This document shows, piece by piece, positions 1 through 46,814 of a stretch of 46,814 nucleotides of DNA (its first letter is position 1; the number at the start of each line of letters is the position of its first letter). The DNA lies in assembly GCA_945957555.1 (NCBI GenBank), contig CAMFLX010000020.1, positions 1 through 46,814 on the forward strand, in the 5' to 3' direction. The stretch comes from an uncultured Cytophagales bacterium. GTDB lineage: Bacteria > Bacteroidota > Bacteroidia > Cytophagales > UBA9547. The position numbers and the translations under genes are program-made. The notes below the pieces were generated by a model. The model was given only the letters and a program-made list of their open reading frames with translations, searched no databases and was not told the DNA's origin.

Positions 1-48
1 CATGACTTTTTCCTATCATTTCGTCTCGCTACAAAGTCTAATGCTTAA
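1..48 (+). CDS. possible C-terminal end of a gene entering from the left edge
   Basis: Frame 1 is open from the first base and gives HDFFLSFRLATKSNA before a TAA at 46-48. Ten bases later a strong terminator begins, as expected at a gene end. Only 15 residues are visible, so no product can be named. Frame 2 is also open, through into the terminator, so the reading is tentative. Confidence 0.3.
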   Translation, partial: HDFFLSFRLATKSNA

Positions 49-57
49 TCTGGGTCT

Positions 58-104
58 AAAAAAGAGAGCACCTTTAGAAATAATCTAAGGGTGCTCTCTT
101 TTTT
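58..104 (+). terminator. intrinsic terminator
   Basis: A 20-base arm (58-77) pairs with 85-104 around a 7-base loop, with a couple of G-U pairs. The stem ends in an A-run and a T-run, so it could work in both directions. It probably ends the gene entering from the left edge. Confidence 0.8.
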
Positions 105-195
105 ATTTAAAAACTAACGATTTCAGAATTGCTACAGATTTGATTCAATATCTACACATAATCTTATTGCAAATTGAAATATAAATTTAAACAAG

Positions 196-285
196 ATGAA
201 AAAACAAAATGTAATGCTCGCTTTATTGGTTGATGTCGGAGTAGCAGTATTGTTCTTTGCGATTTGTTGTTTCCAGATTATGTAA
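196..285 (+). CDS. possible 29-residue hydrophobic peptide
   Basis: An ATG at 196 opens a 29-codon frame that starts MKKQNVM, has a hydrophobic core (about residues 7-28, with one Asp) and ends ICCFQIM. This would fit one membrane segment. It lies alone between the terminator at 58-104 and the end of hldD on the other strand. No gene follows on its own strand, so it is unlikely to be a leader peptide. I see no convincing promoter box, and a chance ORF is possible. Confidence 0.3.
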   Translation: MKKQNVMLALLVDVGVAVLFFAICCFQIM

Positions 286-297
286 TCAATTTTTCTT

Positions 298-1263
298 TTA
301 ATAATACTTGCCCGTAAGCAGGTATCCCTTTACATAATCCTCTATGCCTTCCTCTAGTGTATAAAATGGCCTAAAATATCCGATTCCTCTCAACTTGTTC
401 ATCTTAGCCTCAGTGAAATATTGGTACTTATCACGAATGTCGATGGGGGTATCTATGAAACTGATTTGCTCTTCAGTACCGATGTTTTTAAATGTGTTTT
501 TGGTGAGATCCAGAAATGTTCTGGCGTGTCCAGAACCTAGGTTGTAAATACCAGAATTTTGGCGGTGGTGGATTAAGAATGAAATCACTTCCACTACATC
601 CTTTACATATACAAAATCACGCATTTGCCCTCCATCGGTATAGTTGGGGTTGTGCGAACGGAACAATTTCATTTCCCCTTTTTCTTTGATCTGTTTATGA
701 GCGTGAAAAATTACTGAGGCCATTCTACCTTTGTGGTATTCGTTTGGCCCATATACGTTGAAGAATTTCAACCCTGCCCAGAAAAATGGCTTTTGTTCTT
801 GCTGCAAAGCCCATTTGTCAAAATCGTTTTTACTATCACCGTAAGGATTCAGAGGTTTTAATTGAGGGATTGTAGCTTCGTTGTCGTCATAGCCGTTTTC
901 TCCCAAACCATAGGTCGCTGCTGAAGAAGCGTAAACTAATGGGATTTGATAATTCACACATGCTTTCCAAATGTCTTTAGTATAGTTGAGATTGAGTGCA
1001 TCAAAGATTTCAGTATTGAATTCCGTGGTGTCGGTGCGGGCACCGATATGAATGATGAATTCAACTAGTGCTTGGTTTTTCTCAAGCCAAGGAAAAAATG
1101 AGTCACGATCTACGTATTCTTGAATTTTCTTGCCTTCGAGATTTTTCATCTTCTCAGGGTTGTCAAACTTGTCTACAGCTATGATATAATTAAAGTGTTC
1201 CCTATTGAGCTTGCCAATCACACAACTTCCTATAAAACCTGCAGCACCCGTAACGACGATCAT
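298..1263 (-). CDS. hldD: ADP-L-glycero-D-manno-heptose 6-epimerase
   Basis: This NAD(P)-dependent extended short-chain dehydrogenase converts ADP-D-glycero-D-manno-heptose to the L-glycero form used in the LPS inner core. Seen: the nucleotide-binding GAAGFIG motif at the very N terminus, the ARTDTTE stretch typical of HldD, a serine region (ASSAATYG) and a YGDSK motif carrying the catalytic Tyr-x3-Lys. The 321-residue length is normal for the family. I start at the ATG at 1263, which puts the Rossmann motif at residue 5. A TTG 18 bases upstream only adds an unneeded extension. A promoter-like TATTTTTG lies 15 bases upstream. The gene is single and ends facing the left-edge region. Confidence 0.93.
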   Translation of the reverse strand: MIVVTGAAGFIGSCVIGKLNREHFNYIIAVDKFDNPEKMKNLEGKKIQEYVDRDSFFPWLEKNQALVEFIIHIGARTDTTEFNTEIFDALNLNYTKDIWKACVNYQIPLVYASSAATYGLGENGYDDNEATIPQLKPLNPYGDSKNDFDKWALQQEQKPFFWAGLKFFNVYGPNEYHKGRMASVIFHAHKQIKEKGEMKLFRSHNPNYTDGGQMRDFVYVKDVVEVISFLIHHRQNSGIYNLGSGHARTFLDLTKNTFKNIGTEEQISFIDTPIDIRDKYQYFTEAKMNKLRGIGYFRPFYTLEEGIEDYVKGYLLTGKYY

Positions 1264-1278
1264 AATTCCAAATTTTTC

Positions 1279-1286
1279 CAAAAATA
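1279..1286 (-). promoter_or_regulatory. -7 promoter box for hldD
   Basis: Minus-strand TATTTTTG fits the Bacteroidota consensus TAnnTTTG. It ends 15 bases before the hldD ATG. I see no good TTTG -33 element. Confidence 0.45.
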
Positions 1287-1420
1287 AGGGATTAGTTTAA
1301 GGTTTAAAAGTGCTTCAGGCTATACTTGAAACAAAGGCGGCAAATTTTAAAATACAACCCTTGATTCTTTGTCAGGATAAATGTAAATTGAATTCTATAA
1401 ACGCTAAACACTATTGTATT

Positions 1421-2143
1421 ATGGGACTCTTAGACTTCCTCAAAACCAAAAATCCAATCGAAGAATTAGAGAAAATAGAAATCTCTTATAATCTTAATGG
1501 GGCTCTCTCGCACCATAGTCTTAAAAAAGTACATGTAGGTGACTTGTTGCTTCCTTCTGGAAGGATCATTGCTAGCGATCCTTTTTACACGCATAGCCAA
1601 AGGCCCTTCGTAAGGTCGGTGGAGCCAGGGAAGTATCCCGTGAATCTATTTGCGAGAGAGATGGAAGAAGATCACTATCGGATTGCTTTTGCACAACTCA
1701 AAATAAAACCAGAGAAGGCTACTAAATGGATTTTGGCCATTACAGAAGATCTGAATCCCGCAGATGTATATGATATGGATGACGAAGAATATTTTGGATT
1801 CACTGTGGAGGCAGGATTGGGTTGTTTTCTTGACGTTCAGACCAACGAAGAATATCTCCGCATCATAGATGAGTTCTATGCAAAGAATCCAGACCTTAAC
1901 TATTATGATGATGTATTGGCTGAAGAGTTTGACCAATATTCTTCGAGCCATCAATATTCCAGAGATTTGGGAGACTGGAATAATCACCATCCAAACAAAA
2001 CATCAGAAGCTAATATCATTATGTTTGCCTCTGGTTGGGGAGATGGTTACTATCCCTCGTATTGGGGGTTAAACGATCACAAAGAAATTGTTGAACTTAC
2101 CATTGACTTCATGCTTGACTACGAAGGACAAGCTACTGAATAG
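1421..2143 (+). CDS. DUF4241 domain protein
   Basis: A 240-residue soluble protein that I recognise as a DUF4241 member from motifs such as GDLLLPSGRIIASDPF and the C-terminal FASGWGDGYYPSYWG. The family's biochemical role is unknown; members are often found among polymorphic-toxin immunity proteins, but no toxin gene is near here. The start is the ATG at 1421 (MGLLDFLK). The frame is open upstream to a GTG at 1310, but that stretch reads poorly as protein and overlaps the hldD promoter region. Acidic residues are frequent in the middle (DVYDMDDEEY). A clear terminator follows directly, so it is transcribed alone. Confidence 0.85.
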   Translation: MGLLDFLKTKNPIEELEKIEISYNLNGALSHHSLKKVHVGDLLLPSGRIIASDPFYTHSQRPFVRSVEPGKYPVNLFAREMEEDHYRIAFAQLKIKPEKATKWILAITEDLNPADVYDMDDEEYFGFTVEAGLGCFLDVQTNEEYLRIIDEFYAKNPDLNYYDDVLAEEFDQYSSSHQYSRDLGDWNNHHPNKTSEANIIMFASGWGDGYYPSYWGLNDHKEIVELTIDFMLDYEGQATE

Positions 2144-2160
2144 TGTTATTTTCAAAAAAA

Positions 2161-2188
2161 GGCATGAGGAAATCCCCCATGCCTTTAT
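2161..2188 (+). terminator. intrinsic terminator after the DUF4241 gene
   Basis: GGCATGAGG pairs with CCCCATGCC around a short A/T loop (2161-2183). An A-run precedes it and TTTATT follows. Confidence 0.75.
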
Positions 2189-2543
2189 TAAACCTACATA
2201 AAAAATACATTAATATCTTTAAAGTCCTGCGCACGTTAATTGGCGGACTTGATGATTTCATTTTTTAATCTTGAGGAATTAAATAACCTAAAAGAATAAT
2301 TGTTCAAAACTATTCAATGAATGGCCAAATACCATAGAATCAGGGCTTATTATTCACGCAATCGATTGTAAATGAGAAATCATCTCCAAGTTTTTGAAAT
2401 AAAGATTACAAAAATGATACAATTGTCGTCTGGCTTTCAATTCGTCTTTCGCATTTTTCCTTATTTTGTAACAATACATCACAAGAAGAGTTTTTGTGGA
2501 TTGTAGAATACTCATTCAATCGCTATTAAAAACAAAGAAGATT
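2189..2543. other. intergenic stretch without a clear gene
   Basis: About 350 AT-rich bases between the DUF4241 terminator and msrB. It holds a weak hairpin (AAGTCC about 2223-2228 with GGACTT about 2245-2250, long loop) and the palindrome CAATCGATTG at 2359-2368, which recurs elsewhere in the window. Open frames here are 42 codons or shorter and look accidental. The msrB promoter should lie in the last 100 bases, but no exact TAnnTTTG was found. Confidence 0.5.
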
Positions 2544-3092
2544 ATGAAAAAGCTATTAGGGTTCATGGTTATTTGTGGTTTGGCACTTCACAGTTGTCAG
2601 GCGCAAGCAAATAAAGAAGCAAGTACAGCGACACAAAAGACTACCGTGGTAAAGGATACGGTGACAAACCAAAATCCATACTATTCCAGAACCGATACTT
2701 CAAAACTGGTATTGTCGGATACTACTTGGAAAAGAATCTTGCCCGCACAGGTGTATCAAATTTCGCGCAAGAAGGGAACCGAGCGCGCTTTTACAGGTAA
2801 ATATTGGGACTTTGAGGGCCTGGGTACCTATTACTGTGCTGCATGTGGCAATGCATTGTTTACCTCAGACGCTAAATTTGCAAGCTCTTGTGGTTGGCCT
2901 AGTTTTTATGAAGCACTCAGACACAAAAGTGTTCTCTATATCGATGATCATTCACATGGTATGCATAGGATAGAGGTAACTTGCGGACGTTGCGATGGTC
3001 ACTTGGGACATATTTTTGATGATGGACCTCCACCTACGGGTAAAAGATTTTGTATGAATTCGTTAGTCTTAGATTTCGAACCCAAGAAGTAA
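2544..3092 (+). CDS. msrB: peptide-methionine (R)-S-oxide reductase, lipoprotein form
   Basis: MsrB reduces the R epimer of methionine sulfoxide in proteins. Seen in the 182 residues: a lipoprotein-type signal peptide with the candidate lipid Cys18 (LHSC), a spacer rich in Thr/Lys, then the MsrB domain. It has two zinc CxxC pairs (Cys98/Cys101 and Cys147/Cys150), the CGWPSF motif and the catalytic Cys170 in RFCMNS. The signal peptide implies an envelope enzyme that repairs oxidised surface or periplasmic proteins. I start at ATG 2544, where the signal peptide begins; the upstream extension to 2496 would bury it. A long perfect palindrome terminates it. Confidence 0.93.
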   Translation: MKKLLGFMVICGLALHSCQAQANKEASTATQKTTVVKDTVTNQNPYYSRTDTSKLVLSDTTWKRILPAQVYQISRKKGTERAFTGKYWDFEGLGTYYCAACGNALFTSDAKFASSCGWPSFYEALRHKSVLYIDDHSHGMHRIEVTCGRCDGHLGHIFDDGPPPTGKRFCMNSLVLDFEPKK

Positions 3093-3126
3093 GTATGTCT
3101 CTTCCACTGATTTTTTCCTAAGTCTA

Positions 3127-3170
3127 AAAAGATAAAGCCTCAAGTTTATAAACTTGAGGCTTTATCTTTT
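3127..3170. terminator. bidirectional terminator, perfect 44-bp palindrome
   Basis: The two 22-base halves are exact reverse complements, ending in AAAAG and CTTTT. It sits between msrB (+) and the ABC exporter gene (-), which converge, and can serve both. Confidence 0.9.
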
Positions 3171-3188
3171 GGGTTGTTTATGTAAAGG

Positions 3189-4952
3189 TTATACAATTAC
3201 TGAGCTATACTGCATTTCGTGAAGTTTGGCATAGTAATTACCTGTATTCAAAAGTTCATCGTGGGTACCTTTCTCTACTATTTCGCCCTTATCGAGTACA
3301 ATGATTTGATCGGCCATTTTGATGGTGGATAGTCTGTGTGCAATGATGATGGAAGTTCGTCCTTGCATCATTTTCGCAATAGCTTTTTGTATGAGTTCCT
3401 CTGTGTCAGAATCCACCGATGAAGTAGCTTCGTCCAAAATCAAGATTTTAGGATTGTTGATCATCGTTCTCACAAAGGAGATCAGTTGTCGTTGGCCTAC
3501 AGAGAGGGTATTGCCTCGTTCCATGACTTTGTAATCTAAACCTCCAGGGAGTCTTTCTAGTAGAATGTCAACCCCCACCATTCTAGCAACCTCCATTACT
3601 CTTTCTCTTGAAATACTGGTATCGCCTAAGGTAATATTGTCGTAAATACTGCTAGAGAATAAGAATACATCTTGTTGCACTACACCTATTTGCTTTCTGA
3701 GTGCGTCTAGGTTCAGGTCATACAAATTCACATCGTCAATGGTGATTTGGCCAGATTGTACATCGTAAAATCTATTGATCAAACCGATAATGGAAGATTT
3801 TCCAGCGCCTGTTGCACCTACAAAAGCCACTGTCTGCCCTGTATCTACTTTAAATGAAATATTCTTCAAGATCGGCTCTCCCAAATTATAGGCGAACTCT
3901 ACATTTTTAAGTTCTACTTTGCCTTTTAGAGGCTCTAAAACTTTTGTACCGCTTACTACCAATTCAGAATCATCAGACAAAAGGTTCAACACTCTGTCTG
4001 CACTCACGATCCCCATCTGTAAGGTATTGAAACGGTCAGCTAGCATACGAATGGGTCTGAAAAACATGTTGATACTCATGATGAAAAACAACATGGTGCC
4101 CAATGTCAAATCTTTGTCGAGCACTTCACTGCCACTATACCAAACCGCAAGGGCGATGCAGGCAGTTGCAATTACTTCTGCAATGGGGAAATACACCGAA
4201 TAGTACAATATGGATCTTTTGTTTGCATCAGTATGTGCTTGGTTGATCTCCTCAAACTTTGCTTGCTCTCGTTTTTCAGCGTTGAAAATCTGTACGATGG
4301 ACATTCCAGTGATATGCTCTTGTACAAAAGTATTTAAGTTGGCCACCGCTACTCTTACCTCTGAAAAGGAGACTTTTACTTTTTCTTTGAATACATAGGT
4401 ACTGTAAAAAAGCAAAGGAAGTAGGGACAAGCTCACTAGGGTGAGTTTCCAATCTATATAAAACATAACACCCAGCAATACCGCAATTTGTAAAATATCA
4501 CCAGCTATGGCTAAAAGTCCTTCACTGAAAATATCTGCCACACTCTCTAAGTCTGATACTGTACGGGTGATCAAGCGGCCAACGGGTGTATTGTCGAAGA
4601 ACTTGAGCCTAAACTTCATAATATGTGCAAACAATTGGGTCCTGATGTCTTTAATAACGTTTTGAGCCAATAGACTGGAGTAGTAGGTGAGTGCATACTC
4701 AAATAAAGCTTGTAACAGGATTAAAGCAGTCATGCCTCCCATAACCCAAACAAAGGTTTCGTATTTTGACTTTTCCAAGTATTTGTCTAGTACCAATTTG
4801 ATGAGTAAGGGCCTTAATACGGCCACAAAGGAAAGCACCGAGGTGAGGATGACCAAAACATAAAACGTGAATTGGTATGGTTTGACGAATTTATAGATCC
4901 CCTTTAATACTTTAATATCAAGAATATTGGTGTTTGCTTTTTCTGCTTTCAT
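3189..4952 (-). CDS. ABC exporter, fused permease/ATPase (MsbA-like)
   Basis: A 587-residue half-transporter expected to dimerise in the inner membrane and export a lipid, drug or peptide. The N-terminal half carries about six membrane segments (residues 25-310). The ATPase domain follows with Walker A GATGAGKSS (about 379-387), the signature LSVGQ (about 483-487), Walker B ILILDEA (about 503-509) and the switch His in IIAHRLST. The architecture matches the MsbA/LmrA type; the substrate cannot be told. The start is ATG 4952; a TTG three codons earlier overlaps a promoter box. The gene stands alone and ends at the palindromic terminator shared with msrB. Confidence 0.9.
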   Translation of the reverse strand: MKAEKANTNILDIKVLKGIYKFVKPYQFTFYVLVILTSVLSFVAVLRPLLIKLVLDKYLEKSKYETFVWVMGGMTALILLQALFEYALTYYSSLLAQNVIKDIRTQLFAHIMKFRLKFFDNTPVGRLITRTVSDLESVADIFSEGLLAIAGDILQIAVLLGVMFYIDWKLTLVSLSLLPLLFYSTYVFKEKVKVSFSEVRVAVANLNTFVQEHITGMSIVQIFNAEKREQAKFEEINQAHTDANKRSILYYSVYFPIAEVIATACIALAVWYSGSEVLDKDLTLGTMLFFIMSINMFFRPIRMLADRFNTLQMGIVSADRVLNLLSDDSELVVSGTKVLEPLKGKVELKNVEFAYNLGEPILKNISFKVDTGQTVAFVGATGAGKSSIIGLINRFYDVQSGQITIDDVNLYDLNLDALRKQIGVVQQDVFLFSSSIYDNITLGDTSISRERVMEVARMVGVDILLERLPGGLDYKVMERGNTLSVGQRQLISFVRTMINNPKILILDEATSSVDSDTEELIQKAIAKMMQGRTSIIIAHRLSTIKMADQIIVLDKGEIVEKGTHDELLNTGNYYAKLHEMQYSSVIV

Positions 4953-4958
4953 GAAGTG

Positions 4959-4966
4959 CAAAAATA
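4959..4966 (-). promoter_or_regulatory. -7 promoter box for the ABC exporter
   Basis: Minus-strand TATTTTTG, an exact TAnnTTTG match, ends only six bases before the ATG at 4952. Transcription would begin at or next to the start codon. Confidence 0.5.
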
Positions 4967-5084
4967 CGATTTAATGTTATAACATCGAATTCATTTTTTT
5001 AGTTTGGCGGTTTTCAAACTTGGTACTTCCCTGAATTTGGTAACAACTGAACAAAAAAACATTTCCTCGTGTTAAAAAATAAAA

Positions 5085-5092
5085 TAATTTTG
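5085..5092 (+). promoter_or_regulatory. -7 promoter box for ytxJ-hemJ
   Basis: TAATTTTG, an exact TAnnTTTG match, ends four bases before the ytxJ ATG. It predicts a leaderless or nearly leaderless mRNA. Confidence 0.5.
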
Positions 5093-5096
5093 GGAT

Positions 5097-5444
5097 ATGA
5101 AATGGAATGAGTTGCAAGATGTTGCCCAGCTTGAGCAAATCGTGAAGGAGTCTGAAAATAAGCCAGTTTTGATCTTCAAACATAGTACCCGCTGTTCTAT
5201 CAGTGCATCTGCACTTAATCGTGTAGAACGTGTATGGTCAGAACAATCGGAAGCCAGCGTAAAGCCCTACTATTTGGACTTGATAAGCCATAGGGATATT
5301 TCCAATGCCATTGAGGCGAAGTTCAATGTAGAGCATCAGTCGCCGCAGGTATTGTTGATTTCAAAAGGTAAAAGTGTTTTTGATACCTCGCACTCGGATA
5401 TTAACTTGCCGGAAATTATTTCTCAGGCACAATTCGTTTCGTAA
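5097..5444 (+). CDS. ytxJ: YtxJ family bacilliredoxin-like protein
   Basis: A 115-residue thioredoxin-fold protein of the YtxJ family, thought to remove bacillithiol from oxidised protein thiols in the cytoplasm. Seen: the family start (ELQDVAQLEQIV), the strand KPVLIFKHSTRC with the redox Cys followed by SIS, and the cis-Pro region SPQVLLI. Only one Cys is present (the ORF has no CxxC), consistent with a monothiol mechanism. The hemJ gene begins four bases after the stop, so the two are likely co-transcribed. Its presence suggests the host makes bacillithiol, as many Bacteroidota do. Confidence 0.85.
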   Translation: MKWNELQDVAQLEQIVKESENKPVLIFKHSTRCSISASALNRVERVWSEQSEASVKPYYLDLISHRDISNAIEAKFNVEHQSPQVLLISKGKSVFDTSHSDINLPEIISQAQFVS

Positions 5445-5447
5445 CGC

Positions 5448-5981
5448 ATGAGTCATCTCTTAAGTATCAAGGCCCTGCACATCATCTTCGTCGTTACATG
5501 GTTTGCGGGCCTTTTTTATATATATAGATTATTTATCTACCATAGAGAAGCTCAAGATAAAACCGAAGCCGAAAGAACAATTTTGAGTGAGCAATTCAAA
5601 ATCATGCAAAGCCGTCTTTGGTTTGGTATTACTTGGCCTTCGGCAATTATCACTTTAGGTTTGGGCTTGACCTTGGCATTCTCGGGCAACTGGTTTTATC
5701 AATCTTTCTTTCAGGTGAAGCTTGCGTTTGTAGTGGGTTTGTATGTATACCATATTTGGACGCACCTGATTTTTCAGCAGTTCAAAAAAGATATATTTAA
5801 GTATACTTCCAATCAACTTAGGTTGATCAATGAGGTAGCCACTATATTTCTCGTAGCTATAGTATTCATAATAGAGTTGCAAAACAGCTTGTCTTGGCTG
5901 TACGGGGTACTTGGCGTATTGGGTTTTGCACTAATACTTATGCTGGCCATTAAAATCTATAAAAAAGTAAGAGGGGCCTAA
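5448..5981 (+). CDS. hemJ: HemJ-type protoporphyrinogen IX oxidase
   Basis: A 177-residue membrane protein of the HemJ/UPF0093 family, which oxidises protoporphyrinogen IX to protoporphyrin IX in heme synthesis. Seen: the N-terminal signature KALHIIFVVTWFAGLFYIYR with the conserved His, and further hydrophobic segments near residues 55-80, 85-105, 120-145 and 148-172, giving about five membrane spans. It follows ytxJ by three bases. It ends 14 bases from the convergent T9SS gene, with only a weak hairpin between. Confidence 0.88.
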   Translation: MSHLLSIKALHIIFVVTWFAGLFYIYRLFIYHREAQDKTEAERTILSEQFKIMQSRLWFGITWPSAIITLGLGLTLAFSGNWFYQSFFQVKLAFVVGLYVYHIWTHLIFQQFKKDIFKYTSNQLRLINEVATIFLVAIVFIIELQNSLSWLYGVLGVLGFALILMLAIKIYKKVRGA

Positions 5982-5995
5982 GCTTGTGTTTGGGC

Positions 5996-6664
5996 TTATT
6001 CTTTTGTGAATTTCAGTACTTTACCATTTTCAAGTTGAATCAGATAGAGTCCACTAGTCCACAGGGAGGTATCTATGGTTTGGCCTTCAGTATTTGCTGC
6101 GGCCAATAATTTGCCGTTTAAGTTGAAGATTTTTATCTCCTTGCCAGTAATAGTGTTGATCGTAAGCCTTTGGTCAAATGGATTGGGAAAGATGTCTGTA
6201 GATACATTTGTGTTGTTATCATTTGCTCGAGTAACTACTTGTTCCAATAAGTAGAGCTGGACATTTCTGATGTTTCCATCTATAACAAATACATAGGCAT
6301 TTGTTGGAGAGTTGGCGCTGCTGAAATAAGTGGTGAGATATGGATAAGAAGAAGGAACTCCTTTTAAAATATAATTACCTTGGGGAATACCTGTAATGGT
6401 AAAAGTATTATCCGAGTTGGTCGTTGTTGTTGAGTATTCAGCTGCAGTCTCTTTGTTGATCAAAGTAACTGTTGTGGCAACTATGCTGCCTGAGTTGGTT
6501 TTTACGAAGCCTGCAAAACTAAATTCGGTTACTGCAGCCACTCGTTCTAGTTGATATAACGTGTCATGCGGAGGTACTGGAGAGACCACAAACTCCTCGC
6601 TTTGTGCGCAAACAAGTTGCACCCAAAACAACAAACATACGATCCCTGCTTTAAGTAATTTCAT
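5996..6664 (-). CDS. small secreted protein with T9SS sorting domain
   Basis: A 222-residue protein with three visible parts. Residues 1-20 are a Sec signal peptide ending VCA-Q. Residues about 48-115 form a CnaB/carboxypeptidase-regulatory-like beta sandwich (FSFAGFVKTNSGSIV, then GNYILKG). Residues about 155-222 are a T9SS type A sorting domain (FPNPFDQRLTI, then GLYLIQLENG). It should cross the outer membrane by T9SS and be attached or released at the cell surface. The binding role of the sandwich is unknown. It starts five bases after the barrel-like gene upstream, so the pair is an operon. Confidence 0.8.
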   Translation of the reverse strand: MKLLKAGIVCLLFWVQLVCAQSEEFVVSPVPPHDTLYQLERVAAVTEFSFAGFVKTNSGSIVATTVTLINKETAAEYSTTTTNSDNTFTITGIPQGNYILKGVPSSYPYLTTYFSSANSPTNAYVFVIDGNIRNVQLYLLEQVVTRANDNNTNVSTDIFPNPFDQRLTINTITGKEIKIFNLNGKLLAAANTEGQTIDTSLWTSGLYLIQLENGKVLKFTKE

Positions 6665-6669
6665 GCCCT

Positions 6670-7572
6670 TTATTTATGTAAGACGTCGCTATGCAACGAT
6701 GTTCCTTTTGATATATAATATTTAACGCCAAAATGTAAATTGCCAAATTGTAATTTGAGCGTTGGAGAGCTACCCAATCGCCCCTGATAACCTACCCCTA
6801 GTTCCAAATGAAGGTTTTTAAGAATCTCCCTACTTATGTTTATACTGATTTTATAAGCAGTAAGTTTTTTATCAAATTGAAGTCGTTCTTTGGTCTTTAA
6901 AGTGCTGGAATGGGTAATAAACATCGGTATAATCCATACCTCTGGAGTGATGAACCATTGTCTGATTTCGTATTTCCAGCCCAACCTTACAGGGAAAGTA
7001 TAATACCTCACCTCTCGTTTGGGCAACAAGGTTTTGCTGTGCTCATTAATTGTATCCATTTTAGGAATTCTACTAACAATAGTGCTACACTGTTTGATCC
7101 ATATTCCTCCCCGTTCTTTTTCCCAACAGATATCGTCTCCATTAGGGTATTTTAAGGTGTCGAGTCTAACGATAGAATCTTTATGATAATGAGTGATGAT
7201 TTTCTCAATCTGTTCCTGCACGGCAAATCTTTGTATGCCCAAGCCCACACTCATAGACCAATGCCCCATCTCTGTACCGGCATGCAACCCTAAAGAGGTC
7301 CCTGTTTTTTTCAGAAGCAAGGAGGTGTCCAATACTTCCTCAGATTTTATCCAATTGTCCAAGCTGCCCGATGCCGAAACGAACCAAGTTTTTTTTTCCC
7401 TTTCTTTCACCGCAGGAAGCGTATCATGAATAATCACTTGTCTTTTAATAATAAGTGGTGGTTGATTGATGTATACGGTGTCGTTGGGGATCTGCAATGA
7501 ATCGACGTCTGGTTGCGCTTTTAGAACGCAAAATAAATATAAAGCCACTATTATTGCGGGTCGTAGATACAT
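6670..7572 (-). CDS. hypothetical envelope protein, outer-membrane barrel-like C-terminal half
   Basis: A 300-residue protein that I do not recognise. It begins with a hydrophobic signal-like segment (MYLRPAIIVALYLFCVLKAQ). A basic, polar region near residues 35-65 follows. Alternating hydrophobic/aromatic strands (YTFPVRLGWKY, LHLELGVGYQG, FGNLHFGVKYYI) then run to the end, typical of Bacteroidota outer-membrane beta-barrels. I chose the ATG at 7572 because the signal peptide starts there; a TTG eight codons earlier is possible. It is the first gene of a two-gene unit with the T9SS protein. Confidence 0.65.
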   Translation of the reverse strand: MYLRPAIIVALYLFCVLKAQPDVDSLQIPNDTVYINQPPLIIKRQVIIHDTLPAVKEREKKTWFVSASGSLDNWIKSEEVLDTSLLLKKTGTSLGLHAGTEMGHWSMSVGLGIQRFAVQEQIEKIITHYHKDSIVRLDTLKYPNGDDICWEKERGGIWIKQCSTIVSRIPKMDTINEHSKTLLPKREVRYYTFPVRLGWKYEIRQWFITPEVWIIPMFITHSSTLKTKERLQFDKKLTAYKISINISREILKNLHLELGVGYQGRLGSSPTLKLQFGNLHFGVKYYISKGTSLHSDVLHK

Positions 7573-7650
7573 CAAAAAATTAGAATCTAAGCGCAAGATA
7601 TTGTTTTTGCGAATATTCTCTCTATAATATTTGATTAATTTATGTGAAAA

Positions 7651-7905
7651 TCACTCGGAGGTAGCCGTTTCACAAGTTCCCTGAGGTGTTTCACAAGTGA
7701 TCTTAAACGTTTCGCAGGTCTTGGTAAGTCTTTCACAAGCCTTGGTAAACGTTTCACAAGCGTTCGTAAGCGTTTCACCTACCTTCGTAAATGTTTTGCG
7801 AGCGTTTGTAAGTGTCTCACAAGGCATCGTAAACGTTTCACAAGGTTTGGATAACGTTTTACAGGCCTTAATTATATGTTTACGATTATAGTTAGATATC
7901 CTCAT
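7651..7905 (-). CDS. possible 84-residue heptapeptide-repeat protein
   Basis: From the ATG at 7905 the frame holds twelve unique residues (MRISNYNRKHII), ten heptads with consensus KACETFT, and SE before the stop. Cys is kept in eight of the ten repeats and Thr in most. The frame survives because the DNA repeat is 21 bp, a multiple of three, so the opposite strand is also open (7697-7891, repeats like VSQALVN). Neither frame can be preferred with confidence. No known family is recognised. A real product would be a Cys-rich, hydrophilic repeat peptide. It lies between the unknown envelope gene and fadN. Confidence 0.35.
   Translation of the reverse strand: MRISNYNRKHIIKACKTLSKPCETFTMPCETLTNARKTFTKVGETLTNACETFTKACERLTKTCETFKITCETPQGTCETATSE
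7660..7869. repeat. ten tandem copies of a 21-bp repeat
   Basis: Ten head-to-tail units with consensus close to cgtttcacaagccttggta. Copies differ at several positions but the length is kept at 21 bp. There are no spacers between units, so this is not a CRISPR array. Confidence 0.85.
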
Positions 7906-8055
7906 TGCTTAGATTATTGATATTCCAGATCTACAGAGAGCTAACATAAATTCAAGGCACGGAAATTTTTAAAGACCATTCACAAAACATACTTGAGATA
8001 TTTCAAAACCCAAACAGGCTTTCACCGTTTAATCTTCTATTATATTTTATTTTTT

Positions 8056-10458
8056 ATGCAAAATAGAAAAATTAACAAGGTTGCTGTTTTAGGTTCTGGC
8101 GTCATGGGTTCAAGAATCGCTTGCCATTTTGCCAATATTGGTGTTCAGGTGTTGCTGTTGGATATTGTCCCTCGCGAGCCCAATGCCCAAGAGGCGGCCA
8201 AGGGATTGACACTCGAGAACCCTGCTGTACGCAACCGTATTGTAAATGATGCACTTGCAGCAGCCATAGCCTCAAACCCATCTCCTCTGTATAAAAAAAC
8301 TTTTGCAAGTAGAATCAAAACGGGCAATTTTGAAGACAACCTCAAAGATATTGCCACGGTAGACTGGATCATAGAGGTAGTGGTGGAAAACCTTGCCATT
8401 AAAAAATCAGTCTTCGAGAACGTAGAAAAACATAGAAAGCCTGGTACAATCGTATCATCCAATACTTCGGGAATACCTATTGGCCTTATGGCCGAAGGAC
8501 GTAGCGAAGATTTTCAAAAGAACTTCTGCATCACCCACTTCTTTAACCCTCCGAGGTATTTAAAGCTATTGGAGATTGTGCCTTCTAAATACACTGATCC
8601 AGAGCTTACAGACTTCCTCATGCACTATGGGGATTTGTACTTAGGAAAAGACACGGTGTTGTGTAAAGATACTCCTGCTTTCATCGCCAATCGTATCGGG
8701 ATCTTCTCGATTATGGATATTGTGTATACGGCACTAGATCTAGGCTTGTCGGTGGAAGAGGTAGATAAACTTACAGGCCCAGTGATTGGTCACCCAAAAT
8801 CGGCCACCTTCCGTACTGGAGATGTGGTTGGCTTGGATACGCTCATCAAAGTAGCACAAGGACTGTATCAAGGCTTGCCTAATGATGAAAGCCGCGATCT
8901 GTTCAAACTTCCTGAATTGCTTATCAAGCTAGATGATAAAAAATGGTATGGAGATAAATCTGGTCAAGGTTTTTATAAGAAAACTAAGACTGCCGATGGC
9001 AAAACAGAGATCCTTTCTCTTGACCTAAAAACATTAGAATATAAAACACAAACCAAGGCGAAGTTTGCTACACTGGAGCAAACCAAAACTATAGATGACC
9101 TCAAGGCACGTTTTAAGGTATTGGTGAGCGGTACTGACAAGGCAGGGGCGTTTTACAAAAGAACTTTCTTTAATTTGTTCAAATACGTTTCTAATCGCAT
9201 CCCAGAAATCTCTGATGAACTCTATCGTATCGATGCTGCCATGCGCGCAGGTTTCGGTTGGGAGCTTGGTCCTTTTGAGATCTGGAACGCCATGGGGGTA
9301 GAAAAAACGACCGCCAAAATGAAAGAGGCAGGCTATGCACCAGCAGCTTGGCTGGACGAAATGCTTGCGGCGGGGCATACTTCTTTCTACAAAGTGGAAG
9401 GCGGGCAAAGGAAATACTACGATATCCCTAGTAAGTCATATAAAGTTATTCCAGGTACAGAACAATTTATCTTGCTAGACAATACCCGTGCTGCTGCCGT
9501 TTGGAAAAACGCTGGCGGTACTGTTCATGATATTGGCGATGGCGTACTTAACCTCGAGTTCCACTCTAAAATGAACACTTTAGGGGGTGAGGTGGTTGAA
9601 GCGATCAACAAAGCGATCTCTCTTGCCGAAAAAGATTTTAAAGGTTTGGTGATTGCCAACGAAGGTGCCAACTTCTCCGCAGGTGCTAACTTGGCTCTGC
9701 TTCTCATGAACGCGATCGAACAAGAGTACGACGAGATCGATTTTATGATCCGTGCCTTCCAAAAGACCATGATGCGTGCACGTTATTCATCTATTCCTGT
9801 AGTGGTAGCACCCCATGGTATGGCACTGGGTGGTGGTTGTGAGATCACTTTACATGCAGACCGCGTACAGGCTACGGCTGAGTTGTACATGGGGCTTGTA
9901 GAATTTGGTGTTGGACTCATACCTGGTGGTGGCGGTACCAAAGAGATGACCATGCGTATGGCGGATAGTGTGGAAGAGGGTGATATTGTGTTGAACAGTC
10001 TTCGTAATGCTTTCTTGACCATTGGCCAGGCGAAGGTGTCTACTTCTGCACATGAAGCTTTTGACTTGGGCTTCTTGCGTCGTGGCGATGGCATCTCGAT
10101 CTCTAAAAACAGACAAATCGTGGATGCGAAAGCCAAAGTACTGGAACTGGCTGATGCGGGCTATACGCAACCTGCGCCTCGTAAGGATATTAAAGTACTG
10201 GGTAAATCGGGCTTGGGTATGGTATATGCGGGTGCGAATACCATGTTCTCTGGTGGTTATATTACAGAATACGACAAATATATTTCTGAAAAACTCGGTT
10301 ATATCATGTGCGGTGGTGACCTTTCTGCACCTACTCTGGTTTCTGAGCAATACTTGCTTGACCTTGAGCGTGAGACCTTCTTGCACCTTTGTGGCCAGAA
10401 GAAAACCCTTGAGCGTATCCAACACATGTTGACGACAGGCAAGCCGCTGAGGAACTAA
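8056..10458 (+). CDS. fadN: 3-hydroxyacyl-CoA dehydrogenase / enoyl-CoA hydratase fusion (FadN type)
   Basis: An 800-residue bifunctional beta-oxidation enzyme with the dehydrogenase domain first, the order of Bacillus FadN and the reverse of E. coli FadB. Seen: NAD-binding GSGVMGS (residues 13-19), the dehydrogenase His in THFFNPP (about 161) with the following Glu in LLEIVPS, and a hydratase domain at about 480-720. The hydratase part has an oxyanion loop (NFSAGANLALL) and two candidate catalytic Glu in GGGCE and GLVEFG. Start: ATG 8056, which places the Rossmann motif as usual; the TTG at 7993 adds a tail without family resemblance. The thiolase and acyl-CoA dehydrogenase genes that often follow are absent here, and an accessory patch begins instead. 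Confidence 0.92.
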   Translation: MQNRKINKVAVLGSGVMGSRIACHFANIGVQVLLLDIVPREPNAQEAAKGLTLENPAVRNRIVNDALAAAIASNPSPLYKKTFASRIKTGNFEDNLKDIATVDWIIEVVVENLAIKKSVFENVEKHRKPGTIVSSNTSGIPIGLMAEGRSEDFQKNFCITHFFNPPRYLKLLEIVPSKYTDPELTDFLMHYGDLYLGKDTVLCKDTPAFIANRIGIFSIMDIVYTALDLGLSVEEVDKLTGPVIGHPKSATFRTGDVVGLDTLIKVAQGLYQGLPNDESRDLFKLPELLIKLDDKKWYGDKSGQGFYKKTKTADGKTEILSLDLKTLEYKTQTKAKFATLEQTKTIDDLKARFKVLVSGTDKAGAFYKRTFFNLFKYVSNRIPEISDELYRIDAAMRAGFGWELGPFEIWNAMGVEKTTAKMKEAGYAPAAWLDEMLAAGHTSFYKVEGGQRKYYDIPSKSYKVIPGTEQFILLDNTRAAAVWKNAGGTVHDIGDGVLNLEFHSKMNTLGGEVVEAINKAISLAEKDFKGLVIANEGANFSAGANLALLLMNAIEQEYDEIDFMIRAFQKTMMRARYSSIPVVVAPHGMALGGGCEITLHADRVQATAELYMGLVEFGVGLIPGGGGTKEMTMRMADSVEEGDIVLNSLRNAFLTIGQAKVSTSAHEAFDLGFLRRGDGISISKNRQIVDAKAKVLELADAGYTQPAPRKDIKVLGKSGLGMVYAGANTMFSGGYITEYDKYISEKLGYIMCGGDLSAPTLVSEQYLLDLERETFLHLCGQKKTLERIQHMLTTGKPLRN

Positions 10459-10467
10459 TTTTTCTTA

Positions 10468-10520
10468 GAGTAAAGAGAAAAGATGAAAGAGTAAAGACTT
10501 TGGAGTTTAGACTTTAGATA
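10468..10520 (+). repeat. low-complexity AGTAAAGA / TTTAGACTTTAG stretch
   Basis: Short direct and inverted near-copies of GAGTAAAGA and TTTAGACTTTAGA follow fadN. Similar strings are common between genes in Bacteroidota. No function can be read from them. Confidence 0.4.
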
Positions 10521-10535
10521 TAAGATCTTTTATAG

Positions 10536-10566
10536 ACGCCATCGCTGGGAGCGGTGGCGTTTATTG
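10536..10566 (+). terminator. GC-rich hairpin, probable fadN terminator
   Basis: ACGCCATCGCT (10536-10546) pairs with AGCGGTGGCGT (10550-10560) around GGG, 11 pairs with one G-U. The following T-run is poor (TTATT), so termination may be partial. Confidence 0.6.
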
Positions 10567-10590
10567 TGGGAGTTAATACTTGCTGATGAA

Positions 10591-11058
10591 ATGATTAAGA
10601 CACTAAAAAGTTGGATTGCTACATATCACAATATCGAAGAATCGGAGGTAGAATCTTATTTTAAAAATGCCGATGTTACAGGTTTTCTTATTATCTGGAC
10701 CATCTTTGAGCAAAAAATATTTAAGGGCTTTGTAAAATACGAACAATTGAAAACTCATCCATTTGATACTGGAAGATTGGAAAAACAGATATCCCATTTT
10801 CACAACAGGTATCAAAACCCGACTCTATACCAAAACCTAAGACATAAGGAAGAATCCAAACCTGAAGTACAAGTCATTCTCTCTACCAACCTACAAGATT
10901 TGAAAACAGATGATAAATGTCTCTTGCTGTTATACGTTGTTTATAGATATAGGAATAATATTTTCCATGGCAATAAGGGGGTAAGTTCTTGGGCAAAATA
11001 CGCTACTGAAATTGAATATTGCGTCGATGTTATTAGAATAATACTAGAACAGCGGTGA
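10591..11058 (+). CDS. HEPN-like domain protein, hypothetical
   Basis: A 155-residue soluble, helix-rich protein. Near the C terminus it has RNNIFH at residues 121-126 inside YRYRNNIFHGNK. This fits the R-(polar)-x3-H core (RX4-6H) of HEPN domains, many of which are metal-independent RNases in toxin-antitoxin and defence systems. The rest does not match a family I can name. The start is the first in-frame ATG, 10591; a TTG at 10564 would begin in the terminator region. There is no nucleotidyltransferase (MNT) partner next to it. A long hairpin separates it from the antitoxin-like gene downstream. The HEPN assignment is inferred from the motif and helix content only. Confidence 0.6.
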   Translation: MIKTLKSWIATYHNIEESEVESYFKNADVTGFLIIWTIFEQKIFKGFVKYEQLKTHPFDTGRLEKQISHFHNRYQNPTLYQNLRHKEESKPEVQVILSTNLQDLKTDDKCLLLLYVVYRYRNNIFHGNKGVSSWAKYATEIEYCVDVIRIILEQR

Positions 11059-11063
11059 TCCAA

Positions 11064-11102
11064 TTTTATGGCGAAGAAATTCGAGATTTTTTCGCCATAA
11101 AA
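11064..11102. repeat. long inverted repeat / hairpin
   Basis: Seventeen-base arms (11064-11080 and 11086-11102), complementary except for one G-U, around the loop TCGAG. It follows the HEPN-like stop by five bases. No T-run follows on the plus strand, so it is either an atypical terminator, an RNA-stabilising hairpin or an operator. Confidence 0.75.
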
Positions 11103-11207
11103 TACAATTAGAAACAGCCAAATCCTTGACACCTTCCCTGAAAACCTAGATAGCGAACGAATTAATGTTAATTTCGTTATCTTTATAGTAAGTTAATAAT
11201 TATACAT

Positions 11208-11567
11208 ATGAGGGCAATACTTGAGTTCAATGATGATTCTAAGGCTTTACATCTGATACAGTATCTAAAATCGCTAGATTTTGTAACAGTGCAGACCGAA
11301 TCGGAGGATGTGGAATTGCCTGATTGGCAAAAAGAGCTTCTTGATGTCAGGCTTAAAGATTATCAGGAATATCCTGATGAAGTTGAAGACTTTGATAAAA
11401 TGCTGGGGAGAATCGAGGCGATCATTAATGAATCTATCCATAGGCCCGATCTTAGAAAATTTACGCGAGAAGAAATTACTAAAAGAGCCTTACAATCAAA
11501 TAATGATATCTCAGAAGGGCGGGTGTACTCGGAAGAAGATATCGAAAAGCTTTCAAAAAGTTGGTAA
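11208..11567 (+). CDS. antitoxin-like / addiction-module protein
   Basis: A 119-residue acidic protein. The first part (about 1-40, RAILEFNDDSKALHLIQYLKSLDFV) resembles the short Bacteroidota proteins annotated as antitoxins or addiction-module components. Residues 38-70 (LPDWQKELLDVRLKDYQEYPD) recall the addiction-module pattern of a helix ending in a P-x-E/D stretch. Residues 85-119 (EITKRALQSNNDISEGRVYSEEDIEKL) recall a second Bacteroidota antitoxin type. No RelE/ParE-like toxin follows; a terminator starts four bases after the stop. It is therefore an orphan, or it works with the HEPN-like protein upstream. A weak promoter-like TATCTTTA lies at 11178-11185. Confidence 0.55.
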   Translation: MRAILEFNDDSKALHLIQYLKSLDFVTVQTESEDVELPDWQKELLDVRLKDYQEYPDEVEDFDKMLGRIEAIINESIHRPDLRKFTREEITKRALQSNNDISEGRVYSEEDIEKLSKSW

Positions 11568-11570
11568 CAA

Positions 11571-11607
11571 AAGAATCCATCAATGAAAATTTACTTGATG
11601 GATTCTT
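11571..11607. terminator. bidirectional terminator
   Basis: Perfect 13-base arms (11571-11583 and 11595-11607) between the antitoxin-like gene and the convergent CDGSH pseudogene. Confidence 0.75.
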
Positions 11608-11612
11608 ATCAT

Positions 11613-11834
11613 TTATTTCTTGGGTGGCAAAGCAAAAGCTGTAGCTTCATGTTCAAATGCTCCATTGTGAGACCCGTCACAAAAAGGTTTGTTTTTGGAG
11701 TGTCCACAACGACATAGCTAAACCACTTCTCTGCCTCCTAAATCATAAGAATTTCCTTGTTTGTCTACAATTTCAAATGCTCCTTCGACTCTCAATGAAC
11801 CGTTGTTGTTGATGGTGATTTTTGTATTGGACAT
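11613..11834 (-). pseudogene. CDGSH iron-sulfur domain protein interrupted by an in-frame TAG
   Basis: Reading the minus strand from the ATG at 11834 gives a 73-codon frame with a normal stop at 11613-11615 and one internal TAG at codon 39 (11718-11720). Before it the protein reads MSNTKITINNNGSLRVEG and on to LGGREVV. After it comes LCRCGHSKNKPFCDGSH, the complete CDGSH motif: C-x-C-x2-S-x3-P-x-C-D-G-S-H with three Cys and one His for a 2Fe-2S cluster. There are no frameshifts and the sequence stays protein-like on both sides, so the lesion is one base (for example TCG to TAG) and recent, a sequencing error, or a readthrough stop. A good promoter box sits 22 bases upstream. Truncation would remove every cluster ligand. 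Confidence 0.85.
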
Positions 11835-11856
11835 TTATGATAATTTTAATTGAGCT

Positions 11857-11864
11857 CAAATGTA
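11857..11864 (-). promoter_or_regulatory. -7 promoter box for the CDGSH gene
   Basis: Minus-strand TACATTTG matches TAnnTTTG and ends 22 bases before the CDGSH ATG. The palindromic AATCGATT element lies just upstream of it. Confidence 0.5.
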
Positions 11865-12280
11865 CTTAAAAATCGATTGTAATTATTCATTGATTGGTAT
11901 GGCATAAAGGAAAAGCTTAGCTAATTGTAACGGTTTAGGAATAAGGCAAGTACTAATTTTTAAAACATTGCAATCGATTTTAAGTTATAAATTCATATTT
12001 TAATATACTTATTAGGTTTTTTACCCACTTTTTTGGACGAAAATATTGCAGTATTTATAGTTTACAGTATACATAATTAAACAAAAGATCGAAATATGTG
12101 GAATGATGTAGATTTAAAGGGATATTTATCTGCTTGACGTTAGGGGTTTTACGGCGACCCATTAGCTTTTAGGATCTGGTACATCGAAACTATATGATTG
12201 TGTTCCCGTATATTTCCGTTAATTTTGATCCCGACATTTTTTAAAAACACTTTTCAATCATCTCAAAAATAACTCTCAAA
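11865..12280. other. intergenic region with a separated inverted repeat
   Basis: About 415 AT-rich bases upstream of the outer-membrane protein gene. AAAATCGATTGTAAT (11869-11883) and ATTGCAATCGATTTT (11967-11981) form an inverted repeat with one mismatch, 83 bases apart. No coding frame is convincing. A less AT-rich patch near 12130-12230 has no recognised feature. Confidence 0.5.
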
Positions 12281-12823
12281 ATGGTTAGAATTACAATTTA
12301 CATTATCTCTTTTATTTCGCTTTTAGGTTTCAGTCAAAACCCACTTGCCAAGGGCCAATTCGATCTGAATGCAGGTCTTGGTTTTTCTAATTGGGGGGTG
12401 CCATTTTATATTGGAGCAGACTACGGTATTCATAAAGATGTGACACTGGGTGCAGAGTTTTCATATCGGTCTCATACGCACTATTGGAATGGTAATAAAA
12501 ACTACGCTCCTAGGTATTATAGACATAGCTTGACAGGGTTTGCGTTCAATGGTAATTATCATTTCAATTCTTTATTGAATATCCCTAAGGAATGGGATTT
12601 TTATGCTGGAGCGAACTTAGGTCTCTTCTTTATAAGTGATAACAGGCCTGATTATATCGATAGGGGCTTAGAATCAGATTATCGCTATTATGGTACTGGC
12701 GTAGGTCTAGGACTACAAGTGGGTGGTCGATATTTCTTTACCGATAGGTTTGGACTTAATCTAGAATTGGGCGGTGGTAATGTATTGACCAGCGGTAAAT
12801 TTGGAGTTACTATAAAACTGTAA
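12281..12823 (+). CDS. outer-membrane beta-barrel protein, porin-like
   Basis: A 180-residue protein with a short signal peptide (residues 1-18, IISFISLLGFSQ). Repeated amphipathic beta strands follow, rich in Gly, Tyr and Phe (FDLNAGLGFSNWG, YIGADYGI, FYAGANLGLFF, GVGLGLQVGGRYFF). It ends with GKFGVTIKL, a hydrophobic C terminus typical of outer-membrane barrels. This is the common eight-stranded 'outer membrane beta-barrel' type of Bacteroidota. Function is unknown. It is transcribed alone and closed by a strong terminator. Confidence 0.8.
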   Translation: MVRITIYIISFISLLGFSQNPLAKGQFDLNAGLGFSNWGVPFYIGADYGIHKDVTLGAEFSYRSHTHYWNGNKNYAPRYYRHSLTGFAFNGNYHFNSLLNIPKEWDFYAGANLGLFFISDNRPDYIDRGLESDYRYYGTGVGLGLQVGGRYFFTDRFGLNLELGGGNVLTSGKFGVTIKL

Positions 12824-12848
12824 TCGTCATAAGTTTCCGAATTTACTA

Positions 12849-12882
12849 AGGTCACCTTGCTGCGAGGTGACCTTTATTTTTT
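12849..12882 (+). terminator. intrinsic terminator
   Basis: AAGGTCACCT pairs with AGGTGACCTT (stem 12849-12874, loop about seven bases), followed by TATTTTTTT. Confidence 0.85.
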
Positions 12883-12983
12883 TAATCAATCTAAAGATTT
12901 GTCCTAAATTTTTCTCTAAGTAAGTTAGCCTTTGGGGTTAAATAATCATATTATATATTGAATTAATTACATTGTAAATAGTT

Positions 12984-12997
12984 CGAAATCGATTTCG
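12984..12997. promoter_or_regulatory. 14-bp perfect palindrome, possible operator
   Basis: CGAAATCGATTTCG lies about 45 bases upstream of the promoter box of the large T9SS gene. Its AATCGATT core is shared with the palindromes near 2360, 11871 and 11972. Confidence 0.35.
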
Positions 12998-13041
12998 TAA
13001 TTATAGCTTTCTAACTGTTTTTATTGAACTGTTTGTTTGGA

Positions 13042-13049
13042 TAAATTTG
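13042..13049 (+). promoter_or_regulatory. -7 promoter box for the 766-residue T9SS protein
   Basis: TAAATTTG is an exact TAnnTTTG match, about 96 bases upstream of the ATG. The rest of 12883-13145 is AT-rich and empty. Confidence 0.4.
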
Positions 13050-13145
13050 ACTTATTATCGTTGTTACTATATACTTTGTCGTAATACTAAATAATATTTT
13101 AATTCCAATATAATTTCTAGTAAACAATTTCATGTTAATTTTTTT

Positions 13146-15446
13146 ATGAAAAAGAACACCAAAATATCTTTTAAATTATGGCAACTAGTATTGCTAGGAA
13201 TTCCCTTCTTTGCGAATGCGCAAGATTTTAAAATTGAGGAAATTAAAGGGCGACTTATTTATGAAATCGACAATCTTAAAACGGCGGAATCCCCTAAGCT
13301 AGGAAAGCATGTGAATCCAAGGCATAAAAGTACCCTAAAAACAATCCCTTCCTATGGTCAGATTTTGGAAAGGGATCCTGCCTTGCAATCTTCAGTTCCT
13401 ACTACAAGCCTTGCAAGAACTGAAGCATCGCTAGGTCTCAAAATTACGGGATTAATAGATGTGCCAAGTGTCGATGATCCAGATGGGACCAATGTGCCAG
13501 ATCCAACTGTGGCAGTAGGGCCTAATCATATCTTACAAATGTGTAATGGTACTGGTGGTTCTCATCTAAAGATTTGGAATAAATCGGGAACGGTACTGTT
13601 AGCCGAAAAAAACTATGATGTGATCACTGGTCGTGGTGGTTATTGTGATCCTATAGCCCTTTATGACCACTTGGCTGATCGTTACTTTATGTCTGAAATG
13701 ACTGCTTCTGAAGAAAATGGAGGAAATGATGGGCTAGTTATTTCAATTTCAAAAACGGCAGACCCTACGGGTGGTTGGTATTCATATTATTTTTCTTTCG
13801 GCACTGAACAAGTGGATTATCCCAAATACTCGGTATGGAATGATGCTTATTATGGTGCGGTGAATCATCAAGGAACTGATGGTAGTTGGAATGTGAGTGC
13901 GCTTTATGCTTTTAATAGAACCCAGATGCTTGCAGGTGCTGCTAGCCCCAATATGCAAAGAGTGTTTTTGCCACAGTCTTTGAAAGCTTACTCTGCCGCT
14001 CCTGTACTATGGCAAGGAAATACTCAACCACCTGCAGGTACTGGTGGTTTATTTGCCGTGATGCAGGATGATGCTTGGACAGCTAGTACTTCCGACAAGG
14101 ACAGTATTGGCATTTATGAGTTTGATGTGAATTTCTCTAATGCCACATTAAGCAAGCTTACTCAAGTGTCCTCTTTGGCAGTTGCAACATTTAAGGCAAA
14201 TATCTGTGATACAGAATTTGGGTATTGTATAGATCAAGTAAATGGGGAATATCCCTATTTGCAGGCAACGCAAAATAGGGTCATGAATCAACCCATTTAT
14301 AGGAATTTTGGCACGCATCAAGGTATAGTAATGACTCATGTGGTCGATAAGGGAAGTAATATTTCTGGAGTACGTTGGTATGAGCTTAGGAAAACTACAG
14401 GCAACTGGAGTGTTTACCAACAAAGCACTTATGGTCCAGATGGTAGACATCGGTTTTTGCCTACTATGGCGTATGATGCAACGGGGAATATCGCTCTTGG
14501 ATACAATACCTCTTCTGCTACAGAATTTACAAGTTTGAGGTATACGGGACGTAAATCCTGCGATCCATTAAATACCATGACTTATGCAGAAACGATAGTG
14601 GTTGCATCCACAAAAGTACACTCTGCTGACAATGCCAAGCGTTATGGAGACTACAATCACATGATAGCCGATCCTTTGGGCGCAAGCTTTTGGTTTACAG
14701 GTGAATATGACGATGTTTCGTCTCCATCCAACAACTGGAGCACGAAAATCGTGAATTTTACATTAGACAATTGTACTACTGGGACTTGTACCAATAATTA
14801 TGAGTCAAACGATACTCGTGCTACTGCTACGGTATTTCCAGTGAATACAACAGTCAATTCAATGATTCAGGCCTCTACTGATAACGACTATTTTAAGTTT
14901 AACAATACTTCAAGTGTAAGTAATATTCGTGTTACGCTTTCCAATCTACCTGCAGATTACGATTTGGAGTTGTATCGGAACGGGAGTACTAGCGTGCAGA
15001 AATCGTCTAAACACAGTGGATTGGGTAATGAAGCTTTTTATCTGAACACTAGTACCATTGCTCAATACGAAGTTAGGGTATTTCCTCGTAGTGGGGGCTT
15101 TAGTGCTTCAAGTTGCTACAGCTTAAAGGTGGAATTGAGCAATACTTCATTTTCCTATGCCAAAGTTGATGAGACCTATGTTTTGGGTGAATCTGCAGGA
15201 ATCAGTGCTTACCCTGTGCCAGCTGATGATAAACTTAATGTGGATTACTATGTAACAATGTCTGGTCCTGTGAATATATCATTACTTACAATAAGTGGCG
15301 TGCTAGTAGTCAATAAGCAAGTGAATGCTCAAGAAGGTTCGAATCAAGAGGTCTTGGACGTAAAAGCAGTGCCTAATGGGGTATACTTGTTGAAAGTAGA
15401 ACAAAATGGTCTCAGAAAAACAATGCAAGTAACATTGAATCATTAA
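13146..15446 (+). CDS. large secreted protein with pre-peptidase C-terminal and T9SS sorting domains
   Basis: A 766-residue protein. Residues 1-25 are a Sec signal peptide (ending FANAQ). Residues about 100-545 form an aromatic and Gly-rich domain that looks like a beta-propeller (VPDPTVAVGPNHILQMCNG, YPKYSVWNDAYYGAVN, RHRFLPTMAYDATGNIALGY); I cannot name its family. Residues about 550-665 are a PPC-type jelly roll (YESNDTRATAT, NDYFKF, YDLELY). Residues about 686-766 are a T9SS sorting domain (YPVPADDKLNV, GVYLLKVEQNG). It should be secreted to the cell surface. No protease motif is evident. It stands alone with its own promoter. Confidence 0.85.
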   Translation: MKKNTKISFKLWQLVLLGIPFFANAQDFKIEEIKGRLIYEIDNLKTAESPKLGKHVNPRHKSTLKTIPSYGQILERDPALQSSVPTTSLARTEASLGLKITGLIDVPSVDDPDGTNVPDPTVAVGPNHILQMCNGTGGSHLKIWNKSGTVLLAEKNYDVITGRGGYCDPIALYDHLADRYFMSEMTASEENGGNDGLVISISKTADPTGGWYSYYFSFGTEQVDYPKYSVWNDAYYGAVNHQGTDGSWNVSALYAFNRTQMLAGAASPNMQRVFLPQSLKAYSAAPVLWQGNTQPPAGTGGLFAVMQDDAWTASTSDKDSIGIYEFDVNFSNATLSKLTQVSSLAVATFKANICDTEFGYCIDQVNGEYPYLQATQNRVMNQPIYRNFGTHQGIVMTHVVDKGSNISGVRWYELRKTTGNWSVYQQSTYGPDGRHRFLPTMAYDATGNIALGYNTSSATEFTSLRYTGRKSCDPLNTMTYAETIVVASTKVHSADNAKRYGDYNHMIADPLGASFWFTGEYDDVSSPSNNWSTKIVNFTLDNCTTGTCTNNYESNDTRATATVFPVNTTVNSMIQASTDNDYFKFNNTSSVSNIRVTLSNLPADYDLELYRNGSTSVQKSSKHSGLGNEAFYLNTSTIAQYEVRVFPRSGGFSASSCYSLKVELSNTSFSYAKVDETYVLGESAGISAYPVPADDKLNVDYYVTMSGPVNISLLTISGVLVVNKQVNAQEGSNQEVLDVKAVPNGVYLLKVEQNGLRKTMQVTLNH

Positions 15447-15474
15447 TATTCAAGCAGATTTAGCCTTAATTATT

Positions 15475-15514
15475 TCCTTGTGGTGATATTTAATATTGCT
15501 GCAAGGATTTTTTG
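15475..15514. terminator. weak hairpin between convergent genes
   Basis: TCCTTG (15475-15480) and CAAGGA (15502-15507) flank an AT-rich loop and are followed by TTTTTTG. The loop is long, so confidence is low. Confidence 0.35.
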
Positions 15515-16102
15515 TTATTTGGGAATAGACAATATAAACTGAAATAGTGCCAAATAGCTGATGATTGCAAAGGCGATCTGTAACCAACGAACTTTATAGA
15601 AATAGACAATGCAGAGAGAAAAAACTACCCCACAACTGCGAAGAATGTTTTGTGCTACAATATTCCCTTTATCCACATACACAAAAGAGCTTGATATAGT
15701 TAATGCAAAATATATGGCATAGAGAATAAAAAGTAGGCGCACATTTTTCTCATAATATGCTTTATAGTCTATTTTTTTGTCACCATCTACATTGGGAAAC
15801 AATGCCACAGTGATGAGGTGAAACGTAAGCATAGGCACCATGCTGTAAAAGAAATAGAGGAAATTATGATTGATATAATAAGTTCTTGGCCAGATTCCGT
15901 ACCAGTTCTGAATCAACGTTAAAAAAGAAAAGGAGGTAAGTATGAGGTGTAGCCAATACGGCTTGCTGTGTTCTCGGCGGCGAAGCATATTGCCCCATCC
16001 TACAAAAAATTCGCTAGCGACGACTCCGAACAATATCGTGATAAATACTGCTAAATACTCTACTTGACTAAAACCTCCTATTTCTGAGGGCATTTTTCCC
16101 AT
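15515..16102 (-). CDS. hypothetical membrane protein
   Basis: A 195-residue protein with about six hydrophobic segments (around residues 15-33, 50-70, 82-105, 125-145, 155-170 and 173-190). Between segments 1 and 2 it has a basic cytosolic loop (GWGNMLRRREHSKPY). I do not recognise the family. Three starts are possible: a GTG at 16117 and ATGs at 16102 and 16093. I use 16102 because the five codons before it add nothing and ATG is preferred. The gene is single. Confidence 0.7.
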   Translation of the reverse strand: MGKMPSEIGGFSQVEYLAVFITILFGVVASEFFVGWGNMLRRREHSKPYWLHLILTSFSFLTLIQNWYGIWPRTYYINHNFLYFFYSMVPMLTFHLITVALFPNVDGDKKIDYKAYYEKNVRLLFILYAIYFALTISSSFVYVDKGNIVAQNILRSCGVVFSLCIVYFYKVRWLQIAFAIISYLALFQFILSIPK

Positions 16103-16191
16103 GGTCACAATATCCACAAAAATGAATGTAACTAAAAACTTTTCCTGAAAATTTGTAGTGAAGGCTGCAATAATGGTGAATACTTATTAAA

Positions 16192-16231
16192 TCAAAGAGG
16201 CGAGTATGGTTTGTTGTACTCGCCTTTTTGA
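16192..16231 (-). terminator. terminator after the Kazal lipoprotein gene
   Basis: Sixteen-base arms with one mismatch (16191-16206 and 16217-16232), GC core GGCGAGTA/TACTCGCC. A/T tails lie on both sides; it follows the minus-strand Kazal gene by about 57 bases. Confidence 0.7.
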
Positions 16232-16288
16232 TCTTTATATTTATCAAAGCGTTGATTTGCCTTGAAAGGTTTTGTTTCGTGCTAGAGC

Positions 16289-16822
16289 TTAGGCGGGGAT
16301 CATTTGTTTGATTCTAATAATGGTAGCTTTATGGGTTTCGATATTCATTCCGCACTGCCATTTGTCATTTGTCCCTACGATTTGATACACTACTGTATAT
16401 TTTGCAGGAGCAAAAGTTTGAAGGTTCTTGAATTCCTCAGGTACTTGATCTTCTTTTTCTGGTACGAGGAAACTTCCATCAGCCTTATTAAATATACTGC
16501 CACACCCGTCAAGCATAGGTTCTCCAGAATAGGAGTAGGTAAGAAGCTCTTTGATGTCGTTTTTGTTGGGGCAAGCACCCTTGGTGAATTTCAGAACCCC
16601 TGCCGCAGAAGCTTCGCAGGCATTGCCATAGGTAACGTCATTACAGCCACATACAGGATCGTAGTTCATGGTACAAAAACAAGTCGTACATACCTTTTTA
16701 GGATCCACACACTCTTCTTTCGGTTTGGGATCTTCGTTGTCAAAAGGAAATTTGTTACACGCAGTGAAGCATCCTACAGCTAGGAGCATGATCACTATGA
16801 TGGGGTTTTTTAGTTTTTTCAT
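16289..16822 (-). CDS. lipoprotein with Kazal-type protease inhibitor domain
   Basis: A 177-residue protein. A lipoprotein signal peptide has the lipid Cys at residue 22 (FTAC). Residues about 38-85 form a Cys-rich module reading CFCTMNYDPVCGCNDVTYGNAC and ending KGAC, the Kazal pattern C-x3-PVCG-x-DG/DVTY-x-N-x-C. Kazal domains bind the active site of serine proteases, so a surface protease inhibitor is likely. Residues about 90-177 form a second domain (DGCGSIFNKADGSFLVP, KWQCGMNIETHKATIIRI) that resembles short Bacteroidota lipoprotein domains and has no name I know. It is transcribed away from the leader-peptide region. Confidence 0.82.
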   Translation of the reverse strand: MKKLKNPIIVIMLLAVGCFTACNKFPFDNEDPKPKEECVDPKKVCTTCFCTMNYDPVCGCNDVTYGNACEASAAGVLKFTKGACPNKNDIKELLTYSYSGEPMLDGCGSIFNKADGSFLVPEKEDQVPEEFKNLQTFAPAKYTVVYQIVGTNDKWQCGMNIETHKATIIRIKQMIPA

Positions 16823-16965
16823 TTTTACTGTTTAGTTGAAGATGTTTTCTTCCTAGACACATCATTACACTACAAAGGTTGCATTTGGTTTCTGAAAAAT
16901 CGTAAAACACACTCCAAATAAGTATTTGAGGCTTTTTGTACACTGCGGAAAAAATAATATAACAG

Positions 16966-17000
16966 TTTGGTGTAGTGTGTTTATAAAAAGTATATATTTG
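16966..17000 (+). promoter_or_regulatory. promoter of the tandem-attenuator transcript
   Basis: TTTG at 16966-16969 and TATATTTG at 16993-17000 are 23 bases apart, matching the Bacteroidota -33/-7 pattern TTTG...TAnnTTTG. The first leader ATG lies 11 bases beyond the -7 box, so the 5' UTR would be very short. Confidence 0.6.
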
Positions 17001-17011
17001 TGTACAATAAT

Positions 17012-17068
17012 ATGAAAAACATTCTTTCAAATATTCAAGTCGTGGTCGTCATATTCTCTCAAGAATAG
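17012..17068 (+). CDS. leader peptide 1, valine-rich, 18 residues
   Basis: ATG to TAG gives MKNILSNIQVVVVIFSQE. Four Val codons in a row (17039-17050), then Ile, with more Ile and Leu earlier, are typical of attenuator leaders for branched-chain amino acids. The stop codon overlaps the sequence GGGGCT (17068-17073), which can pair with the 5' arm of the next terminator (AGCCCC, 17109-17114). A ribosome stalled at the Val codons would leave GGGGCT free and block the terminator. A ribosome reaching the stop would cover it and allow termination. It is too short to be a normal gene. Confidence 0.75.
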   Translation: MKNILSNIQVVVVIFSQE

Positions 17069-17107
17069 GGGCTCGATAGATATATTTGTTATATAAAAAG
17101 ATATTCT

Positions 17108-17132
17108 AAGCCCCGCATGCGGGGCTTTTTTA
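17108..17132 (+). terminator. attenuator terminator 1
   Basis: A perfect 20-base palindrome (17108-17127, core GCCCCGCATGCGGGGC) followed by a T-run. It lies 40 bases after leader 1 and 10 bases before leader 2. Confidence 0.85.
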
Positions 17133-17141
17133 TTGCAAAAA

Positions 17142-17222
17142 ATGAAAAGAACAAAAATTAAATATAGTGTGGTAGCAGTAGTGGTCACAGTCGTGGTGTT
17201 AACAACATCTCGAGCGGGGTAG
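17142..17222 (+). CDS. leader peptide 2, valine-rich, 26 residues
   Basis: Starts MKRTKIKYS, then VVAVVVTVVVL, then TTSRAG before TAG (17220-17222). Eight of its residues are Val, with one Leu. Bases 17210-17218 (TCGAGCGGG), just before the stop, can form nine pairs with 17251-17260, with one bulged A. That is the 5' arm of terminator 2. The geometry is the same as for leader 1, so this is a second complete attenuator. The Thr codons around the Val runs may add a secondary Thr signal, but Val dominates. Confidence 0.78.
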   Translation: MKRTKIKYSVVAVVVTVVVLTTSRAG

Positions 17223-17247
17223 CTATTGTTTTAATAAAATAATTCTG

Positions 17248-17279
17248 AAGCCCGACTCGAGTGAGTCGGGCTTTTTTTG
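17248..17279 (+). terminator. attenuator terminator 2
   Basis: AAGCCCGACTC (17248-17258) and GAGTCGGGCTT (17263-17273) pair perfectly around GAGT, followed by a run of seven T. It ends 26 bases before the aminotransferase ATG. Confidence 0.88.
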
Positions 17280-17305
17280 TGCATTTACGTATAAAAATCA
17301 TAGAT

Positions 17306-18499
17306 ATGGGAACGTGGCTTGAACAACAATTTTCGAAGAGGTCTCAGGGGATTCCTCCTTCATTCATCAGGGAGATTTTAAAGGTAACATCTTCTCCTGA
17401 TGTTATTTCGTTTGCGGGTGGTTTGCCCAATCCGGCATTCTTCCCTATAGAGGCTTTTAAAGTCTCCACACAGAGAGTCTTGGAGATTGAAGGGAAGAAG
17501 GCTTTGCAATATTCGGTAACAGAAGGAGATCCTGATCTGAGGGCTTGGATTGCGGCATACTACCAACAAAAGTTTGGTATGGAAGTGAAACCTGATGAAA
17601 TTCTCATAACTAGTGGCTCTCAACAAGCATTAGATTTGGTGGGCAAGCTTTTTATAGAACAGGATGACAAAGTTTTAATGGAAAAGCCAACATATTTAGG
17701 AGCCATTCAGTGTCTTTCACAATATCAACCCACTTGGGCAGAGGTTGCGCTTGAAGCTGATGGTGTAGATATTGCAGCACTGGAACAAGTTTGCGTACAA
17801 GACAAACCAAAAATGATGTATGCTATTCCTAATTACCAAAATCCAAGTGGCGCATGTTATGGTGAGGAAAAGAGAGCTCAAGTGGCTAGGATCCTCAATG
17901 AAAACAAAGTTATCCTCTTGGAAGACGACCCTTACGGAGAATTGAATTTTACGGGTGCTTTACACACGCCGCTTAGGAAGTTGTATAAAGAAGGTACATT
18001 GTTGATGGGATCGTTTAGTAAGATTGTAGCTCCTGGATTAAGACTTGGATGGATTGTTGGCGAAAAGGAGGTAATTGCAAAATTGACGATCCTGAAACAG
18101 GCTTCAGATTTGCACAGTAATTATTTCTCACAGAGGATGTTGTTGGATTATTTAATTCATAATCCCATAACAGAGCATATTGGTAAAATCACAGCTCACT
18201 ATAAAGCGCAATGTGAATGGATGCAGGAATGTATTCAAAAGTATTTTCCGAAAGAAGTAACTTATATCGCTCCTGAGGGAGGTATGTTCTTGTGGCTTGA
18301 TCTTGGTAAAATTAATGCAAGAGCTTTGTTGAAGCAGTGTATGGAAGAAGATAAAGTGGTCTTTGTGCCGGGAGATCCTTTCTATATTACTGCAGAGGCG
18401 GGTATGGACAAGGCTAGACTTAACTTCTCTAATGGTACCAAGGAGAAAATACAGGAAGGGATTAGTAAGATCGGGAAACGACTACATGATATGTTATAA
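17306..18499 (+). CDS. PLP-dependent aminotransferase (fold type I, LysN/MocR-like), likely branched-chain
   Basis: A 397-residue aminotransferase. Seen: the N-terminal substrate strand (ISFAGGLPNPAFFP), YSVTEGDPDLR, GSQQALDL, the PNYQNPSG motif with the Asn that contacts PLP, the Asp in EDDPYGEL, the Schiff-base Lys239 in GSFSKIVAPGLRLGW with the phosphate-binding Arg, and a C-terminal Arg (KARLNFSN) for the substrate carboxylate. By family it could act on 2-aminoadipate, leucine, aromatic or other amino acids. The Val-rich attenuators upstream argue for transamination of 2-oxoisovalerate and related branched-chain keto acids. Start: ATG 17306; the open frame to 17261 begins inside the terminator. 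It is monocistronic. Confidence 0.88.
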   Translation: MGTWLEQQFSKRSQGIPPSFIREILKVTSSPDVISFAGGLPNPAFFPIEAFKVSTQRVLEIEGKKALQYSVTEGDPDLRAWIAAYYQQKFGMEVKPDEILITSGSQQALDLVGKLFIEQDDKVLMEKPTYLGAIQCLSQYQPTWAEVALEADGVDIAALEQVCVQDKPKMMYAIPNYQNPSGACYGEEKRAQVARILNENKVILLEDDPYGELNFTGALHTPLRKLYKEGTLLMGSFSKIVAPGLRLGWIVGEKEVIAKLTILKQASDLHSNYFSQRMLLDYLIHNPITEHIGKITAHYKAQCEWMQECIQKYFPKEVTYIAPEGGMFLWLDLGKINARALLKQCMEEDKVVFVPGDPFYITAEAGMDKARLNFSNGTKEKIQEGISKIGKRLHDML

Positions 18500-18524
18500 T
18501 AAAGGGGGCATAGCCCCCTTTATT
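18498..18524. terminator. shared terminator overlapping two stop codons
   Basis: Twelve-base arms (AATAAAGGGGGC and its complement) around ATA. The left end overlaps the aminotransferase stop and the right end overlaps the stop of the convergent gene. Confidence 0.85.
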
Positions 18525-19263
18525 ATGTACGATCGTTCGTTTGAGGGGTAAGCTGAATGATGTATTCTCCTAAGTAAAAAGCGCCTATGGCACAGAAGGC
18601 ATGCCAAAGGAAGTGTGTTCCCATGGGCAGTGCTGGGATTTCAGCATATACATCTATGATTCGGCAAATAAGTGCAAGGATCAGAAAAAATAGCGAAGCT
18701 GTAAAAAGATGAAATGCCGTAAATTGGGTTTGAAATAGAATAATGAGTGCTGGTAAAAAGAAAAAAGTACCCGTGACAAAATACCCAAGATTGATTTGTG
18801 CATGGGTGCTAATGGGTAATTTACTGTGTATGGTATAATGTAGCGCAAAAGTAAAAACTGTAACAGCACCAACTTTAGTGACGTTTTTTAGGAGTTTAAA
18901 CCAAAGAAAAGCGGCTACAGAAAAGGTAAGTATGAGAATTGGGACAAAATCCATAAAGATAAAGAAAGGGTAGTATCGAAACAGGTGATAGATGGTGCTG
19001 CCTAGTCCGCCTAAGATAAGAAGAATTGAACAGTATACATAGAATTGATATTCCTTGTACTGACCTCTGAATTTATAGAGCCAATAAATAGCAGGGACAA
19101 GGAATGTGAGGGACGAGAAGCCATTCCATGGTTCAACTATAAAATGTCCAAGGTCTGTTTCTGCGTACATGGGGCCAAGGTCTCTGATGCGGCCATCTAC
19201 GATATGGGGGATTTGTATCAAAAGTCGGTCAATAATATTTGTTGTAGACATAAAATGTAGCAT
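18523..19263 (-). CDS. CREST-type membrane hydrolase, ceramidase-like
   Basis: A 246-residue protein with about seven membrane spans. Conserved positions fit the CREST superfamily (alkaline ceramidase, PAQR, Per1), whose members are metal-dependent membrane hydrolases. Seen: EPWNGFSSLTFLVPAIYW early on, GSTIYHLFR with a His, FMDFVPI with an Asp, and HFLWHAFCAIGAFYLGEY with His-x3-His near the C terminus. A ceramide or other lipid amide is the likely substrate; Bacteroidota make sphingolipids, which makes this plausible. The ATG at 19263 directly follows the mutL stop (TAAATG), implying coupled translation. An internal ATG at 19251 is an alternative start. Confidence 0.75.
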   Translation of the reverse strand: MLHFMSTTNIIDRLLIQIPHIVDGRIRDLGPMYAETDLGHFIVEPWNGFSSLTFLVPAIYWLYKFRGQYKEYQFYVYCSILLILGGLGSTIYHLFRYYPFFIFMDFVPILILTFSVAAFLWFKLLKNVTKVGAVTVFTFALHYTIHSKLPISTHAQINLGYFVTGTFFFLPALIILFQTQFTAFHLFTASLFFLILALICRIIDVYAEIPALPMGTHFLWHAFCAIGAFYLGEYIIQLTPQTNDRT

Positions 19264-21117
19264 TTATCTGAAAAGCTCGTAGAGCTTTTGATGGTCTATG
19301 ATGGTGAATGTTTTTACATTGTATGGTGAATAAGCGGGTTCTTTGCATGCAAAAAGTTGGTTGATGATGGAGTTCATTTCTTCCATGCTCAGTCTCTGGT
19401 TTTTCTTAACACAAGAGCGTGAAGCGATTGATTTGGCCAATGATTCATGCGTGCCTAAGCTCAGTTCGTGTTTGTTGACCTTAAACTGTTCTATGATCCC
19501 TTCGAAAATTTCCTTTTCATTGCCTGAGGGCATATCGGCAGGTGTTCCATTGATGCTAATCGTATCTGTCCCTAAAAAGCTGAGCGAGAACCCGAGGGCT
19601 ATCAGATCAGGCTCGATCTCACATACTACCAAGTAGTCGTTGGGGCTCATGGAGAGTTTTATGGGGAAAAGACACTGTTGTGAGTGCGCATTCTGTGTTT
19701 GCAAGTTGTTGGAATACTTCTCGAATAAGATTCTCTGATGTGCCGCTTGCTGATCTATGAGCATGACCCCAGATTTTACCTGAGTAAGGATATAGGTGTT
19801 GTGGATCTGGAAAATAACTTTTGGCTCATTGTATTTTTCTGTAATATTGATGGTTTCTCTGTTGATAGAGCTACCAAAGGTAAGTAAAGTCTGTTCTGGC
19901 TCAGCATTCGAAGAAAGAGGATTGATTTCAATATCGTCAGACCTGTCAAAATTTGGGGAATATAGATTTTTCCAATTCCTTAGATTACTATTTTCGTTGG
20001 GCTTGCTGTAGTTGCTGTTGTAGTTCGTTTGATTTGAACTGTGCTGACTGGAATTGTTATTATTGTTGAAATAGTTGCTGAAGGGGACTAAATTTACATC
20101 ACTGTCAAAATCTAAAGCAGTGGCGACCAATGTGGTACCGATGGCTTTTTTGACAGCGGCGTGAATGAGGCCATAGATACTATTCTCGTCATCAAACTTG
20201 ATCTCCGTTTTAGTAGGGTGGATGTTCACGTCTACATGTTCTGGGTCAATCTGAACAAATAGGCAAACGAAGGGATTAGTTTCTTCTGGTAAAAGTTTGT
20301 CGAAAGCTGTTTTAACAGCATGATTGAGATAGTAACTTTTAAAGAATCGATCGTTTACAAAGAAATAAATCTCGCGACCTTTCTTTTTAGCAATATCTGG
20401 TTTGCCCACATACCCCGTAACTTTTGCTAAAACAATTTCTTCTCTACAAGGAATAATGTTTTCTCTATAATTTTTGCCAAAGATATCTACGATTCTATTG
20501 CTGAGCTTTCCTGCTGGCAATTCATAGATTAATTGGCCGTTATTGGTAAGCGAAAAGTGGATCTCTGGGTTTGCAAGAGCCACTTTGATGAATTCTTCGA
20601 TGATGTGAGAGAATTCTACTGTATTGGTTTTTAGAAAGTTACGTCTAGCTGGTAAGTTGAAGAATAGATTCTTTACCTGAATATTTGAACCTCTATTAGT
20701 TTGTACGGGTTCATGCGCTTTGATCTCGGAACCTTCTATCCTCAGTAGGGTACCTAAAGTGTCTGGATCGGTATTGGTTCTCAATTCTACCTGAGCTACT
20801 GCTGCTATAGAAGCCATGGCTTCTCCCCTGAAACCCATAGTTCTAATACTAAAGAGATCCTCTGCCTTACTGATCTTAGATGTAGCATGTCTTTCGAAAC
20901 ACATACGAGAGTCTGTATGGCTCATACCCTTACCATTATCAATGACTTGGATAAGTTGGTTACCACCATCGCGTACGATAAGCTGTATTTTAGTACTGAG
21001 AGCATCCACCGAGTTTTCTAATAATTCTTTTACCACATTTGCAGGACGTTGCACTACCTCGCCTGCTGCGATTTGGTTTGCTAAATGATCTGGTAAAAGC
21101 TTAATGATATCACTCAT
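19264..21117 (-). CDS. mutL: DNA mismatch repair protein MutL
   Basis: A 617-residue mismatch-repair protein linking MutS to downstream repair. Seen: GHKL ATPase motifs ELLENSVDA (about 31-39), DNGKGM (60-65) and GFRGEAMASI (95-104), and NIHPTKTEIKF near 298. A long Asn/Ser-rich linker spans about 345-385 (five Asn in a row). The C-terminal dimerisation domain follows. The endonuclease motif DQHA(x)2E(x)4E reads DQQAAHQRILFE at 455-466, with His to Gln and the first Glu to Gln. The C-terminal Cys-Pro-His-Gly-Arg zinc motif is also absent (SPYNVKT). It may therefore lack nicking activity or use other residues. It is co-transcribed with the ceramidase-like gene. Confidence 0.95.
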   Translation of the reverse strand: MSDIIKLLPDHLANQIAAGEVVQRPANVVKELLENSVDALSTKIQLIVRDGGNQLIQVIDNGKGMSHTDSRMCFERHATSKISKAEDLFSIRTMGFRGEAMASIAAVAQVELRTNTDPDTLGTLLRIEGSEIKAHEPVQTNRGSNIQVKNLFFNLPARRNFLKTNTVEFSHIIEEFIKVALANPEIHFSLTNNGQLIYELPAGKLSNRIVDIFGKNYRENIIPCREEIVLAKVTGYVGKPDIAKKKGREIYFFVNDRFFKSYYLNHAVKTAFDKLLPEETNPFVCLFVQIDPEHVDVNIHPTKTEIKFDDENSIYGLIHAAVKKAIGTTLVATALDFDSDVNLVPFSNYFNNNNNSSQHSSNQTNYNSNYSKPNENSNLRNWKNLYSPNFDRSDDIEINPLSSNAEPEQTLLTFGSSINRETINITEKYNEPKVIFQIHNTYILTQVKSGVMLIDQQAAHQRILFEKYSNNLQTQNAHSQQCLFPIKLSMSPNDYLVVCEIEPDLIALGFSLSFLGTDTISINGTPADMPSGNEKEIFEGIIEQFKVNKHELSLGTHESLAKSIASRSCVKKNQRLSMEEMNSIINQLFACKEPAYSPYNVKTFTIIDHQKLYELFR

Positions 21118-21139
21118 GTGTTCCGATTGTAATTTTTTA

Positions 21140-21147
21140 CAAATTTA
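21140..21147 (-). promoter_or_regulatory. -7 promoter box for mutL
   Basis: Minus-strand TAAATTTG, an exact TAnnTTTG match, ends 22 bases before the mutL ATG. Confidence 0.5.
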
Positions 21148-21224
21148 TGAAAAAACCAGCAATTCTGTTTTAGTTTAGGTGATAGGAGGGAGGCCTTGGT
21201 GTAGTATCAATTTTGTAATTAGCA

Positions 21225-23702
21225 CTATTCGAGGTCAATCAGAGACTGAGAGGTATCTACTTGTACTTTTTTCTCTTCTTTTGGAGGTTCTTTTTTGAAA
21301 AGATTTTTCATTTCTTTTTTCTCATCTTTCCATTTTTCATGAATTTTCCCTTTTACGGCTTCTTTGTCATAAGCGATTTTAAGATTGTCGGGAGTCCCTT
21401 TTAACGTCAAGAAAATTTGGGCTTTGCCAGTTTCTGGTTCACGAACCACACCAAATTTTTCATCACTATCTTTGGTTTTTCTTTTAAGATCTATTTTTAG
21501 TCTATAGTCCATTTCGGTGGTGAATTTGTGTGAACCCATAATAGACAAAGTGTTTAAGTTAGATTTAATGGTCATTTCAGGTACATACAGAATGCTGTTT
21601 TCTATGTGAAAACTGTTTTTAAGTTCTGAAAATCTAATATCTGCGAGTTCTTTTTCATCAGTAAATCTAGCAAGCTTTTGCATAGGCTCGAAGTTAAGCA
21701 GTCTTCCGTTTGTAATGTTGATATCTATGTTAGAGAAGATCGTACTTGGATCTATTTTGCCTTTGTCATTCAACGAGAAGTTGATATAAACCTTTGTAGT
21801 GAGCTGGCCTTGGAGATTGTCTACTGTGATGAACTTTTGATCAAAGTTGTCAAATAGTCTCATAACGGTATCTATATAAATTTTTTTTAACTCTATTGTG
21901 GCATCTATTCTGGGGTTTTTTTGATTAAGAGTATTGGCTTCCCCTTTGAGGGTAATTTCGCCACCGGCTAGCTGTGTACTTACATGTTCAAGAACTATTT
22001 GGCTGGGAAGTATCTTGAGAGTTCCTTTAAATTTCTTGAAATCATATTTTTTGTAAGTTAAGTCATTGACTTGGCACTTAAAATTGATGAATAAGTTGTC
22101 AGGAAGAGATATGTTGCCACTTTCGGTTTTATTATCGTTGGCTTCTGTTGGGGTATAGAAGTCATTAATATTGAAACTGCTTGAATTCAAAGCTGCTTCA
22201 AGGTTTAGCTTGGCCTGTTTGTCCAATAAAAATGTAATAAAACTTTTGAAAGAACCTTTGATATCGAAATCCGAATTAGCATACGTTCCTTTAAGTGTAT
22301 CTAATACCAAATCTTGGTGCGCCATTCGTAATCTCACCTGAGTATTTCTAAGTGTTTTTTCATTATTAAAAGTTAGTTCTTCAATATCGACACTAGCTTC
22401 CCCACTTATATGTGTCTTTTCTACTACTTTGTTTTTAATGTCTTCAACTTTGCCATCTATGTTGAAGTTTACTCTGGCAGTACCGATTGCTTTTTTGAAA
22501 TCTTGATATCCTGCAAGACCAAGCCAACTGTTGATATCCTGTTTGGTACTAAAATGTGCTTTGATGTATGGGGATTTAAAATTTTTAAAGAGTAGCTCTC
22601 CCTGTACAGGATTGCCGTTGATAGCACAATTGAAGCCATTGATATTGATGTGTCCTTGGTCTTTATTGGTATACATGCCACTCAAATTCAATCTGTTGAT
22701 AGCGATTTTTGTAGTGGGATGTATCAGGCTCATGTTGTTAAAACCAAACTCAACATTGATGTCTGGGGATTTTGTAGTATTGATATCCCCCTTGATGTTT
22801 GCTTTAAAACGGGCGGCTCCAGAGCTATTGTATCCCTTTAAGTTATTATAGATGTTTTCTGGTAGAAGAGATAGTAATGTTGATACTTTGGAGTCGGCGG
22901 ATTTAATAGAAAGGTCTATATGTGGAATGTCTGCAAATGAGAATTTGCCTTCGGTAATAAATACTGTTTCTTTTAATTTAATTTTGGATTCGGTGAATTC
23001 AAAGGTGCTTTTTGTTGTATTGAGAGCGATACTGGTTTGTATATTTAAATCTTTATCTTTTATAATATTAATGTCTCCAACATTGATATGTTTAAGTTGC
23101 GCATCACCATAGAAGCTAGCTTTGATAAGGTCAGATTCAGTTTTGAAGCTGCCTTCGGCCTTGGGGAAGACGATGGAGTACTCTTGTTTTTTGTAAAGGT
23201 TAAGATACTGGAAATCTATATTGGTAAGATGTATGGCGTTTAGGCTAAAAAAAGTTTCTCCAGAGCTATCTGCCTTATTCCCTTCAGGCTTTTTCTTTAT
23301 GATATCATAATTAGTGGTACCATCTTTGTCCACTAACATTGTTATATATGCGTCTTCTAGGTATACTTTTTTGATGTTGTAGTTTTGTCGAAGCATATCT
23401 TTGATACTAAAGGTGAGCAGTAGTTCTTTAGCGATCAACAATGTGGATTTGTCCGATGTTTTGCTTCCTTTTATTTCTATGCCCTTAAATTTGAGACTCA
23501 CATTGGGGAATTTTTGTATAAAGTCTAGGTCGATCTTGGATACGTTTATTGGAGTGTTCACGTATTCGTTTAAATTACTAATAATGGCTTTTTCTATTTG
23601 CTCTCTATTGTAATAGAGGTATCCTAGCAATGAGCCAATGAGCATTATGCATACTAGGATTGTGAAAAAAAAATATTTTAATATTCGTTTAATTATTTTC
23701 AA
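21225..23702 (-). CDS. AsmA-like protein
   Basis: An 825-residue protein of the AsmA/TamB-like group. Residues 1-30 contain one membrane anchor (FFFTILVCIMLIGSLLGYLYY). A long periplasmic beta-rich part follows, with an N-terminal AsmA signature (NVSKIDLDFIQKFPNVSLKFKGIEI) and repeated strand patterns such as INGFNCAINGNPVQGELLFKN. It ends in a Lys/Glu-rich tail (about 780-825). Such proteins are thought to carry phospholipid between membranes or act in outer-membrane assembly. No in-frame ATG precedes the anchor, so the start is the TTG at 23702 or an adjacent ATT. It is transcribed alone between mutL and nuoB. Confidence 0.82.
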   Translation of the reverse strand: MKIIKRILKYFFFTILVCIMLIGSLLGYLYYNREQIEKAIISNLNEYVNTPINVSKIDLDFIQKFPNVSLKFKGIEIKGSKTSDKSTLLIAKELLLTFSIKDMLRQNYNIKKVYLEDAYITMLVDKDGTTNYDIIKKKPEGNKADSSGETFFSLNAIHLTNIDFQYLNLYKKQEYSIVFPKAEGSFKTESDLIKASFYGDAQLKHINVGDINIIKDKDLNIQTSIALNTTKSTFEFTESKIKLKETVFITEGKFSFADIPHIDLSIKSADSKVSTLLSLLPENIYNNLKGYNSSGAARFKANIKGDINTTKSPDINVEFGFNNMSLIHPTTKIAINRLNLSGMYTNKDQGHININGFNCAINGNPVQGELLFKNFKSPYIKAHFSTKQDINSWLGLAGYQDFKKAIGTARVNFNIDGKVEDIKNKVVEKTHISGEASVDIEELTFNNEKTLRNTQVRLRMAHQDLVLDTLKGTYANSDFDIKGSFKSFITFLLDKQAKLNLEAALNSSSFNINDFYTPTEANDNKTESGNISLPDNLFINFKCQVNDLTYKKYDFKKFKGTLKILPSQIVLEHVSTQLAGGEITLKGEANTLNQKNPRIDATIELKKIYIDTVMRLFDNFDQKFITVDNLQGQLTTKVYINFSLNDKGKIDPSTIFSNIDINITNGRLLNFEPMQKLARFTDEKELADIRFSELKNSFHIENSILYVPEMTIKSNLNTLSIMGSHKFTTEMDYRLKIDLKRKTKDSDEKFGVVREPETGKAQIFLTLKGTPDNLKIAYDKEAVKGKIHEKWKDEKKEMKNLFKKEPPKEEKKVQVDTSQSLIDLE

Positions 23703-23926
23703 AATGAGGAGATTATATTGAAATTAAGTAAGGCAAAAATCAATATTTTCGGTGTAATTACAAAATATTGCCTTTTGCTTTAAATTCTTCACTTCCTTTT
23801 GCCAAGATAGCTCACCAATTTACTCACCGGTATTATCCTTACCTTTAATACCTTAATAACGAAACCTAAGCTGGTATGGTTATAAATAACTATAAGTTTA
23901 GCCATACATTATTCATGATAATGGTT

Positions 23927-23934
23927 TAATTTTG
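23927..23934 (+). promoter_or_regulatory. -7-like box overlapping the proposed nuoB start
   Basis: TAATTTTG matches TAnnTTTG exactly, but its last three bases are the TTG used as the nuoB start. Either the box is not used or translation starts further in. Confidence 0.3.
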
Positions 23935-24471
23935 TACCGTTCAGACGAAAAGGCATTGGAAAACACTCACATACAATTGAAGACCGGAGAAGGTGGAATC
24001 ATTATTACCAAACTAGACGATTTGGTGAATTGGGCTCGATTGTCAAGCATGTGGCCTATGGGCTTTGGCTTGGCTTGTTGTGCTATAGAAATGATGAGCA
24101 GTTATGCTTCAAGTTATGACCTAGATCGTTTTGGGGTCATTCCAAGAGGAACACCTCGGCAATCCGATGTTATGATTGTGGCGGGAACTGTAACGTTTAA
24201 AATGGCGGATCGTGTTTATCAGCTTTATGAACAGATGGCAGAACCACGATATGTGATATCTATGGGGTCATGTTCTAATTGTGGGGGGCCATATTGGGAG
24301 CATGGTTACCATGTAGTGAAGGGTGTGGATCGTATCATTCCTGTGGATGTATACGTGCCTGGTTGTCCGCCAAGACCTGAAGCGCTCATAGAAGCGTTTT
24401 TGAAGCTTCAAGAGATTATTAGAAATGAGAGTATTATTCGGCCCAAATTACTTTCCAAGTTTTTGTCATAA
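23932..24471 (+). CDS. nuoB: NADH-quinone oxidoreductase subunit B, stand-alone copy
   Basis: A 179-residue NuoB, the subunit of complex I that holds the last iron-sulfur cluster (N2) before quinone. All four cluster ligands are visible: the adjacent Cys pair in [10 protein letters not shown], the Cys in MGSCSNCGG and the Cys in PGCPPRPEA. Length and core are normal ([30 protein letters not shown]). No ATG precedes the conserved core; a TTG at 23932 (or 23956) is the likely start. No other nuo gene is in the window, and its stop overlaps the moeA ATG by one base (TAATG). It could belong to the main complex I encoded elsewhere or be a paralogue. Confidence 0.88.
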
Positions 24472-25673
24472 TGATAAGTTTCAACGAAGCATGTGATCTC
24501 ATATCGGCGTGTAAATGTTCGGATTTAGGAACTGAGTTTGTTGCCTTAAGCGAGGCTTTAGGTCGTGTTTTGGCAGTAGATGTTTTAGCAGATAGGAATT
24601 ATCCGCCATTCAATAGGGCCTGTATGGACGGTTTTGCGATCAAGAAAGAGGACTGGGAGGCTGGTCATAGGCAGTTCGATATTGTAGGGGAACTTCTTGC
24701 TGGACAACGATTTGATGAAAGTAGTATTAGGTCTGGTACGGCACTTAAAATTATGACTGGTGCTGCGACACCCAAAGCTTATGATGTTATCGTGAGAATA
24801 GAGGATTGTATCGTATCCAGTAATAAGGTATCGTTTTCAGTAGGTAAAATTTCTGAATTCCTCAATATTGCAAAGGAGGGAGAGGATATTATTAGGAGAG
24901 AGAAGGTAATGTTTGCAAATCAAGTAGTTACCTTAGGTAGTATTACAGCCTTGGCAAGTATTGGAGCATCGCAACTAGAAGTTTACAAATTGCCAAGAAT
25001 TACAATTATAACAACGGGTGACGAAGTGGTTCCTGTTTCATACGAACCCAAGGCTAACCAGATCAGGAATTCTAATGCAATAACTTTGCAAATGGCATTG
25101 AGTAAATTAGGCATTAGTAATGTAACCCATGAGCATGTTAATGATACTGAAGATAAAATCATTGAAAAAATAGAAACATTGGTTTCTGCTTCAGATATTA
25201 TCCTTTTTACGGGTGGTGTGTCTGCTGGTTCGGCCGATTTTGTGCCCCAAGCACTGGGAAAGTCAGGGTTTGTCAAGCGTTTTCACAAGGTTAAGATTAA
25301 ACCAGGTAAACCTGCTTGGTTTGGAACGAATGATATCACAGGCAAAGTAGTGTTTGCCTTGCCTGGAAATCCTTTGTCGGTGATGGCAACTTATAAGGTC
25401 TTTGTGGAACCATATGTCCTAAGACTTATTAGGAAGAGCCCTGTAAATTATTCGTGGAAGCAAATTGCAGTGAATAGGGTTAGGAAGGTGGAATTGGATG
25501 AGTTTTTTCCGTATCTTGCAGATTCGAATGTTTCAGGGGATTTCTTGGAACCTTTGACGCTCAATGGGTCAGGTGATATTACCGCAACGTTATACGCTAG
25601 AGGCTTGGCGCATCATCCTGTTGATATGGTACAGTTAACCGTAGGTACCTTTGTAAAGGTGTTTGAGTTTTAA
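24471..25673 (+). CDS. moeA: molybdopterin molybdenumtransferase
   Basis: A 400-residue MoeA, which inserts molybdate into adenylylated molybdopterin to finish the molybdenum cofactor. Seen: the N-terminal domain with NYPPFNRACMDGFAI, the motif GAATPKAYDVIVRIED, the MoCF-binding domain with ITTGDEVV and LFTGGVSAGSADFV, the loop KIKPGKPAWFG and ALPGNPLSVMATYKVFV. The C-terminal domain IV is present (LNGSGDITATLYARGLAHHPVD). All parts look intact. It is translationally coupled to nuoB; other cofactor genes are not in the window. Confidence 0.93.
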   Translation: MISFNEACDLISACKCSDLGTEFVALSEALGRVLAVDVLADRNYPPFNRACMDGFAIKKEDWEAGHRQFDIVGELLAGQRFDESSIRSGTALKIMTGAATPKAYDVIVRIEDCIVSSNKVSFSVGKISEFLNIAKEGEDIIRREKVMFANQVVTLGSITALASIGASQLEVYKLPRITIITTGDEVVPVSYEPKANQIRNSNAITLQMALSKLGISNVTHEHVNDTEDKIIEKIETLVSASDIILFTGGVSAGSADFVPQALGKSGFVKRFHKVKIKPGKPAWFGTNDITGKVVFALPGNPLSVMATYKVFVEPYVLRLIRKSPVNYSWKQIAVNRVRKVELDEFFPYLADSNVSGDFLEPLTLNGSGDITATLYARGLAHHPVDMVQLTVGTFVKVFEF

Positions 25674-25721
25674 GTTCTAATAGAAATGCAATTTCGAGCA
25701 ACTTAAAATAATCTTTTTGTT

Positions 25722-26576
25722 ATGCCATTACTGGATAATTTTTTGGAAACCCAGTTCAGCGTTGAACAAAGGGTTGAATTTGGAAATTTGATAGAAGAGC
25801 TGGGTCTGAGATCGTTTTTTAACAATACGATACGAGTTCTGGATGATCCCACTATTGAAAAGGATGAAATTACTATAGCAGCCATATCTGCAGGTTTATT
25901 ACGTACTATTAACCATAGGCTTGCAAAATTCCCCACTGTTGAGGATAAAATATCCAGACAAAGAACTTTTGGTATATTGTTGGAAAGACTACTAGTCTTG
26001 CTGATATCTAAAAATATGAATGATACAGAGCGTATTTTTAACGCACTGGACCGCTCTCTTTATGTGACCTGTTTGCAACAGGGATATGACCATAAACTCA
26101 TGAAAAAACTTTTTGATTTCGATAGTCTCAAGCACGTGATCTATAGTCTGAAAGTTCAAAACATAGCTTTTGCCCCTGCCCCTATTAATCAAAAGCCACA
26201 ACGGTATTTATGGCTGCAAAAAGGAAACCTTCATATACTCGTAGACTTGTTGCTCAAATTCAATTATATCAAAAGCAAAAAAGAATTTTTTGATGTTTTT
26301 TTTCGAGAAGACGAGGAGCCTATTGTTCGATGGAATAAAGACAAAAAGTATAATTTGGCTTTGTTGTTGAGCAGACTATTCAACGAAGGGTTTGCAAAGA
26401 TCGAAGGCAACAAGGGCTATTTTGCCTATGCCGAGAAACATTTCGTGACTTTTGAAAATTCTAGTTTTATACCAAACTCACTCAAAAAGTTGTCATCGGT
26501 AGTCTTGAAAAATCCTGAAAGCTACAAGTCAACAGTTTCTGAAGTTGAGCAGATCATCCAAAGTATATCTCGATAA
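25722..26576 (+). CDS. hypothetical protein, helix-rich
   Basis: A 284-residue soluble protein that I do not recognise with confidence. The N-terminal two thirds are helical and Leu-rich (ERLLVLLISKNMNDTERIF). The C-terminal part (about 165-265) has KGNLHILVDLLLKFNYIKSKKEFFDVFF followed by WNKDKKYNLALLLSRLFNEGFA. That resembles the winged-helix end of RteC-type proteins of Bacteroidota elements, but the similarity is from memory and weak. No signal peptide or membrane segment. It lies 48 bases after moeA and 97 bases before the sugar transferase, with no hairpin on either side. Confidence 0.6.
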   Translation: MPLLDNFLETQFSVEQRVEFGNLIEELGLRSFFNNTIRVLDDPTIEKDEITIAAISAGLLRTINHRLAKFPTVEDKISRQRTFGILLERLLVLLISKNMNDTERIFNALDRSLYVTCLQQGYDHKLMKKLFDFDSLKHVIYSLKVQNIAFAPAPINQKPQRYLWLQKGNLHILVDLLLKFNYIKSKKEFFDVFFREDEEPIVRWNKDKKYNLALLLSRLFNEGFAKIEGNKGYFAYAEKHFVTFENSSFIPNSLKKLSSVVLKNPESYKSTVSEVEQIIQSISR

Positions 26577-26661
26577 TGCGTCTTATTTTAACGGGTATAA
26601 GGGGAGTTTTAGGTTTGATATTATACTGACTCTCTTTAAATAGCATTTGTCCGTATTTTTT

Positions 26662-26669
26662 TAGTTTTG
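26662..26669 (+). promoter_or_regulatory. -7 promoter box for the sugar-phosphate transferase
   Basis: TAGTTTTG, an exact TAnnTTTG match, ends four bases before the ATG at 26674, again predicting a nearly leaderless mRNA. A TTTG at 26646-26649 is too close to be a usual -33 box. Confidence 0.45.
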
Positions 26670-26673
26670 TATT

Positions 26674-27279
26674 ATGTACCAATTGTTTTTTAAGCCACTC
26701 ATAGATTTTGTGATTTCATTTGTTGTCCTAGTGTTGGCATTTCCGGTGTTGTTGTTGGTTGCAGTTTTATTGTATATATTAAATGATGGTAAAGTATTCT
26801 TTTTTCAAGTAAGACCAGGTCTTCGTGGCAAGCCCTTTAAGATCTTGAAATTCAAAACGATGAATGATAAAAGGGATAAAAATGGAGAATTATTGCCCGA
26901 TGCAGATCGATTGACAAAAGTCGGTGCTTTTGTACGTAAAACATCCATTGATGAATTGCCTCAGTTAGTTAATGTTTTGAAAGGGGATATCAGTTTGGTG
27001 GGGCCAAGACCCCTTTTAATGGAATACCTGCCATTGTATAATGAAGAACAGGCAAGGAGACACAATGTAAAACCTGGTATCACAGGTTGGGCGCAGATCA
27101 ATGGACGGAACGCGATCTCATGGTCTAAGAAATTTGAGCTTGATGTGTATTATGTAGAGCATCTTTCTTTTTTATTGGATATGAATATTTTGGCTCAGAC
27201 GATATTCAATGTGTTAAGATCAAAAGATATTAATTCTCAGACCGCTGCCACTATGGAGAAATTCACGGGCAAAGAATAG
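26674..27279 (+). CDS. undecaprenyl-phosphate sugar-1-phosphate transferase (PglC-like)
   Basis: A 201-residue small monotopic phosphoglycosyl transferase that moves a sugar-1-phosphate from a UDP-sugar to undecaprenyl phosphate, starting a surface glycan. Seen: one N-terminal membrane helix ([24 protein letters not shown]), the basic loop [17 protein letters not shown], the catalytic Asp-Glu pair in SIDELPQ, VGPRPLL, and [14 protein letters not shown]. The length matches the minimal PglC type, not the longer WcaJ type. No glycan gene cluster surrounds it, so the target glycan is unknown. Confidence 0.9.
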
Positions 27280-27362
27280 TTGTAAAAAAGGGGGGAGCTA
27301 AATTGTTTAATTGGGGTTTGGGTGCAATACTTGAGGTGATTTTAAATTATAACTAATGTTCG

Positions 27363-27379
27363 TATTTTTGTTATATTTG
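27363..27379 (+). promoter_or_regulatory. two overlapping -7 candidates before the 159-residue lipoprotein
   Basis: TATTTTTG (27363-27370) and TATATTTG (27372-27379) both match TAnnTTTG, 66-75 bases before the ATG at 27445. Confidence 0.4.
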
Positions 27380-27444
27380 TTGTTTGAAAAGTACCATAAA
27401 TGGGGTGCTTTTCATGGATGAACGATATTTTAACAGGGGATACG

Positions 27445-27924
27445 ATGAAGTTTGGGGGTTATGTCTTTTTTTTATTCCTATTAGGGTTTTCTTGTAAAAG
27501 AAAAGAGGTCGTTGTAGATAAGCGTTTAATGAATGAGGAAGAAGTGGAGATTACTAACAACACCTCTGGATCGGTTACACTACAATATATCGATACCTTC
27601 AATCCATTAATGAAAGGTTTGAAATCTTTTACAATGAATGTGCCAGCCAATTCCCTTAAAAAGCTCAACTTGGGGGGATATTACGTGGGGGAGTCTTATG
27701 GTTTTTTGGACTTCTGTTCCTTGCGTTCAGTTGCAATTATGACCTTTCAAGACGGCAAAAGCAAATCTGATACTAGTTGTTTTGCTATAGGCGGCCAGAA
27801 CTTTAAGGATAATGTGAATTTTTTCAACAAAATGCTCATATACAAAGTGGGAATTACCGATTATCACAAAATTTATACCTACCGCTACACCATTTCCGAT
27901 GCTGATTACAGCGAGGCCAAATAA
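27445..27924 (+). CDS. hypothetical lipoprotein
   Basis: A 159-residue protein with a lipoprotein signal peptide (FFLFLLGFSC, lipid Cys17). Its beta-rich middle includes EEVEITNNTSGSVTLQYID and NSLKKLNLGGYYVGES. Five Cys-poor strands follow and it ends YRYTISDADYSEAK. I do not recognise a family. I start at ATG 27445, where the signal peptide begins, and not at the upstream ATG at 27400, which would put 15 polar residues before it. It stands alone. Confidence 0.65.
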   Translation: MKFGGYVFFLFLLGFSCKRKEVVVDKRLMNEEEVEITNNTSGSVTLQYIDTFNPLMKGLKSFTMNVPANSLKKLNLGGYYVGESYGFLDFCSLRSVAIMTFQDGKSKSDTSCFAIGGQNFKDNVNFFNKMLIYKVGITDYHKIYTYRYTISDADYSEAK

Positions 27925-27951
27925 ACAAATAGGTTTTTTCGGGGTACACTG

Positions 27952-27979
27952 ATGTTTGATTGAAAAGTCATTCAAACAT
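27952..27979 (+). terminator. weak hairpin after the lipoprotein gene
   Basis: ATGTTTGA and TCAAACAT pair around a 12-base loop. There is no T-run, so terminator function is doubtful. Confidence 0.25.
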
Positions 27980-28004
27980 ATGCGTTATAAACACAGCTTT
28001 ATAT

Positions 28005-28012
28005 TAACTTTG
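28005..28012 (+). promoter_or_regulatory. -7 promoter box for mfd
   Basis: TAACTTTG matches TAnnTTTG and ends 20 bases before the TTG start of mfd. Confidence 0.5.
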
Positions 28013-28032
28013 TGGCTTGAAACATTTTTAAT

Positions 28033-31000
28033 TTGAAGTTTTCTGATTTTATAGAGATCTATCAAAACGATCCTTATGTCCATACCCTTGCTACATATTG
28101 CAAAAAGCAAGGCACTTCCATTCAAGTAAAGGGCTCGGTAGGTAGCTTGGACGCGGTATTGGCTACTGTCTTGTCCAAAACCAATCAGACTACACAGTTT
28201 ATCATTGCAGAAAGTAAAGAACAAGCTTATTATATTTATACAGATCTGCTGAATATGAAGTCAGAGGGAGAGATTCTGTTATTCCCTTCTTCCTACAAAA
28301 AGCCATATCAATATGAGGATATTGAGAATGCTAATATTTTGCAGCGGGCAGAAGTCTTGAATAAACTTTCGGGGGATCAACTTACGCAATATATTATTGT
28401 CTCGTATCCTGAAGCACTTGGTGAGAAGGTAATTAATAAGAAATCGTTGGCAAGCAATACTTTTTCAGCAAAAATTGGAGAAAGGATTGATACCGATTTT
28501 ATGGCTGAGCTTTTAGCTAACTACAACTTTGAAAAGAATGATTTTGTATATGAACCAGGTCAGTACGCTCTAAGGGGTGGTATTGTGGACATCTTTTCGT
28601 ATGCAAATGAATATCCCTATCGATTGGAACTGTTTGGGGACGAAATAGAGAGTATTAGGACTTTTGATCCGGATACTCAGTTGTCGTTAGAGCATAAGAA
28701 GTTTATCTCTATTGTTCCCAATGTTCAGACCAAATTACTTCAAGAAACAAGAGAATCATTTTTTAATTTCTTACCTGAACATTCAACTATATGGATAGAG
28801 AACATAGAGTTGAGTCTTCAGGCGATTGAGAAAAACTTTAATAAGGCATCTAGTGAATTTCACAAGATATTAGAGCAGAATAATGGTTCTGCATTAGTCT
28901 ATGAGCCTGATTATCTTTTTGAAACAAAGTCTGGTTTTGAGAAGGCAATGGGAGATTTCTCTAGGGTATATTTGTCTCCGACACATCTCTCGCACGACCA
29001 TGTTTTGGAGTTCAAATCCTCTCCTCAACCGTCTTTCAATAAAGATTTTAATTTGATTGCAAAAGACCTACATGAAAACCAAATCAAAGGCTATCGTAAT
29101 TTTATTTTTGCAGAATCTGGTTCACAACACGACAAATTAGTCACTATTTTTGATGAGATTAACCCTGAGGTAAAAACATTCTATGTGGGTCTTGCGCTTA
29201 GAGAAGGTTATATAGACCACATGTTAAAGATTGTGTGCTATACCGATCACCAATTATTTGAACGGTTTCATAACTATAAAAATAAGGAAAGGGCATCAAA
29301 GAATAAGGCGATTACGCTTAAGGAACTAAAAACATTACAACCTGGCGACTATGTGGTACATCAAGATTATGGGATTGCTAGATTTGTTGGCCTTGAAAGG
29401 GTGATGCTGAGTTCAAATAAGGAACAGGAGGGGATCCGTTTGGTATTTAGGGATGACGACCTTATGGTGGTAAGTATTCACTCACTACATAAAATATCTA
29501 AATATTCTGGTAAGGATGGTACTACACCCACCATGAGCAAGTTAGGCTCGCCTGAATGGGAGAATAAAAAGAAGACAGCAAAGAAGAAAGTTAAAGACAT
29601 TGCAAAAGAGCTTATTAGTCTGTATGCGAAGCGAAAAACTGCACCAGGGTATGCCTTTAATAGAGATTCATTTTTGCAGGCAGAGTTGGAAACTTCATTT
29701 TTATATGAAGATACCCCCGATCAGGCAAAGGCAACAATAGATGTAAAAGAAGATATGGAAAAGCCACACCCAATGGACCGTTTGGTTTGTGGTGATGTTG
29801 GTTTTGGAAAGACTGAGGTTGCCATTAGGGCCGCTTTTAAAGCTGTATGTGATGGCAAGCAGGTAGCCGTATTGGTGCCTACTACTGTATTGGCGCTTCA
29901 GCACTTTAAAACGTTTAAAGAGCGTTTGGAAAAGTTTCCAGTCAAGACAGAGTATGTGAATAGATTTCGCACCGCTGGACAGATTAAAGAAACACTTCAA
30001 AGAATAAAGGAAGGGAAAACCGACATATTAATAGGTACCCAAAGAATTCTCAGTAAAGATGTTGAGTTTAAAGATTTGGGACTTCTCATAATAGATGAGG
30101 AACAAAAGTTTGGGGTTTCTACTAAAGAAAAACTCAAGCAGTTTAAGTTCAATGTGGATACATTAACACTGACGGCAACTCCGATTCCAAGAACACTACA
30201 TTTCTCACTGATGGGAGCGAGAGATTTGTCGGTAATAGCTACACCGCCTCCTAATAGGCAGCCCGTAACAACAGAAATCCATGTGTTTGACAAAGCTGTG
30301 ATTAGGGATGCGGTAAGTAACGAACTAAAGAGAGGGGGGCAGGTCTTTTTTATTCACAACAAAGTATCTGATTTGGATGCGATGGCTGACACGATCTTTA
30401 AACTTGTACCCGATGCCAGAATTGGGATCGCCCATGGACAAATGGATGGTGAAAAGCTGGAGAATGTGATGCTTAAGTTTATTGATGGAGAATACGATGT
30501 TTTGATTTCTACCAATATAGTGGAGTCTGGGTTGGATATTCCAAATGCAAATACTATTATCATTAATAATGCACAAAACTTTGGATTGAGCGATTTGCAT
30601 CAGATGAGGGGTAGGGTGGGCCGTTCCAACAAGAAGGCATACTGTTATCTTATTGCACCAGCACAAGTTTTACTATCTGGTGACGCTCGTAAAAGATTAT
30701 CTACATTGGAAGATTTCTCCGAGCTTGGTGATGGTTTTAAGGTGGCAATGCGAGATTTGGATATTCGTGGTGCGGGTAACTTGTTGGGGGCAGAACAAAG
30801 CGGATTTATAACCGATCTGGGTTTTGAAACATATCACCAAATCCTTGATGAAGCTGTACAGGAGCTTAAAGAGACTGAGTTTAAGGAATTATTTGAGAAC
30901 CAAAGTAGTGGTTTCAAGCCTAACTTACAAGATTGTGTGATAGAGACGGATGCCTCACTCATTATCCCAGAGCGATATGTGAATAATATATCTGAGCGTT

Positions 31001-31368
31001 TGGCTTTGTATACTGAGCTTGATAAATTAAACAATGGGGAGCAACTTCAGAAATTTATCAACTCGATTATTGATAGGTTTGGGCCAGTTCCTGAAGAATT
31101 CAAAGAGCTCATTGAGACTGTTCGCCTAAGATGGATGGCTGAGAAAATTGGTTTTATGAAGATAAGTCTGAAAAATGGTACGATCAGATGTTATGTAAAT
31201 GCCCAAAATGACTCTTTTTTTACGTCACCCTCCTTTCAGAACATACTTAAATATGTGCAGGAGCATCCTAAGAAATCGAGACTGAAAGAGCTCAAAGACC
31301 AATTAATGTTTATAGTTGACGAAATAATTAATATAAAAGAAGCAATTTCTATATTACAACAATTGTAA
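28033..31368 (+). CDS. mfd: transcription-repair coupling factor
   Basis: A 1,111-residue Mfd, the translocase that removes stalled RNA polymerase from damaged DNA and recruits UvrA. Seen: the UvrB-like N-terminal part with the PGQYALRGGIVDIFS motif, a CarD-like RNA polymerase interaction domain starting near residue 436 (LQPGDYVVHQDYGIARFVGLE), Walker A GDVGFGKT (about 587-594), the DEEQ box (about 688-691), TATPIPRTL, and QMRGRVGRS (about 857-865), then a TRCF C-terminal domain. A stop at 28018-28020 limits the frame, and it holds no ATG before the conserved sequence, so the start is TTG 28033 (or ATT 28024). It is monocistronic. Confidence 0.95.
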   Translation: MKFSDFIEIYQNDPYVHTLATYCKKQGTSIQVKGSVGSLDAVLATVLSKTNQTTQFIIAESKEQAYYIYTDLLNMKSEGEILLFPSSYKKPYQYEDIENANILQRAEVLNKLSGDQLTQYIIVSYPEALGEKVINKKSLASNTFSAKIGERIDTDFMAELLANYNFEKNDFVYEPGQYALRGGIVDIFSYANEYPYRLELFGDEIESIRTFDPDTQLSLEHKKFISIVPNVQTKLLQETRESFFNFLPEHSTIWIENIELSLQAIEKNFNKASSEFHKILEQNNGSALVYEPDYLFETKSGFEKAMGDFSRVYLSPTHLSHDHVLEFKSSPQPSFNKDFNLIAKDLHENQIKGYRNFIFAESGSQHDKLVTIFDEINPEVKTFYVGLALREGYIDHMLKIVCYTDHQLFERFHNYKNKERASKNKAITLKELKTLQPGDYVVHQDYGIARFVGLERVMLSSNKEQEGIRLVFRDDDLMVVSIHSLHKISKYSGKDGTTPTMSKLGSPEWENKKKTAKKKVKDIAKELISLYAKRKTAPGYAFNRDSFLQAELETSFLYEDTPDQAKATIDVKEDMEKPHPMDRLVCGDVGFGKTEVAIRAAFKAVCDGKQVAVLVPTTVLALQHFKTFKERLEKFPVKTEYVNRFRTAGQIKETLQRIKEGKTDILIGTQRILSKDVEFKDLGLLIIDEEQKFGVSTKEKLKQFKFNVDTLTLTATPIPRTLHFSLMGARDLSVIATPPPNRQPVTTEIHVFDKAVIRDAVSNELKRGGQVFFIHNKVSDLDAMADTIFKLVPDARIGIAHGQMDGEKLENVMLKFIDGEYDVLISTNIVESGLDIPNANTIIINNAQNFGLSDLHQMRGRVGRSNKKAYCYLIAPAQVLLSGDARKRLSTLEDFSELGDGFKVAMRDLDIRGAGNLLGAEQSGFITDLGFETYHQILDEAVQELKETEFKELFENQSSGFKPNLQDCVIETDASLIIPERYVNNISERLALYTELDKLNNGEQLQKFINSIIDRFGPVPEEFKELIETVRLRWMAEKIGFMKISLKNGTIRCYVNAQNDSFFTSPSFQNILKYVQEHPKKSRLKELKDQLMFIVDEIINIKEAISILQQL

Positions 31369-31469
31369 TTAACCAATTGATCAGTAGTAAGATGCATTTA
31401 AGCGTGTTTGTGCTGTATTAGAAAAGTACAAACATAAATAAAATACATTCAATATTTTTTAACAATAAT

Positions 31470-31500
31470 TTTGTAGATTATTAAATATTGTATAATTTTA
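31470..31500 (+). promoter_or_regulatory. promoter of gldJ
   Basis: TTTG (31470-31473), 19 bases, then TAATTTTA (31493-31500): a -33/-7 pair with one mismatch in the -7 box, 37 bases before the ATG. Confidence 0.5.
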
Positions 31501-31537
31501 CGAACTAATAGTATAATATCTATAATATTAACAGGGT

Positions 31538-32743
31538 ATGAATAAGTTGATAAAAGTGTTTAAGATTGTTCCTTTATCTATTGTAGGGATGCTTGCTTTG
31601 GCCAATTGCTCCAAATCAAAAAATCCTACGAGCCAAAAGCCAGGGCCGTTTAGTACAGTTACTGGGGAGGCTTACAATATTGAAGGAGGTTATGAGGTGG
31701 CGCCTTATTCAGGTCAGCCAGAAGGGCCAAACTTGGTTTTTATTGAGGGAGGTCGTACTGTATTAGGTTCCTTTGAAGAGGATATCATGAATACAAGAGA
31801 TAACATAGAGAGAACGGTTTCTGTGGCATCGTTCTGGATGGACATGACTGAAGTGGCTAACATCCACTGGTTGGAATATATGTTCCATATCCAAAAGGAC
31901 TCATCAGAAGAAGCTTTCCAGAAAGTTATCCCAGATACTACAGTATGGGCGAGTGAGCTTGCTTACAACGATCCTTATGTAGATCACTACTTAAGATATC
32001 CTGGTTTCCGTTTCTTCCCAGTTGTGGGTATTACATGGGAACAGGCTGATAAATACTCTGCTTGGAGAACAAGAAGAGTTAACTTGAACCTTGCAAAAGA
32101 GGCTGGTTTGCAAATACCTGAAGACGGTGGTCGTATTCCTTTGGAGACTGGTGTTGTACTTCCAAACTATCGTTTGCCATCTGAGGCTGAGTGGGAATAT
32201 GCTGCTTACGCTTTGATAGGTACACAGTGGTTGGATGAGAACCAAACACAAAGAAGATTATATCCTTGGGATGGTCATGCATTACGTAATCCTTATGGCA
32301 AAGAAATGGGAACATTCTTGGCTAACTTCAAAAGAGGTCGTGGTGACTATGCTGGTATCGCAGGTAAGTTGAATGACGGTGCTATGATCACAGATTATAT
32401 CTACGCTTCTCCTCCAAATGATTTCGGTCTTTACAACATGGCTGGTAACGTAAACGAGTGGGTATACGATGTTTACCGTCCGCTTTCTTTCCAAACTGTT
32501 GATGACTTGAACCCGTTAAGAAGAGATGGTTATCTTGATGAAGATAAAAACTACGATAACGCTGACAAGAAAAAAGGTTACAGAACTATGGTTTCTGATA
32601 AAGCGAGAGTTTACAAAGGTGGTTCTTGGAAAGATGTTGCTTACTGGTTGTCTCCAGGTACTAGAAGATTCTTAGATCAAGATTCTTGTACAGCTACTAT
32701 CGGTTTCCGTTGTGCTATGATCAACGCAGGTACAAATCACTAA
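31538..32743 (+). CDS. gldJ: gliding motility lipoprotein GldJ
   Basis: A 401-residue lipoprotein (lipid Cys24 in LANC) with a sulfatase-modifying-factor/formylglycine-enzyme fold. Seen: NLVFIEGGRTVLGS, SFWMDMTEVANIHWLEY, ALPDTTVW-type and YNDPYVDHYLRYPGF motifs, FPVVGITWEQADKYSAWRTRRVN, YRLPSEAEWEYAAY, FGLYNMAGNVNEWVYD and KGGSWKDVAYWL. GldJ and its relative GldK form the outer-membrane ring of the gliding and T9SS machinery. The spacing of the first motifs fits GldJ better than GldK. The active-site Cys pair of true formylglycine enzymes is not evident, so it is structural. The coding part is closed by a strong terminator, separating it from the ATP synthase genes. Confidence 0.85.
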   Translation: MNKLIKVFKIVPLSIVGMLALANCSKSKNPTSQKPGPFSTVTGEAYNIEGGYEVAPYSGQPEGPNLVFIEGGRTVLGSFEEDIMNTRDNIERTVSVASFWMDMTEVANIHWLEYMFHIQKDSSEEAFQKVIPDTTVWASELAYNDPYVDHYLRYPGFRFFPVVGITWEQADKYSAWRTRRVNLNLAKEAGLQIPEDGGRIPLETGVVLPNYRLPSEAEWEYAAYALIGTQWLDENQTQRRLYPWDGHALRNPYGKEMGTFLANFKRGRGDYAGIAGKLNDGAMITDYIYASPPNDFGLYNMAGNVNEWVYDVYRPLSFQTVDDLNPLRRDGYLDEDKNYDNADKKKGYRTMVSDKARVYKGGSWKDVAYWLSPGTRRFLDQDSCTATIGFRCAMINAGTNH

Positions 32744-32760
32744 GATATATTCATAACCCT

Positions 32761-32794
32761 AAAAAAGGCTTTAAGGAAACTTAAAGCCTTTTTT
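32761..32794 (+). terminator. intrinsic terminator of gldJ
   Basis: Perfect 15-base arms (32761-32775, 32780-32794) around GAAA, ending in six T. Confidence 0.92.
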
Positions 32795-32800
32795 GTTTTA

Positions 32801-32808
32801 TATATTTG
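32801..32808 (+). promoter_or_regulatory. -7 promoter box for the ATP synthase operon
   Basis: TATATTTG, an exact TAnnTTTG match, lies between the gldJ terminator and atpZ. It ends five bases before the atpZ ATG. Confidence 0.55.
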
Positions 32809-32813
32809 CAAGA

Positions 32814-33014
32814 ATGAATAAGTATTTGAAATATACAGGACTGGCATTTCAGATGGGTGCTACCATAGGTGTGCTTACCTATTTGGGAGTGTATCTCGAC
32901 AAACGATACGCCTTACAACAGCCTTGGTTTACCATTGCGCTAGCTTTACTAGCGATTATCGGCTCAACAGTAAAACTGATTATAGATTTAAATAAAAATG
33001 AAGACCCAGATTAG
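32814..33014 (+). CDS. atpZ: AtpZ/AtpI-family ATP synthase accessory protein
   Basis: A 66-residue membrane protein with two helices: GLAFQMGATIGVLTYLGVYLD and the stretch IALALLAIIGSTVKLIIDL. The Gly-rich first helix and the conserved YLDKRY loop fit the AtpZ/'F0F1 subunit I-like' family, thought to help c-ring assembly or Mg2+ transport. It is the first gene of the atp operon. The start is ATG 32814; an upstream GTG/ATG-like extension runs through the gldJ terminator and promoter. The end overlaps the next gene by 17 bases. Confidence 0.8.
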   Translation: MNKYLKYTGLAFQMGATIGVLTYLGVYLDKRYALQQPWFTIALALLAIIGSTVKLIIDLNKNEDPD

Positions 33015-33375
33015 GATAATTATTTATTATGTGATCTTCACAATAACCTGTTTGATGATTTCTCAATTTGTGAATAGGTATGCATATGCCTTTTGCGAAA
33101 ATGCAAATTATATCATTATACTAAATGCAATTTTAGGATTAATAGGCTCCTTATTCTTTTTTAAAATTAAAGATAAATTGCTCCAGTTAGGCTTTTATTT
33201 TCTTGCAAAACTCTTAAAAATTGGACTTTCTGTAATTTGTGCAATTATTCTTTCGAAAAGTAATATTTGTTCAAAAGAGCTTCTGTGTTTTTTCACATTA
33301 ATTACATATTTATCTTATTTAACATTTGAAATAACAATCCTTCTTACTAACTTGCGACCCGTTTCAAGAGAATAG
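32998..33375 (+). CDS. hypothetical four-helix membrane protein in the atp operon (AtpI-like)
   Basis: A 125-residue hydrophobic protein with about four membrane spans (residues 6-22, 38-55, 63-85 and 93-115). It overlaps atpZ by 17 bases and ends nine bases before atpB. In many bacteria this slot holds atpI, so it probably helps ATP synthase assembly. Sequence similarity to AtpI is not obvious, and Ile/Phe/Leu dominate. The AT-rich codon use differs from the neighbouring subunits. An ATG at 32998 is the only sensible start. Confidence 0.65.
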   Translation: MKTQIRIIIYYVIFTITCLMISQFVNRYAYAFCENANYIIILNAILGLIGSLFFFKIKDKLLQLGFYFLAKLLKIGLSVICAIILSKSNICSKELLCFFTLITYLSYLTFEITILLTNLRPVSRE

Positions 33376-33383
33376 TATAAGTG

Positions 33384-34436
33384 ATGATTAGTTTATATAA
33401 TGCCGTAAAAGGCAACAAGCTTGTAATCAGGCTGTTTGTGTTATTGCTTTCTGTGTTTTCTTTTTCCCTTAAAGCATCAGGCGTAGCGACTGAGCACGCA
33501 ACTCAGGAAGAGAAATTTGACCCGACCAAAGTAATTTTTGAGCACATTGGTGACTCTCATGATTGGCACCTTTGGGGTGAGCATGAACATGCGGTATCTA
33601 TCCCTCTTCCAATAATTTTGTATTCTAATAAGAATGGATTGGTGATGTTCTTGTCATCAAATTTTCATCATGGCCATCAGGATTTTGGTCCTTATTTTAT
33701 AGAGAATGAGCATATAGGTACAAGAGATAGTTCTGAAGTGATCTATGACTTTAGTATTACAAAGAATGTGGCTTCTATGTTTCTTTCCATCATTATCATC
33801 CTTTCTATTTTCATAACTATTGCAGGAAAGTACAAGGCGAATAAAGGTGCACCTAAAGGAATACAGTCTTTTTTTGAGCCTCTCATTTGTTTTGTAAGAG
33901 ATGAGATTGCGAAGCCAAACATTTCCCATAACCACGAGAAGTTCGTTCCTTTTTTACTTACCATATTCTTTTTCATTTGGGTTAACAATCTCTTAGGTTT
34001 ATTGCCTATAGGGGCGAACCTTACCGGAAATATAGCATTTACCTTTGTTATGGCGGTGATCACTTTAATCATTACCAATATTAATGGTAATAAATACTAT
34101 TGGAAACACATATTTATGCCACCAGTACCAGTGTGGTTATATCCAATCATGTGGCCAGTTGAATTGGTTGGTATTATTTCTAAGCCGTTTGCTTTGATGG
34201 TTCGTTTGTTTGCAAATATTACGGCAGGGCACATTGTTGTAATTAGTTTGATCTCATTGATTTTTATATTTAAGAATATGTTTATGGGTTTTGCGGCTGT
34301 ACCGTTGGCACTATTTATAGATATACTCGAACTTTTAGTAGCTTTCTTACAGGCCTTTGTGTTTACTATGTTAACAGCACTTTTTATAGGTACTGCTACA
34401 GAGGAACATGAACACCATGAAGAACATTCTCATTAA
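33384..34436 (+). CDS. atpB: ATP synthase F0 subunit a
   Basis: A 350-residue subunit a, which forms the two proton half-channels against the c-ring. Seen: the key Arg in ALMVRLFANITAGH, FIWVNNLLGLLP, and the C-terminal helix FIDILELLVAFLQAFVFTMLTALFIG. It has an unusual N-terminal part for the family at large: a signal-like helix (about 15-35), then about 90 polar residues rich in His and Asp. The tail is also His/Glu-rich (EEHEHHEEHSH). Long N-terminal extensions are common in Bacteroidota subunit a. ATG 33384 is used; a GTG directly precedes it. Confidence 0.93.
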   Translation: MISLYNAVKGNKLVIRLFVLLLSVFSFSLKASGVATEHATQEEKFDPTKVIFEHIGDSHDWHLWGEHEHAVSIPLPIILYSNKNGLVMFLSSNFHHGHQDFGPYFIENEHIGTRDSSEVIYDFSITKNVASMFLSIIIILSIFITIAGKYKANKGAPKGIQSFFEPLICFVRDEIAKPNISHNHEKFVPFLLTIFFFIWVNNLLGLLPIGANLTGNIAFTFVMAVITLIITNINGNKYYWKHIFMPPVPVWLYPIMWPVELVGIISKPFALMVRLFANITAGHIVVISLISLIFIFKNMFMGFAAVPLALFIDILELLVAFLQAFVFTMLTALFIGTATEEHEHHEEHSH

Positions 34437-34474
34437 TATAGCAATAATTCAATTAATTTAAATAAATCGTTTAA

Positions 34475-34711
<237 letters not shown>

Positions 34712-34716
34712 TATTT

Positions 34717-34749
34717 AAGGTTCTGTCGGTTAGGCAGAACCTTTCTTTT
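34717..34749 (+). terminator. intra-operon hairpin between atpE and atpF
   Basis: AAGGTTCTG (34717-34725) pairs with CAGAACCTT (34735-34743), followed by TCTTTTG. The weak T-run suggests partial termination or protection of the atpE mRNA end. Confidence 0.55.
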
Positions 34750-34778
34750 GAATTTAATTAACACAGTAGAAAGATACA

Positions 34779-35282
34779 ATGGGAGCAAACAGTTTAATTA
34801 CACCAGCTATTGGCTTGGTATTTTGGTCTACGATTGCTTTTACTCTTTTATTATTTATTTTGGTTAAGTTCGCTTGGAAACCAATCCTTGGGGCGATCAA
34901 AGAAAGAGAAAAATCGATTGAAGATGCCTTAAATGCCGCTGAAAGCGCAAAAGCACAGTTAGGTAATCTGAAAGCTGAAAACGAAAAGCTTTTGGATGAG
35001 ACACGCAAAGAAAGAGAGCGTATCTTGAAAGAGGCGCAAGTTGTTGCCAATAACGTGATCAATGAAGCTAGAGAAAAGGCAAATGCTGAAGCTCAAAACA
35101 TCGTTGAATCGGCTAAAGCTACAATCAATTCGGAAAAGCAAGCTGCGATTACTCAAATCAAAAATACGATAGGTACGCTATCGGTAGAGATTGCCGAAAG
35201 TATCGTAAGAAAGAACTTGAATGCTGACGAAGCGCAACAAAACTTGGTGAAGGAGTATTTGAAGGACGTAAAACTTAATTAA
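34779..35282 (+). CDS. atpF: ATP synthase F0 subunit b
   Basis: A 167-residue peripheral stalk subunit. One membrane helix (about 10-30, LVFWSTIAFTLLLFILVKFAW) is followed by KPILGAIKEREKSIEDALNAAE and a long charged, Ala-rich coiled coil that reaches the F1 head. Normal length. It lies between the atpE hairpin and atpH, which starts 14 bases downstream. Confidence 0.93.
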   Translation: MGANSLITPAIGLVFWSTIAFTLLLFILVKFAWKPILGAIKEREKSIEDALNAAESAKAQLGNLKAENEKLLDETRKERERILKEAQVVANNVINEAREKANAEAQNIVESAKATINSEKQAAITQIKNTIGTLSVEIAESIVRKNLNADEAQQNLVKEYLKDVKLN

Positions 35283-35296
35283 TTCTCTAAGAGCCA

Positions 35297-35854
35297 ATGT
35301 CACAATTTGTAATAGCATCTAGGTACGCCAAGTCTCTTGTAGATATAGCACAAGAAAAAAAACTTCTTGATGTGGTGAAAGGAGATATGGAGCTTTTTCT
35401 TGCTGCTTACAAAAGCAGTAAGGATTTTGAATTGCTTCTTAAAAGTCCGATCATTAATAACGAAAAGAAAGGTGCTGTCGTCAATGCACTTTTTGGATCT
35501 AGGGTTCACCAAGTCTCAATGTCTATTTTCGATATCTCTATAAAGAAAGGTAGAGCTAATATTCTTGATGAGGTAGCGCTAGATTTTATCAGACAATACA
35601 ACAAGATTAAAGGTATTGAGGTAGCAACCATTCTTACAGCAGCTCCCATTTCTAAAGAAATCGAAGCTAGTTTTGTGAAGATGATAGGGGGCATTACTTC
35701 ATCCAAGATTGAGCTACAGACAAAGGTTGAGCCTAAGTTGATAGGCGGTTTTGTAGTGAAAGTAGGCGACAGGCAAATAGATGAATCGGTGAGTTCAAAA
35801 CTTAACAAGCTTAAGGTAGAATTTTCCAAGAATCCATACGAGAAGTCTTATTAA
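35297..35854 (+). CDS. atpH: ATP synthase F1 subunit delta
   Basis: A 185-residue subunit joining the b stalk to the alpha/beta head. Seen: the start ASRYAKSLVDIAQEKKLLD, LKSPIINNEKKGAVVNALFG, and the C-terminal GGFVVKVGDRQIDESVSSKLNKLK, all typical of OSCP/delta. Same operon, between atpF and atpA (23 bases to atpA). Confidence 0.93.
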   Translation: MSQFVIASRYAKSLVDIAQEKKLLDVVKGDMELFLAAYKSSKDFELLLKSPIINNEKKGAVVNALFGSRVHQVSMSIFDISIKKGRANILDEVALDFIRQYNKIKGIEVATILTAAPISKEIEASFVKMIGGITSSKIELQTKVEPKLIGGFVVKVGDRQIDESVSSKLNKLKVEFSKNPYEKSY

Positions 35855-35877
35855 TTTAAATTAAAAAAAATATCACA

Positions 35878-37455
35878 ATGGTTGATATCAGACCAGACGA
35901 AATTTCAGCAATATTAAGAGAGCAGCTATCTGGCCTCAAGACTCAAGCAGAGCTTGAGGAGGTTGGTACTGTACTTCAAGTAGGTGATGGTGTAGCTCGT
36001 ATCTACGGCCTCACAAAAGCACAAGCAGGTGAACTTCTTGTATTCGAAAATGGCCTTAGGGCTATGGTTTTGAACCTTGAAGAAGACAATGTGGGGGCGG
36101 TACTTTTAGGTCAGTCTTCAGGAATCAAAGAAGGTGATACTGTAAAAAGAACTGGAAAAATTGCTTCTATTAAAGTAGGAGAAGGTGTTTTGGGTCGTGT
36201 AATAGATACTTTAGGTGACCCAATAGACGGTAAAGGTCCAATCCAAGGGGAGCTATTTGAGATGCCATTGGAGAGAAAAGCTCCGGGTGTTATCTTCCGT
36301 CAGCCAGTAACGGAGCCACTTCAAACAGGGATCAAGGCTATTGATGCGATGATTCCGATTGGTCGTGGTCAACGTGAATTGATCATCGGTGACAGACAGA
36401 CTGGTAAAACCACTGTTGCGCTTGATGCTATCATCAACCAGAAGGAATTTTACGACAAAGGCCAGCCGGTACTTTGTATATATGTGGCTATAGGGCAAAA
36501 AGCCTCAACTGTAGCTCAAGTAGTATCTACTTTTGAGAAAGCAGGTGCGATGCCATATACTGTGGTTATCTCAGCTTCGGCTTCCGATCCAGCTCCGCTA
36601 CAATTCTTCGCGGCATTTACAGGTGCAGCTATTGGAGAATATTTCAGGGATACTGGTCGTCCGGCACTAGTTGTTTATGATGATTTGTCAAAACAAGCGG
36701 TGGCATATAGAGAAGTTTCTCTTCTATTAAGAAGACCTCCAGGACGTGAAGCATACCCAGGTGACGTGTTTTATTTGCACTCAAGATTGCTAGAAAGAGC
36801 TGCGAAAATCAACGCATCTGATGCGATTGCGAGTCAAATGAACGATTTGCCAGCATCTTTGAAAGGAAAAGTAAAAGGTGGCGGTTCGTTAACGGCTCTT
36901 CCAATCATCGAGACGCAAGCAGGTGACGTATCTGCCTATATTCCGACAAACGTGATCTCTATCACTGACGGTCAGATCTTCCTAGAGTCTAACTTGTTCA
37001 ACGCGGGTATTCGTCCAGCAATCAACGTAGGTATCTCGGTGTCTCGTGTGGGTGGTAACGCTCAGATCAAGTCTATGAAGAAGGTAGCGGGTACGTTGAA
37101 ACTAGACCAAGCGCAGTTCCGTGAATTGGAAGCTTTTGCGAAGTTTGGTTCTGATTTGGACGCGGCTACTAAACTTACCATCGAAAGAGGTAGAAGGAAC
37201 TTGGAGATCTTGAAACAGGCACAGTTTTCACCAGTGCCAGTTGAGCAACAAGTTGCTATCATTTACTTGTCTACCAATGGCTTGATCGATGATGTGGCAG
37301 TGAACAAAGTAAAAGATTTTGAAAAAGCGTTTACGCAAACATTGGCTGCTAGCCATAAGCCTACTTTAGAAGCTCTTCGTGCTGGTAAAATTGATGATTC
37401 GGTTACATCGGTGCTTAAAGAAGTAGCTAAGGATTTGGTTAAATCATTCAAATAA
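35878..37455 (+). CDS. atpA: ATP synthase F1 subunit alpha
   Basis: A 525-residue nucleotide-binding subunit of the F1 head. Seen: the N-terminal [12 protein letters not shown], Walker A GDRQTGKT (171-178), [16 protein letters not shown], the [19 protein letters not shown] stretch and the arginine-finger region [14 protein letters not shown]. Length and order are normal. Codon use is cleaner than in the hypothetical genes, as expected for a highly expressed gene. Confidence 0.97.
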
Positions 37456-37515
37456 AAACATGAAGGGGAATATTGGTTTGAGGCCAGTACTCCCTTTTCT
37501 TTACTCTTCCAGAAG

Positions 37516-38418
37516 ATGCCAAGTTTAAAAGAGGTAAGAAATAGAATAAAGTCGGTACAGTCTACTCAGCAAATTACCAAAGCCATGAAGATGGTTGCTG
37601 CTGCCAAGTTGCGTAAAGCTCAAGAAGCTACAACGAGGTTGAGACCGTATTCGAAAAAGTTGTCAGAGATCATTGCCAACCTTACTGCTTCTGAAAATGA
37701 CAGCAAGGTAGTTAAGCAATATTCTGAGCAAAGAGAGGTGAAGTCGGTACTTTTGGTAGTGGTCACATCTGATAGGGGATTGTGTGGCGGTTTCAACTCT
37801 AATGTGTTTAAAATCGTTAATCAGCTATTGGCTACCAAATATGCAGCTTATGCAAACGCTGGAAATCTTACAGTGATGACCATCGGTAAAAAGGGGTTTG
37901 AATACTATGGCAAGAGAGGTTATAAGCTAGTGTCTTCTTATTCTACCATCCTTAATGGAATCACTTTTGCTACAGGAAAAGAAGCTGCTGATTATGCGAT
38001 GTCTTCTTTTGTGTCGGGCAAGTATGATTTGGTTGATATTGCATATAACGAGTTCAAAAACGTAGCTACACAAGTAGTGAAAGTGGATCAGTTCTTACCA
38101 ATCGTACCTGAACAGATTACTTCTGGTATCAAACTAGATAAATCCGCTGAACTTAGGGATTATATCTATGAGCCAGACCAAAATACGATTTTGGATGAGC
38201 TTGTTCCCAAATCGTTAAGGGTTAAGTTTTACAGTAATCTTTTGGAGTCTAATGCCTCTGAGCAAGGAGCAAGGATGACAGCGATGGATAAGGCTACTGA
38301 AAATGCTGGTGAGTTATTGAAAGAACTTCGGTTGACTTACAATAGATCTAGACAGGCTGCTATTACCAAGGAAATCCTTGAGATTGTTGGTGGTGCTGAA
38401 GCACTCAAGTCTAGTTAA
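37516..38418 (+). CDS. atpG: ATP synthase F1 subunit gamma
   Basis: A 300-residue central shaft subunit. Seen: the N-terminal helix SLKEVRNRIKSVQSTQQITK with AMKMVAAAKLRKAQ, TSDRGLCGGFNSN, and the C-terminal ENAGELLKELRLTYNRSRQAAITKEILEIVGGAEAL. It is the last atp gene here. The beta (atpD) and epsilon (atpC) genes do not follow; a terminator does. In many Bacteroidota they sit at a separate locus. Confidence 0.96.
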   Translation: MPSLKEVRNRIKSVQSTQQITKAMKMVAAAKLRKAQEATTRLRPYSKKLSEIIANLTASENDSKVVKQYSEQREVKSVLLVVVTSDRGLCGGFNSNVFKIVNQLLATKYAAYANAGNLTVMTIGKKGFEYYGKRGYKLVSSYSTILNGITFATGKEAADYAMSSFVSGKYDLVDIAYNEFKNVATQVVKVDQFLPIVPEQITSGIKLDKSAELRDYIYEPDQNTILDELVPKSLRVKFYSNLLESNASEQGARMTAMDKATENAGELLKELRLTYNRSRQAAITKEILEIVGGAEALKSS

Positions 38419-38428
38419 TGAAATAGTC

Positions 38429-38460
38429 AAAAGCCTCTCACTTGGGAGGCTTTTGTTTTT
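38429..38460 (+). terminator. terminator of the atp operon
   Basis: AAAAGCCTC (38429-38437) and GAGGCTTTT (38446-38454) pair; GTTTTTT follows. Confidence 0.85.
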
Positions 38461-38586
38461 TATGCCTACCTATTATTTATTCTATATCCTTTTTTAAAAA
38501 AAATATTTATTTTTTGCGTCTTACACAATAAAATATAGGATTCTTAAGTTATCTATTTAGTTAATGTGAAAACTTAATTGAATAGT

Positions 38587-38967
38587 ATGTCAGTACCTTT
38601 TAAAGTGGTGGCGAAGACGAATCCTCAAAAACCACAAGAACCGAAAAAGTTTTACGCCATGGCCTTGAGCTCTGGTGAGATCACTGTAAGAGAACTTGCT
38701 ACGCAGATTTCCAAACGTTCGACATTGAGCGTAGTGGATGTAGTAGCAGTATTGGAATCGCTCATTGAAGTGATTCCGGAGCGAATAGCAGAAGGCAATA
38801 TTGTCCGCCTTGGCGATTTTGGTAGCTTTAGTATGGCCATCAGCAGTAGCCCTAGTGAGCATGAAGAGGATGTGACTGCGTCAAATATCCTCAGCAATAG
38901 TTTGAATTTCAGGCCAGGAAAGGAACTGTTGAAGTCATTGAGCAATATCAAATTCAAAAAAGTCTAG
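38587..38967 (+). CDS. HU-like DNA-binding protein (Bacteroidota type)
   Basis: A 126-residue protein of the HU/IHF fold in its extended Bacteroidota form. Seen: SVPFKVVAKTNPQKPQEPKKFYAMALSSGEITVRELA at the start and the dimer region LSVVDVVAVLESLIEVIPERIAEGNIVRLGDFGSFSM. The C-terminal LNFRPGKELLKSLSNIKFKKV is the arm end. It should bind DNA as a dimer; a nucleoid role is likely. I use ATG 38587, not the TTG three codons earlier. A terminator follows, and the 22-bp repeat lies just beyond. Confidence 0.85.
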   Translation: MSVPFKVVAKTNPQKPQEPKKFYAMALSSGEITVRELATQISKRSTLSVVDVVAVLESLIEVIPERIAEGNIVRLGDFGSFSMAISSSPSEHEEDVTASNILSNSLNFRPGKELLKSLSNIKFKKV

Positions 38968-39000
38968 ATTGTCGTTTTAAGTTAAACAATTAGTGTTTGG

Positions 39001-39038
39001 AAAAAGCAGGAGATATTATCTTCTGCTTTTTTGTTTTT
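39001..39038 (+). terminator. terminator of the HU-like gene
   Basis: Fourteen-base arms (39001-39014 and 39018-39031) with one G-U, followed by TTGTTTTTT. Confidence 0.85.
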
Positions 39039-39088
39039 TATGTAAGAGTAAAAATAAGGGGTTTTTATAGACACTGCACTATGTGCTA

Positions 39089-39176
39089 AAAAGCTCAGCA
39101 GCTTTTAGGGAAAAGCTCCGCATCTTTTCATGAAAAGCTCAGTACCTTTTGTGTAAAAGCTGCTGAGCTTTTTGGC
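39089..39176. repeat. four tandem copies of a 22-bp palindromic repeat
   Basis: Units begin at 39089, 39111, 39133 and 39155, each AAAAGCT-n-CTTTT with a variable spacer. The first unit is itself nearly palindromic (AAAAGCTCAGCAGCTTTT), and the fourth matches the reverse complement of the first (AAAAGCTGCTGAGCTTTT). The period of 22 is not a multiple of three, so it is not coding. It lies between the HU-like gene and a terminator. Confidence 0.85.
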
Positions 39177-39202
39177 GTAACTTGCTGACGTTTGTGTTGT
39201 AA

Positions 39203-39242
39203 AAAAAGGAGGCACAAATCAACAGATCTGAGCCTCCTTTTT
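39203..39242. terminator. bidirectional terminator
   Basis: AAAAAGGAGGC (39203-39213) pairs with GCCTCCTTTTT (39232-39242). It mainly serves the convergent T9SS protease gene. Confidence 0.8.
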
Positions 39243-39264
39243 GTGATCAGTGCTTTGTGTTGTA

Positions 39265-42200
39265 TTATCTAGCAATCAGCAACTTAAAGTTTTTCTTTTC
39301 ACCGTCCTTAAAGTTTATACAGAGATTGTATAATCCATTTTTGATATATTCAGGAATGCGCAATTCTCTACTATCATCATTATAGTATTGCATTTCCTTA
39401 CCTTGAGCATCGATAAGTACGCTGTTTGTAATTTCTTTTTTAGACTGTATGCTCAAGTTGTCTTGGGCTGGGTTAGGAGACACCCTTACCACCTCATCAG
39501 AAAGAAGAAAGTCATCAAGGCTGGTAACACTGTTTACTGTAACTTTTACTGTAGCACTGGTAGTACTTACGCCAGCATCGTCAGTTACAATGACATAGTA
39601 ATTATACACACCCGTTGTTGTAGCCGTTTTATTATAAGTTACAGCACCGTTTGTCAAAGTAAGACTCGCTATTTTTACATTGTTTTCATAGAGATCAACA
39701 GTTTTGATCGTACCATCGGCATCTGCAGCGGTGACGTTAAGGTTGATACTTGCTGGTATAGAGTTAAATGTACTTATCGGTGCCACTATGCTTGCTGTTG
39801 GTGCAACATTTTGTAGATAAACCTGTAGTTCGGCTATGTTACAGTAGCTACTTGTGGAGCTCAGGTATCTGATATACCTGTTGGTATATACTTTGGGGAA
39901 TTCTATACAATTCCACTCATCATTATATACTTGCAATATAGTATCGATATTGACCACGCCTTGTGTAAATGTGGCATTGGTTGCTATTTGAAACCTACCA
40001 TTGATCATTCTTTTTTCATAGTCCAACCTTGGGTAAAAACGCACACCTGTAATATTTTTGGTACTACCAAGATCCAACCCTACCCAACTATTGCTGGCTG
40101 TAGGGCTCTCAAAGTAAGTAGTACTATCTTTATCAAAGACCTTGTCTCTGGTATTTCCCGAACTATTTAAAGAACCTGTAGTGCCTAGTATGGTATATGT
40201 TTTTACCCATGCACCATTATTTTTGCAGATAGGCCGCTTTGCAGAAACGAATACGGTATCTGAAAGTGTGTATTCAAATACGTTGTCCGTCGCTTTGGCT
40301 ACAAATTTCCATTTTTTAGAAGCATCCATAATTACTGTAAATTGGTAAGGGCTAGTAAGGTCTTCTCCAAGTTTAAGGGTGTCGTTATAAAGCTCCACTT
40401 TGGTAATAGTCCCATCAGGGTCATTTGCAGCAACCTCTACGGTTACGGTTTGAGTAATAATTACTGTGGATTTGTTGATAGGGGTAGTGATCTTTACGGC
40501 AGGATCAAGATTAGCGACTTTGGTGCCGTAAAATTCTATTTCTCCTACGTTGCCTTGACTGTTGTTGGGAGAGAGGTAACGAACGTATTTAAAGCTATTG
40601 GTATTGGTTACAGTGATACAGTTCCATTCTACAACAGGTGTAGTTGAGATAGTTGCAAGGTCCACCACGCCTGACGAAAAATCGGCAGTGTTTGAACCTT
40701 GGAATTTACCACCATTCATTCGTGAGCCATAAGAAATTCGTGGATAGTATCTGATGCCTGTAATTTTGTAAATGCCGTTCATGTCTAAACCTACCCAACT
40801 ACCACTTACGTTCGGACTGTCGAAGTAAGTAGAGCTGTCTTGATCAAAGGCAAATTCTTTGGTATAGCCACTACTGTTGTATGAACCCTTAGTTCCTATA
40901 ATGAGATCTCCCACTACCTGGGTAGCTGCAATTTTGCAAATTGCTTTTTTAACGACCACAGATACAATACTTGAAGTAGTTACTGCTGTTTGGTTATCTG
41001 TAGCTTTTGCAGTAATACTATAAGTTCCGATGGCCACATTGTTCCATGTATATTCATAAGGACTCGTCAAGTCTTCACCTAATTTAGTTGTACCATTATA
41101 AAACTCTACTTTCGTAATAGTACCATCAAGATCTTGTGCAGTTGCAGTGATTAATATAGAAGCTGGTGCCTCAAAGGCCGCCCCAGATGCAGGAGAAGTA
41201 ATGGTAACATTAGGTGTAAGATTTGTAGGGGGGGTAATTGGGATAGTTCCAGAAATAGAGTAAACACCAATACTACAGTAGTCTGAGTAGCCTGTAGCTG
41301 CTGGGTCACCAGCACCGACGCCATCAATTGATAAATAATATGTGCCTGCTGCTAAGGTATAACTGAGAGAAGCCGCAAGTGTACTCGTGTTGCTAGTAGC
41401 CAGTACAGTTCCTTGAGCATCCATTAGGTCTAACTTGATATCGAGATTTGGGTGATTGGTTGCTGGATTGGCGGTAAAACTTACAGTACCACCAACTGAT
41501 ACAAATTTGAAGATGTCTAGATCAGTTCTTTTTTCGATCAGGCCTTTGTTGTTCGCGGCTAATACACTTCCTGAAGTTTCCACTACCAGAGTACTAGCTG
41601 TAGCTATTGTATTCCCATAATCGTCAGTTTTATACGCAAAGCCGTTTTTGGTACTAATGATGTTCAAGTCATCTTGCTTGTTATTTGCATAGTTATATTC
41701 TCCAATGCTCCAATGTACTACAGATCTACTATAGCTGGCACCCATAATAGGCCCCCAATTACCTTGTCCAGCAAAATAATCCTCCTTTGGTGTTGTTCTG
41801 CCATCATGGCTCAAGCCTACTGTATGTCCGAGTTCATGCGAGGCGGCTTCTCCTGCAGCTTTTACCCCACTGTTAAAGACCCAGCAAGGGATACCGTCCC
41901 CCCAAGCAAAGGAGTTGATATAAGCAACACCTCCCGATCCTGGGGAGGCAGTATTGGTTGGGGTAAATATGCAACGCATTCGACTCGTCTTTGTAGCAGC
42001 TTGATAAACCGACAAATCCGTCGTAATATTAATATTAAACGCAGCGTAATCCTCACTTACAAGGTCAAATATACCCTGAATGTCAGCCTCTGTAAAGTTA
42101 CCAGGTAAAGCATTGATGGTATCTCCATTAGCCCATAGCGTTCCAGAAACTAACTCACCATCGAAATCTAAGTAAGCCACTGATTTGGAGGCTGGATTAC

Positions 42201-42681
42201 TCTGTAGTTTGTATATGGCTGATGTAGATGGAGGTACTGCACTTACACGCAAAGCCGAAGGACTGCTCTCGTATTGCGTACATACTACATTGTTGATATC
42301 TGTGCTCATTACATATACATTTCCAGCATTGGTAGAAATGGTATAAGCTTGTTGCTTGCTTCGGTCTAGGATGATTCCACCGAGGTCATTATCTGCAATA
42401 ACAAACCTGAAACTAGAATTGGTAAGATCAGCGAGGGTTCCATAATAACATACATTTGGGCCAATCTCTTTATATTCCTTGATCTCCAAGTCTATTAGAG
42501 TGTTGGTTTCGGTGACTAACCTCAAGTATTCAGGCAAAGCCAGTCTATTGTTTTTTTGAAGAACGATCTCATCTAGCTTATTTTTTATGGATGCAAACTT
42601 GCCTGATGATGTCTGCCCATAAGTGATTACGCTTGTCAATAGGAATAGCGTAATTAAAGACTGGTATAAATTCTTTTTCAT
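39265..42681 (-). CDS. multidomain secreted zinc metalloprotease with T9SS sorting domain
   Basis: A 1,138-residue protein. In order: signal peptide (1-22); propeptide-like region (to about 150); metzincin-type catalytic domain (about 165-345) with HELGHTVGLSH (zinc His282, His286, His292; Glu283) and a Met-turn IMGAS (about Met313); a PPC-like domain (about 350-475); an Ig-like domain (about 485-580). Two discoidin-like F5/8C modules (about 582-735 and 830-965) alternate with a second Ig domain (about 736-825), then a third Ig domain (about 966-1060) and a T9SS sorting domain (about 1065-1138, SPNPAQDNLSI). The two Ig/discoidin units are near-copies (YNG/YND TKLGEDLTSPY). It is a surface protease that probably binds glycan. 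Its substrate is unknown. Confidence 0.87.
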   Translation of the reverse strand: MKKNLYQSLITLFLLTSVITYGQTSSGKFASIKNKLDEIVLQKNNRLALPEYLRLVTETNTLIDLEIKEYKEIGPNVCYYGTLADLTNSSFRFVIADNDLGGIILDRSKQQAYTISTNAGNVYVMSTDINNVVCTQYESSPSALRVSAVPPSTSAIYKLQSNPASKSVAYLDFDGELVSGTLWANGDTINALPGNFTEADIQGIFDLVSEDYAAFNINITTDLSVYQAATKTSRMRCIFTPTNTASPGSGGVAYINSFAWGDGIPCWVFNSGVKAAGEAASHELGHTVGLSHDGRTTPKEDYFAGQGNWGPIMGASYSRSVVHWSIGEYNYANNKQDDLNIISTKNGFAYKTDDYGNTIATASTLVVETSGSVLAANNKGLIEKRTDLDIFKFVSVGGTVSFTANPATNHPNLDIKLDLMDAQGTVLATSNTSTLAASLSYTLAAGTYYLSIDGVGAGDPAATGYSDYCSIGVYSISGTIPITPPTNLTPNVTITSPASGAAFEAPASILITATAQDLDGTITKVEFYNGTTKLGEDLTSPYEYTWNNVAIGTYSITAKATDNQTAVTTSSIVSVVVKKAICKIAATQVVGDLIIGTKGSYNSSGYTKEFAFDQDSSTYFDSPNVSGSWVGLDMNGIYKITGIRYYPRISYGSRMNGGKFQGSNTADFSSGVVDLATISTTPVVEWNCITVTNTNSFKYVRYLSPNNSQGNVGEIEFYGTKVANLDPAVKITTPINKSTVIITQTVTVEVAANDPDGTITKVELYNDTLKLGEDLTSPYQFTVIMDASKKWKFVAKATDNVFEYTLSDTVFVSAKRPICKNNGAWVKTYTILGTTGSLNSSGNTRDKVFDKDSTTYFESPTASNSWVGLDLGSTKNITGVRFYPRLDYEKRMINGRFQIATNATFTQGVVNIDTILQVYNDEWNCIEFPKVYTNRYIRYLSSTSSYCNIAELQVYLQNVAPTASIVAPISTFNSIPASINLNVTAADADGTIKTVDLYENNVKIASLTLTNGAVTYNKTATTTGVYNYYVIVTDDAGVSTTSATVKVTVNSVTSLDDFLLSDEVVRVSPNPAQDNLSIQSKKEITNSVLIDAQGKEMQYYNDDSRELRIPEYIKNGLYNLCINFKDGEKKNFKLLIAR

Positions 42682-42783
42682 AATGTCTTATACTATTTGT
42701 GCTTATAAAAGTAACGTTTTTTAGGAAAATTCTAATAATTATTTGAAATTATTCAATAATATTTACCTTAAATGCTTATAAGC

Positions 42784-43236
42784 TCAAAAGCATTTATTCA
42801 GATACAGCTTAGTGTAGATCGATGTGTTTCGAGTGATTTTGTAACAAAGTATTTGATCGTTGAAGACAAGAGTAAGTTGCCCTTGTCGGTATGACCATGT
42901 ACCCTTGAATCCACTGAGACCACAAGTTGGAGAAAGGTCATAATATTGGAGCTGATGTTCGGCTTTCAATATGAATGATTTTCTGCCTCTCGAAGGAGGA
43001 AAGTCGTAAGGCTTCTTTCGGTAAGCGTTGAGGCCAATACTGTCTTCTTCATGAGAATGTACCCATTCGCCAATGAGGTCCGTTTCTTGCATAGATAAAA
43101 CCTGATTATTTTGTGTAATGGGTTGTTTTTTACAAGCAGAACAGAGGAATACACACAATAGTGCAAGATGGATAACCGATGCCAACTTGATTCGGATGAG
43201 TAGTATGTTTTTGATATGAAGTGCTAACGGGCGCAT
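42784..43236 (-). CDS. hypothetical lipoprotein, lipocalin-like
   Basis: A 150-residue protein with a longer-than-usual signal region (about 35 residues, basic then hydrophobic) ending LCSAC with the candidate lipid Cys35. The rest has an alternating strand pattern (LIGEWVHSHEEDS, HQLQYYDLSP, FKGTWSYRQGQLTLVF), as in small lipocalin-type domains that begin with G-x-W. Family not identified. ATG 43236 is used; an internal Met near the hydrophobic core does not exist, so the long N region is real or the start is wrong. It lies upstream of polX, divergent. Confidence 0.6.
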   Translation of the reverse strand: MRPLALHIKNILLIRIKLASVIHLALLCVFLCSACKKQPITQNNQVLSMQETDLIGEWVHSHEEDSIGLNAYRKKPYDFPPSRGRKSFILKAEHQLQYYDLSPTCGLSGFKGTWSYRQGQLTLVFNDQILCYKITRNTSIYTKLYLNKCF

Positions 43237-43343
43237 ACAAGAAGATAATTAAATTTGTACAAGCTATTAAAAATAGTGGAATGTGAATGCATTCAAAGGC
43301 TAAAACTTCATAACTTTAAGTTTTAAATTTTTAATCGACCTTC

Positions 43344-45026
43344 ATGACAAACGAAGACATTATCGAAAAGCTGAGCCTTACGGCCTCGCTCATGGAAATC
43401 AACGACGAAAACTCTTTCAAGTCTGATGCTTACCGCAAGGCTGCTTTCAATTTGGAGAAAGTAGATAAGGATTTATTTGCCTTGCCGAACGATTCCATAG
43501 CAAAACTGGATGGAGTAGGTAAGTCTATTGCTCTTGCGATAGTACAGATGAAGGAAAAGGGAAGTTTCGATGAGCTCGATAAGCTTTTATTAACTACCCC
43601 TAATGGAGTGGTTGAGATGTTAAGTATTAATGGTATAGGACCGAAGAAGATTAAGGTAATTTGGAAAGAACTCAAAATAGAGTCTAAAAGGGAACTGCTT
43701 GAGGCTTGTAAGGAGGGACGAGTGGCACAGCAGAAGGGTTTTGGTGAGAAAACCCAGAAAATGATAGAAGATAACTTGCTGTTTGAACAAAGCCAATCGG
43801 GAAAATTACGTTTGGATCAAGCCTTAATAATGGGAGAGCAGGTAAAGAAAGCTTTGCTTTCGGTATTTGATCGCGTAGAGGAAGCAGGGCAACTGTACAG
43901 TAAAGATGAGGTTGTGGAGGAATTGGTTTTTGTAGTGCCTAACGATGATAGTCTTATGGCACAGCAAAAAATGTCTCAGATCTCGGTCTTACATAGGGAT
44001 GTAAAGACCTCTTCTCCTTTTGTTTGGAGGGGATCCATTAAAGATACTGCGGTTAGGGTGGAGGTACATGTCGTGCCCAAAGCCAAAGCTGTAAGTGAAA
44101 GGTATATATTGTCTGCTTCAAATGCACATTTGTCTGAAATGGTAGCAGGCAAGACCGTTTTGGGATTTTTAAAGGCTAACTCTTTTGCTTCCGAAACAGA
44201 AGTTTTTGAGAAGTTGAATGTACCATTTATTGCGCCGGAACTCAGGGAAGGCACAGGCGAATGGGCATTAGCGCTAGAACAAAATCTACCACAACTGATT
44301 AGTTATCAAGATTTGAAAGGTCCACTACATAACCATTCTACATGGAGTGATGGTAAGAATACATTAGCAAATATGGTTGCTTATTGTAAGGAACAAGGAT
44401 GGCAGTATTTGGGGATTTCAGATCACTCACAGTCTGCCACTTATGCCAATGGCCTATATCCAGAGCGTGTACTTGCACAACAGAAGGAAATAGATGCGCT
44501 TAATGCTAGTTTTGATGATTTTAAGATATTTAAGGGTATAGAAAGTGATATCCTTGGCGATGGTTCATTGGATTATGAAGAAGATATTTTGAAAACCTTT
44601 GACTATATAGTTGCCTCGGTACATTCAGGTTTAAGTATGGACGAAGACAAAGCCACCAATAGGCTCATTAAAGCAGTTGAAAATCCATATACTACTATTT
44701 TGGGGCACCCTACGGGTAGGTTATTGTTGAAAAGAAAGGGTTATCCTGTAGATTTTCATAAAGTTATAGATGCTTGTGCGGCCAATGGAGTAGCGATAGA
44801 AATCAACGCTAATCCTTGGCGCTTAGATATCTCATGGAAATACGTTAAATACGCCTTGGATAAAGGAGTAAAGATCGCTATTTGTCCGGATGCACATGAA
44901 AACGAAGGCTTCTTAGATATGCACTTTGGTATTTGGATGGCTAGAAAAGGGTTTTTGTCGCCTGAAAATTGCATTAACTGCATGGATACTACAGGCCTGA
45001 GCACTTATTTTGAAAGGAAATGTTAA
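43344..45026 (+). CDS. polX: PolX-like protein: helix-hairpin-helix and PHP phosphoesterase domains, degenerate polymerase domain
   Basis: A 560-residue protein with the PolX layout. Seen: an HhH-rich N-terminal part (LDGVGKSIALAIVQ about 54-68, INGIGPKKIKVIW about 95-107), a pol beta-like middle (about 150-300), and a C-terminal PHP domain (about 326-560) with HNHSTWSDG (His329, His331), GISDHS, ASVHSGLS, GHPTGR and CPDAHE, the metal-binding positions of a PHP phosphoesterase. The middle lacks the GSxRR motif and the catalytic Asp-x-Asp (it reads EEAGQLYSKDEVVEELVFVVPND near 179-201). Nuclease activity is therefore likely, polymerase activity unlikely. It ends five bases from the convergent kinase gene. 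Confidence 0.85.
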   Translation: MTNEDIIEKLSLTASLMEINDENSFKSDAYRKAAFNLEKVDKDLFALPNDSIAKLDGVGKSIALAIVQMKEKGSFDELDKLLLTTPNGVVEMLSINGIGPKKIKVIWKELKIESKRELLEACKEGRVAQQKGFGEKTQKMIEDNLLFEQSQSGKLRLDQALIMGEQVKKALLSVFDRVEEAGQLYSKDEVVEELVFVVPNDDSLMAQQKMSQISVLHRDVKTSSPFVWRGSIKDTAVRVEVHVVPKAKAVSERYILSASNAHLSEMVAGKTVLGFLKANSFASETEVFEKLNVPFIAPELREGTGEWALALEQNLPQLISYQDLKGPLHNHSTWSDGKNTLANMVAYCKEQGWQYLGISDHSQSATYANGLYPERVLAQQKEIDALNASFDDFKIFKGIESDILGDGSLDYEEDILKTFDYIVASVHSGLSMDEDKATNRLIKAVENPYTTILGHPTGRLLLKRKGYPVDFHKVIDACAANGVAIEINANPWRLDISWKYVKYALDKGVKIAICPDAHENEGFLDMHFGIWMARKGFLSPENCINCMDTTGLSTYFERKC

Positions 45027-45031
45027 GGTGC

Positions 45032-46531
45032 TTAAGCCTGAATTACATACTTTTTAATAGTGTTGTATAAATCGTCTGGATTAAAGGGTTTTGAAACATA
45101 ACCCGTCATGCCGGCTTGTTTTACATTCATTTGTACTTCATGTGAAGCAGAAGCCGTAAGAGCGATGATGGGCAATGTCCCTCCCAAGTCCCTGATAATT
45201 TTGGTGGCGCTGATGCCATCCATTATAGGCATTTGTAGATCCATTAAGATAATATCATACTTATTGGTTTTAAATTTTTCCACCGCCATTTCTCCGTTAT
45301 TGGCAACGTCTACGTTGGCGTTCCAGCTAGTGAGCATTTTGCGGGCAATGAGTACATTGAATTCCACATCTTCTACTAGAAGGATCTGGATTTGCTTAAG
45401 ATTTTGATCCTCAGGTTCATATATGTGGTCGTCGGTTCCGATTTTGTTACTTGTTCCAAACGTAAGTGAGAAATAAAAACGTGAACCTTTTCCAAGATCA
45501 CTATCTACATTAATGTCGCTTTTTTGTAGTTGAAGCAATCTCCGAACAATTGTCAACCCTAACCCTGATCCTCCATATTCACGATTAATGTTTGAATCCG
45601 CTTGTGTAAAGCGCTCAAAAATTTGATCTTTCATTTTGGTGTCTATACCGATACCAGTGTCTTTAATCGAAAAATTTATTTTAAGCTGGTTCCCTTTGGA
45701 TTCTTCTAACTGAATTTCTATCAGGACCATTCCTTGGGTAGTAAACTTTATGGCATTAGAGATAAGGTTATTAAGGATTTGGGCCAATCTTACCTCATCG
45801 CCAACCACAAAATCAGGAATCTCTTCATCAAACATGATCTTGATTTTGTTACCCCTTTCGGTGGCCTTAAAAAAGTTGGCAAGCCTTATGTTGTTGAGGA
45901 GTGTACGTAAATTAATATCCTGCTTAGCAAACGTAATTTTACCTTCTTCTATTTTGTTGAAATCCAATATGTCATTAATTAAATTAAGCAGATTGTCAGC
46001 AGAAATTTGTAAGGATTTGATATATGTTTCCTGTGATGGTAGGTGCTCCTCCTGCTTTAATATGTGAATGCTTCCAATAATCGCATTGAGTGGCGTTCGT
46101 ATTTCATGACTCATTACAGATAGGAAGTTGCTTTTTACTTTTACGGAGTTTTCAGCAGAGGTGATCGCTTCCCGAGCCATTACTTCTAGCATGTTAAATT
46201 CCGCAACTCTTCTTTCTAAGAAATTCACGGCAAATTCCAAGTCATATTGATCAGGGTTTTCTTTTTCAAGCTCACTATCCATAGAGAAAATCAAGTTTTT
46301 GATTTTGGATACTTGGCGCATCTGTGCCTCATACTGTTCCGCACTTACTGGGAGAGGGAGCGCCAATACGTCATTTTGAGAGTCTTCTTTGGCGGCTAAC
46401 TTTCCAGCATTCTCATAAGGAGGGAAATTCTTACTAATCAACTCAAAAAGGTGACGCATTTCTGGTGCGTCTCTTAGATGTTGTGGTAAAATTGTCTCTA
46501 TTTGTTGTTGTAGGGTTTTGTGAAGTTCCAT
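45032..46531 (-). CDS. soluble hybrid histidine kinase / response regulator
   Basis: A 499-residue signalling protein. Residues about 1-130 are a helical/coiled-coil N-terminal region without a membrane segment or recognised sensor domain. The HisKA domain follows with phospho-acceptor His142 (SVMSHEIRTPLNA), then the ATPase domain (N box LNNLISNAIKF, G1 DTGIGI, G2 GSGLGLTIVRR). The C-terminal receiver domain has phospho-acceptor Asp431 (ILMDLQMPIMDG), the conserved Thr in LTAS and the Lys in YVSKPF. It should pass phosphate to another protein, for example an Hpt, since no output domain is present. Partners are not adjacent. ATG 46531. Confidence 0.92.
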   Translation of the reverse strand: MELHKTLQQQIETILPQHLRDAPEMRHLFELISKNFPPYENAGKLAAKEDSQNDVLALPLPVSAEQYEAQMRQVSKIKNLIFSMDSELEKENPDQYDLEFAVNFLERRVAEFNMLEVMAREAITSAENSVKVKSNFLSVMSHEIRTPLNAIIGSIHILKQEEHLPSQETYIKSLQISADNLLNLINDILDFNKIEEGKITFAKQDINLRTLLNNIRLANFFKATERGNKIKIMFDEEIPDFVVGDEVRLAQILNNLISNAIKFTTQGMVLIEIQLEESKGNQLKINFSIKDTGIGIDTKMKDQIFERFTQADSNINREYGGSGLGLTIVRRLLQLQKSDINVDSDLGKGSRFYFSLTFGTSNKIGTDDHIYEPEDQNLKQIQILLVEDVEFNVLIARKMLTSWNANVDVANNGEMAVEKFKTNKYDIILMDLQMPIMDGISATKIIRDLGGTLPIIALTASASHEVQMNVKQAGMTGYVSKPFNPDDLYNTIKKYVIQA

Positions 46532-46814
46532 GTTGTTTTTTCAGAAAAAATAGTCGTAACCATAATTTGCGTAGCAGTATGTAACCCAATTCTTTGTAAT
46601 TAAAGCATATAATAGTACTGTTGCAACTTTTGCGAATGTTTTTTGGGTTTTATGAGTAGAAATCTCTAGAGTTCGTTTATGCATAAAGGTTTTTTTAGTC
46701 TTTATTATTTAAAGATAGTTCAAATAGATAAATTATTATAAACCCCTAGGATGTTTTGGAGTAATCCCCGCAATAAGGTAATGTTTGTGAAACCAAGAAT
46801 GCTCTCTTTTATAC
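46532..46814. other. right-edge region without a recognised gene
   Basis: 283 AT-rich bases upstream of the kinase gene. No coding frame, terminator or exact promoter box was found. Confidence 0.5.

Follow-up and report, generated by a model that had tools for sequence, protein, structure and literature searches.

Why should one aminotransferase gene be preceded by two short, valine-rich reading frames, each followed by a terminator hairpin? This question was raised by a locus in the window, the whole stretch of 46,814 nt that was analyzed. The original prediction had recognized in it the logic of ribosome-mediated attenuation, with two valine units. Based on the anatomy of the units, shuffled controls and a comparison of related loci, we consider it very likely that two ribosome-mediated valine attenuators stand in series on one transcript, ahead of one monocistronic aminotransferase gene.

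Anatomy of the locus

The features of the locus are collected in Table 1. Both leaders were found as described before. Leader 1 has 18 codons with four consecutive valines (ATG at 17012, TAG at 17066-17068), and leader 2 has 26 codons with eight valines (ATG at 17142, TAG at 17220-17222). Each is followed by a terminator hairpin, as predicted; both hairpins are of the intrinsic type and carry T runs. In unit 1, the predicted complementarity of GGGGCT to AGCCCC (17109-17114) is real and slightly longer than claimed. The duplex is lengthened to ten pairs by TAGA (17077-17080) and TCTA (17105-17108). For unit 2, nine pairs had been proposed at the leader stop. The pairing with the terminator arm held up, whereas the count has to be changed to ten pairs with one bulged A. 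Shuffled leader-stop regions matched the duplex energy in 1.0% of cases for unit 1 and in 1.6% for unit 2.

Table 1. Sequence features of the predicted doubled attenuator locus in the window
Feature	Position	Strand	Basis
Lipoprotein-like gene, divergent from aminotransferase	16289-16822	-	
Bacteroidota-type promoter, -33 TTTG (16966-16969) and -7 TATATTTG (16993-17000)	16966-17000	+	sequence and pattern scan
Leader peptide 1, MKNILSNIQVVVVIFSQE, Val codons GTC GTG GTC GTC	17012-17068	+	ORF reading
Antiterminator 1, 5' strand, GGGGCT (17068-17073) and TAGA (17077-17080), overlaps leader 1 stop	17068-17080	+	pairing and folding
Antiterminator 1, 3' strand, TCTAAGCCCC, AGCCCC being also the 5' arm of terminator 1	17105-17114	+	pairing and folding
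Intrinsic terminator 1, AAGCCCCG-CATG-CGGGGCTT, T run (hairpin 17108-17127, 8 bp, 4-nt loop)	17108-17131	+	
Leader peptide 2, MKRTKIKYSVVAVVVTVVVLTTSRAG, eight Val	17142-17222	+	ORF reading
Antiterminator 2, 5' strand, CTCGAGCGGG, ends at leader 2 stop	17209-17219	+	pairing
Antiterminator 2, 3' strand, CCCGACTCGAG, within terminator 2	17251-17261	+	pairing
Intrinsic terminator 2, GAAGCCCGACTC-GAGT-GAGTCGGGCTTT, T run (hairpin 17247-17274, 12 bp, 4-nt loop)	17247-17279	+	
LysN / 2-aminoadipate-type class I/II PLP aminotransferase, 397 aa, regulated gene	17306-18499	+	database/profile comparison
Hairpin and T tail after aminotransferase stop, probable transcript end	~18501-18522	+	read from sequence, GC hairpin

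The promoter elements are spaced by 23 nt in the window and by 20-21 nt in Cytophaga-type orthologues. In a pattern scan, the Bacteroidota promoter motif was also detected directly before leader 1 in several orthologues. The same scan revealed no complete second promoter between units 1 and 2. Within unit 1 of the window, TATATTTG is repeated as a solitary -7-like element, for which a -33 partner is lacking. Thus both attenuators should share one RNA, and the ATG of leader 1 would lie only a few bases from the transcription start site. We also observed that ATATATTTGT at the promoter -7 (16992-17001) is repeated in the loop of antiterminator 1 (17080-17089), and that orthologue L007 has a TATATTTG after leader 1 as well.

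Both leader reading frames and both terminators sit between the divergent lipoprotein-like gene and the aminotransferase gene. In the former, a Cys-rich stretch, DPVCGCNDVTYGNACEA, looks by eye like a Kazal-type inhibitor domain. The aminotransferase gene is followed by a GC hairpin with a T tail and then by a gene on the opposite strand, and it is therefore monocistronic, in agreement with the original prediction. The nearest solved structures to its product are archaeal multi-substrate and Thermus 2-aminoadipate (LysN) aminotransferases; the enzyme reached none of the NCBIfam cut-offs shown. The predicted attenuators give indirect evidence that this LysN-type enzyme may serve valine (branched-chain) metabolism, with valine as a putative substrate or product.

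We considered the enzyme as a replacement for IlvE and rejected this. The window genome retains an IlvE_II branched-chain aminotransferase, which has no leader of this kind, as well as a PabC-like enzyme. Nearly all relatives retain a PF01063 enzyme of IlvE_II size. Thus a simple replacement of IlvE is not supported. The scan used for the aminotransferase detected no Val attenuator on ilvB, ilvC or ilvD of the window genome, and none was seen by eye upstream of ilvD. Among the genes inspected, Val attenuation in this genome was therefore seen only on the aminotransferase. In one genus (L218, G142:C1), the aminotransferase orthologue is followed at a distance of ~1.9 kb by an ilvB-type acetolactate synthase gene; the two are separated by a gene on the opposite strand.

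Chance controls, pairing and codon choice

As a control, the region 16950-17305 was shuffled 3,000 times with preserved dinucleotides. Two Val-rich leader and terminator units were never obtained, and a single unit was obtained once. In the rest of the window, on both strands, the same leader filter passed two further leader-like reading frames, neither of them Val-rich. Hairpins of the AAGCCC...GGGCTTTTT type occur at 27 sites in the 6.25 Mb draft genome (reversed control, 0), and two of these are the terminators of units 1 and 2, lying 140 nt apart. An Rfam scan of the window gave no family at the gathering score, and hence no covariance-model match to a T-box or riboswitch. The identical 29-nt terminator-like hairpin, AAGCCCCGACAGACGTGTCGGGGCTTTTT, was noticed twice in the genome, at sites far apart (G000:C2:79244-79272, minus strand, and G000:C298:3067-3095, plus strand).

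Co-variation was analyzed by permutation in 25 units from which near-duplicates had been removed. Leader-stop regions were paired with their own or with permuted terminator arms. Matched pairs gave a summed energy of -366, compared to a permuted mean of -260 (SD 14), and none of 20,000 permutations was as low, which bears out the compensatory changes that the original prediction had named as a check. As a rule, the best partner of a leader-stop region is the terminator arm of the same unit, and the complementarity is maximal 4-12 nt upstream of the point where the leader stop codon ends. Individually, 26 of 33 units had an antiterminator shuffle p < 0.05. Pairing was weak or non-significant in L010, in the second units of L007, L013 and L015 and in the first unit of L025. 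Judged from these comparisons, antiterminator strand and terminator arm have diverged in a compensatory manner across loci, of which close relatives are not fully independent.

The two window units were then folded as they would be before synthesis of the terminator 3' arm, with a ribosome footprint placed either on the Val run or on the stop. When the ribosome occupied the Val run, upstream pairing of the terminator arm had a mean probability of 0.87 in unit 1 and 0.65 in unit 2. With the ribosome on the stop, this pairing fell to 0.02 and 0.01, and the terminator formed at 0.94 and 0.97, respectively. In both units, the computed antiterminator is thus mutually exclusive with the terminator, freed by a stalled ribosome and masked by a ribosome at the stop. 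When the full-length terminator was folded at equilibrium, it was favoured even with a stalled ribosome. The switch must therefore be kinetic, as in classical attenuators. Across loci, the Val run and the antiterminator strand are mostly separated by 9-26 nt. Such a spacing is compatible with a ribosome footprint that extends 12-15 nt from the P site (PMC3641672).

Valine makes up 17.5% of leader residues and 4.2% of residues in the aminotransferases of the loci. The second-ranking residue, alanine, reaches 11.8% compared to 6.2% in the enzymes. Codon choice is biased beyond the residue. GTC accounts for 51 of 116 leader Val codons (44%) but for only 16 of ~260 (6%) in the enzymes of the same loci (Fisher p 1e-17), and GTG for 33% versus ~15%. 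GC3 is lower in the remaining leader codons than in the enzymes, and base composition therefore does not account for the GTC/GTG excess. Thus the stalling codon looks selected. According to theory, the isoacceptor with the most sensitive charging should be the one that reads regulatory codons (PMC1183508). The GTC bias fits this theory of selective isoacceptor charging, with GTC as the presumed most sensitive codon, and offers a natural test for it. In L009, L011, L044 and L047, Leu, Ile or Ala are as abundant as Val in the leaders, and the sensed signal may therefore be broader at these loci.

The codon data also bear on the possibility of an AND gate, in which unit 1 would respond to tRNA-Val(GAC) and unit 2 to tRNA-Val(TAC), or each unit to a branched-chain amino acid of its own, in place of a steeper response to one signal. 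Genes for both tRNA-Val(GAC) and tRNA-Val(TAC) were found in the window genome, and the GTC share in the window is 3/4 in unit 1 and 2/8 in unit 2. Across the tandem loci, however, the shares are alike (15/33 vs 19/54, Fisher p 0.37). A split of isoacceptors between the units was rejected on these numbers, and we regard two separate inputs as improbable.

Distribution of the doubled layout

Besides the window, the doubled layout was found upstream of orthologues at 12 convincing and two probable loci. The orthologues share 43-52% protein identity with the window enzyme and belong to other Bacteroidota families. The convincing loci comprise a Cytophaga-like group (L007, L013, L015), a second genus (L014, L016, L017, L019), another family (L010, L009, L011), Desertivirga, by name of a different order (L025), and a Bacteroidetes MAG (L047). 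L012 was counted as probable because no start codon could be resolved for the Val-rich frame of its unit 1, although this unit has a hairpin that matches, and L044 because its unit 1 is weak. No unit was seen upstream of L008, L022, L056, L064, L076, L084 and L156, nor at any of ~60 sampled homologues outside the Bacteroidota. The orthologues themselves are patchily distributed. They occur in 17 of 390 genomes of the order (E <= 1e-85), in one of 10 of the family and in two of 395 of a class-wide draw, the window being counted in for the latter two.

The leader peptides of the orthologues have little in common except their Val runs. As the original prediction would require of related genomes, Val codons, the position of the leader stop and the complementarity of antiterminator and terminator are kept in otherwise unalike leaders. 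On a tree, the doubled label was strongly clustered (~5 changes vs a shuffled mean of 14). With ~5 changes needed and weak deep forks, this tree does not demonstrate a single gain. By sequence comparison, the doubling appears to be an inherited, conserved trait of the aminotransferase gene in Cytophagales and some other Bacteroidota rather than an oddity of one genome. Since distant relatives keep the doubled switch despite near-complete sequence change, it is probably functional.

Four loci (L018, L020, L021, L033) have a single, gene-proximal unit, as would be expected if only unit 2 worked and unit 1 were a relic or duplicate whose terminator merely reduced constitutive expression. We regard this reading, too, as improbable. 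In at least ten other loci, unit 1 retains the Val codons, the stop-proximal strand and the matching terminator arm, and its antiterminator is often stronger than that of unit 2 (L013, L007, L014-L019, L047). GTC-rich Val runs are kept in unit 1 as well, which is unexpected for a relic. The least probable reading, with attenuation as an incidental effect, takes the hydrophobic leaders for real small proteins or the terminated transcripts, predicted at ~125 and ~270 nt from the terminator positions, for regulatory sRNAs; against it, the peptides are unconserved beyond Val richness, the pairing logic and stop position are conserved, and selection acts on codon choice beyond the residue.

Proposed serial attenuation and related systems

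Under serial valine attenuation, transcription would begin directly upstream of leader 1. With charged Val-tRNA, a ribosome reaching the leader 1 stop would cover the antiterminator strand, and terminator 1 would end the transcript. A shortage of valine would instead make the ribosome stall ~15-25 nt upstream, in the GTC/GTG run. The stop-proximal strand could then pair with the terminator 5' arm, and RNA polymerase would continue. At leader 2 the decision would be repeated, and the aminotransferase would be expressed only when both terminators have been passed. Basal leakage would thus equal one readthrough multiplied by the other. Purely to illustrate the arithmetic, two units that each change from 0.05 to 0.8 readthrough would give 0.0025 to 0.64 in series. 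Doubling may therefore yield a steeper or staged response to Val-tRNA charging, as originally proposed.

Classical leader-peptide attenuators are single, and discussion of their sensitivity has mainly concerned the number and the choice of codons in that single leader. The window locus shares with the enteric ilvGMEDA, ilvB and leu leaders (PMC1183508) a leader reading frame rich in the regulated codons, an antiterminator opposed to an intrinsic terminator and the use of a sensitive synonymous codon. In contrast to these, it has two complete units in series, a simple three-segment layout with the antiterminator strand on the leader stop, a monocistronic LysN-type aminotransferase gene as target and a nearly pure valine signal. 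In other Cytophagales (L157-L159, L161-L163), branched-chain attenuators precede PF01063 ilvE-type aminotransferase genes, with V/I/L-rich leaders such as MLKRNLTISLTSLLVVVTVVVLIRN and MLRSLSISSLSIIVLVVVVVLSD and a terminator after the leader. Unlike the window locus, these are single units, mostly ahead of an adjoining ilvE-ilvD pair and not of a lone gene. In G013 (L160), a possible tandem ahead of ilvE-ilvD was set aside, its second leader being unclear.

Tandem attenuators with two short reading frames in one leader are known from Salmonella mgtCBR, where mgtM and mgtP sense ATP and proline, act additively and do so without intrinsic terminators (PMC3641672). The window likewise has two short reading frames in one leader, each belonging to an attenuator. 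However, each of the two is Val-rich and each unit carries an intrinsic terminator; with no isoacceptor split across loci, two different signals as in mgtCBR were not found. Tandem T-boxes and tandem riboswitches for the same ligand have been proposed to act as a digital, pseudo-cooperative switch (PMC12452182). They resemble the window in that identical signals control serially, but there the RNA senses tRNA or ligand directly, whereas here the ribosome would be the sensor. In the open-access papers searched, we found no conserved pair of ribosome-mediated attenuators for the same amino acid. Therefore, we file the locus as a ribosome-mediated attenuator of a new, doubled variant.

We lean towards the view that such loci form a class of serial same-amino-acid ribosome-mediated attenuators, long kept doubled under sequence turnover, in which multiplied readthroughs would bring leakage close to zero and make the response to valyl-tRNA charging cooperative-like. 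The finding extends ribosome-mediated attenuation in the Bacteroidota, where the papers found describe little of it. A conserved pair with one input would provide a direct test of whether connection in series brings steepness, lower leakage or noise control.
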